From the NCBI GenBank assembly GCA_902812365.1, contig CADDZC010000031.1, positions 1 to 41,009 on the forward strand: DNA of 41,009 nt, in the 5' to 3' direction. Position 1 is the stretch's first letter. Every line of letters begins with the position of its first letter. The DNA comes from Acidobacteriota bacterium (lineage in GTDB: Bacteria > Acidobacteriota > Terriglobia > UBA7540). The notes under the pieces were generated by a model, which saw only the letters and a list, made by a program, of their open reading frames with translations, made no database searches and was not told where the DNA came from. The translations under genes were made by a program, and so were the position numbers. Positions 1-41,009 of this stretch are shown in pieces.

Positions 1-48
1 ACAAGCTTGGCAGAATACCGGCAGGGTACGGAACCGATTCCGTAAGGT

Positions 49-125
49 CGGGGCGTGGCGCAGCCTGGTAGCGCGCTTGCCTTGGGCGCAAGAGGTCCCC
101 GGTTCAAATCCGGGCGCCCCGACCA
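49..125 (+). tRNA. tRNA-Pro (anticodon UGG)
   Basis: A complete cloverleaf can be folded. The acceptor arm CGGGGCG pairs with CGCCCCG at all 7 positions. The D stem is GCGC/GCGC. The anticodon stem is CTTGC/GCAAG around the loop CTTGGGC, which places TGG at positions 34-36. The T arm is CCCGG/CCGGG with loop TTCAAAT. Discriminator A and an encoded CCA end follow. No clear promoter is visible in the 48 bases upstream. Confidence 0.97.
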
Positions 126-689
126 ATCTTTTCAATGACTTAACTGCCCCTAACCTTGCGGGGTTCCCTTACCACGAGAAGAAAGGGCGGCTAGGAGGCC
201 TTTTTCTGGAGACTTGAGGTCAATAGAAATCTTGCAGATTTCCATTGCCAGATAGTGGCGTGGGCAGAAACGGGACCAGGTGTCATCCTCTGCGTGAGGG
301 AGCTGGATCCAGTCCATGCGGCGAGGGGCTGAAAAGCTGGCCGGGGGGTTGGAGTCCACAGGATTGCCCACGGATCGCTCGTCATTTTCTTCGCAAGCAG
401 AAGGCGCACCGCCCAGGATGAGTCCGTGCAAGAGGATCGACCGTCTCCGTCCTTGTACCGGGCGGCTACAACGATTTTTGCAGCCGAAACCAAAGCCTGA
501 TCCTGCCACTCTTCGTGGTACTGGCACCTTAGATCGCGATTCGAAGTCCAGTGCAGTCTACCCGCCCGATGGGCGCGGCATGAGGTGGCGCAGCGCTGCT
601 GGGCAGCTACCAGCCAGTCGGCGCCCCCGATCGCCGCTTAGCCTGGAGCTCCAGGCGATGGAGATGCCCAGGGTGGGCGGGGGCGACGG
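126..689. other. Gene-poor stretch after tRNA-Pro
   Basis: No convincing gene is visible here. Open frames of about 100-125 codons exist on both strands, but their codon-position composition is poor, they have no ribosome binding sites and they match no family I recognise. A minus-strand frame ending near position 150 has a somewhat protein-like C-terminal half and may be decayed coding sequence. No terminator with a T-run is apparent behind the tRNA. Confidence 0.4.
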
Positions 690-1406
690 CTAATTCATCT
701 TGACGCGTTGGACGCCCTTGGCTGTCCGGAGGCTGAATGCTGAAGCGGGCAGGGCGCGGTTCACCTTAATGTCCTGATAGCGGGCCACGAGATAATCGCC
801 GCTCGGTTCGAAGAACTTCTGCTGGATCGGCAACCATGAGTCTTCGCTGATCCAGACCTGCACCTTGGTCAGTTGCGCGGCGACGCTGGGATCGCGCGGC
901 ACGAGTTCCAGCACGGCGGCCGTCTCGCCGTCCAACTCCTCTTCCCCGGTGAACTTCACTTCGTAGGCTCTCTTCAGGTCAGACACTTCAGAACCGAACC
1001 CCAGCAGCAGGAACTGCTGGACGAGGCCGCTCTGGCGTTCGAGGTTATACACTTGGACGCGATTGATCTTCGGCAGATACACCTCTGCCTTGCTGCCCTT
1101 CAACAGAATGATCTTCGGGTCGGGAGTATCGAAGCGGATCAGAATCTCCGGCTTCTTCGGATTGCGAAGCAGGAATTCGCCGCTCTCCGTGGACTTGTCA
1201 TTCACCAGGATCGTCACCGTGGTGTAATCCAGATGCGCCGTCACCGTCTTCAAATGCTTGGCGGCATCGTTCATGCGAGAAAGAATTTCGGCGAAGTCAG
1301 TCTGGCGGTGATGGCGATGGATGAGGGGGGCAGAGAAGGCGGCCGAGGTGGCCAAGATCGCGACAGCGATCCCAAGCCCCAATCGCGTTCGAAAAACAGA
1401 AGTCAC
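690..1406 (-). CDS. LolA-like periplasmic outer-membrane lipoprotein-sorting protein
   Basis: This is a 238-residue protein with an N-terminal signal peptide: two Arg near the start, a hydrophobic core GIAVAILATSAAF, then a polar segment. There is no lipobox Cys, so a soluble periplasmic product is expected. The mature part reads as the LolA/LolB fold of antiparallel strands forming an open hydrophobic barrel, with phrases such as GEFLLRNPKKPEILIRFDTP, KAEVYLPKINRVQVYNL and a C-terminal YLVARYQDIKVN typical of 'outer membrane lipoprotein-sorting' proteins. It is the last gene of a minus-strand run with an ABC ATPase, a permease and a lipoprotein of the same fold, 49 bases after the preceding small membrane gene. 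Family membership is inferred from pattern. Carriage of lipoproteins is inferred from family and context. Confidence 0.8.
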   Translation of the reverse strand: MTSVFRTRLGLGIAVAILATSAAFSAPLIHRHHRQTDFAEILSRMNDAAKHLKTVTAHLDYTTVTILVNDKSTESGEFLLRNPKKPEILIRFDTPDPKIILLKGSKAEVYLPKINRVQVYNLERQSGLVQQFLLLGFGSEVSDLKRAYEVKFTGEEELDGETAAVLELVPRDPSVAAQLTKVQVWISEDSWLPIQQKFFEPSGDYLVARYQDIKVNRALPASAFSLRTAKGVQRVKMN

Positions 1407-1455
1407 GGTATCTTCGCTTTCCTGGCCATTGGACGCGCGGGCCGAGGCGCGGGTT

Positions 1456-1959
1456 TCACTGCAAGATGACGACTTCGTAGCCGAGCAGGACGTTGTTTTT
1501 GTCGCGGATCGGCCCGACCGACTCGATTGTAAAGGGCTTGGAAAGCCGGCGACGCAGAATCTCCCGCACCGCCTCTTCGGGTGGAAGGGGAGCCATCGAC
1601 TCCACCAGTCGGGCGTCGATCAGATAACGCCAACCTTCCTTGGCGTGCCCGACGTCGACGATACCCTGGCGATGTCGGAGGTCGGTGAGCTCGAGCTGAG
1701 GACGGTCATGAAACCAGGAGCGTGGGGTGAGAAAGATGAAGGCCAGAATAATCGCGCAGATAATATCATATTGCCAACTACCGCGCTCGTACGGCCAGAA
1801 GATAGCCCGATGGAAGAACAGCTTGAGCCTTTCCCCCACCCCGGCCATCGCTCCCACCGGGCGCTCGGCCAGGGCCGGGGAGACACTGGTCGCCCGAAAC
1901 TGCGGAACCTCGCCCATAAGATGCGTTGCCAGATTAAGACGTACGGTGCCGAAAATCAA
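1456..1959 (-). CDS. Small single-pass membrane protein in the Lol-like operon
   Basis: I do not recognise the family. The 167-residue product has one clear membrane segment near residues 65-80 ([13 protein letters not shown]), a basic and polar N-terminal part, and a soluble C-terminal part ending in a strand-like [10 protein letters not shown]. The proposed start is a TTG that overlaps the TGA stop of the ATPase gene (TTGA), which suggests translational coupling. A downstream ATG at residue 15 is the alternative start. It lies between the transporter ATPase and the LolA-like gene, so a role as an accessory membrane component of that transporter is likely but unproven. Confidence 0.65.
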
Positions 1960-2627
1960 CTGCCCACAATCCGGCCGTCGCGCATTCGAACGATGCGGTC
2001 GGCGACCGCAGCCGCCTCGGGGTTGTGGGTGATCATCAGGATGGTTTGGCGAAAGGTGCGATTCAAGGTCCGGAGCATGTTCAGGACGATTTGCGAGTTC
2101 TCGCTGTCGAGATTGCCAGTCGGTTCGTCCGCCAACAGAATCTTAGGCTCGCAAATGATGGCGCGCGCGATCGCCACCCGCTGCTGCTCGCCGCCCGATA
2201 GCGCGTACGGCTTGCGATTGAGCTTATCGGCAATGCCCAGCATCTCGGTCACCATGGCGAAGCGATGCGGATTGAATCCGTTCCCCTGGATGTGCTGAGC
2301 GATGCGGATATTATCGCGCGCCGTGAGCGTCGGCAGTAGGTTGTAACGCTGAAAGACAAAGCCGATCTTGTGGCGGCGAAAGCGCGTCCGTTCGGCATCG
2401 CTCATGGCCATGAAATCATTCCCATCCACCAGCACCCGGCCGCTCGTGGGAGGCGTCAATCCGCCCAAGATGTGGAGCAAGGTTGACTTCCCGCAGCCAG
2501 AAGGACCGACGACCGCGACAAACTCGCCTTCCTGCACCACCAGATCGACCCCACGCAAGGCGTGCACCTCAACCTTGCCAACGCGGTAGACCTTCTTCAA
2601 GTCTTGGGTCGCGATCAGCGGTTCCAC
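1956..2627 (-). CDS. ABC transporter ATPase, LolD/MacB type
   Basis: This ATPase of about 223 residues contains every nucleotide-binding motif: Walker [10 protein letters not shown] at residues 41-49, a Q-loop in [17 protein letters not shown], signature [14 protein letters not shown], Walker [13 protein letters not shown], and a switch His in [11 protein letters not shown]. The phrase [12 protein letters not shown] and the short length are typical of the LolD/FtsE/MacB subfamily that drives type VII (mechanotransmission) ABC systems. A GTG at 2627 preceded by GGACGAGC is chosen as start; an in-frame TTG at 2639 has no well-spaced binding site. It lies just downstream of an FtsX-type permease and upstream of a LolA-like gene. 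The substrate is not shown by the sequence; lipoprotein release is inferred from context. Confidence 0.93.
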
Positions 2628-2712
2628 GCTCGTCCGCAATCCTCTGTCAGTTGACGTCCGGCCTTGGTTTGGAGCGCCGGGCGATCGCCCCGGAACGGCC
2701 GCCGGCGCCCGC

Positions 2713-3813
2713 TTATTCGTAGGCTAGCGCATCCACAGGATCCAGTCGCGCGGCCCGAAACGCCGGGTAGAAAGCCCCGAGCAAGGCACCGGCCAGCGCC
2801 AGCGCGGCAGCCCGCAGTCCCCACAACGGGGTCAAGTCTACCGAGATCGTCGGAAACGAACTTTGGATGACTCGTGCCGCCACGATCGTGCCGACGATCC
2901 CTGCTACGATCCCGACCAAGCACAGCAAGGCGGCCTCCCGGAGGATGACCTGGATAATATAAGCCTTCGAAGCGCCGAGCGACTTCAAGATGCCGATCTC
3001 GCGCGTGCGCTCGGTGATGGTCGTGTACATCGAGAGAAAGATCACCAAGAAGCCGATACAGACGGCCACTGCAATGAGCGCGGTGATGAACGCCGTCAAG
3101 GCCGGCAGATCGTTCGAGGTCACGAGGGTCATGAATTGCTTGATGGAAAGCACCGTGTAGTTCGGGAGCAGTTGGCGCACGCTGGCGATCACACTGTCGG
3201 TGTACGCGGGGTCGACACACTTGACGTAAAAGATTGAGGCTTTGTCGTGCGCTCCGGCCATGTCCTGCGCCGTCGCCAGCGGAATGAACAGCCGCGAGCC
3301 CTTGCCGTGTTCGACAATCCCGACCACTTGGAAATCCTGGTAGACATTCAGCGTCTGACCCAAACGGATATGGTTATCACGAGCGTAAATATCATCCACT
3401 AGAATGTCGTTCGGCCCGCGAAAAGGGCCACCTTGGAGATAGACGAACCCACCGGTCACGCGGTTCCAACTGGGCATATCGATGCCGTAAACGATAATAG
3501 GCACACCGCCGGTCGAATACGACTGAAACAACACCGGCGTCACCGCTAGCACGTGGGGCAACTCCGCCAAGCGGTCGGCGATCTTAACCGGCATGGGAGC
3601 GGAACTGAGGCCGAAGAAGAAAGAGGCGTTAGGTGGCTGGATCATCACATCCGCACCCACCCCTTCCACCCGCTTGGCATACTCGTTAAGCAGGCCGTGA
3701 GTCATGCCGACGACGAGCATCACCATACCCACTTCGATCGCCACCGCCAGGATGCTCACCAGAGTCCGGATGGGACGGTGCAACACGTTCTCGACGATCA
3801 TCTTATTGATCAA
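2713..3813 (-). CDS. ABC transporter permease, FtsX/MacB (LolC/E-like) family
   Basis: The permease has about 366 residues and the architecture of type VII ABC exporters. There is an N-terminal membrane segment ([20 protein letters not shown]), a large periplasmic domain of about 200 residues, then three C-terminal membrane segments. The loop [15 protein letters not shown] between the second and third segments is the hallmark of the FtsX fold, and the protein ends with a conserved DPVDALAYE tail. The chosen start is TTG at 3813, giving M-I-N-K-M-I-V, preceded by GGAAGG at good spacing. ATG at 3801 is the alternative, and longer versions would run into the upstream gene. One permease gene is present, so the transporter is probably a homodimer, unlike the LolC/LolE heterodimer of gammaproteobacteria. 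Confidence 0.9.
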
Positions 3814-3835
3814 ATAAGCCTTCCAGCGACAAACG

Positions 3836-4792
3836 CTAACCGCCGCCTTCCTTCGCGGGCGACGAAATGTCAATCAACTGCTCCCCGGGCGGCTTGACGA
3901 GTTGAAAGCGGTCCGCGGCAATGGGTTGGTTAAATGTCGCTTTTTCAATGACGATCCCCAGACTGTAGTCCTCTTGGGGACGGCTGACTTCAATGTGGGC
4001 GGGGTAATGGACGCCTTGGAAGTCCCGATCATCGGAATATTTTACATCCTCGACCACTGCGCCTCGGGGTCCATATAGTTCCACGCGTTCAATCTCCAGC
4101 GTCGTGGCATTAAACCATACTGTGCGCTTGAGGCCCAATCGGTTTCCTTGTTCGGATCGAAGAATGCCCACGACGTCATAATAACGCCCTCCTTCTGGCC
4201 GCTGCTCCATGTAGTAATAGTCGCGAGCTGGATCCACGGCGTCCAAGAGGAGCGCTTCGAGAAGGTGCTGGGGACGGAAATTCTCAAACGCATTGCGCGC
4301 AGGCCGCTCCACGTCCGCCGTGCCCACAATGAATTTCTGCCTCGGAGGAATCGAGAGCTTGAAACTCTGGCCGTCAGAGACCATGTCAAAGAGGGTAGTG
4401 CGCACCACAGGAGCCTGGCCGATCATGCGCAACTTGTCGGGCGCGTCGAGCAGGATAAATGCCTTGACGTCGTGGTACTCCTTGATGACCCCGGAATAGG
4501 CAGATCCGACGACGGGCTCAAGCCGGACGGTTGCGGTCAAAGTGCGCACTGCTTTGCTTTGGGCGTTAATCCGGGCAATCAGATCACCGGCCGACACCGC
4601 GACGGGCGGCGGTACGGCAGCCGGCAGGGCCCGCCTCGTCCGCCGGACGGCGCAGCCGCCGACCAGCGGCAGCAGTCCTGCGAGCACGAGAGTGAGAACC
4701 GGCCTTAATGCTTGCTGCTGATGGGGTTCGGATTGTACTCCCGTGATCCACTCTAACATTCGGCCGATGGAGGTGTCAAACGGCACAGTCAT
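3836..4792 (-). CDS. LolA/LolB-fold lipoprotein (DUF4292-like)
   Basis: The frame encodes up to 318 residues. A hydrophobic stretch PVLTLVLAGLLPLVGG is followed by Cys, forming a recognisable lipobox (V-G-G-C), so the mature protein should be lipid-anchored. The body resembles lipoproteins of the LolA/LolB superfamily, with strand repeats (LDAPDKLRMIGQAPVVRTTL, FDMVSDGQSFKLSIPPRQKF, RTVWFNATTLEIERVELYG). The start is uncertain. ATG at 4792 gives a 45-residue lead before the Cys and ATG at 4759 gives about 36; neither has a good binding site. It is transcribed after pyrD and just before the permease, with 22 bases between stop and permease start. An anchored LolA-fold protein beside a soluble one recalls the LolB/LolA pair. 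Confidence 0.75.
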   Translation of the reverse strand: MTVPFDTSIGRMLEWITGVQSEPHQQQALRPVLTLVLAGLLPLVGGCAVRRTRRALPAAVPPPVAVSAGDLIARINAQSKAVRTLTATVRLEPVVGSAYSGVIKEYHDVKAFILLDAPDKLRMIGQAPVVRTTLFDMVSDGQSFKLSIPPRQKFIVGTADVERPARNAFENFRPQHLLEALLLDAVDPARDYYYMEQRPEGGRYYDVVGILRSEQGNRLGLKRTVWFNATTLEIERVELYGPRGAVVEDVKYSDDRDFQGVHYPAHIEVSRPQEDYSLGIVIEKATFNQPIAADRFQLVKPPGEQLIDISSPAKEGGG

Positions 4793-4795
4793 TCA

Positions 4796-4932
4796 CCGCT
4801 AACTCTTTGAAATGAAACACCTTGATCTCGATCGCGCTGCCTCCGATGATACCCTCGGCCTCGAAACGGTTCAAAGCGCGGAACTCCCTCGTGCTGAGCG
4901 CCGCCCCGAACGGGTCGCCAAACAGAAAGATG
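4796..4932 (-). other. Spacer between pyrD and the lipoprotein gene with a coding-like frame
   Basis: This 137-base minus-strand interval is open in one frame that continues from inside pyrD to a stop at 4776. It has coding-like codon composition and encodes phrases such as FGDPFGAALSTREFRALNRF and EIKVFHFKELAVN. The only ATG in frame (4994) lies inside pyrD in another frame and has no binding site. It may be a remnant of a lost gene, a short overlapping gene of about 72 codons, or chance. I recognise no family. Confidence 0.3.
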
Positions 4933-5958
4933 CTAATATTCGGTGGCCTTTTCCACGTTGGGCGTGGGAACCTGCAGGCTGCCGACCAAGTCATCCACGT
5001 GTAGACGCTTCCTGCGGCAGTAAGTACGGATGCCTTCCACAATCTTGATCGAAGTGTCCGGAGCATAAAAATTGGCCGTTCCCACCTGCACCGCCCGCGC
5101 CCCGGCGATCAGAAATTCCAGAGCGTCTTCCGTCGTAGCGATTCCTCCGAGTCCGATGATAGGAATCCTGACGGCGCGCGCCGTCTGGTAGACCATCCGC
5201 AAGGCTATGGGTTTAATGGCCGGGCCGGATAGCCCGGCCGTGACGTTCGAGATGCGCGGTGTCCGTGTCTCCACGTCGATCGCCATGCCGACGAAGGTGT
5301 TCACCAAGGAGAGCGCATCAGCGCCGGCATTCTCGGCGGCTCGAGCCAAAACGGTGATGTCGGTCACATTCGGAGACAACTTGACCCACAGCGGCAATCG
5401 CGCTGCCCGCTTGCTGGCCGCCACAACTTCCTCCGTCAGCTTCGGATCATTACCGTAGACCATCCCTCCACAGCGCGTATTGGGGCACGAGATGTTCAAC
5501 TCATAGGCGTCTATGCCGTCCCCGTCATTCAGTATCTCAATGCAGCGGACGTAGTCCTCTGTGGTATAACCGAACACGTTAACCACTGTGCGAGCCCTCA
5601 GCGTCCTCAGGAACGGCAGCTTTTCTTCCAAAAACCTTTTCGCCCCCACGTTCTGCAGCCCGATGGCGTTGAGCATGCCGGAATCCGTCTCGTAAATGCG
5701 GGGCGGCGGATTCCCGGGCATAGGAGCCGCCGAGATGCCCTTCACGCAAATGCCGCCCAGCCGGTTCAGGTCGATTAGATGGGCGAATTCTTGTCCGTAG
5801 CCAAACGTGCCGCTGGCGGTGAGAACGGGGTTTTGGAAGCGGACGCCGGCGATCTCGACCTCAATAGACGGCTCGAAGTCGCCGGCGGGTTGCGAGTTGT
5901 CTCTCGCCGCTGGCTCGTCACTGACGACCTTAGCTTTCTGGTCCCTAACCGTTGGCAT
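4933..5958 (-). CDS. pyrD: Dihydroorotate dehydrogenase class 1B, catalytic subunit
   Basis: PyrD oxidises dihydroorotate to orotate in pyrimidine synthesis, with FMN in a TIM barrel. The 341-residue product begins with about 30 polar residues. The barrel then starts at [20 protein letters not shown]. Visible motifs are the active-site loop NISCPNT with the catalytic Cys expected for class 1 enzymes, the FMN phosphate region [21 protein letters not shown] and VQVGTANF near the end. The N-terminal extension makes it longer than the usual 300-310 residues; a later start is possible, but ATG 5958 follows the pyrK stop by only 6 bases and suits coupling. Adjacent pyrK supplies the electron-transfer subunit, which fixes the class as 1B (NAD-linked). 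Confidence 0.96.
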
Positions 5959-5964
5959 TTCGCT

Positions 5965-6813
5965 TCACGTGATAGGAAGTGTCCCTCTTTCCCAAACCAC
6001 CTTGTCCGCCCAAAACACAGGCCCTTCCGTGCAGACCCTCTGGTACGCACCGTGGCCTTCGCCTTCCACCCGAATGCAGCATCCTAAGCATACCCCCAAC
6101 CCGCACCCCATGCGGTTTTCCATCGAAACGAGCAGGCGATGCCCATATCGGCCCGCGAGCTCCGCGGTGGCCTGCAACATGGCCCACGGGCCGCACGCCA
6201 GCAGCAAAAATCGCCGGTCAGGATAGCGGGCCAGATGGTCCTCGAGCGGTCCGGTGACGTAGCCCCGGCAACCGCACGAACCGTCTTCTGTAACCACCAC
6301 GATCTGCCGAAGATACGGTCTGAAGTCGACCGCACCCACCAGATCGCCGCGGCTCCGTCCGCCAAAGAACAGCCGTTGCTTAAAGCCTTTCTCCGCGAGT
6401 TCGCGAGCTGCCATGAGGAGAGCCGCAATGCCGATGCCCCCTGCGACGTGTAACACTTCATCTGCTTGCTCAGCCTGCTCCAGATAATCTTCCACAAAAA
6501 AGCCATGGCCGAGCGGGGCTAGTAGCGCCACCGGATCCCCCGGTTTCAGCCCCGCCATCAGACGCGTTCCGCGTCCCACCACCTTATAGAGTAATTGAAT
6601 CAAGCGCGGCCCACTGTGCGGTGCCGCATCCGGCTTCACGTCGTAGATGCTCATCGGCCGGCGGAGCAGGACGCCGCCTGTTCCCAAAATCCGCACCATG
6701 GCAAACTGCCCCGGGCGCGCCGCTTGGGCTTGCCGCGCCGCATCTAGACTTAAAAGCCCGTAACTACTGCCCAGAGGCTTATTTTCGATAACGGCCACCA
6801 CTTGATCATCCAT
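5965..6813 (-). CDS. pyrK: Dihydroorotate dehydrogenase electron-transfer subunit
   Basis: PyrK passes electrons from the FMN of PyrD through a 2Fe-2S cluster and FAD to NAD. The 282-residue protein has the ferredoxin-reductase layout. The FAD motif is RRPMSIYDV, with GRGTRLMAGLKPGD and a Gly-rich nucleotide site HVAGGIGIAALL. The C-terminal 2Fe-2S site is MGCGLGVCLGCCIRV followed later by RVCTEGPVF, giving the four Cys ligands. ATG 6813 gives the usual N-terminal length; an upstream TTG at 6891 would add 26 residues unlike the family. It is the first gene of the minus-strand run pyrK-pyrD-lipoprotein-transporter. No clear promoter is visible upstream. Confidence 0.95.
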   Translation of the reverse strand: MDDQVVAVIENKPLGSSYGLLSLDAARQAQAARPGQFAMVRILGTGGVLLRRPMSIYDVKPDAAPHSGPRLIQLLYKVVGRGTRLMAGLKPGDPVALLAPLGHGFFVEDYLEQAEQADEVLHVAGGIGIAALLMAARELAEKGFKQRLFFGGRSRGDLVGAVDFRPYLRQIVVVTEDGSCGCRGYVTGPLEDHLARYPDRRFLLLACGPWAMLQATAELAGRYGHRLLVSMENRMGCGLGVCLGCCIRVEGEGHGAYQRVCTEGPVFWADKVVWERGTLPIT

Positions 6814-7363
6814 CTCTGAAATGGTAACAGAAGCTACCCGGTCTGGCCGAGCGGCATTTTGGGTGTGGCCGGAGCTCGGGAAGGGTTTCAACCGTGGGAA
6901 CCTGTAACCGGAGGTTCTAACGTTCAGGTTCCGGCTACCTCACGGGAACGGATTGTCGTTTTACGGATGCTAGGCAGATCGTATCCTATCTGCTCGTGGC
7001 GATGGCAATACAAAGGGGGCCGGCTGCACTGACACGGGCTGTCGCCGAGACCGGCCGCCTCGATGGCGTCCTGGCGGGCATGAGTGGCCAGACGAAGCCA
7101 GTATTTCATCGAAAGGGACGTGCAGGAGGCGAATCACGTCGAAATCAGGAACCGGAGCCCTCATTGCCCGGCCATTTTGCAGTTCGATACCCGTGCGGCC
7201 GCCAAGTCCGTCACTGCTCTCTTCTTCGCCAGGGAGCGTGGGATCCCACAGGGACATCCGATCCGAATCAGGTCTACCAAAAGGTTTTGATTCTTGCTAA
7301 CTTTTTGATAGCGTCGTAGAGCTTGAGGAGCGGGGGTCAGTGACCAAGACGCGAAGGGCATAA
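6814..7363. other. Divergent intergenic region between pyrK and the hydrolase gene
   Basis: This 550-base region separates divergently transcribed genes and should hold both promoters, but no strong -35/-10 pair stands out. The last 90 bases before the plus-strand gene are AT-richer (around 7285-7315). Several overlapping frames of 60-100 codons exist on both strands with no binding sites and no recognisable family; they may be fragments of a decayed gene. Confidence 0.35.
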
Positions 7364-8311
7364 ATGGAGCTGTATCGGAACGTTTACCAAGTTCAATCGC
7401 TGTTCGGTGACCGGAATCTGTTCCAATATCTTTTTGTCGGCGACAACAAGGTTCTCCTCGACACCGGGATTGCTGAAACGCCAGAAAAAGTTATTTTCCC
7501 TTACCTGGACCGGCTTCAGCTCAAACCAGAATCCTTAAACCTCGCTATCATCACCCACGCCGACCTCGACCACCACGGCGGCAACGACGCGATCAAGCGG
7601 TTATCGCCCCGTACCTGGCTCGGTTGTGGCGAAGCTGATCGTCGGCTCGTGGAAGATCCGCGATGTCTGTTCGCCTTCCGCTACAATTTTATGCGGGACG
7701 AGCATGAGGTGGGCTTCGACCACGAACGGCCCCCTCACGCCGGCAAGCCGCGCAAGATGGACGTGACATTCAGTGGTGGCGAGCGGATTCGCCTGTGTGA
7801 CGATTGGGATCTCCAGGTCCTTCATGTGCCGGGACACTCCCCGGGTCATCTCGCCCTCTACGACGCTCGGCACAAGGCGGCATTTGTCGGCGACGCTATC
7901 CACGGCCGCGGGTGTCCGAGGGCGGATGGGGGCTTGGCCATGCCCGTTACCTATTACAACGTAGCCATCTACCTCTCGACGCTGCGCTACTTCGAGGGGT
8001 TCGCCATAGACGTGCTCTACTCCGGACATTGGCCGGTGATGCGAGGGGAAGAGATTCGGGAATTTATTGCTGATTCGCGTCGCACCGTGGAGTTGGTGGA
8101 CCGAGTAATCCTGGCGCATCTTAAGAAGGTCCCGAACGGGCTGGCGCTTAAAGAGCTGATCGATGCCGTGGCCAACGCCGTCGGCGAATGGCCCCGCGAA
8201 TCCTGGGAGCTTGCCATGTTTCCTGTGAAGGGTCACATGGACCGTCTGGAGGAACAGGGGAAGGTCCGCGCCCTCCGGCACCTTCGTCCGGTAAAATGGA
8301 TCCCAGCATAA
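7364..8311 (+). CDS. Metallo-beta-lactamase-fold hydrolase
   Basis: This 315-residue protein has the metallo-beta-lactamase fold. The metal site reads THADLDHHGG (His65, Asp67, Asp69, His70), a variant of HxHxDH in which Asp replaces the second His. Further ligand regions are LHVPGHSPGHLALYD, AAFVGDAIHG and LYSGHWP. A C-terminal helical part of about 80 residues follows and resembles the winged-helix-like tail of several hydrolase members of this fold. An AAGGG binding site precedes the ATG. It is 48 bases upstream of the Gfo/Idh/MocA gene and probably co-transcribed with it. The substrate (thioester, lactone or phosphoester) cannot be read from the sequence. Confidence 0.9.
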   Translation: MELYRNVYQVQSLFGDRNLFQYLFVGDNKVLLDTGIAETPEKVIFPYLDRLQLKPESLNLAIITHADLDHHGGNDAIKRLSPRTWLGCGEADRRLVEDPRCLFAFRYNFMRDEHEVGFDHERPPHAGKPRKMDVTFSGGERIRLCDDWDLQVLHVPGHSPGHLALYDARHKAAFVGDAIHGRGCPRADGGLAMPVTYYNVAIYLSTLRYFEGFAIDVLYSGHWPVMRGEEIREFIADSRRTVELVDRVILAHLKKVPNGLALKELIDAVANAVGEWPRESWELAMFPVKGHMDRLEEQGKVRALRHLRPVKWIPA

Positions 8312-8359
8312 GGAGGTTGTGAGTGGCGGGTCGATGACTCGCCGCAGAAGGGGAGGACC

Positions 8360-9724
8360 ATGAAATCGTCACGAAACATTTCAAGGCGCGAATTCATCGA
8401 CCGCGTCGCGACGGGAAGCGCCGCTCTTGGGTTGGCGGTAGGCGGAGCGCCGGCTATCGTGCACCCGTCGCCTGGCGAACGCGTCACCATGGGCATCATC
8501 GGTGCTGGCATCCGCGGCCAGGAAGACATGGAGGCAGTGCTGCGGGCGGGTGGCAACGTGGCCATGGCCTGCGACCTGTACGACGGCCATTTGCGGCGCG
8601 TCCAGGAAATCCAGCCTAACACGCCCGTCACTAAGGACTATCGCGAGGTGCTGGAACGCAGAGATATCGACGCCGTGCTCATTGCCACCTCCGACCATTG
8701 GCACGCCCCGATCGCCATCGACGCCATGAAGGCTGGTAAAGACGTGTATTGCGAGAAACCAATGACGCACTCAATTCCTGAGGCGCTCGAGATGGTGAAG
8801 GTGTCGAAGGAGACAGGACGAGTGGTGCAGGTAGGCAGCCAGAGCTTGAGCATGCAGTCGACCCATAAGGGAAAGGAGTGGGTCGATAGCGGGCAGATCG
8901 GGACAATCTATAATATCCAGTGCGAGATATACCGTCCCGATCCGATCGGCGCGTGGAAATACCCAATTCCTCCCGATGCTTCCCCGCAGACGATTGATTG
9001 GGATCGCTATCTGGGCAATGCGCCGAAACGGCCGTTTGAGGCGGCACGCTTCTTTCAATTCCGCAACTGGTGGGATTACGGCACCGGCCTCGCCGGAGAT
9101 GAATATGTGCACCTGCTGTCGAGGGTTCACTACCTGATGAACGTGCAATATCCGCTCTCGGCCGTCGCCAACGGCGGTATTTATCACTGGAAGGGCGACC
9201 GCGATGTGCCGGATATCCATAACACGCTCTATGACTACGGCAAGTTTCAGGTGGTCGTACTGGGCAATCTAGTCTCGAACTTCGATGGCGGCGAGATTGT
9301 GCGCTTCATGGGTGACAAAGGAACCGTCGTGCTGACGGAAGAATCCGCCATGCTGCTGCCGTATGACGAAGAGTGGGATTACGGTTATCCGCTCTCAAGC
9401 TGGCCGAAGGATCTGAAGCAGCAATTCATCGCCGCCCACAAGAATGATCCGACGGCCGACGTAGGCACAGCCTGGAAACGGCCGAAGCGCAAGAAGGAGC
9501 AGTTCCGCCAAACCCGCGAAGGAACCGTCGATCACATTCTGAACTTTTTTGCTTCCGTAAAGAGTCGCCAGCAGCCGATTGAGAACGTCGACTTTGGCTG
9601 CGGCACGGCGGTCGCGTGCCACATGGCCAATATTTCGTACCGTGAGAAACAACGAGTGTTCTGGAACGCGGAAAGGTTGGAGCTGACGGGAGAAAAGGGT
9701 CCGGTGGATGTGAGTCTGTCATGA
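8360..9724 (+). CDS. Tat-exported Gfo/Idh/MocA family oxidoreductase
   Basis: The 454-residue protein begins with a twin-arginine signal (ISRREFIDR, Arg9-Arg10) and a hydrophobic, Ala/Gly-rich stretch ending APAIVHP, so export in a folded state with its cofactor is expected. The NAD(P)-binding Rossmann start is VTMGIIGAGIRGQEDM. The Gfo/Idh/MocA hallmark EKPMTHSIPEA, with its catalytic-region Lys, follows at about residues 130-140. The remainder is the substrate-binding alpha/beta domain. GGGGAGGACC directly before the ATG is a strong binding site. Such secreted members are abundant in Acidobacteriota, Planctomycetota and Bacteroidota and act on sugars or glycosides; some carry out redox-neutral glycoside chemistry. 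The substrate is unknown here. Confidence 0.93.
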   Translation: MKSSRNISRREFIDRVATGSAALGLAVGGAPAIVHPSPGERVTMGIIGAGIRGQEDMEAVLRAGGNVAMACDLYDGHLRRVQEIQPNTPVTKDYREVLERRDIDAVLIATSDHWHAPIAIDAMKAGKDVYCEKPMTHSIPEALEMVKVSKETGRVVQVGSQSLSMQSTHKGKEWVDSGQIGTIYNIQCEIYRPDPIGAWKYPIPPDASPQTIDWDRYLGNAPKRPFEAARFFQFRNWWDYGTGLAGDEYVHLLSRVHYLMNVQYPLSAVANGGIYHWKGDRDVPDIHNTLYDYGKFQVVVLGNLVSNFDGGEIVRFMGDKGTVVLTEESAMLLPYDEEWDYGYPLSSWPKDLKQQFIAAHKNDPTADVGTAWKRPKRKKEQFRQTREGTVDHILNFFASVKSRQQPIENVDFGCGTAVACHMANISYREKQRVFWNAERLELTGEKGPVDVSLS

Positions 9725-10146
9725 GTTGAGGCAAACTCGAGGAAGAAGCCCTCGGAAGGCGTGCGGATTCGATCCGGCACCAAGGAAGGCTCCGATTCTT
9801 GGGGCGTTCCGTATCGTGGCGGATCTTGATGTGACGATTGTTCTCGCAAGGAAGGAACATCTTACTCGATGTAGTTCTGGCGCAGTTGCCGTCCGCCGGT
9901 TCAACCCCGAGCATCCCGCGCCTTACGGGCTGGTCTACCGCTGGTATGCCGGTGTGATCCCGCGCAGCCCGTTCCACACCCCATCGCACCGCTCCAGTGT
10001 TGCGTCATCCCATGCATCGCTTTCACTGTCCGACCGCCGCTCCTGAAAAGGTTGCCTGGCCATCAGAGAAAATAATTCTTCATTGACCCCCTTTCAGCAC
10101 GGCATCTTTTGGAGCGCCGACAACATCCATACCCGCAGGGGCCGAT
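9725..10146. other. Intergenic stretch with no recognised gene
   Basis: These 422 bases lie between two plus-strand genes. Frames in this region lack binding sites and resemble no known family. An AT-richer patch around 10060-10085 could hold the promoter of the next gene, but no good hexamer pair is present. No terminator hairpin with a T-run was found after the oxidoreductase gene. Confidence 0.35.
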
Positions 10147-10533
10147 ATGGGGAACGGACTCTTACAACTCGTCCAGGATCTTGAATGGCTGGGCCGCGAA
10201 ATCAGCCGTCCAATGGTGCAGCGGAGGGTAACCGAATCAGGCCCAGCGGCCTTTTCGCGCGATTTCTTCCTCGAAAGGCAGCGCAGTATCATCGCCACGG
10301 CGAACAAAATCGAGCGCGAACTTCTTTTGACTGTGCGCTTCGATCCGACCCGGCTCGTAGGCATCGGGTGTCCCGTGGAAGAAACGCTGGACTCGGTGGT
10401 CGAACTGATCGCCGCCCTCGAAGAGATCAAGCAGGATGCCGTCGCCGCCCCCGACAAACTTCCAGCTCATATCCACCTCTTCAACCGGAGGGTGGAAGAG
10501 TACTTGGACGGCTCCCTGCCCTCGGCAGCGTAA
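10147..10533 (+). CDS. Uncharacterised 128-residue helical protein
   Basis: I do not recognise the family. The product is soluble and predicted mostly helical, with heptad-like hydrophobic spacing in LLQLVQDLEWLGREI and VVELIAALEEIKQDAV. It has one Cys, no signal peptide and no membrane segment. A good binding site (AGGGG, 7 bases before ATG) supports the gene and this start. It ends 32 bases before the convergent stop of the TIM-barrel gene. Nothing in the sequence assigns a function. Confidence 0.6.
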   Translation: MGNGLLQLVQDLEWLGREISRPMVQRRVTESGPAAFSRDFFLERQRSIIATANKIERELLLTVRFDPTRLVGIGCPVEETLDSVVELIAALEEIKQDAVAAPDKLPAHIHLFNRRVEEYLDGSLPSAA

Positions 10534-10565
10534 GGCTTGTCGCCCCGGGCCCGAAAAGCCCACTT

Positions 10566-11438
10566 TTAGGCAGCCATCATCCGGCGCAGAAACTCGGCGG
10601 AGCGCCGCAGCTCTTCCATGCCGCTCATTCCGTCTTCAATCGAGATCCAGCCCTGGTAACCAACTTCCCGAAGGATTCCAAAGATGCGAGGATAATCGTT
10701 CATTCCCTTGCCGATCTCGCCGTGGGAGAGGATGGCAGCATAGCCGACGGAATCCTCGATCTGGCGGAGTTCCTCCAAGGTGTGGCCGGGCTTCAAGAAC
10801 CGATCACTCGCGTGCACCGTCACCACGCGATGCTTGACCCTTTCGAGTAACTCGATCGGGTCCTCGCCGGCCAAAATGGCGTTCGAGGGATCGTATTGCG
10901 CGCCTAACCAGGGCGAACGAATCCGATCGAGGATCTCGCAATAAACTTCCATCTTCTGGGCAAACTCGGGATACTGCCAGTAGTTGTCTTTGTAATGGTT
11001 CTCCAGGGCCAGCACGACCCGCCGCTTTTCGGCGTAAGGAAGAAGCTGCTCGATACACCCGACTACCCAGTCGATGCCTTGCCGGCGCGAAACTTGCGGG
11101 CGGCGTTGCCCGGAAAGCACCCGGCAAAATCCACCGCCCAAGCGCGCGGTGACGTCGATCATGCGCTTCTCGCGCTCAACTTCTCGCTGTCGATCGGCAG
11201 CATCGGGCTGCGTGAAGTCGGGCGAGACACAAAGCATGGGCATTCGAAGGTTATGCTGTTCGATGGCGTCCCGAACTCGATCGAGATAAGCCGGCTCAAG
11301 CGACGCAAAGAATCCGTCGTACATCTCGAGACCGTCGATGGGCAAATCGGCGGCGCCGGCGATCCAATCGAATACGGTCATGGACCGCTCCACACAAAGC
11401 TGATCCATGAAACACTTAGGGAAGGCCGCCAATTTCAT
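10566..11438 (-). CDS. Sugar phosphate isomerase/epimerase-like TIM barrel
   Basis: This 290-residue protein belongs to the xylose-isomerase-like TIM-barrel (AP endonuclease 2) superfamily. It starts MKLAAFPKCFMD. It carries the expected metal/active-site segments: LALENHY (Glu), LGAQYDPSN (Asp), VVTVHASD (His) and a C-terminal GWISIEDGM (Glu). Members isomerise or epimerise ketoses, or act as dehydratases or lyases on sugar derivatives. ATG 11438 gives the family-like N-terminus; a TTG two codons upstream has a better placed GAGG. It follows a zinc alcohol dehydrogenase and a hexulose-phosphate-synthase-like gene in the same direction (74-base gap), implying one carbohydrate pathway. The exact substrate is unknown. 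Confidence 0.88.
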   Translation of the reverse strand: MKLAAFPKCFMDQLCVERSMTVFDWIAGAADLPIDGLEMYDGFFASLEPAYLDRVRDAIEQHNLRMPMLCVSPDFTQPDAADRQREVEREKRMIDVTARLGGGFCRVLSGQRRPQVSRRQGIDWVVGCIEQLLPYAEKRRVVLALENHYKDNYWQYPEFAQKMEVYCEILDRIRSPWLGAQYDPSNAILAGEDPIELLERVKHRVVTVHASDRFLKPGHTLEELRQIEDSVGYAAILSHGEIGKGMNDYPRIFGILREVGYQGWISIEDGMSGMEELRRSAEFLRRMMAA

Positions 11439-11512
11439 TCGCAACCGAACCTCGCATCGGGTGGCATCCAAACAGGGGGAGGCCGAACGTGGCCGCGATC
11501 ACCGCCAACCGT

Positions 11513-12574
11513 TCAGGCGTCGGAATGGGGCTTCAAAATTCCTTTCACGATCTTTCCCGCGCTCATCTCTTCAAAGCACCGGCGCCAGCCAGCCAGCGGC
11601 TCCACGCGGCCCACCAATGGACGGGGATCGAGCTGGCCGCTCCCCATCAGGGCAATGACCTTTTCCCAGATGCCATAGTTGTGGCTGAAGCTCCCTCGCA
11701 GCTGGACGGCTTTGGCGACCAGAGGATCGAGCGACGCATTGAAGGGTTGGGGTCCCCAGCCGACCTTGGTGATTTGCCCGCCCGCGCGGACGGCGGTGAG
11801 CGCTTGTTGAAGGGCCGCCGAAACTCCCGTAGCTTCCACGACCGCATCCACGCCCAGGCCGTCACCGAGCGAACGAACCGCCTGCGCAAGCTCTTCCGGA
11901 CCTCCGTCAAGGGTGCGATCTGCACCCAATTGCCTGGCGACAGCAAGCCGTGCGCTGTCCTGTTTAAGTCCCACCACGCCGACCCATCCGGCGCCCGAAA
12001 GCTTGGCCAGCACGAGACACAGCAACCCAATGGGCCCCGGCCCAAAAACCAGGACCGAGTCGCCCGGGCGGATATGAGTCTTTACGCAAGCAGCATTATA
12101 GGCCACGCAACAAGGTTCCGTCAGGGCGGCCTGCTCAAAGGAGACCGCATCCGGCAAGTGGTGAAGGCATCGCGCCGGAACCTTGACGTAATCCGCCATC
12201 GCACCATCCAGTCCGTAGCCGAATCCGAGCCGCTCGGGGCACAGATTGTACTCGCCGGCGCGGCAGTAAGCACAATGACCGCAGATGCGCGCCGCCGTTT
12301 CGCAAGTCACGCGATCGCCTTCGCGGAAGCCGTGGATGCCCTTGCCCACCCGTGCCACGACCCCGCAGAATTCATGGCCGAGCACGACCGGCACGTTAAC
12401 CTTCCAGCTTTGCGTGTTACGCCACTGGTGGATTTCGCTCCCGCAAACGCCCACGGCGCGGCTGGCGAGCAGCACCTCGTCGTCGCCGAGGCTCTGAGGC
12501 ACAGGAATCTCGCGCAATTCCACGGCCCCTTCCGCCAGGGCGTAATGAACAATCGCCGCCATCGAGTCAGCCAT
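11513..12574 (-). CDS. Zinc-dependent medium-chain alcohol/polyol dehydrogenase
   Basis: The 353-residue enzyme is a medium-chain dehydrogenase. The catalytic zinc Cys is in GVCGSEIH and the next zinc segment is GHEFCGVV. The structural zinc loop is CGHCAYCRAGEYNLC, with four Cys. The NAD site is VFGPGPIGLL and is followed by a Rossmann fold. The overall pattern fits sorbitol, threonine or galactitol-phosphate dehydrogenase-like enzymes, which oxidise a secondary alcohol of a sugar or polyol. ATG 12574 is chosen because AGGA lies 5 bases upstream. A longer GTG start (12619) would overlap the previous stop but lacks that site. It sits between two sugar-handling genes in one apparent operon. 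Confidence 0.92.
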   Translation of the reverse strand: MADSMAAIVHYALAEGAVELREIPVPQSLGDDEVLLASRAVGVCGSEIHQWRNTQSWKVNVPVVLGHEFCGVVARVGKGIHGFREGDRVTCETAARICGHCAYCRAGEYNLCPERLGFGYGLDGAMADYVKVPARCLHHLPDAVSFEQAALTEPCCVAYNAACVKTHIRPGDSVLVFGPGPIGLLCLVLAKLSGAGWVGVVGLKQDSARLAVARQLGADRTLDGGPEELAQAVRSLGDGLGVDAVVEATGVSAALQQALTAVRAGGQITKVGWGPQPFNASLDPLVAKAVQLRGSFSHNYGIWEKVIALMGSGQLDPRPLVGRVEPLAGWRRCFEEMSAGKIVKGILKPHSDA

Positions 12575-12615
12575 CTCGATCCTGCCTTTCACCGGTGTCC
12601 CGCAGGTCTGCGGAC

Positions 12616-13371
12616 TCACATGCCCGGTTCGCCATCCGGGCGCGGGGCGTGGTGCAGCCGGGCCAAAATCTCCCTCAACAACCCCTCAATGTCATGGGCC
12701 GGAGCCTGGAAGGCGTTCGCATCCACCATCAGGGGAGCGCCTAACACCAAATGGTAAACGCCGTACTTCGGCAGTTCTATCACTTGGTCGACCGATAGCC
12801 CGCCCACCGCCTGCACCGGAATCCTGACTGCCTTCACCACGTCCTCCAGCTCGTCGAGAGGACTGGGGGATCGGCCGCCACGGCTTCGGATCACTTCCGC
12901 GTCACGTCGCTCATCATACCCGACGTGATGGACAATATAGTCCACACCGGCCGCCTCCAGGGCGCGCGCCGCCGCCGCCTTATCCTCGCACGCAAGATCG
13001 TCGCCCATGACTTTCACGCCGTAATCGCGTCCCGCTTTCACCACTTCTTTCACGGTTGCCGGGTGAGCCCGCGCCATCACGACCACGTGGGTAGCCCCCG
13101 CTTTGGCCATCATTTCCGCTTCCAGATAACCGCCGTCCATAGTCTTCAGATCGGCAACGATCGGATGGTCGGGGAATTCACGCCGCAACGCCCGCACGGC
13201 GTGCAGTCCTTCGCCCAGGATCAGAGGCGTGCCTGCTTCGAGCCAATCGACGCCGGCACGCACCGCTTTGCGTGCCTGATCCAAGGCTTCGTCAATCGTA
13301 GTGAGGTCCAGCGAAATTTGAACGATGGGGCGGGGCCCCGGTGTTAGGTACCGGTTAGAAGGTCCAGCCAT
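12616..13371 (-). CDS. 3-hexulose-6-phosphate synthase-like (OMP decarboxylase superfamily)
   Basis: The 251-residue TIM-barrel protein carries the orotidine-phosphate-decarboxylase superfamily signature VADLKTMDGGYLEAEM (DxKxxD). That wording is closest to 3-hexulose-6-phosphate synthase, less so to 3-keto-gulonate-6-phosphate decarboxylase. The phosphate-binding part is AVGGLSVDQV with a later VLGAPLM. ATG 13371 starts the conserved part; an upstream in-frame ATG at 13491 would add 40 low-complexity basic residues. No 6-phospho-3-hexuloisomerase gene, the usual partner in formaldehyde fixation, is nearby. With the dehydrogenase and TIM-barrel genes downstream, an aldolase or decarboxylase step on a sugar phosphate or sugar acid is more likely than C1 assimilation. 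Confidence 0.8.
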   Translation of the reverse strand: MAGPSNRYLTPGPRPIVQISLDLTTIDEALDQARKAVRAGVDWLEAGTPLILGEGLHAVRALRREFPDHPIVADLKTMDGGYLEAEMMAKAGATHVVVMARAHPATVKEVVKAGRDYGVKVMGDDLACEDKAAAARALEAAGVDYIVHHVGYDERRDAEVIRSRGGRSPSPLDELEDVVKAVRIPVQAVGGLSVDQVIELPKYGVYHLVLGAPLMVDANAFQAPAHDIEGLLREILARLHHAPRPDGEPGM

Positions 13372-13508
13372 CTCAATAACGCGATCTGCGCCCCGGACGC
13401 TGCGCCCCGGCGCGCGCTCATCCTCCTTCCCGATGCGTTCCTGACGAGGCCGGTGGCGGCCCGCGCCGCTCTCCACCGGCCCCGCTTTCACGCTCTCGGC
13501 GGCTCCGA

Positions 13509-16500
13509 TCAGAAGAAGAGCTTCAGCCCGAACTGAATCTCCCGCGGATCAAAGGCCTGCGTGGAAAGACCGAACGTAGTGTCGCTTAAATCTGCATCGG
13601 GGGGATACAGGTTCGTGCGGTTGAAAATGTTGAAAACCTCGGCCCGAAATTGCAGGTAACGGCTTTCATTTGAGCCGAGCGGTATCTTCTTGAAAAGTGA
13701 AAAGTCCGTCTCAGCGAAGCCCGGCCCGCGGAAGGTGTTCCGTCCCAACGTTCCATCCGTTCCCGGGGCGGGAGTGGGAAAGGCACTTGCGAGCGTCGAC
13801 ATCAAGCTTTGTCCGGGGGGAAGACTTCCGCCGCAATTGGCCTCAAAATCGCACGAATTCATATATTTATGATTTCCGAAGGCCGGTGTGTTGGGGCGCT
13901 GAGCCCTGATCCCCGTGCCATTGAAATCCTGCCTAGCCCCTACCGTAAAGGGAAATCCGGTTTGCAGACTGACGATCGAGTTTACCGTCCAGCCTCCCAG
14001 CAGATAGCTGGCAAGGCCCTGCCGGTTTTTCAACCACGGCAGGTCCCACTCGACGGAGCCGACGACGCGGTGGCGGATGTCAAACAGGGAGTTGCCGCGC
14101 TCGAGGTAGAGCCGGTTCGGGTCCAGCGAGTAGCCCGCCTCGCCGATGGCATTGGAGTCCGTGGCGCTGCCACCGCTGGTCAAGGCGTGCCAAGTCGAGC
14201 GCAGGTCGATAGAGTGACTCCAGGTGTAATTGGACGTGAAGGCCAGTCCTCGGCTGAATTTTCGGTTCAAGGACACCTGCAAGCCCTCATAACTCGAGTT
14301 CACACTGGTTTCCCAGGTTCGCAAAATCGCAAAACAAGGATTCAGGAATGGAGTTTTGAAAACCGCCTGGCCTGTGCATGGATTCAGCACACCGGTAGTG
14401 CCGGGGTTGATACTCGGGTTAGTCGCCTGTTTGCCGCCCACGACGCGATTGGGATCCTCCGCCCAGAACAAGTGTCGTCCGAGCGTCATCACTCCGTTCA
14501 CCTCGAGCACGGTTGAGGGACTGATCTCCCGCTGAATGCCCAAGAAAAACTGCTCGATATAAGGGAGTTTATAATTGGGACTCGGAATGCCTGTCAAGTG
14601 CGCCAAATTCGGATTCGACGGAAGCCATCCCATGATGTTTCCCTGGAAGCCGAGGGCCGCGGGCCCTTGCCCCACGTTCGACGGCGCTCCGGAAAAGGCG
14701 GGGGCGACAGCCGTGTTGGGCGTGCCATCCGGGTTTGTCGGTCCGTACGTGGGCAGTCCGGCGATGCCGCAGAAAACCGGACACGCTTCGTTGAACGAGT
14801 AAAAGGGCAGGTTCCAGCGGGAATTCGAAAGGGCGTTATAGAAGGTGCCCTCGTACGAGATCGCCGCCCCGCCGCGCACGGACGTTTTGCCGTCGCCGAG
14901 CGGATCCCATGCGAAGCCGAAGCGCGGAGCGTAATTACGCCACCGATCGGGAAACAGAGCTGCCGCAGTCGTAAAGCCTCCGTTCGGACTATTGGTGTCT
15001 CCAAAAGGCAGCACGCAGCCCTTGCTCGAAATAAACGCTTCGCAGTTGATACTGGCAATTTTGGCTGCCTGGTTATTGCCGGGCCCCAGAGCCAATTGCG
15101 TGGCGTGGTGATATTTCTCCGTGTGGGGGCTGAAAAAGTCCCACCGCAGGCCCAGATTCACCGTGAAGTTTTTCGCTAGTTTCCAATCGTCCTGGACGAA
15201 CCACCCGACTTCATAATTTCGCCAGGCGCGAATATTGGTATCGATGTGGGACGAAGCTCCAGAAAATAGTTCAGGGTTTACTCCTGCTGCCTCGATGTAA
15301 GGCAAATCGGAGGCAAAAAACACCGGATCGGGGAAGGCGTAATCCGGGCGACCCACATCGAACTCGCTGTTTTCGTAATTCCGCCGGAATTCACCCCCCA
15401 CTTTTACAGAGTGTTTTCCCTTCACGATCGATACCATATCCTTAAAGTTAAAGACGTCTTCATTGAAGAACTGCGGATACCCATTATAAGCGCCGAAACT
15501 CGGCTCGCCGGTGTCGAAGTCAATCTCCGGCACTCCAAACTGCGAGCGGTTCGGGATAATATTGGACTGGTTCCGGGTAAAACCGGCGTCGAACTCATTC
15601 ACAACCGCTGGCGAGAAGGTGTGGACGAAGCCGTATGCCGCCCCGGGAAACGAGCTCGTGGTGGGCGAATTGAAACCTCGAATGCCCGTCAGCGGCGTGA
15701 TGTTCGGATTCTTCTGGATCAGGAAGTAGTACCGGCCGAACATGCGGTTCTTGTCGCCCTGATAGTCCAGTCGAACGGTGTATTGGTCGCCGTTGTAAAA
15801 CACCCCTTTAGCTCGGGTCGCGTTTGCCGCGTTGACCAGCCCTTCCATCACCGCAGAACGCGATAAAGCCCCGGATTGCACAGGAGGAGCGACAAGCCCC
15901 ATGCCCGGACAGGCGGAAGCAATATTCTGGGCGATCTGGCTGTTTTCCTGAGACGTGACCCCGAAAAGCGCCGCCGATTCATTCGCGATCGCCTGGGGGT
16001 TGCCCCAGGTCACATTGGGAAGACTCGGAATGTTGGCGGAGCTTCCGACGCCGACCCAACTGGCCAGAAAACAAGGATCGGTATAGCCCATTTCGGAATC
16101 GATCAGCATGGCGGTTCCGGCATAGGGGGAACCGATGGGAGGGGCGGCGATGTCCAGATTTGGATTGGTGACATTATTGGTCACGACTTGATCGACGGTC
16201 TGCAAACCGGAAGTCGGAGTGCGGCCCGGAAAACTCTTGTAAAGCAGCGCGGCGACCGAATTCGGATTTGTGCTAATGACCGCCTGCTCGAAAGCCGGGC
16301 TTTCGAAAGAGAACAACGCCGGCACAGCCGTCCGAAACCGCTCGCCTTCGTAGCCGCCGAAGAAGAACACCCTATCCTTCTTGATCGGACCGCCCAGCGT
16401 GCCCCCGAACTGGTTCATGCGCCATTCGGCCTTGGTCGGGCCATCGAAAAAGTTTCGGGCGTTCAATTTGTCGTTTCGGAAAAACTCCCAAACGTCCCCG

Positions 16501-17264
16501 TGAAACTGGTTGGTGCCCGATCTCGTGCTGACATCCGTGATCGACCCGGCGCTGTTCGAATATTCGGCATCAAAGTTATTGGTCTCAATACGAAACTCTT
16601 GAATGAAATCGGGGGCCGGTTCGGCATTCGAGCCGCCGCTCAGCCCTTTGTTGGTCATGCCGTCGAAAAGAAAGCCGTTAAAATTCGCGCGCGCGCCGTT
16701 GATATTCGTCTGCACACCCCCGGTGCCGGCCTCAAAATCAACCGCCGTGGAGTTAACCGCCCCCGGGATGAGTTGCATCAATTCGTACACATTACGGCCG
16801 TTGAGCGGCATGTTCTGAACCTCGGACGCCCCCACTAGGCTGGAGAGGCGTCCCGATTCGGTATTGACCAGCGGCGCGCCCGCCTCCACCGTCACCGTCT
16901 GCGTGGCCGCTCCCACCTCGAGCGTCACATCCACGCGCAGCGTCTGGTCCACGGTCAGCGTCACGTTGCGGTTTTCGTAATTCTTAAAGCCGCTGGCCGA
17001 CACTTGGATGGAGTAGGTGCCGGGCAGCAAGGAGGTGGCGTAGTAGACGCCGGCGCTGTTGGTCCGAAGGTCGTACCGGGCCCCTTTGGCTTCATTAATG
17101 ATCGTGACGTTGGCATTCGGTACCACGGCCCCAGTAGGGTCGGTCACCAACCCGGTTATCGTCCCGGTGGTACCTTGCCCCACCAAAAGCCCCGCGCCGA
17201 GCAAGGTAAAACCGATCGCCGCGAACCAAGCGGTGGAAATTCGCTTCGAAAAATGGTGATCCAT
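13509..17264 (-). CDS. Oar-like TonB-dependent receptor with carboxypeptidase-regulatory domain
   Basis: The 1251-residue outer-membrane protein has a signal peptide (AAIGFTLLGAGLLVGQG). Next comes a carboxypeptidase-regulatory-like Ig domain at about residues 33-115 (GTITGLVTDPTGAVVPNANV, GVYYATSLLPGTYSIQVSA). The plug follows (NMPLNGRNVYELMQLIPG), then a very large beta-barrel ending in LKLFF, with the terminal aromatic residue typical of barrel insertion. This is the layout of the Oar/TonB receptors expanded in Acidobacteriota, which import oligosaccharides or other large nutrients. GGAGGACGATCA gives a strong binding site before the ATG. It is transcribed towards the sugar catabolic trio 17 bases away from its frame but in front of it only convergently in function: those genes lie upstream in window order and downstream in transcription, so read-through from the receptor is possible. 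Confidence 0.96.
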   Translation of the reverse strand: MDHHFSKRISTAWFAAIGFTLLGAGLLVGQGTTGTITGLVTDPTGAVVPNANVTIINEAKGARYDLRTNSAGVYYATSLLPGTYSIQVSASGFKNYENRNVTLTVDQTLRVDVTLEVGAATQTVTVEAGAPLVNTESGRLSSLVGASEVQNMPLNGRNVYELMQLIPGAVNSTAVDFEAGTGGVQTNINGARANFNGFLFDGMTNKGLSGGSNAEPAPDFIQEFRIETNNFDAEYSNSAGSITDVSTRSGTNQFHGDVWEFFRNDKLNARNFFDGPTKAEWRMNQFGGTLGGPIKKDRVFFFGGYEGERFRTAVPALFSFESPAFEQAVISTNPNSVAALLYKSFPGRTPTSGLQTVDQVVTNNVTNPNLDIAAPPIGSPYAGTAMLIDSEMGYTDPCFLASWVGVGSSANIPSLPNVTWGNPQAIANESAALFGVTSQENSQIAQNIASACPGMGLVAPPVQSGALSRSAVMEGLVNAANATRAKGVFYNGDQYTVRLDYQGDKNRMFGRYYFLIQKNPNITPLTGIRGFNSPTTSSFPGAAYGFVHTFSPAVVNEFDAGFTRNQSNIIPNRSQFGVPEIDFDTGEPSFGAYNGYPQFFNEDVFNFKDMVSIVKGKHSVKVGGEFRRNYENSEFDVGRPDYAFPDPVFFASDLPYIEAAGVNPELFSGASSHIDTNIRAWRNYEVGWFVQDDWKLAKNFTVNLGLRWDFFSPHTEKYHHATQLALGPGNNQAAKIASINCEAFISSKGCVLPFGDTNSPNGGFTTAAALFPDRWRNYAPRFGFAWDPLGDGKTSVRGGAAISYEGTFYNALSNSRWNLPFYSFNEACPVFCGIAGLPTYGPTNPDGTPNTAVAPAFSGAPSNVGQGPAALGFQGNIMGWLPSNPNLAHLTGIPSPNYKLPYIEQFFLGIQREISPSTVLEVNGVMTLGRHLFWAEDPNRVVGGKQATNPSINPGTTGVLNPCTGQAVFKTPFLNPCFAILRTWETSVNSSYEGLQVSLNRKFSRGLAFTSNYTWSHSIDLRSTWHALTSGGSATDSNAIGEAGYSLDPNRLYLERGNSLFDIRHRVVGSVEWDLPWLKNRQGLASYLLGGWTVNSIVSLQTGFPFTVGARQDFNGTGIRAQRPNTPAFGNHKYMNSCDFEANCGGSLPPGQSLMSTLASAFPTPAPGTDGTLGRNTFRGPGFAETDFSLFKKIPLGSNESRYLQFRAEVFNIFNRTNLYPPDADLSDTTFGLSTQAFDPREIQFGLKLFF

Positions 17265-17792
17265 TGATCGTCCTCCGGCAGCTAGAAACAGGCCCTAACT
17301 ATGTCAAAATCGACGGATGATTTCAACCGTCAGCCAATGAACAATTCCCGCTCTCGCCAAGCTTCAAAATTTCTGTTTTCTCTTGCAACCTTGACGCCAA
17401 AGTGTCGATGGGCCAAACCCATTTCTAAGTGGTTGAAAAGCCTTAATAATATTATTGCACGTGAAAATTTGGAAGGTGAGCTACAACTTTTGGTATATGA
17501 AAATTGGTACTTTCGCCTGAGAGCCTCTGTATTCGACCTCCCTGCCGCCCCGGATCCCCTTTCCTTGCCGCATCCTGCCGCGCTTGAGCTAGCCGAACCG
17601 CTCCGTTGGCTCAGTCATTTCTTTCAAACCCATGGTGAAAGGGAACGAGGCAGCTACCCGTGAGGCGATGCGCGGGCGCCGATTGTCCTGCTTTCACCGC
17701 CGGGCCGCGCTGGCCAGGGAATTGCGAAAGGGGGAAGGAACGCATTCCCAAGACCATCATCGGATCGCGCGGCCCCGAGCGGTGAAACCGCG
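17265..17792. other. AT-rich leader region of the receptor gene
   Basis: This 528-base region lies upstream of the receptor gene and downstream of the small 91-residue gene. It is AT-richer than its surroundings between about 17290 and 17530 and includes a 12-base palindrome AATAATATTATT near 17445. A plus-strand frame of 120 codons (17301-17663) overlaps it, but has no binding site and an unconvincing composition. A sigma-54-like element lies at 17384-17400. The receptor probably has a leader of about 100 bases. Confidence 0.4.
17384..17400 (-). promoter_or_regulatory. Possible sigma-54 promoter of the Oar-like receptor
   Basis: Read on the minus strand, this is TTGGCGTCAAGGTTGCA. It has the obligatory GG and GC exactly 10 bases apart, and matches the TTGGC and TTGCA blocks of the -24/-12 consensus, but not the central CACG. 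It lies about 120 bases before the receptor start. One such match in an AT-rich leader could occur by chance. Confidence 0.35.
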
Positions 17793-18068
17793 TCAAGCTT
17801 CAGCAAACGGCAAACGGCAGTTCCAGAAAGCGCTTTCGGGTTCGACACCGGCCGGACCGACCGGTTTGCCGGACCGAATCGCGGCGGCCAGTTCGCCGGC
17901 ACCCAGCTCGTCCGCCAAGCGCGCCAGCTTTTCCCGGTCGCTCCTGACTGCCTGGCGAACCTCCGGCATCACGAGCGCCAACACCCAGTCGGCCATCGCG
18001 CAGCTTTGGAATGCGTCCCGCAGCTTCTGCCGCAACGTATCTCGCAAGTCGTAAAGGTCGGTGCCCAT
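17793..18068 (-). CDS. Uncharacterised 91-residue helical protein with a strong promoter
   Basis: I do not recognise the family. The product is small, soluble and predicted almost wholly helical (LYDLRDTLRQKLRDAF, EVRQAVRSDREKLARLADEL), with one Cys in the N-terminal third and another near the C-terminus. The last 20 residues look disordered. An AAAGG binding site precedes the ATG. An excellent -35/-10 pair lies 30-50 bases upstream, with a palindrome in its spacer, so this is probably a real, regulated gene. It is divergent from gap. The sequence shows no DNA-binding motif I can name, so autoregulation is only a possibility. Confidence 0.65.
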   Translation of the reverse strand: MGTDLYDLRDTLRQKLRDAFQSCAMADWVLALVMPEVRQAVRSDREKLARLADELGAGELAAAIRSGKPVGPAGVEPESAFWNCRLPFAEA

Positions 18069-18092
18069 GGAATGACCTTTCCCGCCCCTTTT

Positions 18093-18121
18093 CGTATACT
18101 CGTTTTATACGTCTCTGTCAA
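18093..18121 (-). promoter_or_regulatory. Sigma-70 promoter with palindromic operator-like site
   Basis: On the minus strand a perfect -35 TTGACA (18116-18121) is separated by 17 bases from TATACG (18093-18098). The -10 itself is one arm of an inverted repeat, CGTATA at 18093-18098 and TATACG at 18106-18111 with 7 bases between. A repressor bound here would block RNA polymerase. It directs transcription of the 91-residue gene ending at 17793. Confidence 0.75.
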
Positions 18122-18212
18122 GTTATTTTTTATGCAGTAATATCTGTGGCCCCAGCCGGCTCCCCGCGTGCCGGCCCCACCGCGCCGGCCTCTCCTCCGA
18201 GCCGTAACGCCG

Positions 18213-18242
18213 TTGACTTCATTCGCCCCGGCCCCGTAACAT
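18213..18242 (+). promoter_or_regulatory. Probable promoter of the gap-pgk-tpiA-secG cluster
   Basis: TTGACT at 18213-18218 and TAACAT at 18237-18242 are 18 bases apart, about 40 bases before the gap start. The -35 matches 5 of 6 positions and the -10 matches 4 of 6. Confidence 0.45.
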
Positions 18243-18244
18243 GA

Positions 18245-19288
<1,044 letters not shown>

Positions 19289-19355
19289 CCGTCGTTTTCC
19301 CCGGCAGCTTCCGGGCCGGCCGCGGCCGGCCCGCCCCAGGACGGACCAACAAGCC

Positions 19356-20546
19356 ATGTCGAAACTCTCCATTCGCGACCTGCCCCTCAAGGGTCAACGC
19401 GTCTTCCTGCGCGTCGACTTTAATGTGCCGCTCGACGACTCGGGAGCCATTACCGACGAGACGCGCATCCGCGCCTCGCTCCCCACCCTGCGGTACGCCC
19501 TCGAACGCGGCGCGCGGCTCATCCTCGCCTCCCACCTCGGACGCCCGAAGGGCCGGCCGGATCCGCGGATGAGTCTGCGCCCGGTGGCGCAGCGGCTGGG
19601 CGAGCTTTTGGGGAGGCCCGTGGCTTTTGCCGCCGACTGCGTCGGTCCTGAGGCCGAACAGGCCGGCGCGGCGCTATCGGATGGGGCCGCGGTGCTGCTC
19701 GAAAACCTGCGCTTTCATCCCGAAGAAGAGAAGAATGATGCCGAATTTGCGCGCCGGCTGGCCGCGCTGGCAGACGTTTACGTCAATGACGCCTTCGGCT
19801 CCGCCCACCGCGCCCATGCCTCGACGGAAGGCATTACGCACTGGCTGCGCCCTTGCGCCGCCGGGCTGCTGATGGAGAAGGAGCTCGAATACCTGGGCAA
19901 AGCGGTCGAGAATCCGGCCCGCCCTTACGTGGCCATCGTGGGCGGCGCCAAAGTGTCGGACAAGATCGACCTGTTGCGGAATCTCCTCAAGCTTGCCGAC
20001 ACGGTTCTGGTGGGCGGGGCGATGGCCTATACGTTCCTGAAGGCGCAGGGGATCGAGGTGGGCCGCTCCCGGGTGGAAGAGGATAAGCTGAATCTGGCCA
20101 ACGAACTGTTGCGGTCGGCGGCCGAACAGAACAAGGCGCTCTGCCTCCCGGTCGATCACGTCGTGGCCGACAGGTTCGACGCCTCCGCCTCACCCGAGAT
20201 CGTGAAGGGGGCTGCCATACCGGCCGGCCGCCTGGGTCTGGACATCGGCCCGGCCACCCGGTCGCGTTACGCGCAGGAAATCGCCCGCGCTCAAACCGTC
20301 GTCTGGAACGGTCCGATGGGCGTCTTCGAGATGCCCCCGTTTGCCGAAGGCACCCTGGCCATCGCCCGCGCAGTGGCTGCCTCGCCCGCCCTGTCGATTG
20401 TGGGCGGTGGCGATTCCGTGGCCGCGGTCAATCAGGCGGGAGTGGCCGATCGCATCACCCACGTCTCGACCGGCGGCGGCGCTTCGCTCGAATTCCTTTC
20501 CGGAATGAAGCTGCCCGGCGTCGAGGCGCTCACGGATCGGCCGTAG
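19356..20546 (+). CDS. pgk: Phosphoglycerate kinase
   Basis: PGK transfers the acyl phosphate of 1,3-bisphosphoglycerate to ADP. The 396-residue protein has the expected two-domain layout. The N-terminal substrate site is [23 protein letters not shown] and [13 protein letters not shown]. The hinge region is [17 protein letters not shown]. The C-terminal nucleotide domain contains [26 protein letters not shown] and [14 protein letters not shown] 19356 starts the conserved [16 protein letters not shown]; an upstream in-frame ATG lies inside gap and gives no homologous residues. It is 67 bases after gap and 42 bases before tpiA, consistent with one transcript. Confidence 0.98.
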
Positions 20547-20588
20547 GCGGAGCTCCCCGCGGCCGGCGGAAACGTCGGGATATCGATC

Positions 20589-21356
20589 ATGCGGCATCCG
20601 GTCATCGCCGGTAATTGGAAGATGCACAAAACCATCGCCCAAGGGGTGGCGTTTGCGCGCCAGCTGAAGGCGCGGGTGGCCGGCCTCCACCACTGCGACG
20701 TCGTCATCGCCCCGCCGTTCACGGCGCTGGCGGCCGTGGCCGACACGGTGAGGGACAGTCCTATCGCCGTGGCGGCCCAGGACGTCCATTGGGACCGGGA
20801 GGGGGCGCACACGGGCGACGTGTCGGCCGGGATGATCGTGGAGGCCGGATGCAGCCACGTGATTATCGGACATTCGGAGCGCCGCCAAGAACACGGCGAG
20901 ACGGATGAGACGGTGAACCGCAAGCTGAGGGCGGCTCTGGCCGCCGGCCTGGTTCCCATCGTTTGTGTTGGAGAGACCCTGAGGGATCGGGATGCCGGCC
21001 GCACCGAGGACGTGCTGGCGCGGCAGTTCGAAGGCGGCTTCGCCGGATTGACCGCGCAAGACTTTTCCCGTATCATCGTAGCCTACGAGCCGGTCTGGGC
21101 CATCGGCACGGGGCGCACGGCGACCCCATCCATGGCCGCCGAGAGCCATCGTTTTCTGAGGCGGCTGGCGGAAAAAGCCTTTGGCGCGGCGGCTGGGCTG
21201 CGGATTCTCTACGGCGGCAGCGTCAAGCCGGAGAACATCGCCGGCCTGATGGCCGAAGAAGACATCGACGGCGCGCTGGTGGGGGGAGCGAGTCTGGAGG
21301 TCGATTCGTTCTCGGCCATCGTGAATTATCCGCAAGCGCGCCGAGACCAGCCGTGA
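20589..21356 (+). CDS. tpiA: Triosephosphate isomerase
   Basis: TpiA interconverts dihydroxyacetone phosphate and glyceraldehyde-3-phosphate in a TIM barrel. The 255-residue product shows the substrate Lys in GNWKMHKT, the electrophilic His95 in IIGHSERR, the catalytic Glu167 in AYEPVWAIGTG, the mobile loop IGTGRTATP and the phosphate-binding ILYGGSVKPEN and GALVGGASL. Nothing is missing. It lies between pgk and secG, in the common glycolytic gene order. Confidence 0.98.
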   Translation: MRHPVIAGNWKMHKTIAQGVAFARQLKARVAGLHHCDVVIAPPFTALAAVADTVRDSPIAVAAQDVHWDREGAHTGDVSAGMIVEAGCSHVIIGHSERRQEHGETDETVNRKLRAALAAGLVPIVCVGETLRDRDAGRTEDVLARQFEGGFAGLTAQDFSRIIVAYEPVWAIGTGRTATPSMAAESHRFLRRLAEKAFGAAAGLRILYGGSVKPENIAGLMAEEDIDGALVGGASLEVDSFSAIVNYPQARRDQP

Positions 21357-21366
21357 AAGAGGTCGC

Positions 21367-21657
21367 ATGGTGGCATTGGTTTGGGCCGTACACATCCTGG
21401 TGAGCGTGCTGCTCATCCTGGTGGTGCTGATCCAGGGGGGCGAAAACGTCGACATCACGGCGGCCTTCGGCGGCGTCAGTCAGGCGGCGTTCGGTCCCCG
21501 GGGAACGGTCACGACGCTGGCCAAGGCCACCTGGGTGCTGGCGATCATCTTTGTCATGACGTCCATCACGCTTTCCGTGTGGGCCACGAAGAGCAGCACG
21601 GGCTCGGTGCTTGAAAATGCGCCGCGCCGCTCGGCTCCGGCAGCGCCGAAACGCTGA
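21367..21657 (+). CDS. secG: Preprotein translocase subunit SecG
   Basis: The 96-residue protein has two membrane segments (WAVHILVSVLLILVVLIQGG and TLAKATWVLAIIFVMTSITL) joined by the conserved cytoplasmic loop, here AAFGGVSQAAFGPRG, and a short polar tail. This is the standard SecG layout. SecG supports SecYE-mediated export across the inner membrane. It starts 10 bases after tpiA, an arrangement seen in many bacteria, and is followed by a tRNA-Leu. Confidence 0.93.
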   Translation: MVALVWAVHILVSVLLILVVLIQGGENVDITAAFGGVSQAAFGPRGTVTTLAKATWVLAIIFVMTSITLSVWATKSSTGSVLENAPRRSAPAAPKR

Positions 21658-21732
21658 ACTGATGGCCGGGCGCTCGGTGATAGCGGGCAAAAGGCGCGGG
21701 CGGCCGTGAGCCGCTGTACGATCTTGGCAAGT

Positions 21733-21819
21733 GCGGAAGTGGCGGAATTGGCAGACGCACCAGCTTGAGGGGCTGACGCTCGCAAGAGCGTGGGGGTTCG
21801 AATCCCCCCTTCCGCACCA
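21733..21819 (+). tRNA. tRNA-Leu (anticodon GAG)
   Basis: This is a class II tRNA of 87 bases. The acceptor arm GCGGAAG pairs with CTTCCGC. The D arm is Leu-like (GGCGGAATTGGCAGACGC). The anticodon loop TTGAGGG gives GAG. There is a long variable arm CGCTC-GCAA-GAGCG, and a T arm GGGGG/CCCCC with loop TTCGAAT. An encoded CCA end follows. The anticodon stem CCAGC/GCTGA has one C-A mismatch at its outer pair (27-43). Confidence 0.96.
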
Positions 21820-21884
21820 TTCAGACCCTCCTCAAACCGTCCGCGCTCGGTGGGCCGGCTGGTGAATCGGGGGAACGCCGCGCC

Positions 21885-21913
21885 TTGACAATCCCTAGAG
21901 AAATAGATACTAT
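21885..21913 (+). promoter_or_regulatory. Strong sigma-70 promoter reading into a gene-free region
   Basis: A perfect -35 TTGACA (21885-21890), 17-base spacer and -10 TACTAT (21908-21913) lie 66 bases after tRNA-Leu. The expected start is near 21920. No protein gene follows for about 800 bases, so the product is probably an RNA. Confidence 0.75.
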
Positions 21914-21918
21914 TTGAT

Positions 21919-22079
21919 AATTGACCGCCTGCCGGCCCTCTGCCCGCCGGCAGCCCGTAATGCTGGAGCGCCCTTGGGCGGGACCGGTGCGGGTTGGGCA
22001 CACCCGTATGGCTGGCGGCGGGAGGGCTCCGGGGCTAGCCGGCGGGAGGGAGGCGGGTAAGATCAAACATCTTTTTTTT
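21919..22079 (+). ncRNA. Candidate structured RNA, 6S-like rod
   Basis: The segment starts where transcription from the upstream promoter should begin and ends in eight T residues (22072-22079). It folds on itself end to end. ACCGCCT (21924-21930) pairs with 22051-22058, CCCT (21936) with AGGG (22047), CCCGCCGGC (21943-21951) perfectly with 22038-22046, AGCC (21952) with GGCT (22033), and CTGGAG (21963-21968) with CTCCGG (22027-22032). The 5' strand bulges CGTAATG between the last two helices. A terminal domain of about 58 bases contains a CUUG-capped stem. A rod of about 160 bases with a one-sided internal bulge is the general shape of 6S RNA, the RNA polymerase regulator. The T-run is 13 bases from the last pair, so termination is not canonical. 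No conserved 6S primary sequence was confirmed. Confidence 0.45.
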
Positions 22080-22086
22080 GAGGAAC

Positions 22087-22316
22087 GAAGCCACTATATT
22101 GTTGAACATAAGTAACTTAGCGGCTTCGCTCGAAAAACGAAGCCGCTAAGTTGTTGAAAATACGTAGAGGTGGCTCTTGAAAGCCACTATGTTATTGAAA
22201 CGATGTTAGTTAGATGTAAAAAGTGGGGTTCAATCAGCGTGTAATTCATTGAAAATACGTCGAGCCTCGGAAGAGACGCCATCAGAAAGCCACTAGGTCG
22301 ATGAAATTAAAAGAGA
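22087..22316 (+). repeat. AT-rich cluster of five degenerate hairpin-type repeats
   Basis: Five related units begin near 22087, 22139, 22180, 22234 and 22286, so spacings are about 52, 41, 54 and 52 bases. The shared core is AAGCCACTA, three or four variable bases, then TTGTTGAAAATACGT. The last two units are the most diverged. Two units are preceded by the complement of their own first half. Around the second, AACTTAGCGGCTTCG (22114-22128) pairs perfectly with 22138-22152 over 15 bases with a 9-base loop. Around the third, GTGGCT pairs with AGCCAC. The spacers are unrelated. Units are too divergent for a working CRISPR array, and no cas genes are present. Confidence 0.7.
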
Positions 22317-22734
22317 TAGATAATTTTCAGCGCGCTCGCACCTCCCGGACGGATCCATCCCTTGTCGGAATCCTCCTCGCACGGGCCTTCGGCCTTTCCG
22401 TAGCAGCCGCTCAGGCGGGGAAGCGGCGGCTTCGCTTCAACCCAGCTTCGTTCGATCCCTCGAAGGCGAGCCGGACGTCCGATGCCGGGGCCGCGTTGAG
22501 CCGGCCGCCGGTGACGGGCGAGATGGCGGAGCCTCGTGTCGAGGCCGCTCCCTTCCAGCTTTTGCCCACGGCGCGCTTCCGGTGCCGGTTGGCGGCGGGG
22601 CCGGCGGGCCCGGCCGGGGCGCGTCTCGGCTGTGCTAAACTCTAGGCGCGCCCGAGCGGCGAGTGGCAGGGAAGTGGGTGAGAGCGCTATCAGCGCGCTC
22701 TTGCCCGCGAGCCGATTCTCTGATGGGAGGACAC
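22317..22734. other. Stretch between the repeat cluster and galT
   Basis: About 418 bases, changing sharply from AT-rich at the repeats to very GC-rich near 22600. A plus-strand frame of 114 codons (22301-22645) has a Met start inside the last repeat, but no binding site and a low-complexity, Arg/Ala/Pro-rich translation, so I do not call it. It should hold the galT promoter, but no clear one is seen. Confidence 0.35.
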
Positions 22735-23730
22735 GTGCAACTGCGAAAGGATCCCATCACCCAAAGCTGGGTGATCCAGGCGGACGCCGGGGACGGCCTT
22801 GAGAAGAGCGAAGTTTGCCCGTTATGCCCGGGCCACGAAGCCCTAACCCCGCAGACGATTTACGAGTATCCCTACGGCAGCCCCAACTGGCAAGTGCGTG
22901 TGATTCCCCATCTGCGGCCGATTTACCAGATCGAAGGCGACGCCCTCCGCCGCGCCAAAGGCATTTATGACACCATGCGCAATCTCGGAGCCCATGAGAT
23001 TGTGGTCGAGCACCCGGACCATCACCTGCCGTTGTCTCGCCAGCCCGACGAACACGTGGCCCAGGTGATCCGCGCTTACGTCTCGCGCGTGGCCGACCTC
23101 AAGAAAGACCGGCGGTTCCGGTACGTCACGGTGTTTCGCAACCAAGGCGAGCCGGCCGGCCAGGACTTCGAGCATCCGCATACGCAGATCACGGCGACGC
23201 CCTTTATTCCCCGCCGCGTCGGGTATGAGCTGCGCTCGAGCCAGCGCTACTATCAACTGAAGGAACGCTGTCTGATCTGCGACATCCTGAAACAGGAGCT
23301 GGTGGAACAGGAGCGCACCGTGGAATGGGACGACCTTTTCGTGGCCTTCTGCCCGTTTGCCTCGCGGATTCCCTATGAGACTTGGGTGCTGCCGGCCAAC
23401 CACCTCGACGCCTTCGAGGAAGACCTCGCCTCCTGGGAGCGCCAGCTCCGCTTCGCGCGCTTTCTGAAGTCGGTCCTGGGGAGGCTGGAAGCGGTCGCCC
23501 CCGCCTATCACTTGGTCCTGCACACTGCGCCGAACGTCAATGCGCGGTTCGAGCGGAGCGGCAACTGGCAGACGCTCGCCGACGACTATCATTGGCATTT
23601 CGAGATTCTTCCCGTCATCCCCTCGAAGTCGAAATCATACGGCTTGAAAGAGGTCTATTACAACTCGCTGACCCCGGAAGATGCGGCGCGCGAACTTCGC
23701 CGGCTGGTGCCGGCGGGGTCGAAGCCGTGA
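22735..23730 (+). CDS. galT: Galactose-1-phosphate uridylyltransferase (GalT-like, HIT superfamily)
   Basis: The 331-residue protein matches the GalT layout of duplicated HIT-like domains. The catalytic segment is FEHPHTQI (HxHxQ) with the nucleophilic His. A zinc-type pair CPLCPGHE occurs near residue 30 and a second CLIC near the middle. The C-terminal half has the HLVLHTAPN and WHFEILPV strands of the second domain. GalT moves UMP between UDP-glucose and galactose-1-phosphate in the Leloir pathway; some relatives act on other sugar phosphates or ADP-sugars. GTG 22735 is chosen because GGGAGG lies just upstream; ATG 22723 and 22663 lack binding sites. No galK or galE is nearby. Confidence 0.88.
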   Translation: MQLRKDPITQSWVIQADAGDGLEKSEVCPLCPGHEALTPQTIYEYPYGSPNWQVRVIPHLRPIYQIEGDALRRAKGIYDTMRNLGAHEIVVEHPDHHLPLSRQPDEHVAQVIRAYVSRVADLKKDRRFRYVTVFRNQGEPAGQDFEHPHTQITATPFIPRRVGYELRSSQRYYQLKERCLICDILKQELVEQERTVEWDDLFVAFCPFASRIPYETWVLPANHLDAFEEDLASWERQLRFARFLKSVLGRLEAVAPAYHLVLHTAPNVNARFERSGNWQTLADDYHWHFEILPVIPSKSKSYGLKEVYYNSLTPEDAARELRRLVPAGSKP

Positions 23731-23793
23731 GCGTGGGCTTCGGCGTCGGCGAGGTGGGGAGGTGGCCGGAGGAGTGGCGGAGGGAGGGTCGGG

Positions 23794-23811
23794 TGTGGCT
23801 ATATGACCACA
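23794..23811. promoter_or_regulatory. Inverted repeat upstream of the lpxC promoter
   Basis: TGTGG and CCACA flank 8 bases (CTATATGA). The site is about 90 bases upstream of the sigma-54-type element, a usual distance for an activator of sigma-54 promoters. Its function is inferred only from position. Confidence 0.35.
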
Positions 23812-23885
23812 GAGGGGGCGATTCCAAATCCGGCCGGCTGTCTTTAAAATATTGATTACAGGGCTTTTAAATTTGTTGAGTCGGC

Positions 23886-23902
23886 CTGGCATGCAGCTTG
23901 CT
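23886..23902 (+). promoter_or_regulatory. Sigma-54 (-24/-12) promoter before lpxC
   Basis: CTGGCATGCAGCTTGCT matches the consensus YTGGCACGRNNNTTGCW at all fixed positions except C-to-T in CACG and the R that follows. GG and GC are exactly 10 bases apart. Transcription would start near 23913, leaving a 20-base leader that includes the lpxC binding site. Confidence 0.7.
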
Positions 23903-23931
23903 TGTAGCGGTTACCTTCTGGGGGAAGGAGC

Positions 23932-24858
23932 ATGCTGGGTCACCAGCAGACGGTTTCGAGGGTGGCTGAAGTCAGCGGCGTCGGCTTGCACACTGGTGTG
24001 GCCGTTCGGCTGCGGCTGGCTCCGGCGCCGGCCGGGCGCGGCATCGTCTTCAGAAGGCTCGATCTGGACGGGTTCGAAATTGAGGCGCGGGCACGCCACG
24101 TGGCGCGTGTCAGCTACGCCACCAGCCTGATGAAGAAAGGCGTGCTGATCTCGACCACGGAGCATCTGCTGTCGGCGCTGATGGCCTGTGGCGTGGATAA
24201 TGTTTATGTGGAGCTGGACAACCTGGAAGTTCCCATCCTGGACGGCAGCGCGCTTCCGTTCGTGCAGCTCATTCGCGCGGCCGGAATCCGGCCCCAGCGC
24301 GCCCGCCGCCTCTACGTCAGGGTGGTGAAACCGGTGGAAATCGTCGACGGCCAAAAGCGCATCGCCGTGTATCCGTCGGATCGACTGCGAATCCGTTACC
24401 GGATCGCTTTTGCCCATCCCGCGATCGGCGAGCAGGAATGCGACTTCGTGGCCGAGACGGGGCGCTACGAAGCCGAAATTGCTCCCGCCCGCACGTTCGG
24501 GTTTTACGAAGAGGTGGAAAAACTTCGTCAGGGTGGATTGGTGCGCGGCGGATCGCTCGCAAACGTGGTAGTGCTCAACCATGACGGCGTGATGAACGCC
24601 GAAGGCTTGCGATTTCCGAACGAATTTTGCCGCCACAAAGTCCTCGACCTGATCGGCGACCTGGTGATGCTGGGCTACCCGCTCATCGGCCACGTGGTCG
24701 CCGAGCGCGCCGGCCACGCCTTGCATTACGCGCTGGTCTCGCGCCTGCTCCGCGATCGCTCGGCCTGGAGCCGGGTGACGGCCCCGGCCGCCGCGGCCGG
24801 CGTCTCCGCGCCCGCGGCGGACGAATCGCCTCCCGCTCGCGCCGCCGCCGCGCCGTAG
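23932..24858 (+). CDS. lpxC: UDP-3-O-acyl-N-acetylglucosamine deacetylase
   Basis: LpxC is the zinc deacetylase that commits UDP-acyl-GlcNAc to lipid A synthesis. The 308-residue protein has all key residues: His78 in STTEHLLSAL, His235 and Asp239 in FCRHKVLDLIGD as zinc ligands, catalytic His262 in RAGHALHYAL, and the substrate loop ILDGSALPF. The start QQTVSRVAEVSGVGLHTG is standard. A tail of about 30 Ala/Pro-rich residues extends beyond the family's usual end. GGGGAAGGAGC is a strong binding site. Its presence shows a lipopolysaccharide-bearing outer membrane. A sigma-54-type promoter lies directly upstream. It is not within a lipid A gene cluster here. Confidence 0.97.
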   Translation: MLGHQQTVSRVAEVSGVGLHTGVAVRLRLAPAPAGRGIVFRRLDLDGFEIEARARHVARVSYATSLMKKGVLISTTEHLLSALMACGVDNVYVELDNLEVPILDGSALPFVQLIRAAGIRPQRARRLYVRVVKPVEIVDGQKRIAVYPSDRLRIRYRIAFAHPAIGEQECDFVAETGRYEAEIAPARTFGFYEEVEKLRQGGLVRGGSLANVVVLNHDGVMNAEGLRFPNEFCRHKVLDLIGDLVMLGYPLIGHVVAERAGHALHYALVSRLLRDRSAWSRVTAPAAAAGVSAPAADESPPARAAAAP

Positions 24859-24892
24859 CCGCTGCGCATCATCCCGATCCTCGCCGCCCCAC

Positions 24893-24917
24893 CGGAGGCC
24901 GGAAGTGGCCGCCTCCG
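24893..24917 (+). terminator. Weak hairpin after lpxC
   Basis: CGGAGGC (24893-24899) pairs with GCCTCCG (24911-24917), and an inner GGCC pair can extend the stem. It lies 34 bases after the lpxC stop and is followed by a T-poor tract, so termination would be inefficient or factor-dependent. Confidence 0.35.
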
Positions 24918-25053
24918 TCCTCGTTTGTTATACTGGCTGGGCATTGAGCGCCGGCGGACAGGCGGGGGCGAAAGCGCACTCTCCGCAGCCGCCGGCGTCC
25001 GGACCGATCAACCGTCGGCCTGACTCAACCTCGCCAGGTTTTGGGGGCAATTT

Positions 25054-26319
25054 ATGGGCGTGGCGCAAGTCCAGAACGAACTCAGCGTCTACCAGTCCAT
25101 GGCCGCCCGCTTTGACACCGCGGCCGAGAAGCTCAAGCTGGATGAAGGGTTGAAGAAGTACCTCCGAACTCCGAACCGCGAGATCATCGTCCACATCCCG
25201 GTGCTGATGGACAGCGGCCAGCTGGAGGTGTTTGACGGCTTTCGCGTGCAGCACAGCATCGCCCGCGGTCCGGCCAAAGGCGGTATCCGCTACTCGCCGG
25301 ACGTGACCCTGGACGAAATTCGGGGGCTGGCCGCCGAGATGACCTGGAAATGCGCGGTGGTCAACATTCCGTTTGGCGGCGCCAAAGGCGGCATCATCTG
25401 CGACCCCAATCAGCTCTCCTTGGGCGAGCTCGAGCGGATCACGCGGCGTTACACGGCGGAGATTCTCGATTACATTGGCCCCGAGCGCGACGTTCCCGCC
25501 CCCGATATGAATACCAACGAGCAGACGATGGCCTGGATCATGGACACTTACTCGATGCACGTCCGGCATACGGTGACGGCCAGCGTCACGGGCAAGCCCC
25601 TCGACTTGGGGGGCTCGCGGGGACGCCGGGAGGCGACGGGGCGCGGGTGCATGATCGTGTGCCATGAAGCCCTCAAGCGCTTTGGGCGCCGGATCGACAC
25701 CACGCGGGTGATCATCCAGGGGTTTGGCAACGTCGGATCGCAGGCGGCGCGGCTGATGTATGAAGCCGGTTACAAAATCATCGGAGTGGCCGATGTCCAC
25801 GGCGGGATCTTCAATACCCATGGCCTCGACATTCACGCTCTGATCGATTATGTCTCCGAGCATAAGACCGTGGTGGGATTCCCCGACGGCGAGTCGATTG
25901 GGAACCAGGAGATTCTGGAGCAGGATTGCGACGTGCTGATCCCCGCCGCCACCGAGAGCGTCATCACCAGCAAGAATGCCGACCGGATCAAGGCTCGGAT
26001 TCTGGTGGAGGGGGCCAACAGTCCCACGACTCCGCCCGCGGACGACATTCTGTTCGATCGGGGCGTGTTCGTCGTCCCCGACATCCTGGCCAACGCCGGC
26101 GGCGTGACGGTCTCTTATTTTGAATGGGTGCAGGACCGCCAGGGCTACTTCTGGCCGGAAGTGGACGTCAACGAGAGGCTCAAGCACATCCAGGTATCCG
26201 CGTTCAATGATGTCGTGCGCTACGGCGAGAAGCACAACGTCAACAACCGGATTGCGGCTTACATGCTGGCGATTGACCGCGTTTCGTTCAGCTTGAAGCT
26301 GCGGGGAATCTATGCCTGA
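25054..26319 (+). CDS. Glu/Leu/Phe/Val dehydrogenase, probably glutamate dehydrogenase
   Basis: The 421-residue enzyme matches hexameric glutamate dehydrogenases of the shorter, NAD- or dual-specific type. Visible features are the substrate Lys motifs [13 protein letters not shown] and [19 protein letters not shown], the catalytic region [21 protein letters not shown], the Rossmann motif [15 protein letters not shown] and the late [18 protein letters not shown]. It interconverts glutamate with 2-oxoglutarate and ammonia. The Rossmann strand ends with ADVHGG, where an acidic residue suggests NAD preference. The binding site is unusual (a G-run GGGGG 9 bases before ATG). It stands alone between lpxC and the nuo promoter. 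Confidence 0.94.
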
Positions 26320-26431
26320 TACGGCCGAAGGCGCGGCGAGCACGGGCTCCGGTTCGGGCTTGCCGCGACCGGCCGGCGGGGCGCGCCCCCGGGTTAACCC
26401 GCCGAGGCGAAGGCCGGGAGCGAGAAAGACC

Positions 26432-26461
26432 TTGACACTCCGATTTTCCGGCTTGCATACT
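26432..26461 (+). promoter_or_regulatory. Promoter of the nuo operon
   Basis: A perfect -35 TTGACA (26432-26437) and -10 CATACT (26456-26461, 5 of 6) are 18 bases apart, 41 bases before nuoA. No other comparable promoter was noticed inside the operon. Confidence 0.7.
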
Positions 26462-26501
26462 AGAGGGTCAGAAGGCCGCGAACGATCATGCTTGTGGCAC
26501 A

Positions 26502-26861
26502 ATGCTTCAAGATTATATTCCGGTCCTGGTTCAATTGATCGCGGTGGTGGCTGTCGCGGGCGGCATTTTGGGGGCGTCGGCGCTGGTCGGCAAGAAACGC
26601 CCGACGCGCGAAAAGCTGTCGCCTTATGAATGTGGCAGCGTGCCGGTGGGGAATGCGCGGGAGCGGTTCTCGATCAGCTTTTACCTGGTGGGCATGCTGT
26701 TCATCTTGTTCGACGTGGAAGCGGTGTTCTTGTATCCATGGGCGGTGGTCTACAAAAGCCTGAAGTGGTTCGGCTTTATCGAGATGTTTGTGTACATCGC
26801 GATCCTGCTGGCAGGATATCTTTACCTGTGGAAGAAGGGCGCGCTGGACTGGAGCCGGTAG
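26502..26861 (+). CDS. nuoA: NADH-quinone oxidoreductase subunit A
   Basis: NuoA is a small membrane subunit at the junction between the peripheral and membrane arms of complex I. The 119-residue protein has three membrane segments and the conserved loop LSPYECGSVPVGNARERFSISFY, of which the Cys-containing YECG and the RFSISFY block are diagnostic. The acidic ILFDVEAVFLYPWA segment of the second helix is also present. It is the first gene after the operon promoter. The next gene is nuoC rather than nuoB. Confidence 0.96.
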   Translation: MLQDYIPVLVQLIAVVAVAGGILGASALVGKKRPTREKLSPYECGSVPVGNARERFSISFYLVGMLFILFDVEAVFLYPWAVVYKSLKWFGFIEMFVYIAILLAGYLYLWKKGALDWSR

Positions 26862-26983
26862 AGACACCGCGCCGCCGTCCGGAGCCTGCGCTCTCCATCG
26901 CTCGGTTCAACGCTTTCAGGTGAGCCCGCTGCGCTTGCCGCCACGGGAAGGCTCGGCGGCGGAGCGGCTGGCGCCGGGTAGGT

Positions 26984-27457
26984 ATGACAGCCGATCTCGA
27001 AACCCATCCCGTTCTGCGGCAGCTTCGGGGATTTGATTCCGAGGCCGTCGAAGAAGTTCAGTTTTTTCGCGGCGAATTGACTGTTTACATCCCGGCCGCC
27101 AAACTGCGCCCGGTGGGCGAGTTTCTGCGTGACACGCCGGGCCTTGCGTTCCGCTACCTCTCCGACGTGACCGCCGTGGATTACTACCCGAGCGAGCCGC
27201 GCTTCGCCACGGTCTACCACCTGCTGTCGTTTGACCGCAACGAGCGGCTGCGGCTTAAGGTGCGGCTGCCGGGTGACGATCCCCGCGTCGACTCGATGGT
27301 TCCGGTCTGGCCGGCGGCCAACGCCTTCGAACGCGAGGTTTACGACCTGTTTGGGATTTATTTTGAGGGCCATCCGTATCTGGTTCGCATTCTCCTCCCC
27401 GAGGATTGGGAGGGCCATCCGCTTCGCAAAGATTATCCGACCGAGGGGTATCGCTAA
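26984..27457 (+). CDS. nuoC: NADH-quinone oxidoreductase subunit C
   Basis: NuoC is the 30 kDa-type subunit of the peripheral arm. The 157-residue product has the signature LSDVTAVDYYPSEPRF and the diagnostic end VWPAANAFEREVYDLFGI followed by LRKDYPTEGY. It is not fused to NuoD, and its stop codon TAA directly abuts the nuoD ATG. The 122-base gap before it is too short for nuoB. Confidence 0.96.
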   Translation: MTADLETHPVLRQLRGFDSEAVEEVQFFRGELTVYIPAAKLRPVGEFLRDTPGLAFRYLSDVTAVDYYPSEPRFATVYHLLSFDRNERLRLKVRLPGDDPRVDSMVPVWPAANAFEREVYDLFGIYFEGHPYLVRILLPEDWEGHPLRKDYPTEGYR

Positions 27458-28654
27458 ATGCCCTTGACGCTTGAAAAAGTGCCCGGTCATGAAGAACGGG
27501 TGATCCTCAGCATGGGGCCCCAGCACCCTTCCACGCACGGAGTGTTGCGGCTGGTGCTCGAGCTCGATGGGGAAACAGTGGTCCGAGCCCTCTACGACAT
27601 CGGTTATCTCCACACGGGCTTCGAGAAGTCCTTTGAAAGGCTGACCTATTCCCAGGATATCACCCTCACCGACCGCATGGATTACCTCGCCCCGCTTTCC
27701 AACAATCTGGGGTTTTGCCTGGCCGTCGAGAAGCTGTTGGACTTGGAAATTCCTCCCAAAGCCCAGTGGGTCAGAGTCCTGTTGACCGAGCTCACGCGGA
27801 TCGCCAGCCACTTGGTGTGGCTGGGCACGCACGCCCTCGACATCGGCGCCATGTCGGTGTTTCTCTACTGCTTCCGCGAGCGGGAAGAGATTCTCAAAAT
27901 CTTCGAGATGGTCTCCGGCCAGCGCATGATGACCAGCTATTTCCGGATCGGGGGCTTGGCCCTGGAACCTCCGATCGGCTGGCTGAAGCGGGTCGAAAAG
28001 TTCGTGAAGATTTTTCCCGACCGGATCGACGAATACGAGGATTTGCTGACCCGGAATCCCATCTGGCTGAAGCGGACGCAGGGCGTGGGAGTCATTTCGG
28101 GCGACGACGCCGTGGCCCTGGGGGTTTCGGGGCCGTCGCTGCGCGGCTCGGGCGTCGCCTGGGACGTGCGCAAGAGCCACCCTTACTCGAGCTATGATCG
28201 CTTTCAGTTCGAGATTCCGACGCGGCCAGAGGGCGACGTTTACGCGCGCTATTTAGTGCGCATCGGCGAGATGCGGGAATCGTTGAAGATCGTCCGGCAG
28301 GCGATGGAGGGCATGCCGGAAGGTCCGGTGAAGGCCAACGCGCCGCACATCGTGCTGCCCGAACGGGACAGCATGAAGACCTCGATCGAGGCGCTGATTT
28401 ACCACTTCAAGATTGTGACCGAGGGTTTTCACCCGCCCGTCGGAGAGGTCTATCACTGCGTCGAGTCGCCGCGCGGGGAGCTGGGTTTTTACGTGGTCAG
28501 CGACGGTTCGCCGCGGCCCATGCGCTGCCACGTTCGCGCCCCTTCCTTCGCCAACTTGCAGGCGCTTCCGAAGATGATCGAAGGGCGGCTGATCGCCGAC
28601 GTGGTCGCCTGCATCGGAAGCATCGACGTGGTCCTGGGAGAGATTGACCGGTAA
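27458..28654 (+). CDS. nuoD: NADH-quinone oxidoreductase subunit D
   Basis: NuoD is the 49 kDa-type subunit that, with NuoB, forms the quinone site. The 398-residue protein has the hydrogenase-like fold: MGPQHPSTHGVLRLVLELDG with the quinone-contact His, YDIGYLHTGFEK, RMDYLAPLSNN, and the C-terminal PSFANLQALPKMIEGRLIADVV and SIDVVLGEIDR. Length and motifs are complete, so it is expected to work with a NuoB encoded elsewhere. The start follows the nuoC stop without a gap, which implies coupling. Confidence 0.97.
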   Translation: MPLTLEKVPGHEERVILSMGPQHPSTHGVLRLVLELDGETVVRALYDIGYLHTGFEKSFERLTYSQDITLTDRMDYLAPLSNNLGFCLAVEKLLDLEIPPKAQWVRVLLTELTRIASHLVWLGTHALDIGAMSVFLYCFREREEILKIFEMVSGQRMMTSYFRIGGLALEPPIGWLKRVEKFVKIFPDRIDEYEDLLTRNPIWLKRTQGVGVISGDDAVALGVSGPSLRGSGVAWDVRKSHPYSSYDRFQFEIPTRPEGDVYARYLVRIGEMRESLKIVRQAMEGMPEGPVKANAPHIVLPERDSMKTSIEALIYHFKIVTEGFHPPVGEVYHCVESPRGELGFYVVSDGSPRPMRCHVRAPSFANLQALPKMIEGRLIADVVACIGSIDVVLGEIDR

Positions 28655-28737
28655 TCCAGCGGCCTCGTCCCCGGGCCGGCCCTCGCTCCCCAGCCGCGAA
28701 TGGCCGCCCGGGAGCGAAGCGTGAGGGCGAATGGAGC

Positions 28738-29229
28738 ATGCTTTCGGAAGCCTTGAAGGCCAAATTCGATCAAGTCATAGCCCGCTACCCGGTGAAGCGC
28801 TCGGCGATTGTGCCGCTGCTGCTGTTCGGGCAGGATGAGATCGGCTACATCTCGGACGAGCTCGTCGAGGAGATCGCCCGGCGAGTGGAGGTGCGCCCCA
28901 TTGAGGTGATCGAGGACATCAGCTACTATTCGATGCTCCATCGGCAGCCGATCGGGAAATACAACTTGCAGGTTTGCACGAACATTTCCTGCCTGCTGCG
29001 GGGCGGGGAAGAAATCCTGGAGCACTGCCGGCGCCGGCTGGGTATTGATCCCAAGGGAACGACGCCGGACGGGCTGTTTTCACTCGAGGAGGTTGAGTGC
29101 CTGGGAGCGTGTTGCGGCGCTCCGGCCATGCAGGTCAATTACGAGTTTTACGAGAATTTGACCCCGGAGAAGGTGGACCGGCTCATCGAGGAATTGAGAA
29201 TCCGGACCGCGAACGGCCATCCTCGGTAG
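28738..29229 (+). CDS. nuoE: NADH-quinone oxidoreductase subunit E
   Basis: NuoE is the thioredoxin-fold 2Fe-2S subunit of the NADH-oxidising module. The 163-residue product contains the four cluster Cys at 80, 85, 121 and 125 (QVCTNISCLLRGG and EECLGACCGAP-like VECLGAC), plus the family helix PLLLFGQDEIGYISDELVEEIA. It is followed by nuoF after 28 bases. The 83-base gap before it is GC-rich and empty. Confidence 0.96.
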   Translation: MLSEALKAKFDQVIARYPVKRSAIVPLLLFGQDEIGYISDELVEEIARRVEVRPIEVIEDISYYSMLHRQPIGKYNLQVCTNISCLLRGGEEILEHCRRRLGIDPKGTTPDGLFSLEEVECLGACCGAPAMQVNYEFYENLTPEKVDRLIEELRIRTANGHPR

Positions 29230-29257
29230 CCGAGGAACGAAAACGGGTCACCAAGCC

Positions 29258-30577
29258 ATGGGCGATTACGAAAGCTACATGAAAGGCTCGCCGCTCGAAG
29301 TGAAGGTCATTACCAAGCGTTTTGGCTTGGCCAACTCGACCTCGATCGACGTGTATCTGGAGACGGACGGCTACCAAGCGCTCGCGAAGGCGTTCGAGAT
29401 GGGGCCGGCCGCCGTCATCAGCGAAGTCAAAAACTCGGGTTTGCGGGGCCGGGGCGGGGCCGGCTTTAACACGGGGATGAAATGGAGTTTTGTCCCCAAG
29501 GACACCAGTAAGCCCAAATACATTGTGTGCAACGCCGATGAAAGCGAGCCCGGCACCTGCAAGGACCGGCCGCTGATGGAATCCGATCCTCATCAGTTGA
29601 TCGAAGGCATCATCATCGCCGGTTTCGCTATCGGAGCCCGCCAAGGGTACATTTACATTCGCGGCGAATATCGCTACCTGCTCGACATCCTGGATCGTGC
29701 GATCGCCGAGGCCTATGGGCGAGGCTACCTGGGCAGGAACATCTTGAATTCCGGATTCGATTTCGAGCTGGCCACCCACACCGGAGCCGGAGCTTACGAA
29801 TGCGGCGAGGAGACGGCCCTGCTGAATTCGCTCGAAGGGCTGCGGGGATATCCGCGAGTCAAGCCGCCTTTCCCGGCCGTGGTCGGGCTTTACGGCTGCC
29901 CGACGATCGTCAACAATGTGGAGACGCTGTGTAACGTTCCGGCTATTCTCCGGATGGGGGCGGAGGCTTACGCGCGGCTCGGAACGCCCAAGAACGGCGG
30001 CACCCGCCTGTTCTGCCTGAGCGGACACATCCGCCGCCCCGGGGTTTACGAGCTGCCAATGGGCTTTAATCTCAAGCGGATGATCGAAGAGGTCGGCGGC
30101 GGCGTACCCGGCGGCAAGGCGCTCAAAGCCGTGATTCCGGGAGGCTCGTCGTGCCCGGTGTTGGCCGCGAGCGAGGTCGACGTAGCCATGGACTTTGAAT
30201 CGGTGGCTCGGATCGGCTCGATGCTGGGCTCGGGCGGCGTCATCATCATGGACGAAGACACGTGCATGGTGAAGGCTTTGCTGCGGATTGAGAAGTTTTA
30301 CGCGCACGAATCCTGCGGATGGTGCATCCCTTGCCGCGAAGGTACCGCCTGGCTGAAGAATCTCCTGCAGCGGTTTCATGATGGCGGCGGTACCGAGCAA
30401 GATCCGGATACGGCGCTCGACGTGTCGTTCAATATCCTGGGCAAGACGCTGTGCCCGCTGGGTGACGCGGCGGCGCTGCCCGGCATCAGCTTCATTCAGA
30501 AGTTTCGGCATGAGTTTGAGGAGCATCTGAAGTTGGGCGCGTGTCCGTTTGAGAGAAGGGCCGTTGCGGTGACCTGA
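29258..30577 (+). CDS. nuoF: NADH-quinone oxidoreductase subunit F
   Basis: NuoF binds NADH, FMN and the N3 4Fe-4S cluster. The 439-residue product shows the Gly-rich nucleotide site LRGRGGAGFNTGMKW, the FMN-region CNADESEPGTCKDR, the acidic GAYECGEETALLNSLEG and the cluster motif ESCGWCIPCREGTAW followed by a later Cys in GKTLCPLGDAA. Everything expected is present. It sits between nuoE and nuoG, so the whole NADH-input module E-F-G is encoded here. Confidence 0.98.
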   Translation: MGDYESYMKGSPLEVKVITKRFGLANSTSIDVYLETDGYQALAKAFEMGPAAVISEVKNSGLRGRGGAGFNTGMKWSFVPKDTSKPKYIVCNADESEPGTCKDRPLMESDPHQLIEGIIIAGFAIGARQGYIYIRGEYRYLLDILDRAIAEAYGRGYLGRNILNSGFDFELATHTGAGAYECGEETALLNSLEGLRGYPRVKPPFPAVVGLYGCPTIVNNVETLCNVPAILRMGAEAYARLGTPKNGGTRLFCLSGHIRRPGVYELPMGFNLKRMIEEVGGGVPGGKALKAVIPGGSSCPVLAASEVDVAMDFESVARIGSMLGSGGVIIMDEDTCMVKALLRIEKFYAHESCGWCIPCREGTAWLKNLLQRFHDGGGTEQDPDTALDVSFNILGKTLCPLGDAAALPGISFIQKFRHEFEEHLKLGACPFERRAVAVT

Positions 30578-30703
30578 AGCTAGCCGGCGAGACGGAGGCC
30601 GGCAGCCGGGCCGCGGATCAGCCAATCTTCAGGATCATGAAGGCTTCGCCAGGCGCCGGCCGGGATGGCGCGCGGGGATGAAGCGGGGGAGATTGAGACA
30701 CCG

Positions 30704-33034
30704 ATGCCAGAGACAACGCTAGCCACGGCGGCGGAAACCGTGACGCTGGTCATTGACGGCCAATCGGTCACGGTGCCCAAGGGGACGCTGCTCATCGAGG
30801 CGGCCCGCCAGGCGGGGATTGAGATTCCGTCCTATTGCTATTATCCCAACCTCTCCTTGCAGGGCGCCTGCCGGATGTGCCTGGTCAGCATTGCCAAGAT
30901 GCCGAAACTCCAGACTGCCTGCACGACGATCGTCTCCGAGGGCATGACCGTTCACACGCAAACCCCCGAGGTGGCGAACGCCCGCAAGGCGATGCTCGAG
31001 TTCGAGCTGACCAACCACCCGCTCGACTGTCCGGTGTGCGACAAGGGGGGCGAGTGCGAATTGCAGGACGCCGTGTTCCGGTACGGAGCGGCGGAAACGC
31101 GCTTCATGGAGGCCAAGCTTCACCACGAGGAGAAGCGGTTCTCGAACCTGGTGTACTACGATTGGCCGCGCTGCATCCTCTGCTATCGCTGCATTCGCAT
31201 CTGCGACGAGGGCATGGACGTCAACGCTCTGGGCATCGCCTTCCGCGGCGCGCGCAGCGAGATTATTCCCAACCGCGAAGACCATCTGGAATGCGAAGAG
31301 TGCGGGATGTGCATCGACATCTGTCCGGTGGGCGCGCTGACCTCGGGCACGTATCGCTACAAGGCCCGTCCCTGGGAACTCTCTTACACCGGCACGATTT
31401 GCAACCACTGCGGCGACGGATGCAAAACGACGCTCGGCGTGCGCAACAACGAGATCATTCGGGCTAACAACCGCGACCACTCCGGCATTAACGGGGAATT
31501 TCTGTGCGTCAAGGGGCGCTTCGGCTGGGATTTTGTCAACAGCCGCCAGCGGCTGACGGTGCCGCTGGTCCGCCGCAACGGCCACCAGGAGCAGAGTACC
31601 TGGCAGGAGGCCCTGAGCCTCACTCACAAGACCCTGAGAGCGATCGGCGAGAAGTATGGGGCCGACTCGATCGCGGTAATCGGTTCCAACCGCACCACCA
31701 ACGAGGAGAATTATCTTTTGCAGCGGCTGGCCCGAACTCTGCTTGGGACCAACAATATCGATCACCACCGGACGGCGGATTACTCGTCCCTGGTCTCCGC
31801 GCTGACCGAAGCGCGCGCTACGGACCGATACGCCACCATGGACGACCTTTCGGCGGCGGCCAGCGTGCTCCTGATCGGCAACGATCCCACCCATCAGCAT
31901 CCTCTGGCGGCCTATCAGATTCGCCAGGCAGTGCGGCTTCGCGGCGCGCGCCTTTACGTGGTCAACAGCGCCGAGATCAAGTTGGCGGTTCGCCAAGCGA
32001 GCGTTTTTGTCAAGGTGCGGGCAGGAGGCGAAGCCGACCTGGTGGGCTCCCTGGCCGATCAGCGGCCCGTTCCACCCGGCTTGGTCCTCAACGGCGCTGA
32101 CAAGCTGGGCGCGCTCGCCGAGAGATTAGCCAAGGAATCCGACACAATCATCGTCTTCGGCGATGAGCTCCGCGGCGCCGCAATCGGCGACCTGGTGCGC
32201 TGGGGCCTGACGCTTCCCGGGCGCCCGCGCTTCATGGCGCTCGGCGATTACGCCAATTCCCGGGGCGCGGCCGACATGGGCCTTTTGCCGGGCACGCTTC
32301 CCGGCTACCGCGCGGTTGCCGACCCGGAAGCTCGCGCGCGCTATGAAGCGGTCTGGGGGGCTCCGGTTCCCGCCGGGGAGGGCCGCCACATCCGCGCCAT
32401 TCTCGATGCCGCGCAGTCCGGCGAGATCAAGGCCTTGGTGGTGTTCGGCTCGAATCCGGTGAAGACCTTTCAGTTGCCGGAAGGCGCGCTGAGCCGGTTG
32501 GCCTTCTTGGTGGTGTCGGAGCTCTTCCCGACGGAGACCACGGCCTGCGCCGACGTCGTGTTGCCGGCGGCGAGCTTCGCCGAAAAGTCCGGCACGGTCA
32601 CGAATACGAGCGGGCAGCTGCAGTGGATGCGGCGCCCGGCGCGCGGCTTTGACGTTCCCGACTCGGCTTTGGGACCGGTGCCGACGCGAGCTGAACCCAT
32701 CTTGAATACGATGCGCCGGACGGGCACCCGCAGCGATCTGGAAATTCTCCTGGCCCTCGCGCGGGAGTTCGGCGCGCGGTGGCCGTATCGCTCGGCGGAG
32801 GACGTGCTGCGCGAAATCATTGCCAGCGTTCCCGGTTACGCCGTCGCCCTTCCCCCTTTGCTGATGGGAAGAGCCGTGGCGACCCAGGCCGAAGGCACGC
32901 CGCCGCCGCTCGAGCGCCCGGACCTGGTCTTCACATCCCGCGACTCGCTGTTCACGTCCGGCACGGTGAGCCGCTTTAGTTGGGCCTTGAATTCCGTGGA
33001 AGAGTCCAAACAACCTCATGGCCACATCTTCTGA
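30704..33034 (+). CDS. nuoG: NADH-quinone oxidoreductase subunit G
   Basis: NuoG is the large iron-sulfur subunit. The 776-residue product begins with a ferredoxin domain holding a 2Fe-2S site (Cys45, 56, 59, 73), then the His-ligated N5 site HPLDCPVCDKGGECELQD, and a 4Fe-4S pair CILCYRCIRIC / CEECGMCIDICPVGA. A further motif CNHCGDGC plus a Cys 27 residues later fits the extra N7 cluster found only in some bacteria. The rest is a molybdopterin-oxidoreductase-like fold. It is shorter than the roughly 900 residues in E. coli. ATG 30704 is chosen; an upstream ATG at 30665 adds 13 residues. Its end overlaps nuoH by 17 bases. Confidence 0.96.
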   Translation: MPETTLATAAETVTLVIDGQSVTVPKGTLLIEAARQAGIEIPSYCYYPNLSLQGACRMCLVSIAKMPKLQTACTTIVSEGMTVHTQTPEVANARKAMLEFELTNHPLDCPVCDKGGECELQDAVFRYGAAETRFMEAKLHHEEKRFSNLVYYDWPRCILCYRCIRICDEGMDVNALGIAFRGARSEIIPNREDHLECEECGMCIDICPVGALTSGTYRYKARPWELSYTGTICNHCGDGCKTTLGVRNNEIIRANNRDHSGINGEFLCVKGRFGWDFVNSRQRLTVPLVRRNGHQEQSTWQEALSLTHKTLRAIGEKYGADSIAVIGSNRTTNEENYLLQRLARTLLGTNNIDHHRTADYSSLVSALTEARATDRYATMDDLSAAASVLLIGNDPTHQHPLAAYQIRQAVRLRGARLYVVNSAEIKLAVRQASVFVKVRAGGEADLVGSLADQRPVPPGLVLNGADKLGALAERLAKESDTIIVFGDELRGAAIGDLVRWGLTLPGRPRFMALGDYANSRGAADMGLLPGTLPGYRAVADPEARARYEAVWGAPVPAGEGRHIRAILDAAQSGEIKALVVFGSNPVKTFQLPEGALSRLAFLVVSELFPTETTACADVVLPAASFAEKSGTVTNTSGQLQWMRRPARGFDVPDSALGPVPTRAEPILNTMRRTGTRSDLEILLALAREFGARWPYRSAEDVLREIIASVPGYAVALPPLLMGRAVATQAEGTPPPLERPDLVFTSRDSLFTSGTVSRFSWALNSVEESKQPHGHIF

Positions 33035-34079
33035 CCTGGGATTTTTCCTTCTGGTGACCATTGTCAAGGTGGCGATTATCCTTTGGGTGCTGCTGACGGC
33101 GATCGCTTACCTGACTTGGCTCGAGCGGAAAGTAATCGGACACATCCAGTCGCGCTGGGGACCCTACCTGGTCGGCCCCCACGGTCTTTTGCAGCCTTTG
33201 GCCGACGGTGTGAAGTTCCTGTTTAAAGAAGACATCATGCCGGCCGACGCGGACCGTCTCGTTTATTGGCTGGCTCCTTTCATCGCCATGGTCACGGCGT
33301 TCCTGTCGATCGCGGTGATTCCGTTCGGGGAATCATTCGAACTCCGTGGCCATGTCATCCCGTTACAGATCACGGATTTGAACGTCGGACTGCTGTTCGT
33401 CTTCGCCGTCACGTCACTCGGCGTCTACAGCATCGTGCTGGCCGGGTGGGCTTCGAACAGCAAGTACCCGCTTTTCGGCGGACTGCGATCCTCGGCCCAA
33501 ATGATCAGCTACGAACTCGCGTTAGGTCTGGGTGTCGTCGGGGTACTGATGATCTCGGGGACGTTGAGCTTGCGCGGAATCGCCGCCAGCCAGTTGGGAT
33601 TCTGGCGCCTCGGCGGCATCCTGATCCTGCCGCGGTGGAATATCTTCCTGCAGCCCGTCGGCTTTCTCGTCTACTTCATGGCGGCGATCGCCGAGACCAA
33701 CCGCGTGCCGTTCGATCTGCCGGAAGGCGAAACGGAGCTGGTGGCGGGCTTCCACACCGAATACTCCAGCTTCAAGTTCGCCATGTTCTTCATGTCCGAA
33801 TACGCCAACATGGTGACGGTCTCGTGCCTGGCCACGCTTCTGTTTTTCGGCGGCTGGAGCGGCCCGGTCTTCGGGCCCGGCTGGCTTCGCGTCCTGCTGC
33901 CGGTGTTCTGGTTCTGTCTCAAGGTGTTCTGTTTTTTGTTTTTCTATATCTGGGTTCGCGGTACACTGCCTCGTTTCCGGTACGACCAGCTGATGGCCTT
34001 CGGATGGAAATTTCTGTTGCCCCTGGGCTTGGCGAACATTCTGGTGACGAGCTTCGTGCTGGCCTGGATTCACTCGTAG
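33018..34079 (+). CDS. nuoH: NADH-quinone oxidoreductase subunit H
   Basis: NuoH is the membrane subunit that contributes the quinone chamber and the first proton path. The 353-residue product has about eight membrane segments and the family signatures AYLTWLERKVIGHIQSRWGP, LQPLADGVKFLFKED and the acidic loop ETNRVPFDLPEGETELVAGF followed by YSSFKFAMFF. It begins inside the nuoG end (17-base overlap). In most bacteria nuoI follows; here the next gene, 6 bases on, is nuoJ. Confidence 0.98.
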   Translation: MATSSDLGFFLLVTIVKVAIILWVLLTAIAYLTWLERKVIGHIQSRWGPYLVGPHGLLQPLADGVKFLFKEDIMPADADRLVYWLAPFIAMVTAFLSIAVIPFGESFELRGHVIPLQITDLNVGLLFVFAVTSLGVYSIVLAGWASNSKYPLFGGLRSSAQMISYELALGLGVVGVLMISGTLSLRGIAASQLGFWRLGGILILPRWNIFLQPVGFLVYFMAAIAETNRVPFDLPEGETELVAGFHTEYSSFKFAMFFMSEYANMVTVSCLATLLFFGGWSGPVFGPGWLRVLLPVFWFCLKVFCFLFFYIWVRGTLPRFRYDQLMAFGWKFLLPLGLANILVTSFVLAWIHS

Positions 34080-34085
34080 CCTCGA

Positions 34086-34571
34086 ATGCTGGCGATCTTT
34101 TACATGGCGGCGGCGGTAGCCGTGCTGGCGGCGATGGCCGTGGTCTTTCAGCGCACGCCGGTGTACAGCGCCCTGTCGCTGATCGTCGTCCTGGGCGCGC
34201 TCGCCGTCGTCTACCTGCTGCTGGACGCGCCGTTCATCGCCATGATCCAGGTGATCGTGTACGCCGGGGCCATTATGGTGCTGTTTGTCCTGGTGATCAT
34301 GCTGCTCAACGCCCGCCCGGAGGAGCCGACGCGGGGAAGCCGTTTCGCCCATTGGCTGGGCGTACCCCTGCTGATCGTGTTTCTTGGCGAATTCAGCTAC
34401 CTGATTTTTCGCCGCTTCCCCGCGCGGGCCGCTCCCAGCGCCGCCGACGCCAGCCCCGAGGCGATCGGGCATCTGCTGTTCCGCAGCTACGTGCTGCCGT
34501 TCGAGGTCACTTCCATTCTGATTGTGGTGGCCATTTTGGGGGCCGTGGTTCTGGCCAAGAAGCAGCTTTGA
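34086..34571 (+). CDS. nuoJ: NADH-quinone oxidoreductase subunit J
   Basis: NuoJ is a membrane subunit with five predicted helices. The 161-residue product includes the conserved third-helix segment APFIAMIQVIVYAGAIMVLFVLVIMLLN, which is diagnostic for NuoJ and contains the pi-bulge region involved in coupling. It starts 6 bases after nuoH with no nuoI between them, and precedes nuoK by 76 bases. Confidence 0.96.
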   Translation: MLAIFYMAAAVAVLAAMAVVFQRTPVYSALSLIVVLGALAVVYLLLDAPFIAMIQVIVYAGAIMVLFVLVIMLLNARPEEPTRGSRFAHWLGVPLLIVFLGEFSYLIFRRFPARAAPSAADASPEAIGHLLFRSYVLPFEVTSILIVVAILGAVVLAKKQL

Positions 34572-34647
34572 AAGGGGCCTTCGGGGGGGCGCCGGCGGGA
34601 GCGCGCCGAAGGGGCCCGGAAGCCGAATCGAGAGGTGGGCGACGACG

Positions 34648-34950
34648 ATGATCCCTCTCAGCCATGTTTTGGCGCTGAGCATGATCCTGTTCATCCTCGG
34701 CATCGCCGGATTCATCATCCGGCGCAACGTCGTCACGGTGTTCATGTGCATCGAGCTGATGCTCAACGCCGTCAACCTGGCGTTGATCGGGTTTGCGCGC
34801 TACCAGCCCAGCCTCGACGGGCAACTCTTTGTCTTTTTTGTCATCGTCGTGGCGGCGGCGGAAGCGGCCGTGGGGCTGGCGATCATCGTGGCCCTCTATC
34901 GCAACCGCGGATCGCTGAGCATTGACGAGGTGGATTCGATGAAGCTGTAG
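34648..34950 (+). CDS. nuoK: NADH-quinone oxidoreductase subunit K
   Basis: NuoK is a small antiporter-related subunit with three helices. The 100-residue product shows the characteristic buried Glu segments FMCIELMLNAVNLALIGF and VVAAAEAAVGLAIIVALYRN. ATG 34648 gives the standard N-terminus MIPLSHVLALSMILFILG; a longer frame to 34522 lies inside nuoJ and is not homologous. nuoL begins 34 bases later. Confidence 0.97.
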   Translation: MIPLSHVLALSMILFILGIAGFIIRRNVVTVFMCIELMLNAVNLALIGFARYQPSLDGQLFVFFVIVVAAAEAAVGLAIIVALYRNRGSLSIDEVDSMKL

Positions 34951-34984
34951 CCCCCGAGGCTTTCTGGCGGCATCGGACTCGCGT

Positions 34985-36928
34985 ATGGAGACTCTTCTCG
35001 CTCTGATTCTCGTTCCTCCGCTCCTCGGCGCGGCGCTCAACGGCATCTGGGGCCGCCGCTTCTCCCGCCCGCTCGTTGCCGCCGCCGGCTGCGGCGCCGC
35101 CGGCCTCTCCATGGTCATGGCGCTGCTGGCCGCCTCGGCGTACACGCGCGCCGCCTCCACCGCGCCCTGGATTCACACCTATTTCACCTGGATCCATTCC
35201 GGAACCTTCCACGCCGACTTCGCCCTCTGGTATGACCGCTTGACCCTGGTCATGACCTGCACGGTCACCGTCGTCGCCTTTCTGATTCACGTCTATTCGG
35301 TCGGCTACATGGAGCACGAGGGAGGGTTTTACCGGTTCTTCTGCTACCTCAACCTGTTCCTGTTCATGATGTTGCTCCTCGTCACCGCCGCCAATTACCC
35401 GCTGATGTTTGTCGGCTGGGAAGGGGTAGGGCTGTGCTCCTACCTGCTGATCGGCTTCTACTTTGCCAAGCGCTCGGCCTCCGATGCCGGCAAGAAGGCG
35501 TTTATCGTTACCCGCATCGGCGATGCCGGCTTTACCGTCGGCGTCGCGCTCCTGTTCTGGAGCCTCGGCTCGGTGGATTTCAGCGACGTCTTCGGCCGCG
35601 TCGCCGCTCTTCCCCCCGGCGAAATGCAAGGGACGCTGACCGCCGTGGGCGTCCTGCTGTTCCTCGGAGCGGTCGGCAAGTCGGCCCAAATCCCGCTTTA
35701 CGTCTGGTTGCCCGACGCCATGGAAGGCCCCACGCCCGTCAGCGCCCTGATCCACGCCGCCACCATGGTGACGGCCGGCGTTTACATGGTGGCCCGCTCG
35801 AACGTTCTTTACGCGCATGCTCCGCTCGCGCTCGCCCTCGTCGCCGCCACCGGCGGCGTCACCGCCTTTTTCTCCGCCACCATCGCCGTCTGCCAGAACG
35901 ATTTGAAGCGCATGCTGGCCTACTCCACCATCAGCCAGATCGGCTACATGTTCCTCGGCTGCGGGGCGGCGATCTTCGCTTCCGGCATCTTCCATCTCAT
36001 GACCCATGCCTGCTTCAAGGCTTTGCTGTTTCTCTCAGCCGGCAGTGTCATGCACGCCATGAGCGGCGAACTCGATATGCGCAAGATGGGCGGCCTGCGC
36101 CGCCGGATGAAGACGACCTGGCTCACCTTCCTGGCGGCCACGCTGGCCATCAGCGGCATTCCAATGTTTTCGGGATTTTTCAGCAAGGACGAGATTCTGG
36201 CCGCCGCCTACAACGGCCCCCTCGGGCGACACTGGCTCTACTGGCTGGGAACCGTCACCGCCGGCCTGACCGCGTTTTACATGTTCCGCGGCCTGTTTCT
36301 GACGTTCCACGGCCCCTCGCGCGTCCCGCCGGAACTGGAGCCCCACGTCCACGAAAGCGGCCGCCTGATGACCGGGCCGCTCATCGTCCTGGCGGTTTTC
36401 TCCGTCGCCGCCGGCTACGTCAGTTGGCCCCGGGCGCTTGGCGGCCAGGAAGCGTTTGACCGCTACCTCGATCCGGTCTTCGCGGCGTCGCAAGAGTTTG
36501 TTCGCTCCCTGGTGGCGGCCCCGGCCCCGGGCCGCCTGACCAATTTCAGCCTGATGGCGCTGTCGTTTGTGGCGGCGCTCGCCGGCCTCGGCGCCGCCTA
36601 CTGGCTCTACCTGGCCTCGCCCGGTCTGCCCGGCCGGCTGGCCGCCCGGGTCGGCTGGCTCTACCGACTCGTCGCCAACAAGTACTACGTCGATGAAATT
36701 TACAACGCGCTCATTGTGAATCCCATTCGCGTGGCCTCGGAAAAGCTCCTCTGGCAGGATATCGACGCCGGGCTCATTGACGGGGGCCTCGTGGAAGGCG
36801 CCGCCGAAGTGGCGGCGGAGGTCGGCGGCGGCTTGCGCCGCCTCCAGTCCGGCAACATCCGAAGTTACGCCGCTTGGGTCTTGCTGGGGGCCGTCGTCTG
36901 GTTCGGGTATGTTTTGTTGAATCGCTAG
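34985..36928 (+). CDS. nuoL: NADH-quinone oxidoreductase subunit L
   Basis: NuoL is the distal antiporter-like proton channel with the long lateral helix. The 647-residue product has the diagnostic GWEGVGLCSYLLIGFY, the channel Lys/His segments VGKSAQIPLYVWLPDAMEGPTPVSALIHAATMVTAGVYM, and NDLKRMLAYSTISQIGYMF. The C-terminal region runs past the channel core to a last membrane helix (WVLLGAVVWFGYVLL), as expected for the lateral arm. The gene is complete. Confidence 0.98.
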   Translation: METLLALILVPPLLGAALNGIWGRRFSRPLVAAAGCGAAGLSMVMALLAASAYTRAASTAPWIHTYFTWIHSGTFHADFALWYDRLTLVMTCTVTVVAFLIHVYSVGYMEHEGGFYRFFCYLNLFLFMMLLLVTAANYPLMFVGWEGVGLCSYLLIGFYFAKRSASDAGKKAFIVTRIGDAGFTVGVALLFWSLGSVDFSDVFGRVAALPPGEMQGTLTAVGVLLFLGAVGKSAQIPLYVWLPDAMEGPTPVSALIHAATMVTAGVYMVARSNVLYAHAPLALALVAATGGVTAFFSATIAVCQNDLKRMLAYSTISQIGYMFLGCGAAIFASGIFHLMTHACFKALLFLSAGSVMHAMSGELDMRKMGGLRRRMKTTWLTFLAATLAISGIPMFSGFFSKDEILAAAYNGPLGRHWLYWLGTVTAGLTAFYMFRGLFLTFHGPSRVPPELEPHVHESGRLMTGPLIVLAVFSVAAGYVSWPRALGGQEAFDRYLDPVFAASQEFVRSLVAAPAPGRLTNFSLMALSFVAALAGLGAAYWLYLASPGLPGRLAARVGWLYRLVANKYYVDEIYNALIVNPIRVASEKLLWQDIDAGLIDGGLVEGAAEVAAEVGGGLRRLQSGNIRSYAAWVLLGAVVWFGYVLLNR

Positions 36929-37020
36929 AGGCGAAGGCTTTCGCCCGGTAACTCCGGGGCCCGGCCGGGCTTTTCGCCGCCGGGCGGGCGAAAGCCCCCT
37001 CGCCACGTGAGAGACGGAGC

Positions 37021-38553
37021 ATGAGCTGGTTAACGGCGCATCTGCTGACGGTGATCATCTTCCTGCCGCTGGCCGGGGCCATTGTACTGTCGTTTCTCCG
37101 CCGCCCGCCGAGCCTCCGCTGGGCGGCGCTGATCTTTTCGCTCCTCACCCTGGCGCTGGCCGTCGGACTGTTCGTGCGATTTCGCCCCGGCGAAGGGATG
37201 CAGTTCGGTGAGAACCGCCCCTGGATCGCCTCTCCGCCGATCCGCTATCATTTGGGCGTCGACGGCCTGAGCGTCATCCTCATTCTTCTGACCGCCTTCC
37301 TGACGCCGCTCGGCGTGCTGGTCTCCTGGACCGGCATCACCCGCCGCGTCAAAGAATTTCACGTTTTTCTTCTGGCCCTGGAAACCGGCATGATGGGCGT
37401 CTTTTGTTCCCTCGATCTGTTCCTCTTCTTTGTGTTCTGGGAGGCGATGCTCATCCCCATGTATTTCCTGATCGGCGTCTGGGGTCATGAGCGCCGCGTC
37501 TACGCGGCCATTAAATTCATTCTCTACACCATGATCGGCTCCGCCCTGATGCTGGTGGGCATTCTCTTTCTGTACGAAAAGACCGGTACCTTCGACTTCA
37601 CCCAGATTCTGGCGGCGCTGTCGAGCGGCGCGCTGGCCGTGTCTCCGGCGGCGGAAAAGTGGCTCTTCTGGGCCTTTTTCATCGCCTTTGCCATCAAGGT
37701 CCCCATCTTCCCCCTCCACACCTGGCTGCCCGATGCCCACACCGAGGCCCCGGCGGCGGGCTCCGTGATTCTGGCCGGCGTGCTCCTCAAGATGGGCACC
37801 TACGGCATTCTGCGCTTCTGCCTGCCGCTGTTCCCGAACGCGGCGCGCGAGTTTGCGCTGCTGGTGAGCGTCCTCGCCGTCATCGGGATCATCTACGGAT
37901 CGCTGGTCTCGATGGTGCAGCCCGACCTCAAGCGGCTCGTCGCCTATTCCTCCGTGGCGCACCTGGGGTTCGTCGTGCTGGGCATTTTCGCCTTCAACCG
38001 GATCGGCATTGAAGGCGCCATCTACCAGATGGCCAACCACGGCGTCTCGACCGGCGCCCTCTTCGTTCTGGTCGGGCTGCTCTACGACCGCCGTCACACG
38101 CGCCTGATTCGCGAGTTCGGCGGTTTGGCCCACACCATCCCGGTCTTCAGCGCCTTTTTCATGATCGTCACTCTCTCCTCGCTCGGCCTGCCCTCCCTCA
38201 ACGGTTTTGTGGGCGAGTTCCTGATTATCCTCGGCGCCTTCCGTGCCCGCGCCGCCTTCGGAGCCCTGGCCGCGGTGGGAGTGATCCTGGCGGCGGTCTA
38301 TCTGCTCTGGATGTACCAGCGGGTGTTTTTAGGGCAAATCACCCGGGACGAGAACCGCACCCTTCCCGATTGCAACGGGCGCGAAAAGATCATGCTGCTG
38401 GCGGCGGTCGGCGCCATGATTCTGATGGGCGTCTACCCGCAGCCGTTTCTGCGCCGGATGGATGTGGCCGCCGCCCAAGTCGTCGAGCGCGTCGCCCCCG
38501 GTGGGGGCTCGGCCGCGCGAGCGCTCTGGAGCGCGGGGGAGCGAAGCCGATGA
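37021..38553 (+). CDS. nuoM: NADH-quinone oxidoreductase subunit M
   Basis: NuoM is an antiporter-like proton channel subunit. The 510-residue product has about 14 membrane segments, the conserved Glu in FFVFWEAMLIPMYFLIG, and the channel motif AIKVPIFPLHTWLPDAHTEAP with the following SVILAGVLLKMGTYGILR. DLKRLVAYSSVAHLGFV is present as well. Its TGA stop overlaps the nuoN ATG by 4 bases. The 92 bases before it are GC-rich and empty. Confidence 0.98.
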   Translation: MSWLTAHLLTVIIFLPLAGAIVLSFLRRPPSLRWAALIFSLLTLALAVGLFVRFRPGEGMQFGENRPWIASPPIRYHLGVDGLSVILILLTAFLTPLGVLVSWTGITRRVKEFHVFLLALETGMMGVFCSLDLFLFFVFWEAMLIPMYFLIGVWGHERRVYAAIKFILYTMIGSALMLVGILFLYEKTGTFDFTQILAALSSGALAVSPAAEKWLFWAFFIAFAIKVPIFPLHTWLPDAHTEAPAAGSVILAGVLLKMGTYGILRFCLPLFPNAAREFALLVSVLAVIGIIYGSLVSMVQPDLKRLVAYSSVAHLGFVVLGIFAFNRIGIEGAIYQMANHGVSTGALFVLVGLLYDRRHTRLIREFGGLAHTIPVFSAFFMIVTLSSLGLPSLNGFVGEFLIILGAFRARAAFGALAAVGVILAAVYLLWMYQRVFLGQITRDENRTLPDCNGREKIMLLAAVGAMILMGVYPQPFLRRMDVAAAQVVERVAPGGGSAARALWSAGERSR

Positions 38554-39992
38554 TGGCCTTTCAGTCCGTCGACACCATTCGCATTCTCCCGGAAATTATT
38601 CTCAGCGCCTTTGCCATTCTGGTCATGGTGCTGGAGCCGTGGGTGGCAGCCCGGAAATCGGCGCTCGGCTGGCTGTCGCTCGCCGGAGTCATCGCCGCCG
38701 CGCTGGCCACCCTGAAAACTGCCGGCTCCCCCGGCCTCGCCTTCGGCGGCTCGGTCTCCGCCGACGGCTTCTCGCTGTTCTTCGTCGACTTGTTCCTGGC
38801 CATCGCCGCCCTGTGCCTGCTCGGCTCGATCCATTACCTGGAGCGCGACCGCGTCCATCACGGCGAGTACTACGCCCTGATCCTGCTGGCCACCGTCGGA
38901 GCCTGCTTCATGGCCGCTTCCACCGATCTCATCATGATCTTTATCGGCCTCGAAATCTCTTCGATCTCCACCTATATCCTGGCGGGCTTCAAGCGGCAGG
39001 AACTCGCCTCGAACGAAGCCTCGCTCAAGTATTTCCTGCTCGGCTCCTTCGCCACCGCCTTCTTTCTTTACGGCGTGGCGCTGGTTTACGGCCTCACCGG
39101 CACCACCAATCTGCTGCGGCTGCGGGAGCAGGCCGGCGGATCGCCCGGGGCCGCGCTCGCCGCCTTGGCCCTGATCCTGATGTTCGTCGGCCTCGCCTTC
39201 AAGGTGTCGAGCGCGCCCTTCCAGGTCTGGACGCCGGACGTTTACCAAGGGGCGCCCGCCCCCGTCACCGCCTTTCTCTCGACGGCTCCGAAGGCCGCGG
39301 CCTTCGCCGTCTTGCTGCGGATTTTCGCCGGCAGCCTCGCCGGCAGCGGCCCGGTGTCCTTCTGGGTGCTTTGGATTTCAGCCGTTCTGACGATGACGGT
39401 GGGGAACCTGGCGGCGATTTGGCAGTCGAACGTGAAGCGGCTGTTAGCTTACTCGTCGATCGCTCATGCCGGCTACGTTCTGGTGGGCATCACGGCGGGA
39501 GGAGCGGAGGGCGTCTCGAGCGTGCTGTTTTATCTGGCCGGTTACGCCCTGATGAACGTCGGCGCCTTTATCCTCGTTGCCCATCTGGCCGGACGCGGCG
39601 AACGGCGCGTCGACGTGGCGGATTATACGGCCCTGGCCGCTGCGCGGCCTTCCGCGGCCGCTCTCCTCACGGTCTTCCTGGTGTCGCTCGCAGGATTCCC
39701 GGGCACGGTTGGCTTTTTCGCCAAGTTTTACGTCTTTCGGGCCGCCGTCCACGCCCATTTGATCGGGCTGGTCACGATCGCGCTGCTGAACAGCGTGGTC
39801 TCGGTTTATTATTATCTGAAGATTGTGGTGGCCATGTACATGGGGGAAGGCGAGACCGGCGTCTCCGCAGCGGCGATGCCTAACGCCCTGCGCGCGGCCG
39901 TGGTGCTGAGCGTGGCCGGCATCTTCTACCTCGGCCTCTACCCCGCTCCCTTGCTCGCGGCCCTCGCCCGTATCCCCAAACCCGGGCTGTAA
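38550..39992 (+). CDS. nuoN: NADH-quinone oxidoreductase subunit N
   Basis: NuoN is the third antiporter-like subunit. The 480-residue product has the Glu-bearing segment DLIMIFIGLEISSISTYILAG, the channel Lys region FKVSSAPFQVWTPDVYQGAPAPVTAFLSTAPKAAAFA, and NVKRLLAYSSIAHAGYVLVG. ATG 38550 overlaps the nuoM stop (ATGA) and is preceded by GGGGGAG at good distance. A longer upstream frame lies inside nuoM and is not homologous. It is the last gene of the operon and ends 20 bases before a convergent gene; no terminator hairpin with a T-run is visible there. Confidence 0.97.
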   Translation: MMAFQSVDTIRILPEIILSAFAILVMVLEPWVAARKSALGWLSLAGVIAAALATLKTAGSPGLAFGGSVSADGFSLFFVDLFLAIAALCLLGSIHYLERDRVHHGEYYALILLATVGACFMAASTDLIMIFIGLEISSISTYILAGFKRQELASNEASLKYFLLGSFATAFFLYGVALVYGLTGTTNLLRLREQAGGSPGAALAALALILMFVGLAFKVSSAPFQVWTPDVYQGAPAPVTAFLSTAPKAAAFAVLLRIFAGSLAGSGPVSFWVLWISAVLTMTVGNLAAIWQSNVKRLLAYSSIAHAGYVLVGITAGGAEGVSSVLFYLAGYALMNVGAFILVAHLAGRGERRVDVADYTALAAARPSAAALLTVFLVSLAGFPGTVGFFAKFYVFRAAVHAHLIGLVTIALLNSVVSVYYYLKIVVAMYMGEGETGVSAAAMPNALRAAVVLSVAGIFYLGLYPAPLLAALARIPKPGL

Positions 39993-40012
39993 GCGCGGGC
40001 GGCGAAGCCCTC

Positions 40013-40315
40013 CTACCAGCGGCGCTTCGGAGCCGGACGGTGCTTTTCCTGGTACTCGCGAAGCTCTTCATCCGAGACGCTCGATCGCCGCCGCAGCGGG
40101 CACTCTTGCGTCTCGGCGAGAAGCTCTCGCTGGAGTTTCTGATAACAAATGTCGGCGGCGTCCTGATAGGGCACACGGATTTCAATAAACGCCTTGTTGG
40201 AAATGGTCAGCGTGAACTGCCGCGCCTCGGATTTCGGGGCCAGGACGCGGTAGGTGTAGTCGCGGCCCCCCGGTTTGAGCTCGAATCCCAGATATTGGAT
40301 TTGCATGGTGGGCAT
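40013..40315 (-). CDS. Uncharacterised protein of about 100 residues
   Basis: I do not recognise a named family. The product begins MPTMQIQYLGFELKPG. It has alternating beta-strand-like segments (YTYRVLAPKSEARQFTLTIS) followed by a helical part YQDAADICYQKLQRELLAE and a basic Pro/Arg-rich end. ATG 40315 or 40306 fits the folded part; the open frame runs further upstream to 40423 but that lead is low-complexity. No binding site is evident. It lies downstream of the cold-shock gene on the same strand and converges on nuoN. The helix with DICYQKL suggests a small nucleic-acid- or protein-binding domain, but that is a guess. Confidence 0.6.
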   Translation of the reverse strand: MPTMQIQYLGFELKPGGRDYTYRVLAPKSEARQFTLTISNKAFIEIRVPYQDAADICYQKLQRELLAETQECPLRRRSSVSDEELREYQEKHRPAPKRRW

Positions 40316-40439
40316 AGGGTTTGGGCCTGCTTCCAAAGAAGTGGTTTCCCGGAAGCGCCTTCCTCCCGGGGCGGGGCGTCTGAGCGACGCCCCCCGACAG
40401 CCATTCGGTTTCGTGGCTGTCACGGCTGCCCACGGCAGG

Positions 40440-40646
40440 CTACGCCTTCACGACGTTCTCAGCTTGCCATCCTTTGGGGCCTTTCGTCACCGTAAAGGAG
40501 ACGGTTTCGCCCTCGGCCAGGGACTTGTATCCCTCCGCCTGGATCGCCGAGTGATGCACGAACACATCATCGCCTGAGGTCCGCTGGATGAAACCGTAAC
40601 CTTTGGCGTTGTTGAACCACTTCACTGTTCCTTGTTCTCTGTCCAT
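40440..40646 (-). CDS. Cold-shock protein, CspA family
   Basis: The 68-residue product is a single cold-shock domain. RNP1 is KGYGFIQ (residues 15-21) and RNP2 is VFVHHSAI (about 28-35). It starts with the usual [14 protein letters not shown] and ends [10 protein letters not shown]. Such proteins bind single-stranded RNA and DNA and act as RNA chaperones or antiterminators. A GAAGGAT stretch lies about 14 bases before the ATG, further than usual. Upstream on the same strand are a -10-like TATACT and then a full terminator hairpin before the gene, so expression may depend on read-through or on a separate promoter. Confidence 0.96.
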
Positions 40647-40712
40647 AATTGACTTTTATCCTTCAATGTTTGAAATTTCTTGTTCCGCCTTCGCAAGCCA
40701 CTCGCCGAAAAC

Positions 40713-40744
40713 AAAAAAAGCCACAAAATCATCGATTTTGTGGC
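40713..40744 (-). terminator. Factor-independent terminator upstream of the cold-shock gene
   Basis: On the minus strand GCCACAAAATC and GATTTTGTGGC form a perfect 11-base stem with a 3-base loop (40720-40744), followed by seven T residues (40713-40719). It lies 67 bases before the cold-shock gene start. It ends either an RNA that starts near 40785 or a gene beyond the right edge. Confidence 0.85.
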
Positions 40745-40791
40745 CTCCCCTGCCGCAGGCTCTGGGTCACAAAAACTGATCAAGCACAACC

Positions 40792-40797
40792 AGTATA
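40792..40797 (-). promoter_or_regulatory. -10-like hexamer upstream of the terminator
   Basis: TATACT on the minus strand matches 5 of 6 positions of the -10 consensus. The region 17 bases further upstream (TACGCA) is a poor -35. If used, transcription would begin near 40785 and meet the terminator after about 70 bases. Confidence 0.35.
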
Positions 40798-40913
40798 CCG
40801 CGAAACGGCAGGATTGCGTACTTTTATTTTTCGCGCGGGCGATTCCGCCCGGCCGCGGGAGCCGGGAACTGCGAGCCGTCCGGTGGTGCGGGGGCGGCGG
40901 CGGGGAACAGGTC

Positions 40914-40942
40914 TTGACAAGGCTGGCATAAATGTGTACTCT
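40914..40942 (+). promoter_or_regulatory. Sigma-70 promoter at the right edge
   Basis: A perfect -35 TTGACA (40914-40919), a 17-base spacer and TACTCT (40937-40942) point rightwards out of the window. Confidence 0.6.
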
Positions 40943-40953
40943 ATGGTTACTCC

Positions 40954-41009
40954 ATGCGCTCCTTGCCGATCTCCGGCCTCCTCATCCGCCTGCAGCCGCA
41001 GGAACCCCG
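40954..41009 (+). CDS. Possible start of a gene cut by the window edge
   Basis: An ATG 11 bases after the promoter's -10 opens a frame that stays open to the edge (18 codons, beginning MRSLPISGLLIRLQPQ). There is no binding site, so it would be nearly leaderless. Too little is visible to say what it encodes. Confidence 0.25.
   Translation, partial: MRSLPISGLLIRLQPQEP

Follow-up and report, generated by a model that had tools for sequence, protein, structure and literature searches.

A conserved five-gene module of Lol-like parts with a hookless permease in Acidobacteriota, a candidate second envelope shuttle

The window analysed here, a stretch of 41,009 nucleotides, is a contig from the draft genome of an Acidobacteriota bacterium, which measures 3.5 Mb at 96.7% completeness. 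Close to one end of it five adjacent minus-strand genes encode a lipoprotein (LPP), a permease (PERM), an ABC ATPase (ATP), a small membrane protein (TMP) and a LolA-like carrier (Table 1), and all five open reading frames were recovered at the place and in the order reported by the initial annotation. Upstream of the module lie pyrD and a pyrK-type gene, both assigned by Pfam, with a tRNA-Pro (49-125) downstream, and no biosynthetic gene adjoining the module was found in the ORF list or by Pfam analysis of seven proteins. TMP had been listed as a 167-aa ORF with a TTG start (1959-1456); a small membrane protein with one helix is indeed present, but many homologues start at an ATG that aligns with the ATG at 1917, such that the gene probably spans 1917-1456 and encodes 153 residues, not 167.

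Table 1. Genes of the module and the evidence for each assignment.
Gene	Product	Position	Strand	Evidence
LPP	LolA/LolB-like-fold lipoprotein, 318 aa	3836..4792	minus	signal peptide, Cys47, profiles
PERM	type VII FtsX/MacB-type permease, single periplasmic domain	2713..3873	minus	Pfam, alignments, model
ATP	LolD-like ABC ATPase	1956..2639	minus	Pfam, NCBIfam
TMP	one-helix membrane protein, 153 aa	1456..1917	minus	homologue starts, model
LolA-like	soluble carrier of the periplasm, GTG start, 238 aa	690..1406	minus	PF17131, PF03548

The lipobox originally seen in LPP is borne out, with the signal peptide ending at Cys47 and this cysteine kept in 19/19 aligned rows, the window's included, while Asp directly follows it in 0/19. 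For both LPP and the LolA-like carrier the fold was judged from profiles. Eleven of the 19 LPP members matched PF17131 (LolA_like) and five matched DUF4292 at E<=0.01, with the window's own LPP scoring 17.3 bits in the Pfam search (cut-off 30) and 13.6 bits against LolB1_Flavo (cut-off 50), under the cut-off in each case. The LPP profile matched that of the module LolA with a probability of 96 (E 2e-9), and LPP found LolA-superfamily entries in the PDB at E 4e-4 and weaker. LPP is proposed to be an acceptor, presumably in the outer membrane. The carrier passes two Pfam LolA models, PF17131 (39.6 bits, cut-off 30) and PF03548 (32.5 bits, cut-off 23.6), in keeping with the soluble LolA-fold protein first described for this set, and scores 43.9 bits against TIGR00547, under the cut-off of 112. 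The accompanying statement that LolB is limited to some proteobacteria fits the available part of one study (PMC11784454), but the available part of another describes LolB-like proteins in Bacteroidota (PMC11885536).

The module is not the only Lol-type set in this genome. A LolF-like permease at C53, adjoined by a LolD-like ATPase, reaches 338 bits with TIGR02212, a model to which the module permease matches at 32, and a LolA at C6 scores 75.6 bits for PF03548 against 33.1 for the module LolA. A separate Lol set elsewhere in the genome, which the initial annotation had named as evidence against its own reading, is thus present. In a panel of 40 genomes hand-picked by permease state, mostly one genome per family, LolF was found (E<=1e-60) in 24/26 genomes with the module permease and in 13/14 without. 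In the same panel MlaD was about equally frequent with (20/26) and without (12/14) the module and occurs in the window's genome, and the module was rejected as a replacement for Mla.

The best NCBIfam model for ATP was LolD_lipo_ex (220.1 bits, under the cut-off of 307.75), and the protein is 45% identical to the ATPase adjoining the genome's own LolF. PERM carries FtsX (68.9 bits) and MacB_PCD (66.8 bits) domains, both over the Pfam cut-off, while against the lolCE model TIGR02212 it scores 50.8 bits as a protein and 32.1 in the genome scan; missing the cut-off of 362.45 says little taken singly, because the genome's own LolF also misses it. By sequence profile PERM scores 115 bits with MacB, 54 with LolF and 40 with LolE, such that the FtsX-type permease of the initial annotation stands as one of FtsX/MacB type, corrected in being nearer by sequence to MacB than to LolF or LolE. 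In fold, the structure predicted for PERM by AlphaFold (mean pLDDT 81.6) nonetheless most resembles chain E of LolCDE entries (350 residues, Z 25.1, rmsd 9.5), followed by further type VII permeases that include 5xu1 (23.3), HrtB (22.8) and MacB (21.9). The presence of a single permease gene, pointed out at first, is not in itself unusual, since LolF homodimers are common according to the available parts of two studies (PMC10865981; PMC11784454).

The LolA-binding hook corresponds to residues 167-179 of LolC and is essential to LolA recruitment in E. coli, as stated in the available part of PMC10865981. When aligned against this stretch, 26/26 module-type permeases lacked the hook, having 0-1 residues at its position, in an alignment with rows hand-chosen from fetched loci, some of them close relatives. 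These 26 comprise the window's permease, 15 others from module or split loci and 10 that are orphan, fused or second copies. In the same alignment 13 residues stand at the hook in the genome's own LolF, which can be aligned over almost its full length, hook region included, with solved LolF and LolC. A hookless permease had likewise been named in advance as speaking against the module being a Lol pathway, and with the hook missing and a second Lol set present the proposal that the module sorts lipoproteins in this way is not supported. A narrower version, in which a second sorter handles a subset of lipoproteins with non-hook docking beside the general LolF-LolD-LolA route, would account for an ATPase closest to LolD, a permease model matching chain E of a LolCDE entry (Z 25), a carrier passing PF03548 and parts that correspond to the Lol classes, lipoprotein acceptor included. 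Against this, the feature essential in E. coli (PMC10865981, available part) is absent throughout the 26 permeases, a separate LolF set exists, and the links of TMP and PERM to lipid enzymes described below would not be expected, such that we regard a second lipoprotein sorter as rather unlikely.

The five-gene arrangement is widely kept. TMP is present in 37/39 genomes of the source genome's family, its own included, and among the family loci fetched at length (n=19) the full order was found in 15, with three of the other four ending at a contig end and one (L058, genome G010) having no LolA gene after TMP. When the TMP alignment was used to scan the 84,980 species of the GTDB genome collection, 205 relatives were obtained, of which the best 80 were examined; 79 of these 80 are named as Acidobacteriota groups, among them Terriglobia, Solibacter/Bryobacteraceae, Blastocatellia and Chloracidobacterium, the exception being a Betaproteobacterium (L152). 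The five genes were complete and ordered in 49 of the best 80 of 205, while 17/80 had TMP-LolA without LPP, PERM or ATP alongside (two of the 17 near a contig end) and two (L154, L156) had LPP-ATP-TMP-LolA with the permease absent in between. Ten of the remaining 12 were cut by contig ends, one (L078) had no LolA after TMP, and in one (L139) the ATPase lay farther off than the counting rule allowed. The search for conservation that the initial annotation had proposed therefore shows the order to be kept (49/80 relatives, 15/19 family loci), and a lack of conservation in relatives, which it had named as speaking against its own reading, does not hold.

Where the locus is broken up, the parts are often still present. 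Among ten genomes in which the locus is split or partial, seven have a permease of module type elsewhere at 336-502 bits (next best 102), as part of LPP-PERM-ATP in G435, G436, G437 and G439, as PERM-ATP in G440, and as unlinked permeases in G134 (two) and G337 (three). The other three (G434, G438, G441) have TMP-LolA and no permease orthologue at >=100 bits, which counts against one system. Across 396 genomes of the phylum, which include related and hence non-independent genomes and many distant TMP hits covering the anchor only, the permease (E<=1e-60) was found in 145, the TMP motif in 190 and both in 143, with the permease-positive G313 and G329 giving no TMP match. Given such a sample, the Fisher value calculated for this association cannot be read as a true probability. 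The notion that the module is present in every one of the 190 genomes with TMP was discarded, the permease being missing from 47 of them at E<=1e-60. In the hand-picked panel LPP followed the permease exactly (26/26 with, 0/14 without), while the module LolA profile matched in 26/26 permease-bearing genomes at 91-238 bits and in 7/14 of the others at 69-106 bits. Gene order is able to persist without shared function, but the retention of the parts together after separation makes it very improbable that these are neighbours without a joint function, and both the architecture of the module and its unity are well supported.

TMP belongs to a conserved protein family that is absent from Pfam and NCBIfam as searched here, with no family detected in Pfam (E<=1) or NCBIfam (E<=0.1) and no PDB sequence match at E<=5. 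It has one predicted helix, with Lys+Arg richer before than after it in 18/25 members, equal in three and reversed in four, which is consistent with a cytoplasmic N-terminus. The most conserved part is the membrane anchor, around YERGSWQYD and ILAFIFLTP. In the structural model (mean pLDDT 80.8) residues 86-152 form a mostly well-predicted beta-beta-alpha-beta-beta domain, proposed to be periplasmic. Attempts to assign TMP to a known fold were set aside, the best Foldseek match having an E of 0.029, with none at E<=0.001, and VIA-align giving a best Z of 5.9 (59 residues, rmsd 2.7) to ribosomal S24e, a match that ties with other small alpha-beta domains, mostly ribosomal, and is not informative. 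Likewise, Pfam matches among 25 members (SecD-TM1 in two, eight other families in one each, best E 0.0045) were taken as chance, the window's TMP matching none of them.

TMP is proposed as a docking subunit because PERM is without the LolC-type hook. With TMP positions listed for all but three of the 26 permease-bearing panel genomes, TMP was adjacent to LolA in 22/23 among the matches listed (the best LolA of the exception, G170, being on another contig), compared with 15/20 for PERM and 18/23 for LPP among the matches listed, where three of the five misses for LPP (G169, G280, G178) may be assembly breaks. That TMP lies beside the carrier more often than beside PERM is the further ground for considering that it may dock the carrier in the hook's place and so replace the hook as the docking site.

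Clues to the cargo come from relatives. The TMP motif in the absence of the module permease was followed in 15 of 47 genomes, and in 13/15 it lies either at the C-terminus of a gene of CDP-alcohol phosphatidyltransferase type or in a small ORF at that gene's end, the other two (L196, L197) having it in small free ORFs; the phosphatidyltransferase identity was assigned as PF01066 by Pfam in L161 and L164 and by tblastn with L161 in the others. A second module-type permease with an extra N-terminal part was seen in three genomes picked for long reading frames, this part being PF03706 (LPG_synthase_TM) in L180 and L182, both tested by Pfam, with a similar N-terminus by eye in L181. Directly after LolA at least 11/80 loci have a gene similar to HGSNAT_cat, which also has a sub-threshold acyltransferase match, and at least 15/80 a radical SAM gene, at least 26/80 together, counts that are lower bounds as gene calling missed some loci; Pfam was run on one gene of each kind. 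By association in these relatives, the cargo is suggested to be a membrane lipid, more likely than bulk lipoproteins. Counting against a lipid link, the window's own neighbours are pyrD/pyrK and a tRNA, the PF03706 fusion sits on a second permease paralogue, and where the TMP-type anchor occurs on a phosphatidyltransferase it may serve as a general tag for the membrane.

The genes that follow LolA in relatives could also point to a carrier dedicated to a single special hydrophobic product, such as a pigment, glycolipid or lipid-linked metabolite, resembling LolA2-LolB2 of Bacteroidota flexirubin operons, for which a transport role is only proposed by the authors in the available part of PMC11885536. 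Specialised LolA/LolB pairs have thus been suggested, though untried experimentally there, and the acyltransferase-like (at least 11/80) or radical SAM (at least 15/80) genes after LolA would suit such a role. However, the genes upstream are pyrD and pyrK, no biosynthetic gene lies beside the window's module, and the presence of TMP in 37/39 family genomes suggests a core rather than an accessory product, making a special-product carrier improbable.

Our preferred reading is that the module is a second, dedicated Lol-like envelope shuttle, hookless, with docking by TMP and a lipid-leaning cargo, to which we give roughly even odds (about 0.5). We infer a complex working outward, in which TMP would dock the carrier at the transporter, the LolA-fold carrier would take the cargo, perhaps a lipid, across the periplasm, and LPP, anchored in the outer membrane, would receive it from the carrier. 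Its most specific form, an ATP-driven inner-to-outer-membrane route in Acidobacteriota for phospholipid or a phospholipid-derived lipid, assembled from Lol-like components (a transporter of MacB/LolF type lacking the hook, TMP as a bitopic docking subunit with an anchor that phosphatidyltransferases also carry, a lipid carrier of LolA fold and an acceptor resembling LolB), is put forward tentatively, at somewhat under even odds.

No description of the five-gene module was found in the titles and abstract starts among the matches listed from open-licence PMC papers, where one soil paper looks unrelated judging by its entry, and the relation of the module to known systems can be set out as follows. 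In the LptB2FG-LptC-LptA system an ABC transporter works with a periplasmic carrier and with a membrane partner that has one helix. The likeness to Lpt would be a functional analogy only, with a role for TMP comparable to that of LptC; the module permease and carrier match other Pfam families, and TMP gave no match to a known family. MacB-type exporters share the MacB_PCD and FtsX domains, and MacB, as aligned here, likewise has nothing inserted where the hook would be; in the module, however, the ATPase is a separate gene and not fused, and a LolA-fold carrier takes the place of an adaptor, Pfam analysis of seven proteins (the five genes and pyrD/pyrK) detecting no MacA-type adaptor or TolC-type channel. 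With LolA2-LolB2, as presented in the available part of PMC11885536, the module shares a gene-linked, perhaps specialised LolA-LolB-like pair, which there lies in a pigment operon, whereas here an ABC transporter and TMP go with the pair, and nearly all members of the family have it. With the Lol pathway the module shares the type VII permease fold, the LolD-like ATPase, the LolA-fold carrier and a lipoprotein of probable LolA/LolB fold, differing in its hookless permease, nearer to MacB by sequence, in the additional TMP and in coexisting with a separate LolF-LolD and LolA. A hookless, gene-linked transporter-carrier-acceptor set standing beside the standard Lol system would allow the redirection of Lol parts to another cargo to be tested.

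The gene for TMP, the one-helix membrane protein, is followed in one relative (L166) by two tandem LolA-like reading frames. The lipoprotein-permease-ATPase-TMP order is kept in L078 and L058 (the latter from genome G010), with no LolA-like gene found after TMP, and the carrier of these loci may be sited elsewhere. In L079 and 14 further loci, the LolA-like gene is directly followed by a radical SAM gene (family c7) in the same orientation. The full module is also present in L152, a record titled Betaproteobacteria, which shares some neighbour gene clusters with Acidobacteriota gp2 contigs; this genome is probably misnamed or mis-binned.

FtsX/MacB-type permeases at three loci carry an extra N-terminal part, identified as PF03706 (LPG_synthase_TM) in both permeases tested (L180 and L182), with no module-type ATPase listed around any of the three in the 8.5-9 kb fetched. 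At L160, L161, L163, L164 and L187-L195, all from Acidobacteriota genomes that lack the module permease, a CDP-alcohol phosphatidyltransferase-type gene has a TMP-type membrane anchor either fused to it or directly 3′ of it.

Features at the relatives' loci
Feature	Locus	Position	Strand
Radical SAM gene, family c7	L079	11646-12683	same as LolA-like gene
LolA-like reading frames	L166	4054-4929 and 5019-5804	
N-terminally extended permease	L180	2451-4643	
N-terminally extended permease	L181	2574-4772	
N-terminally extended permease	L182	2832-4979	
Phosphatidyltransferase + TMP-type anchor	L160, L161, L163, L164, L187-L195
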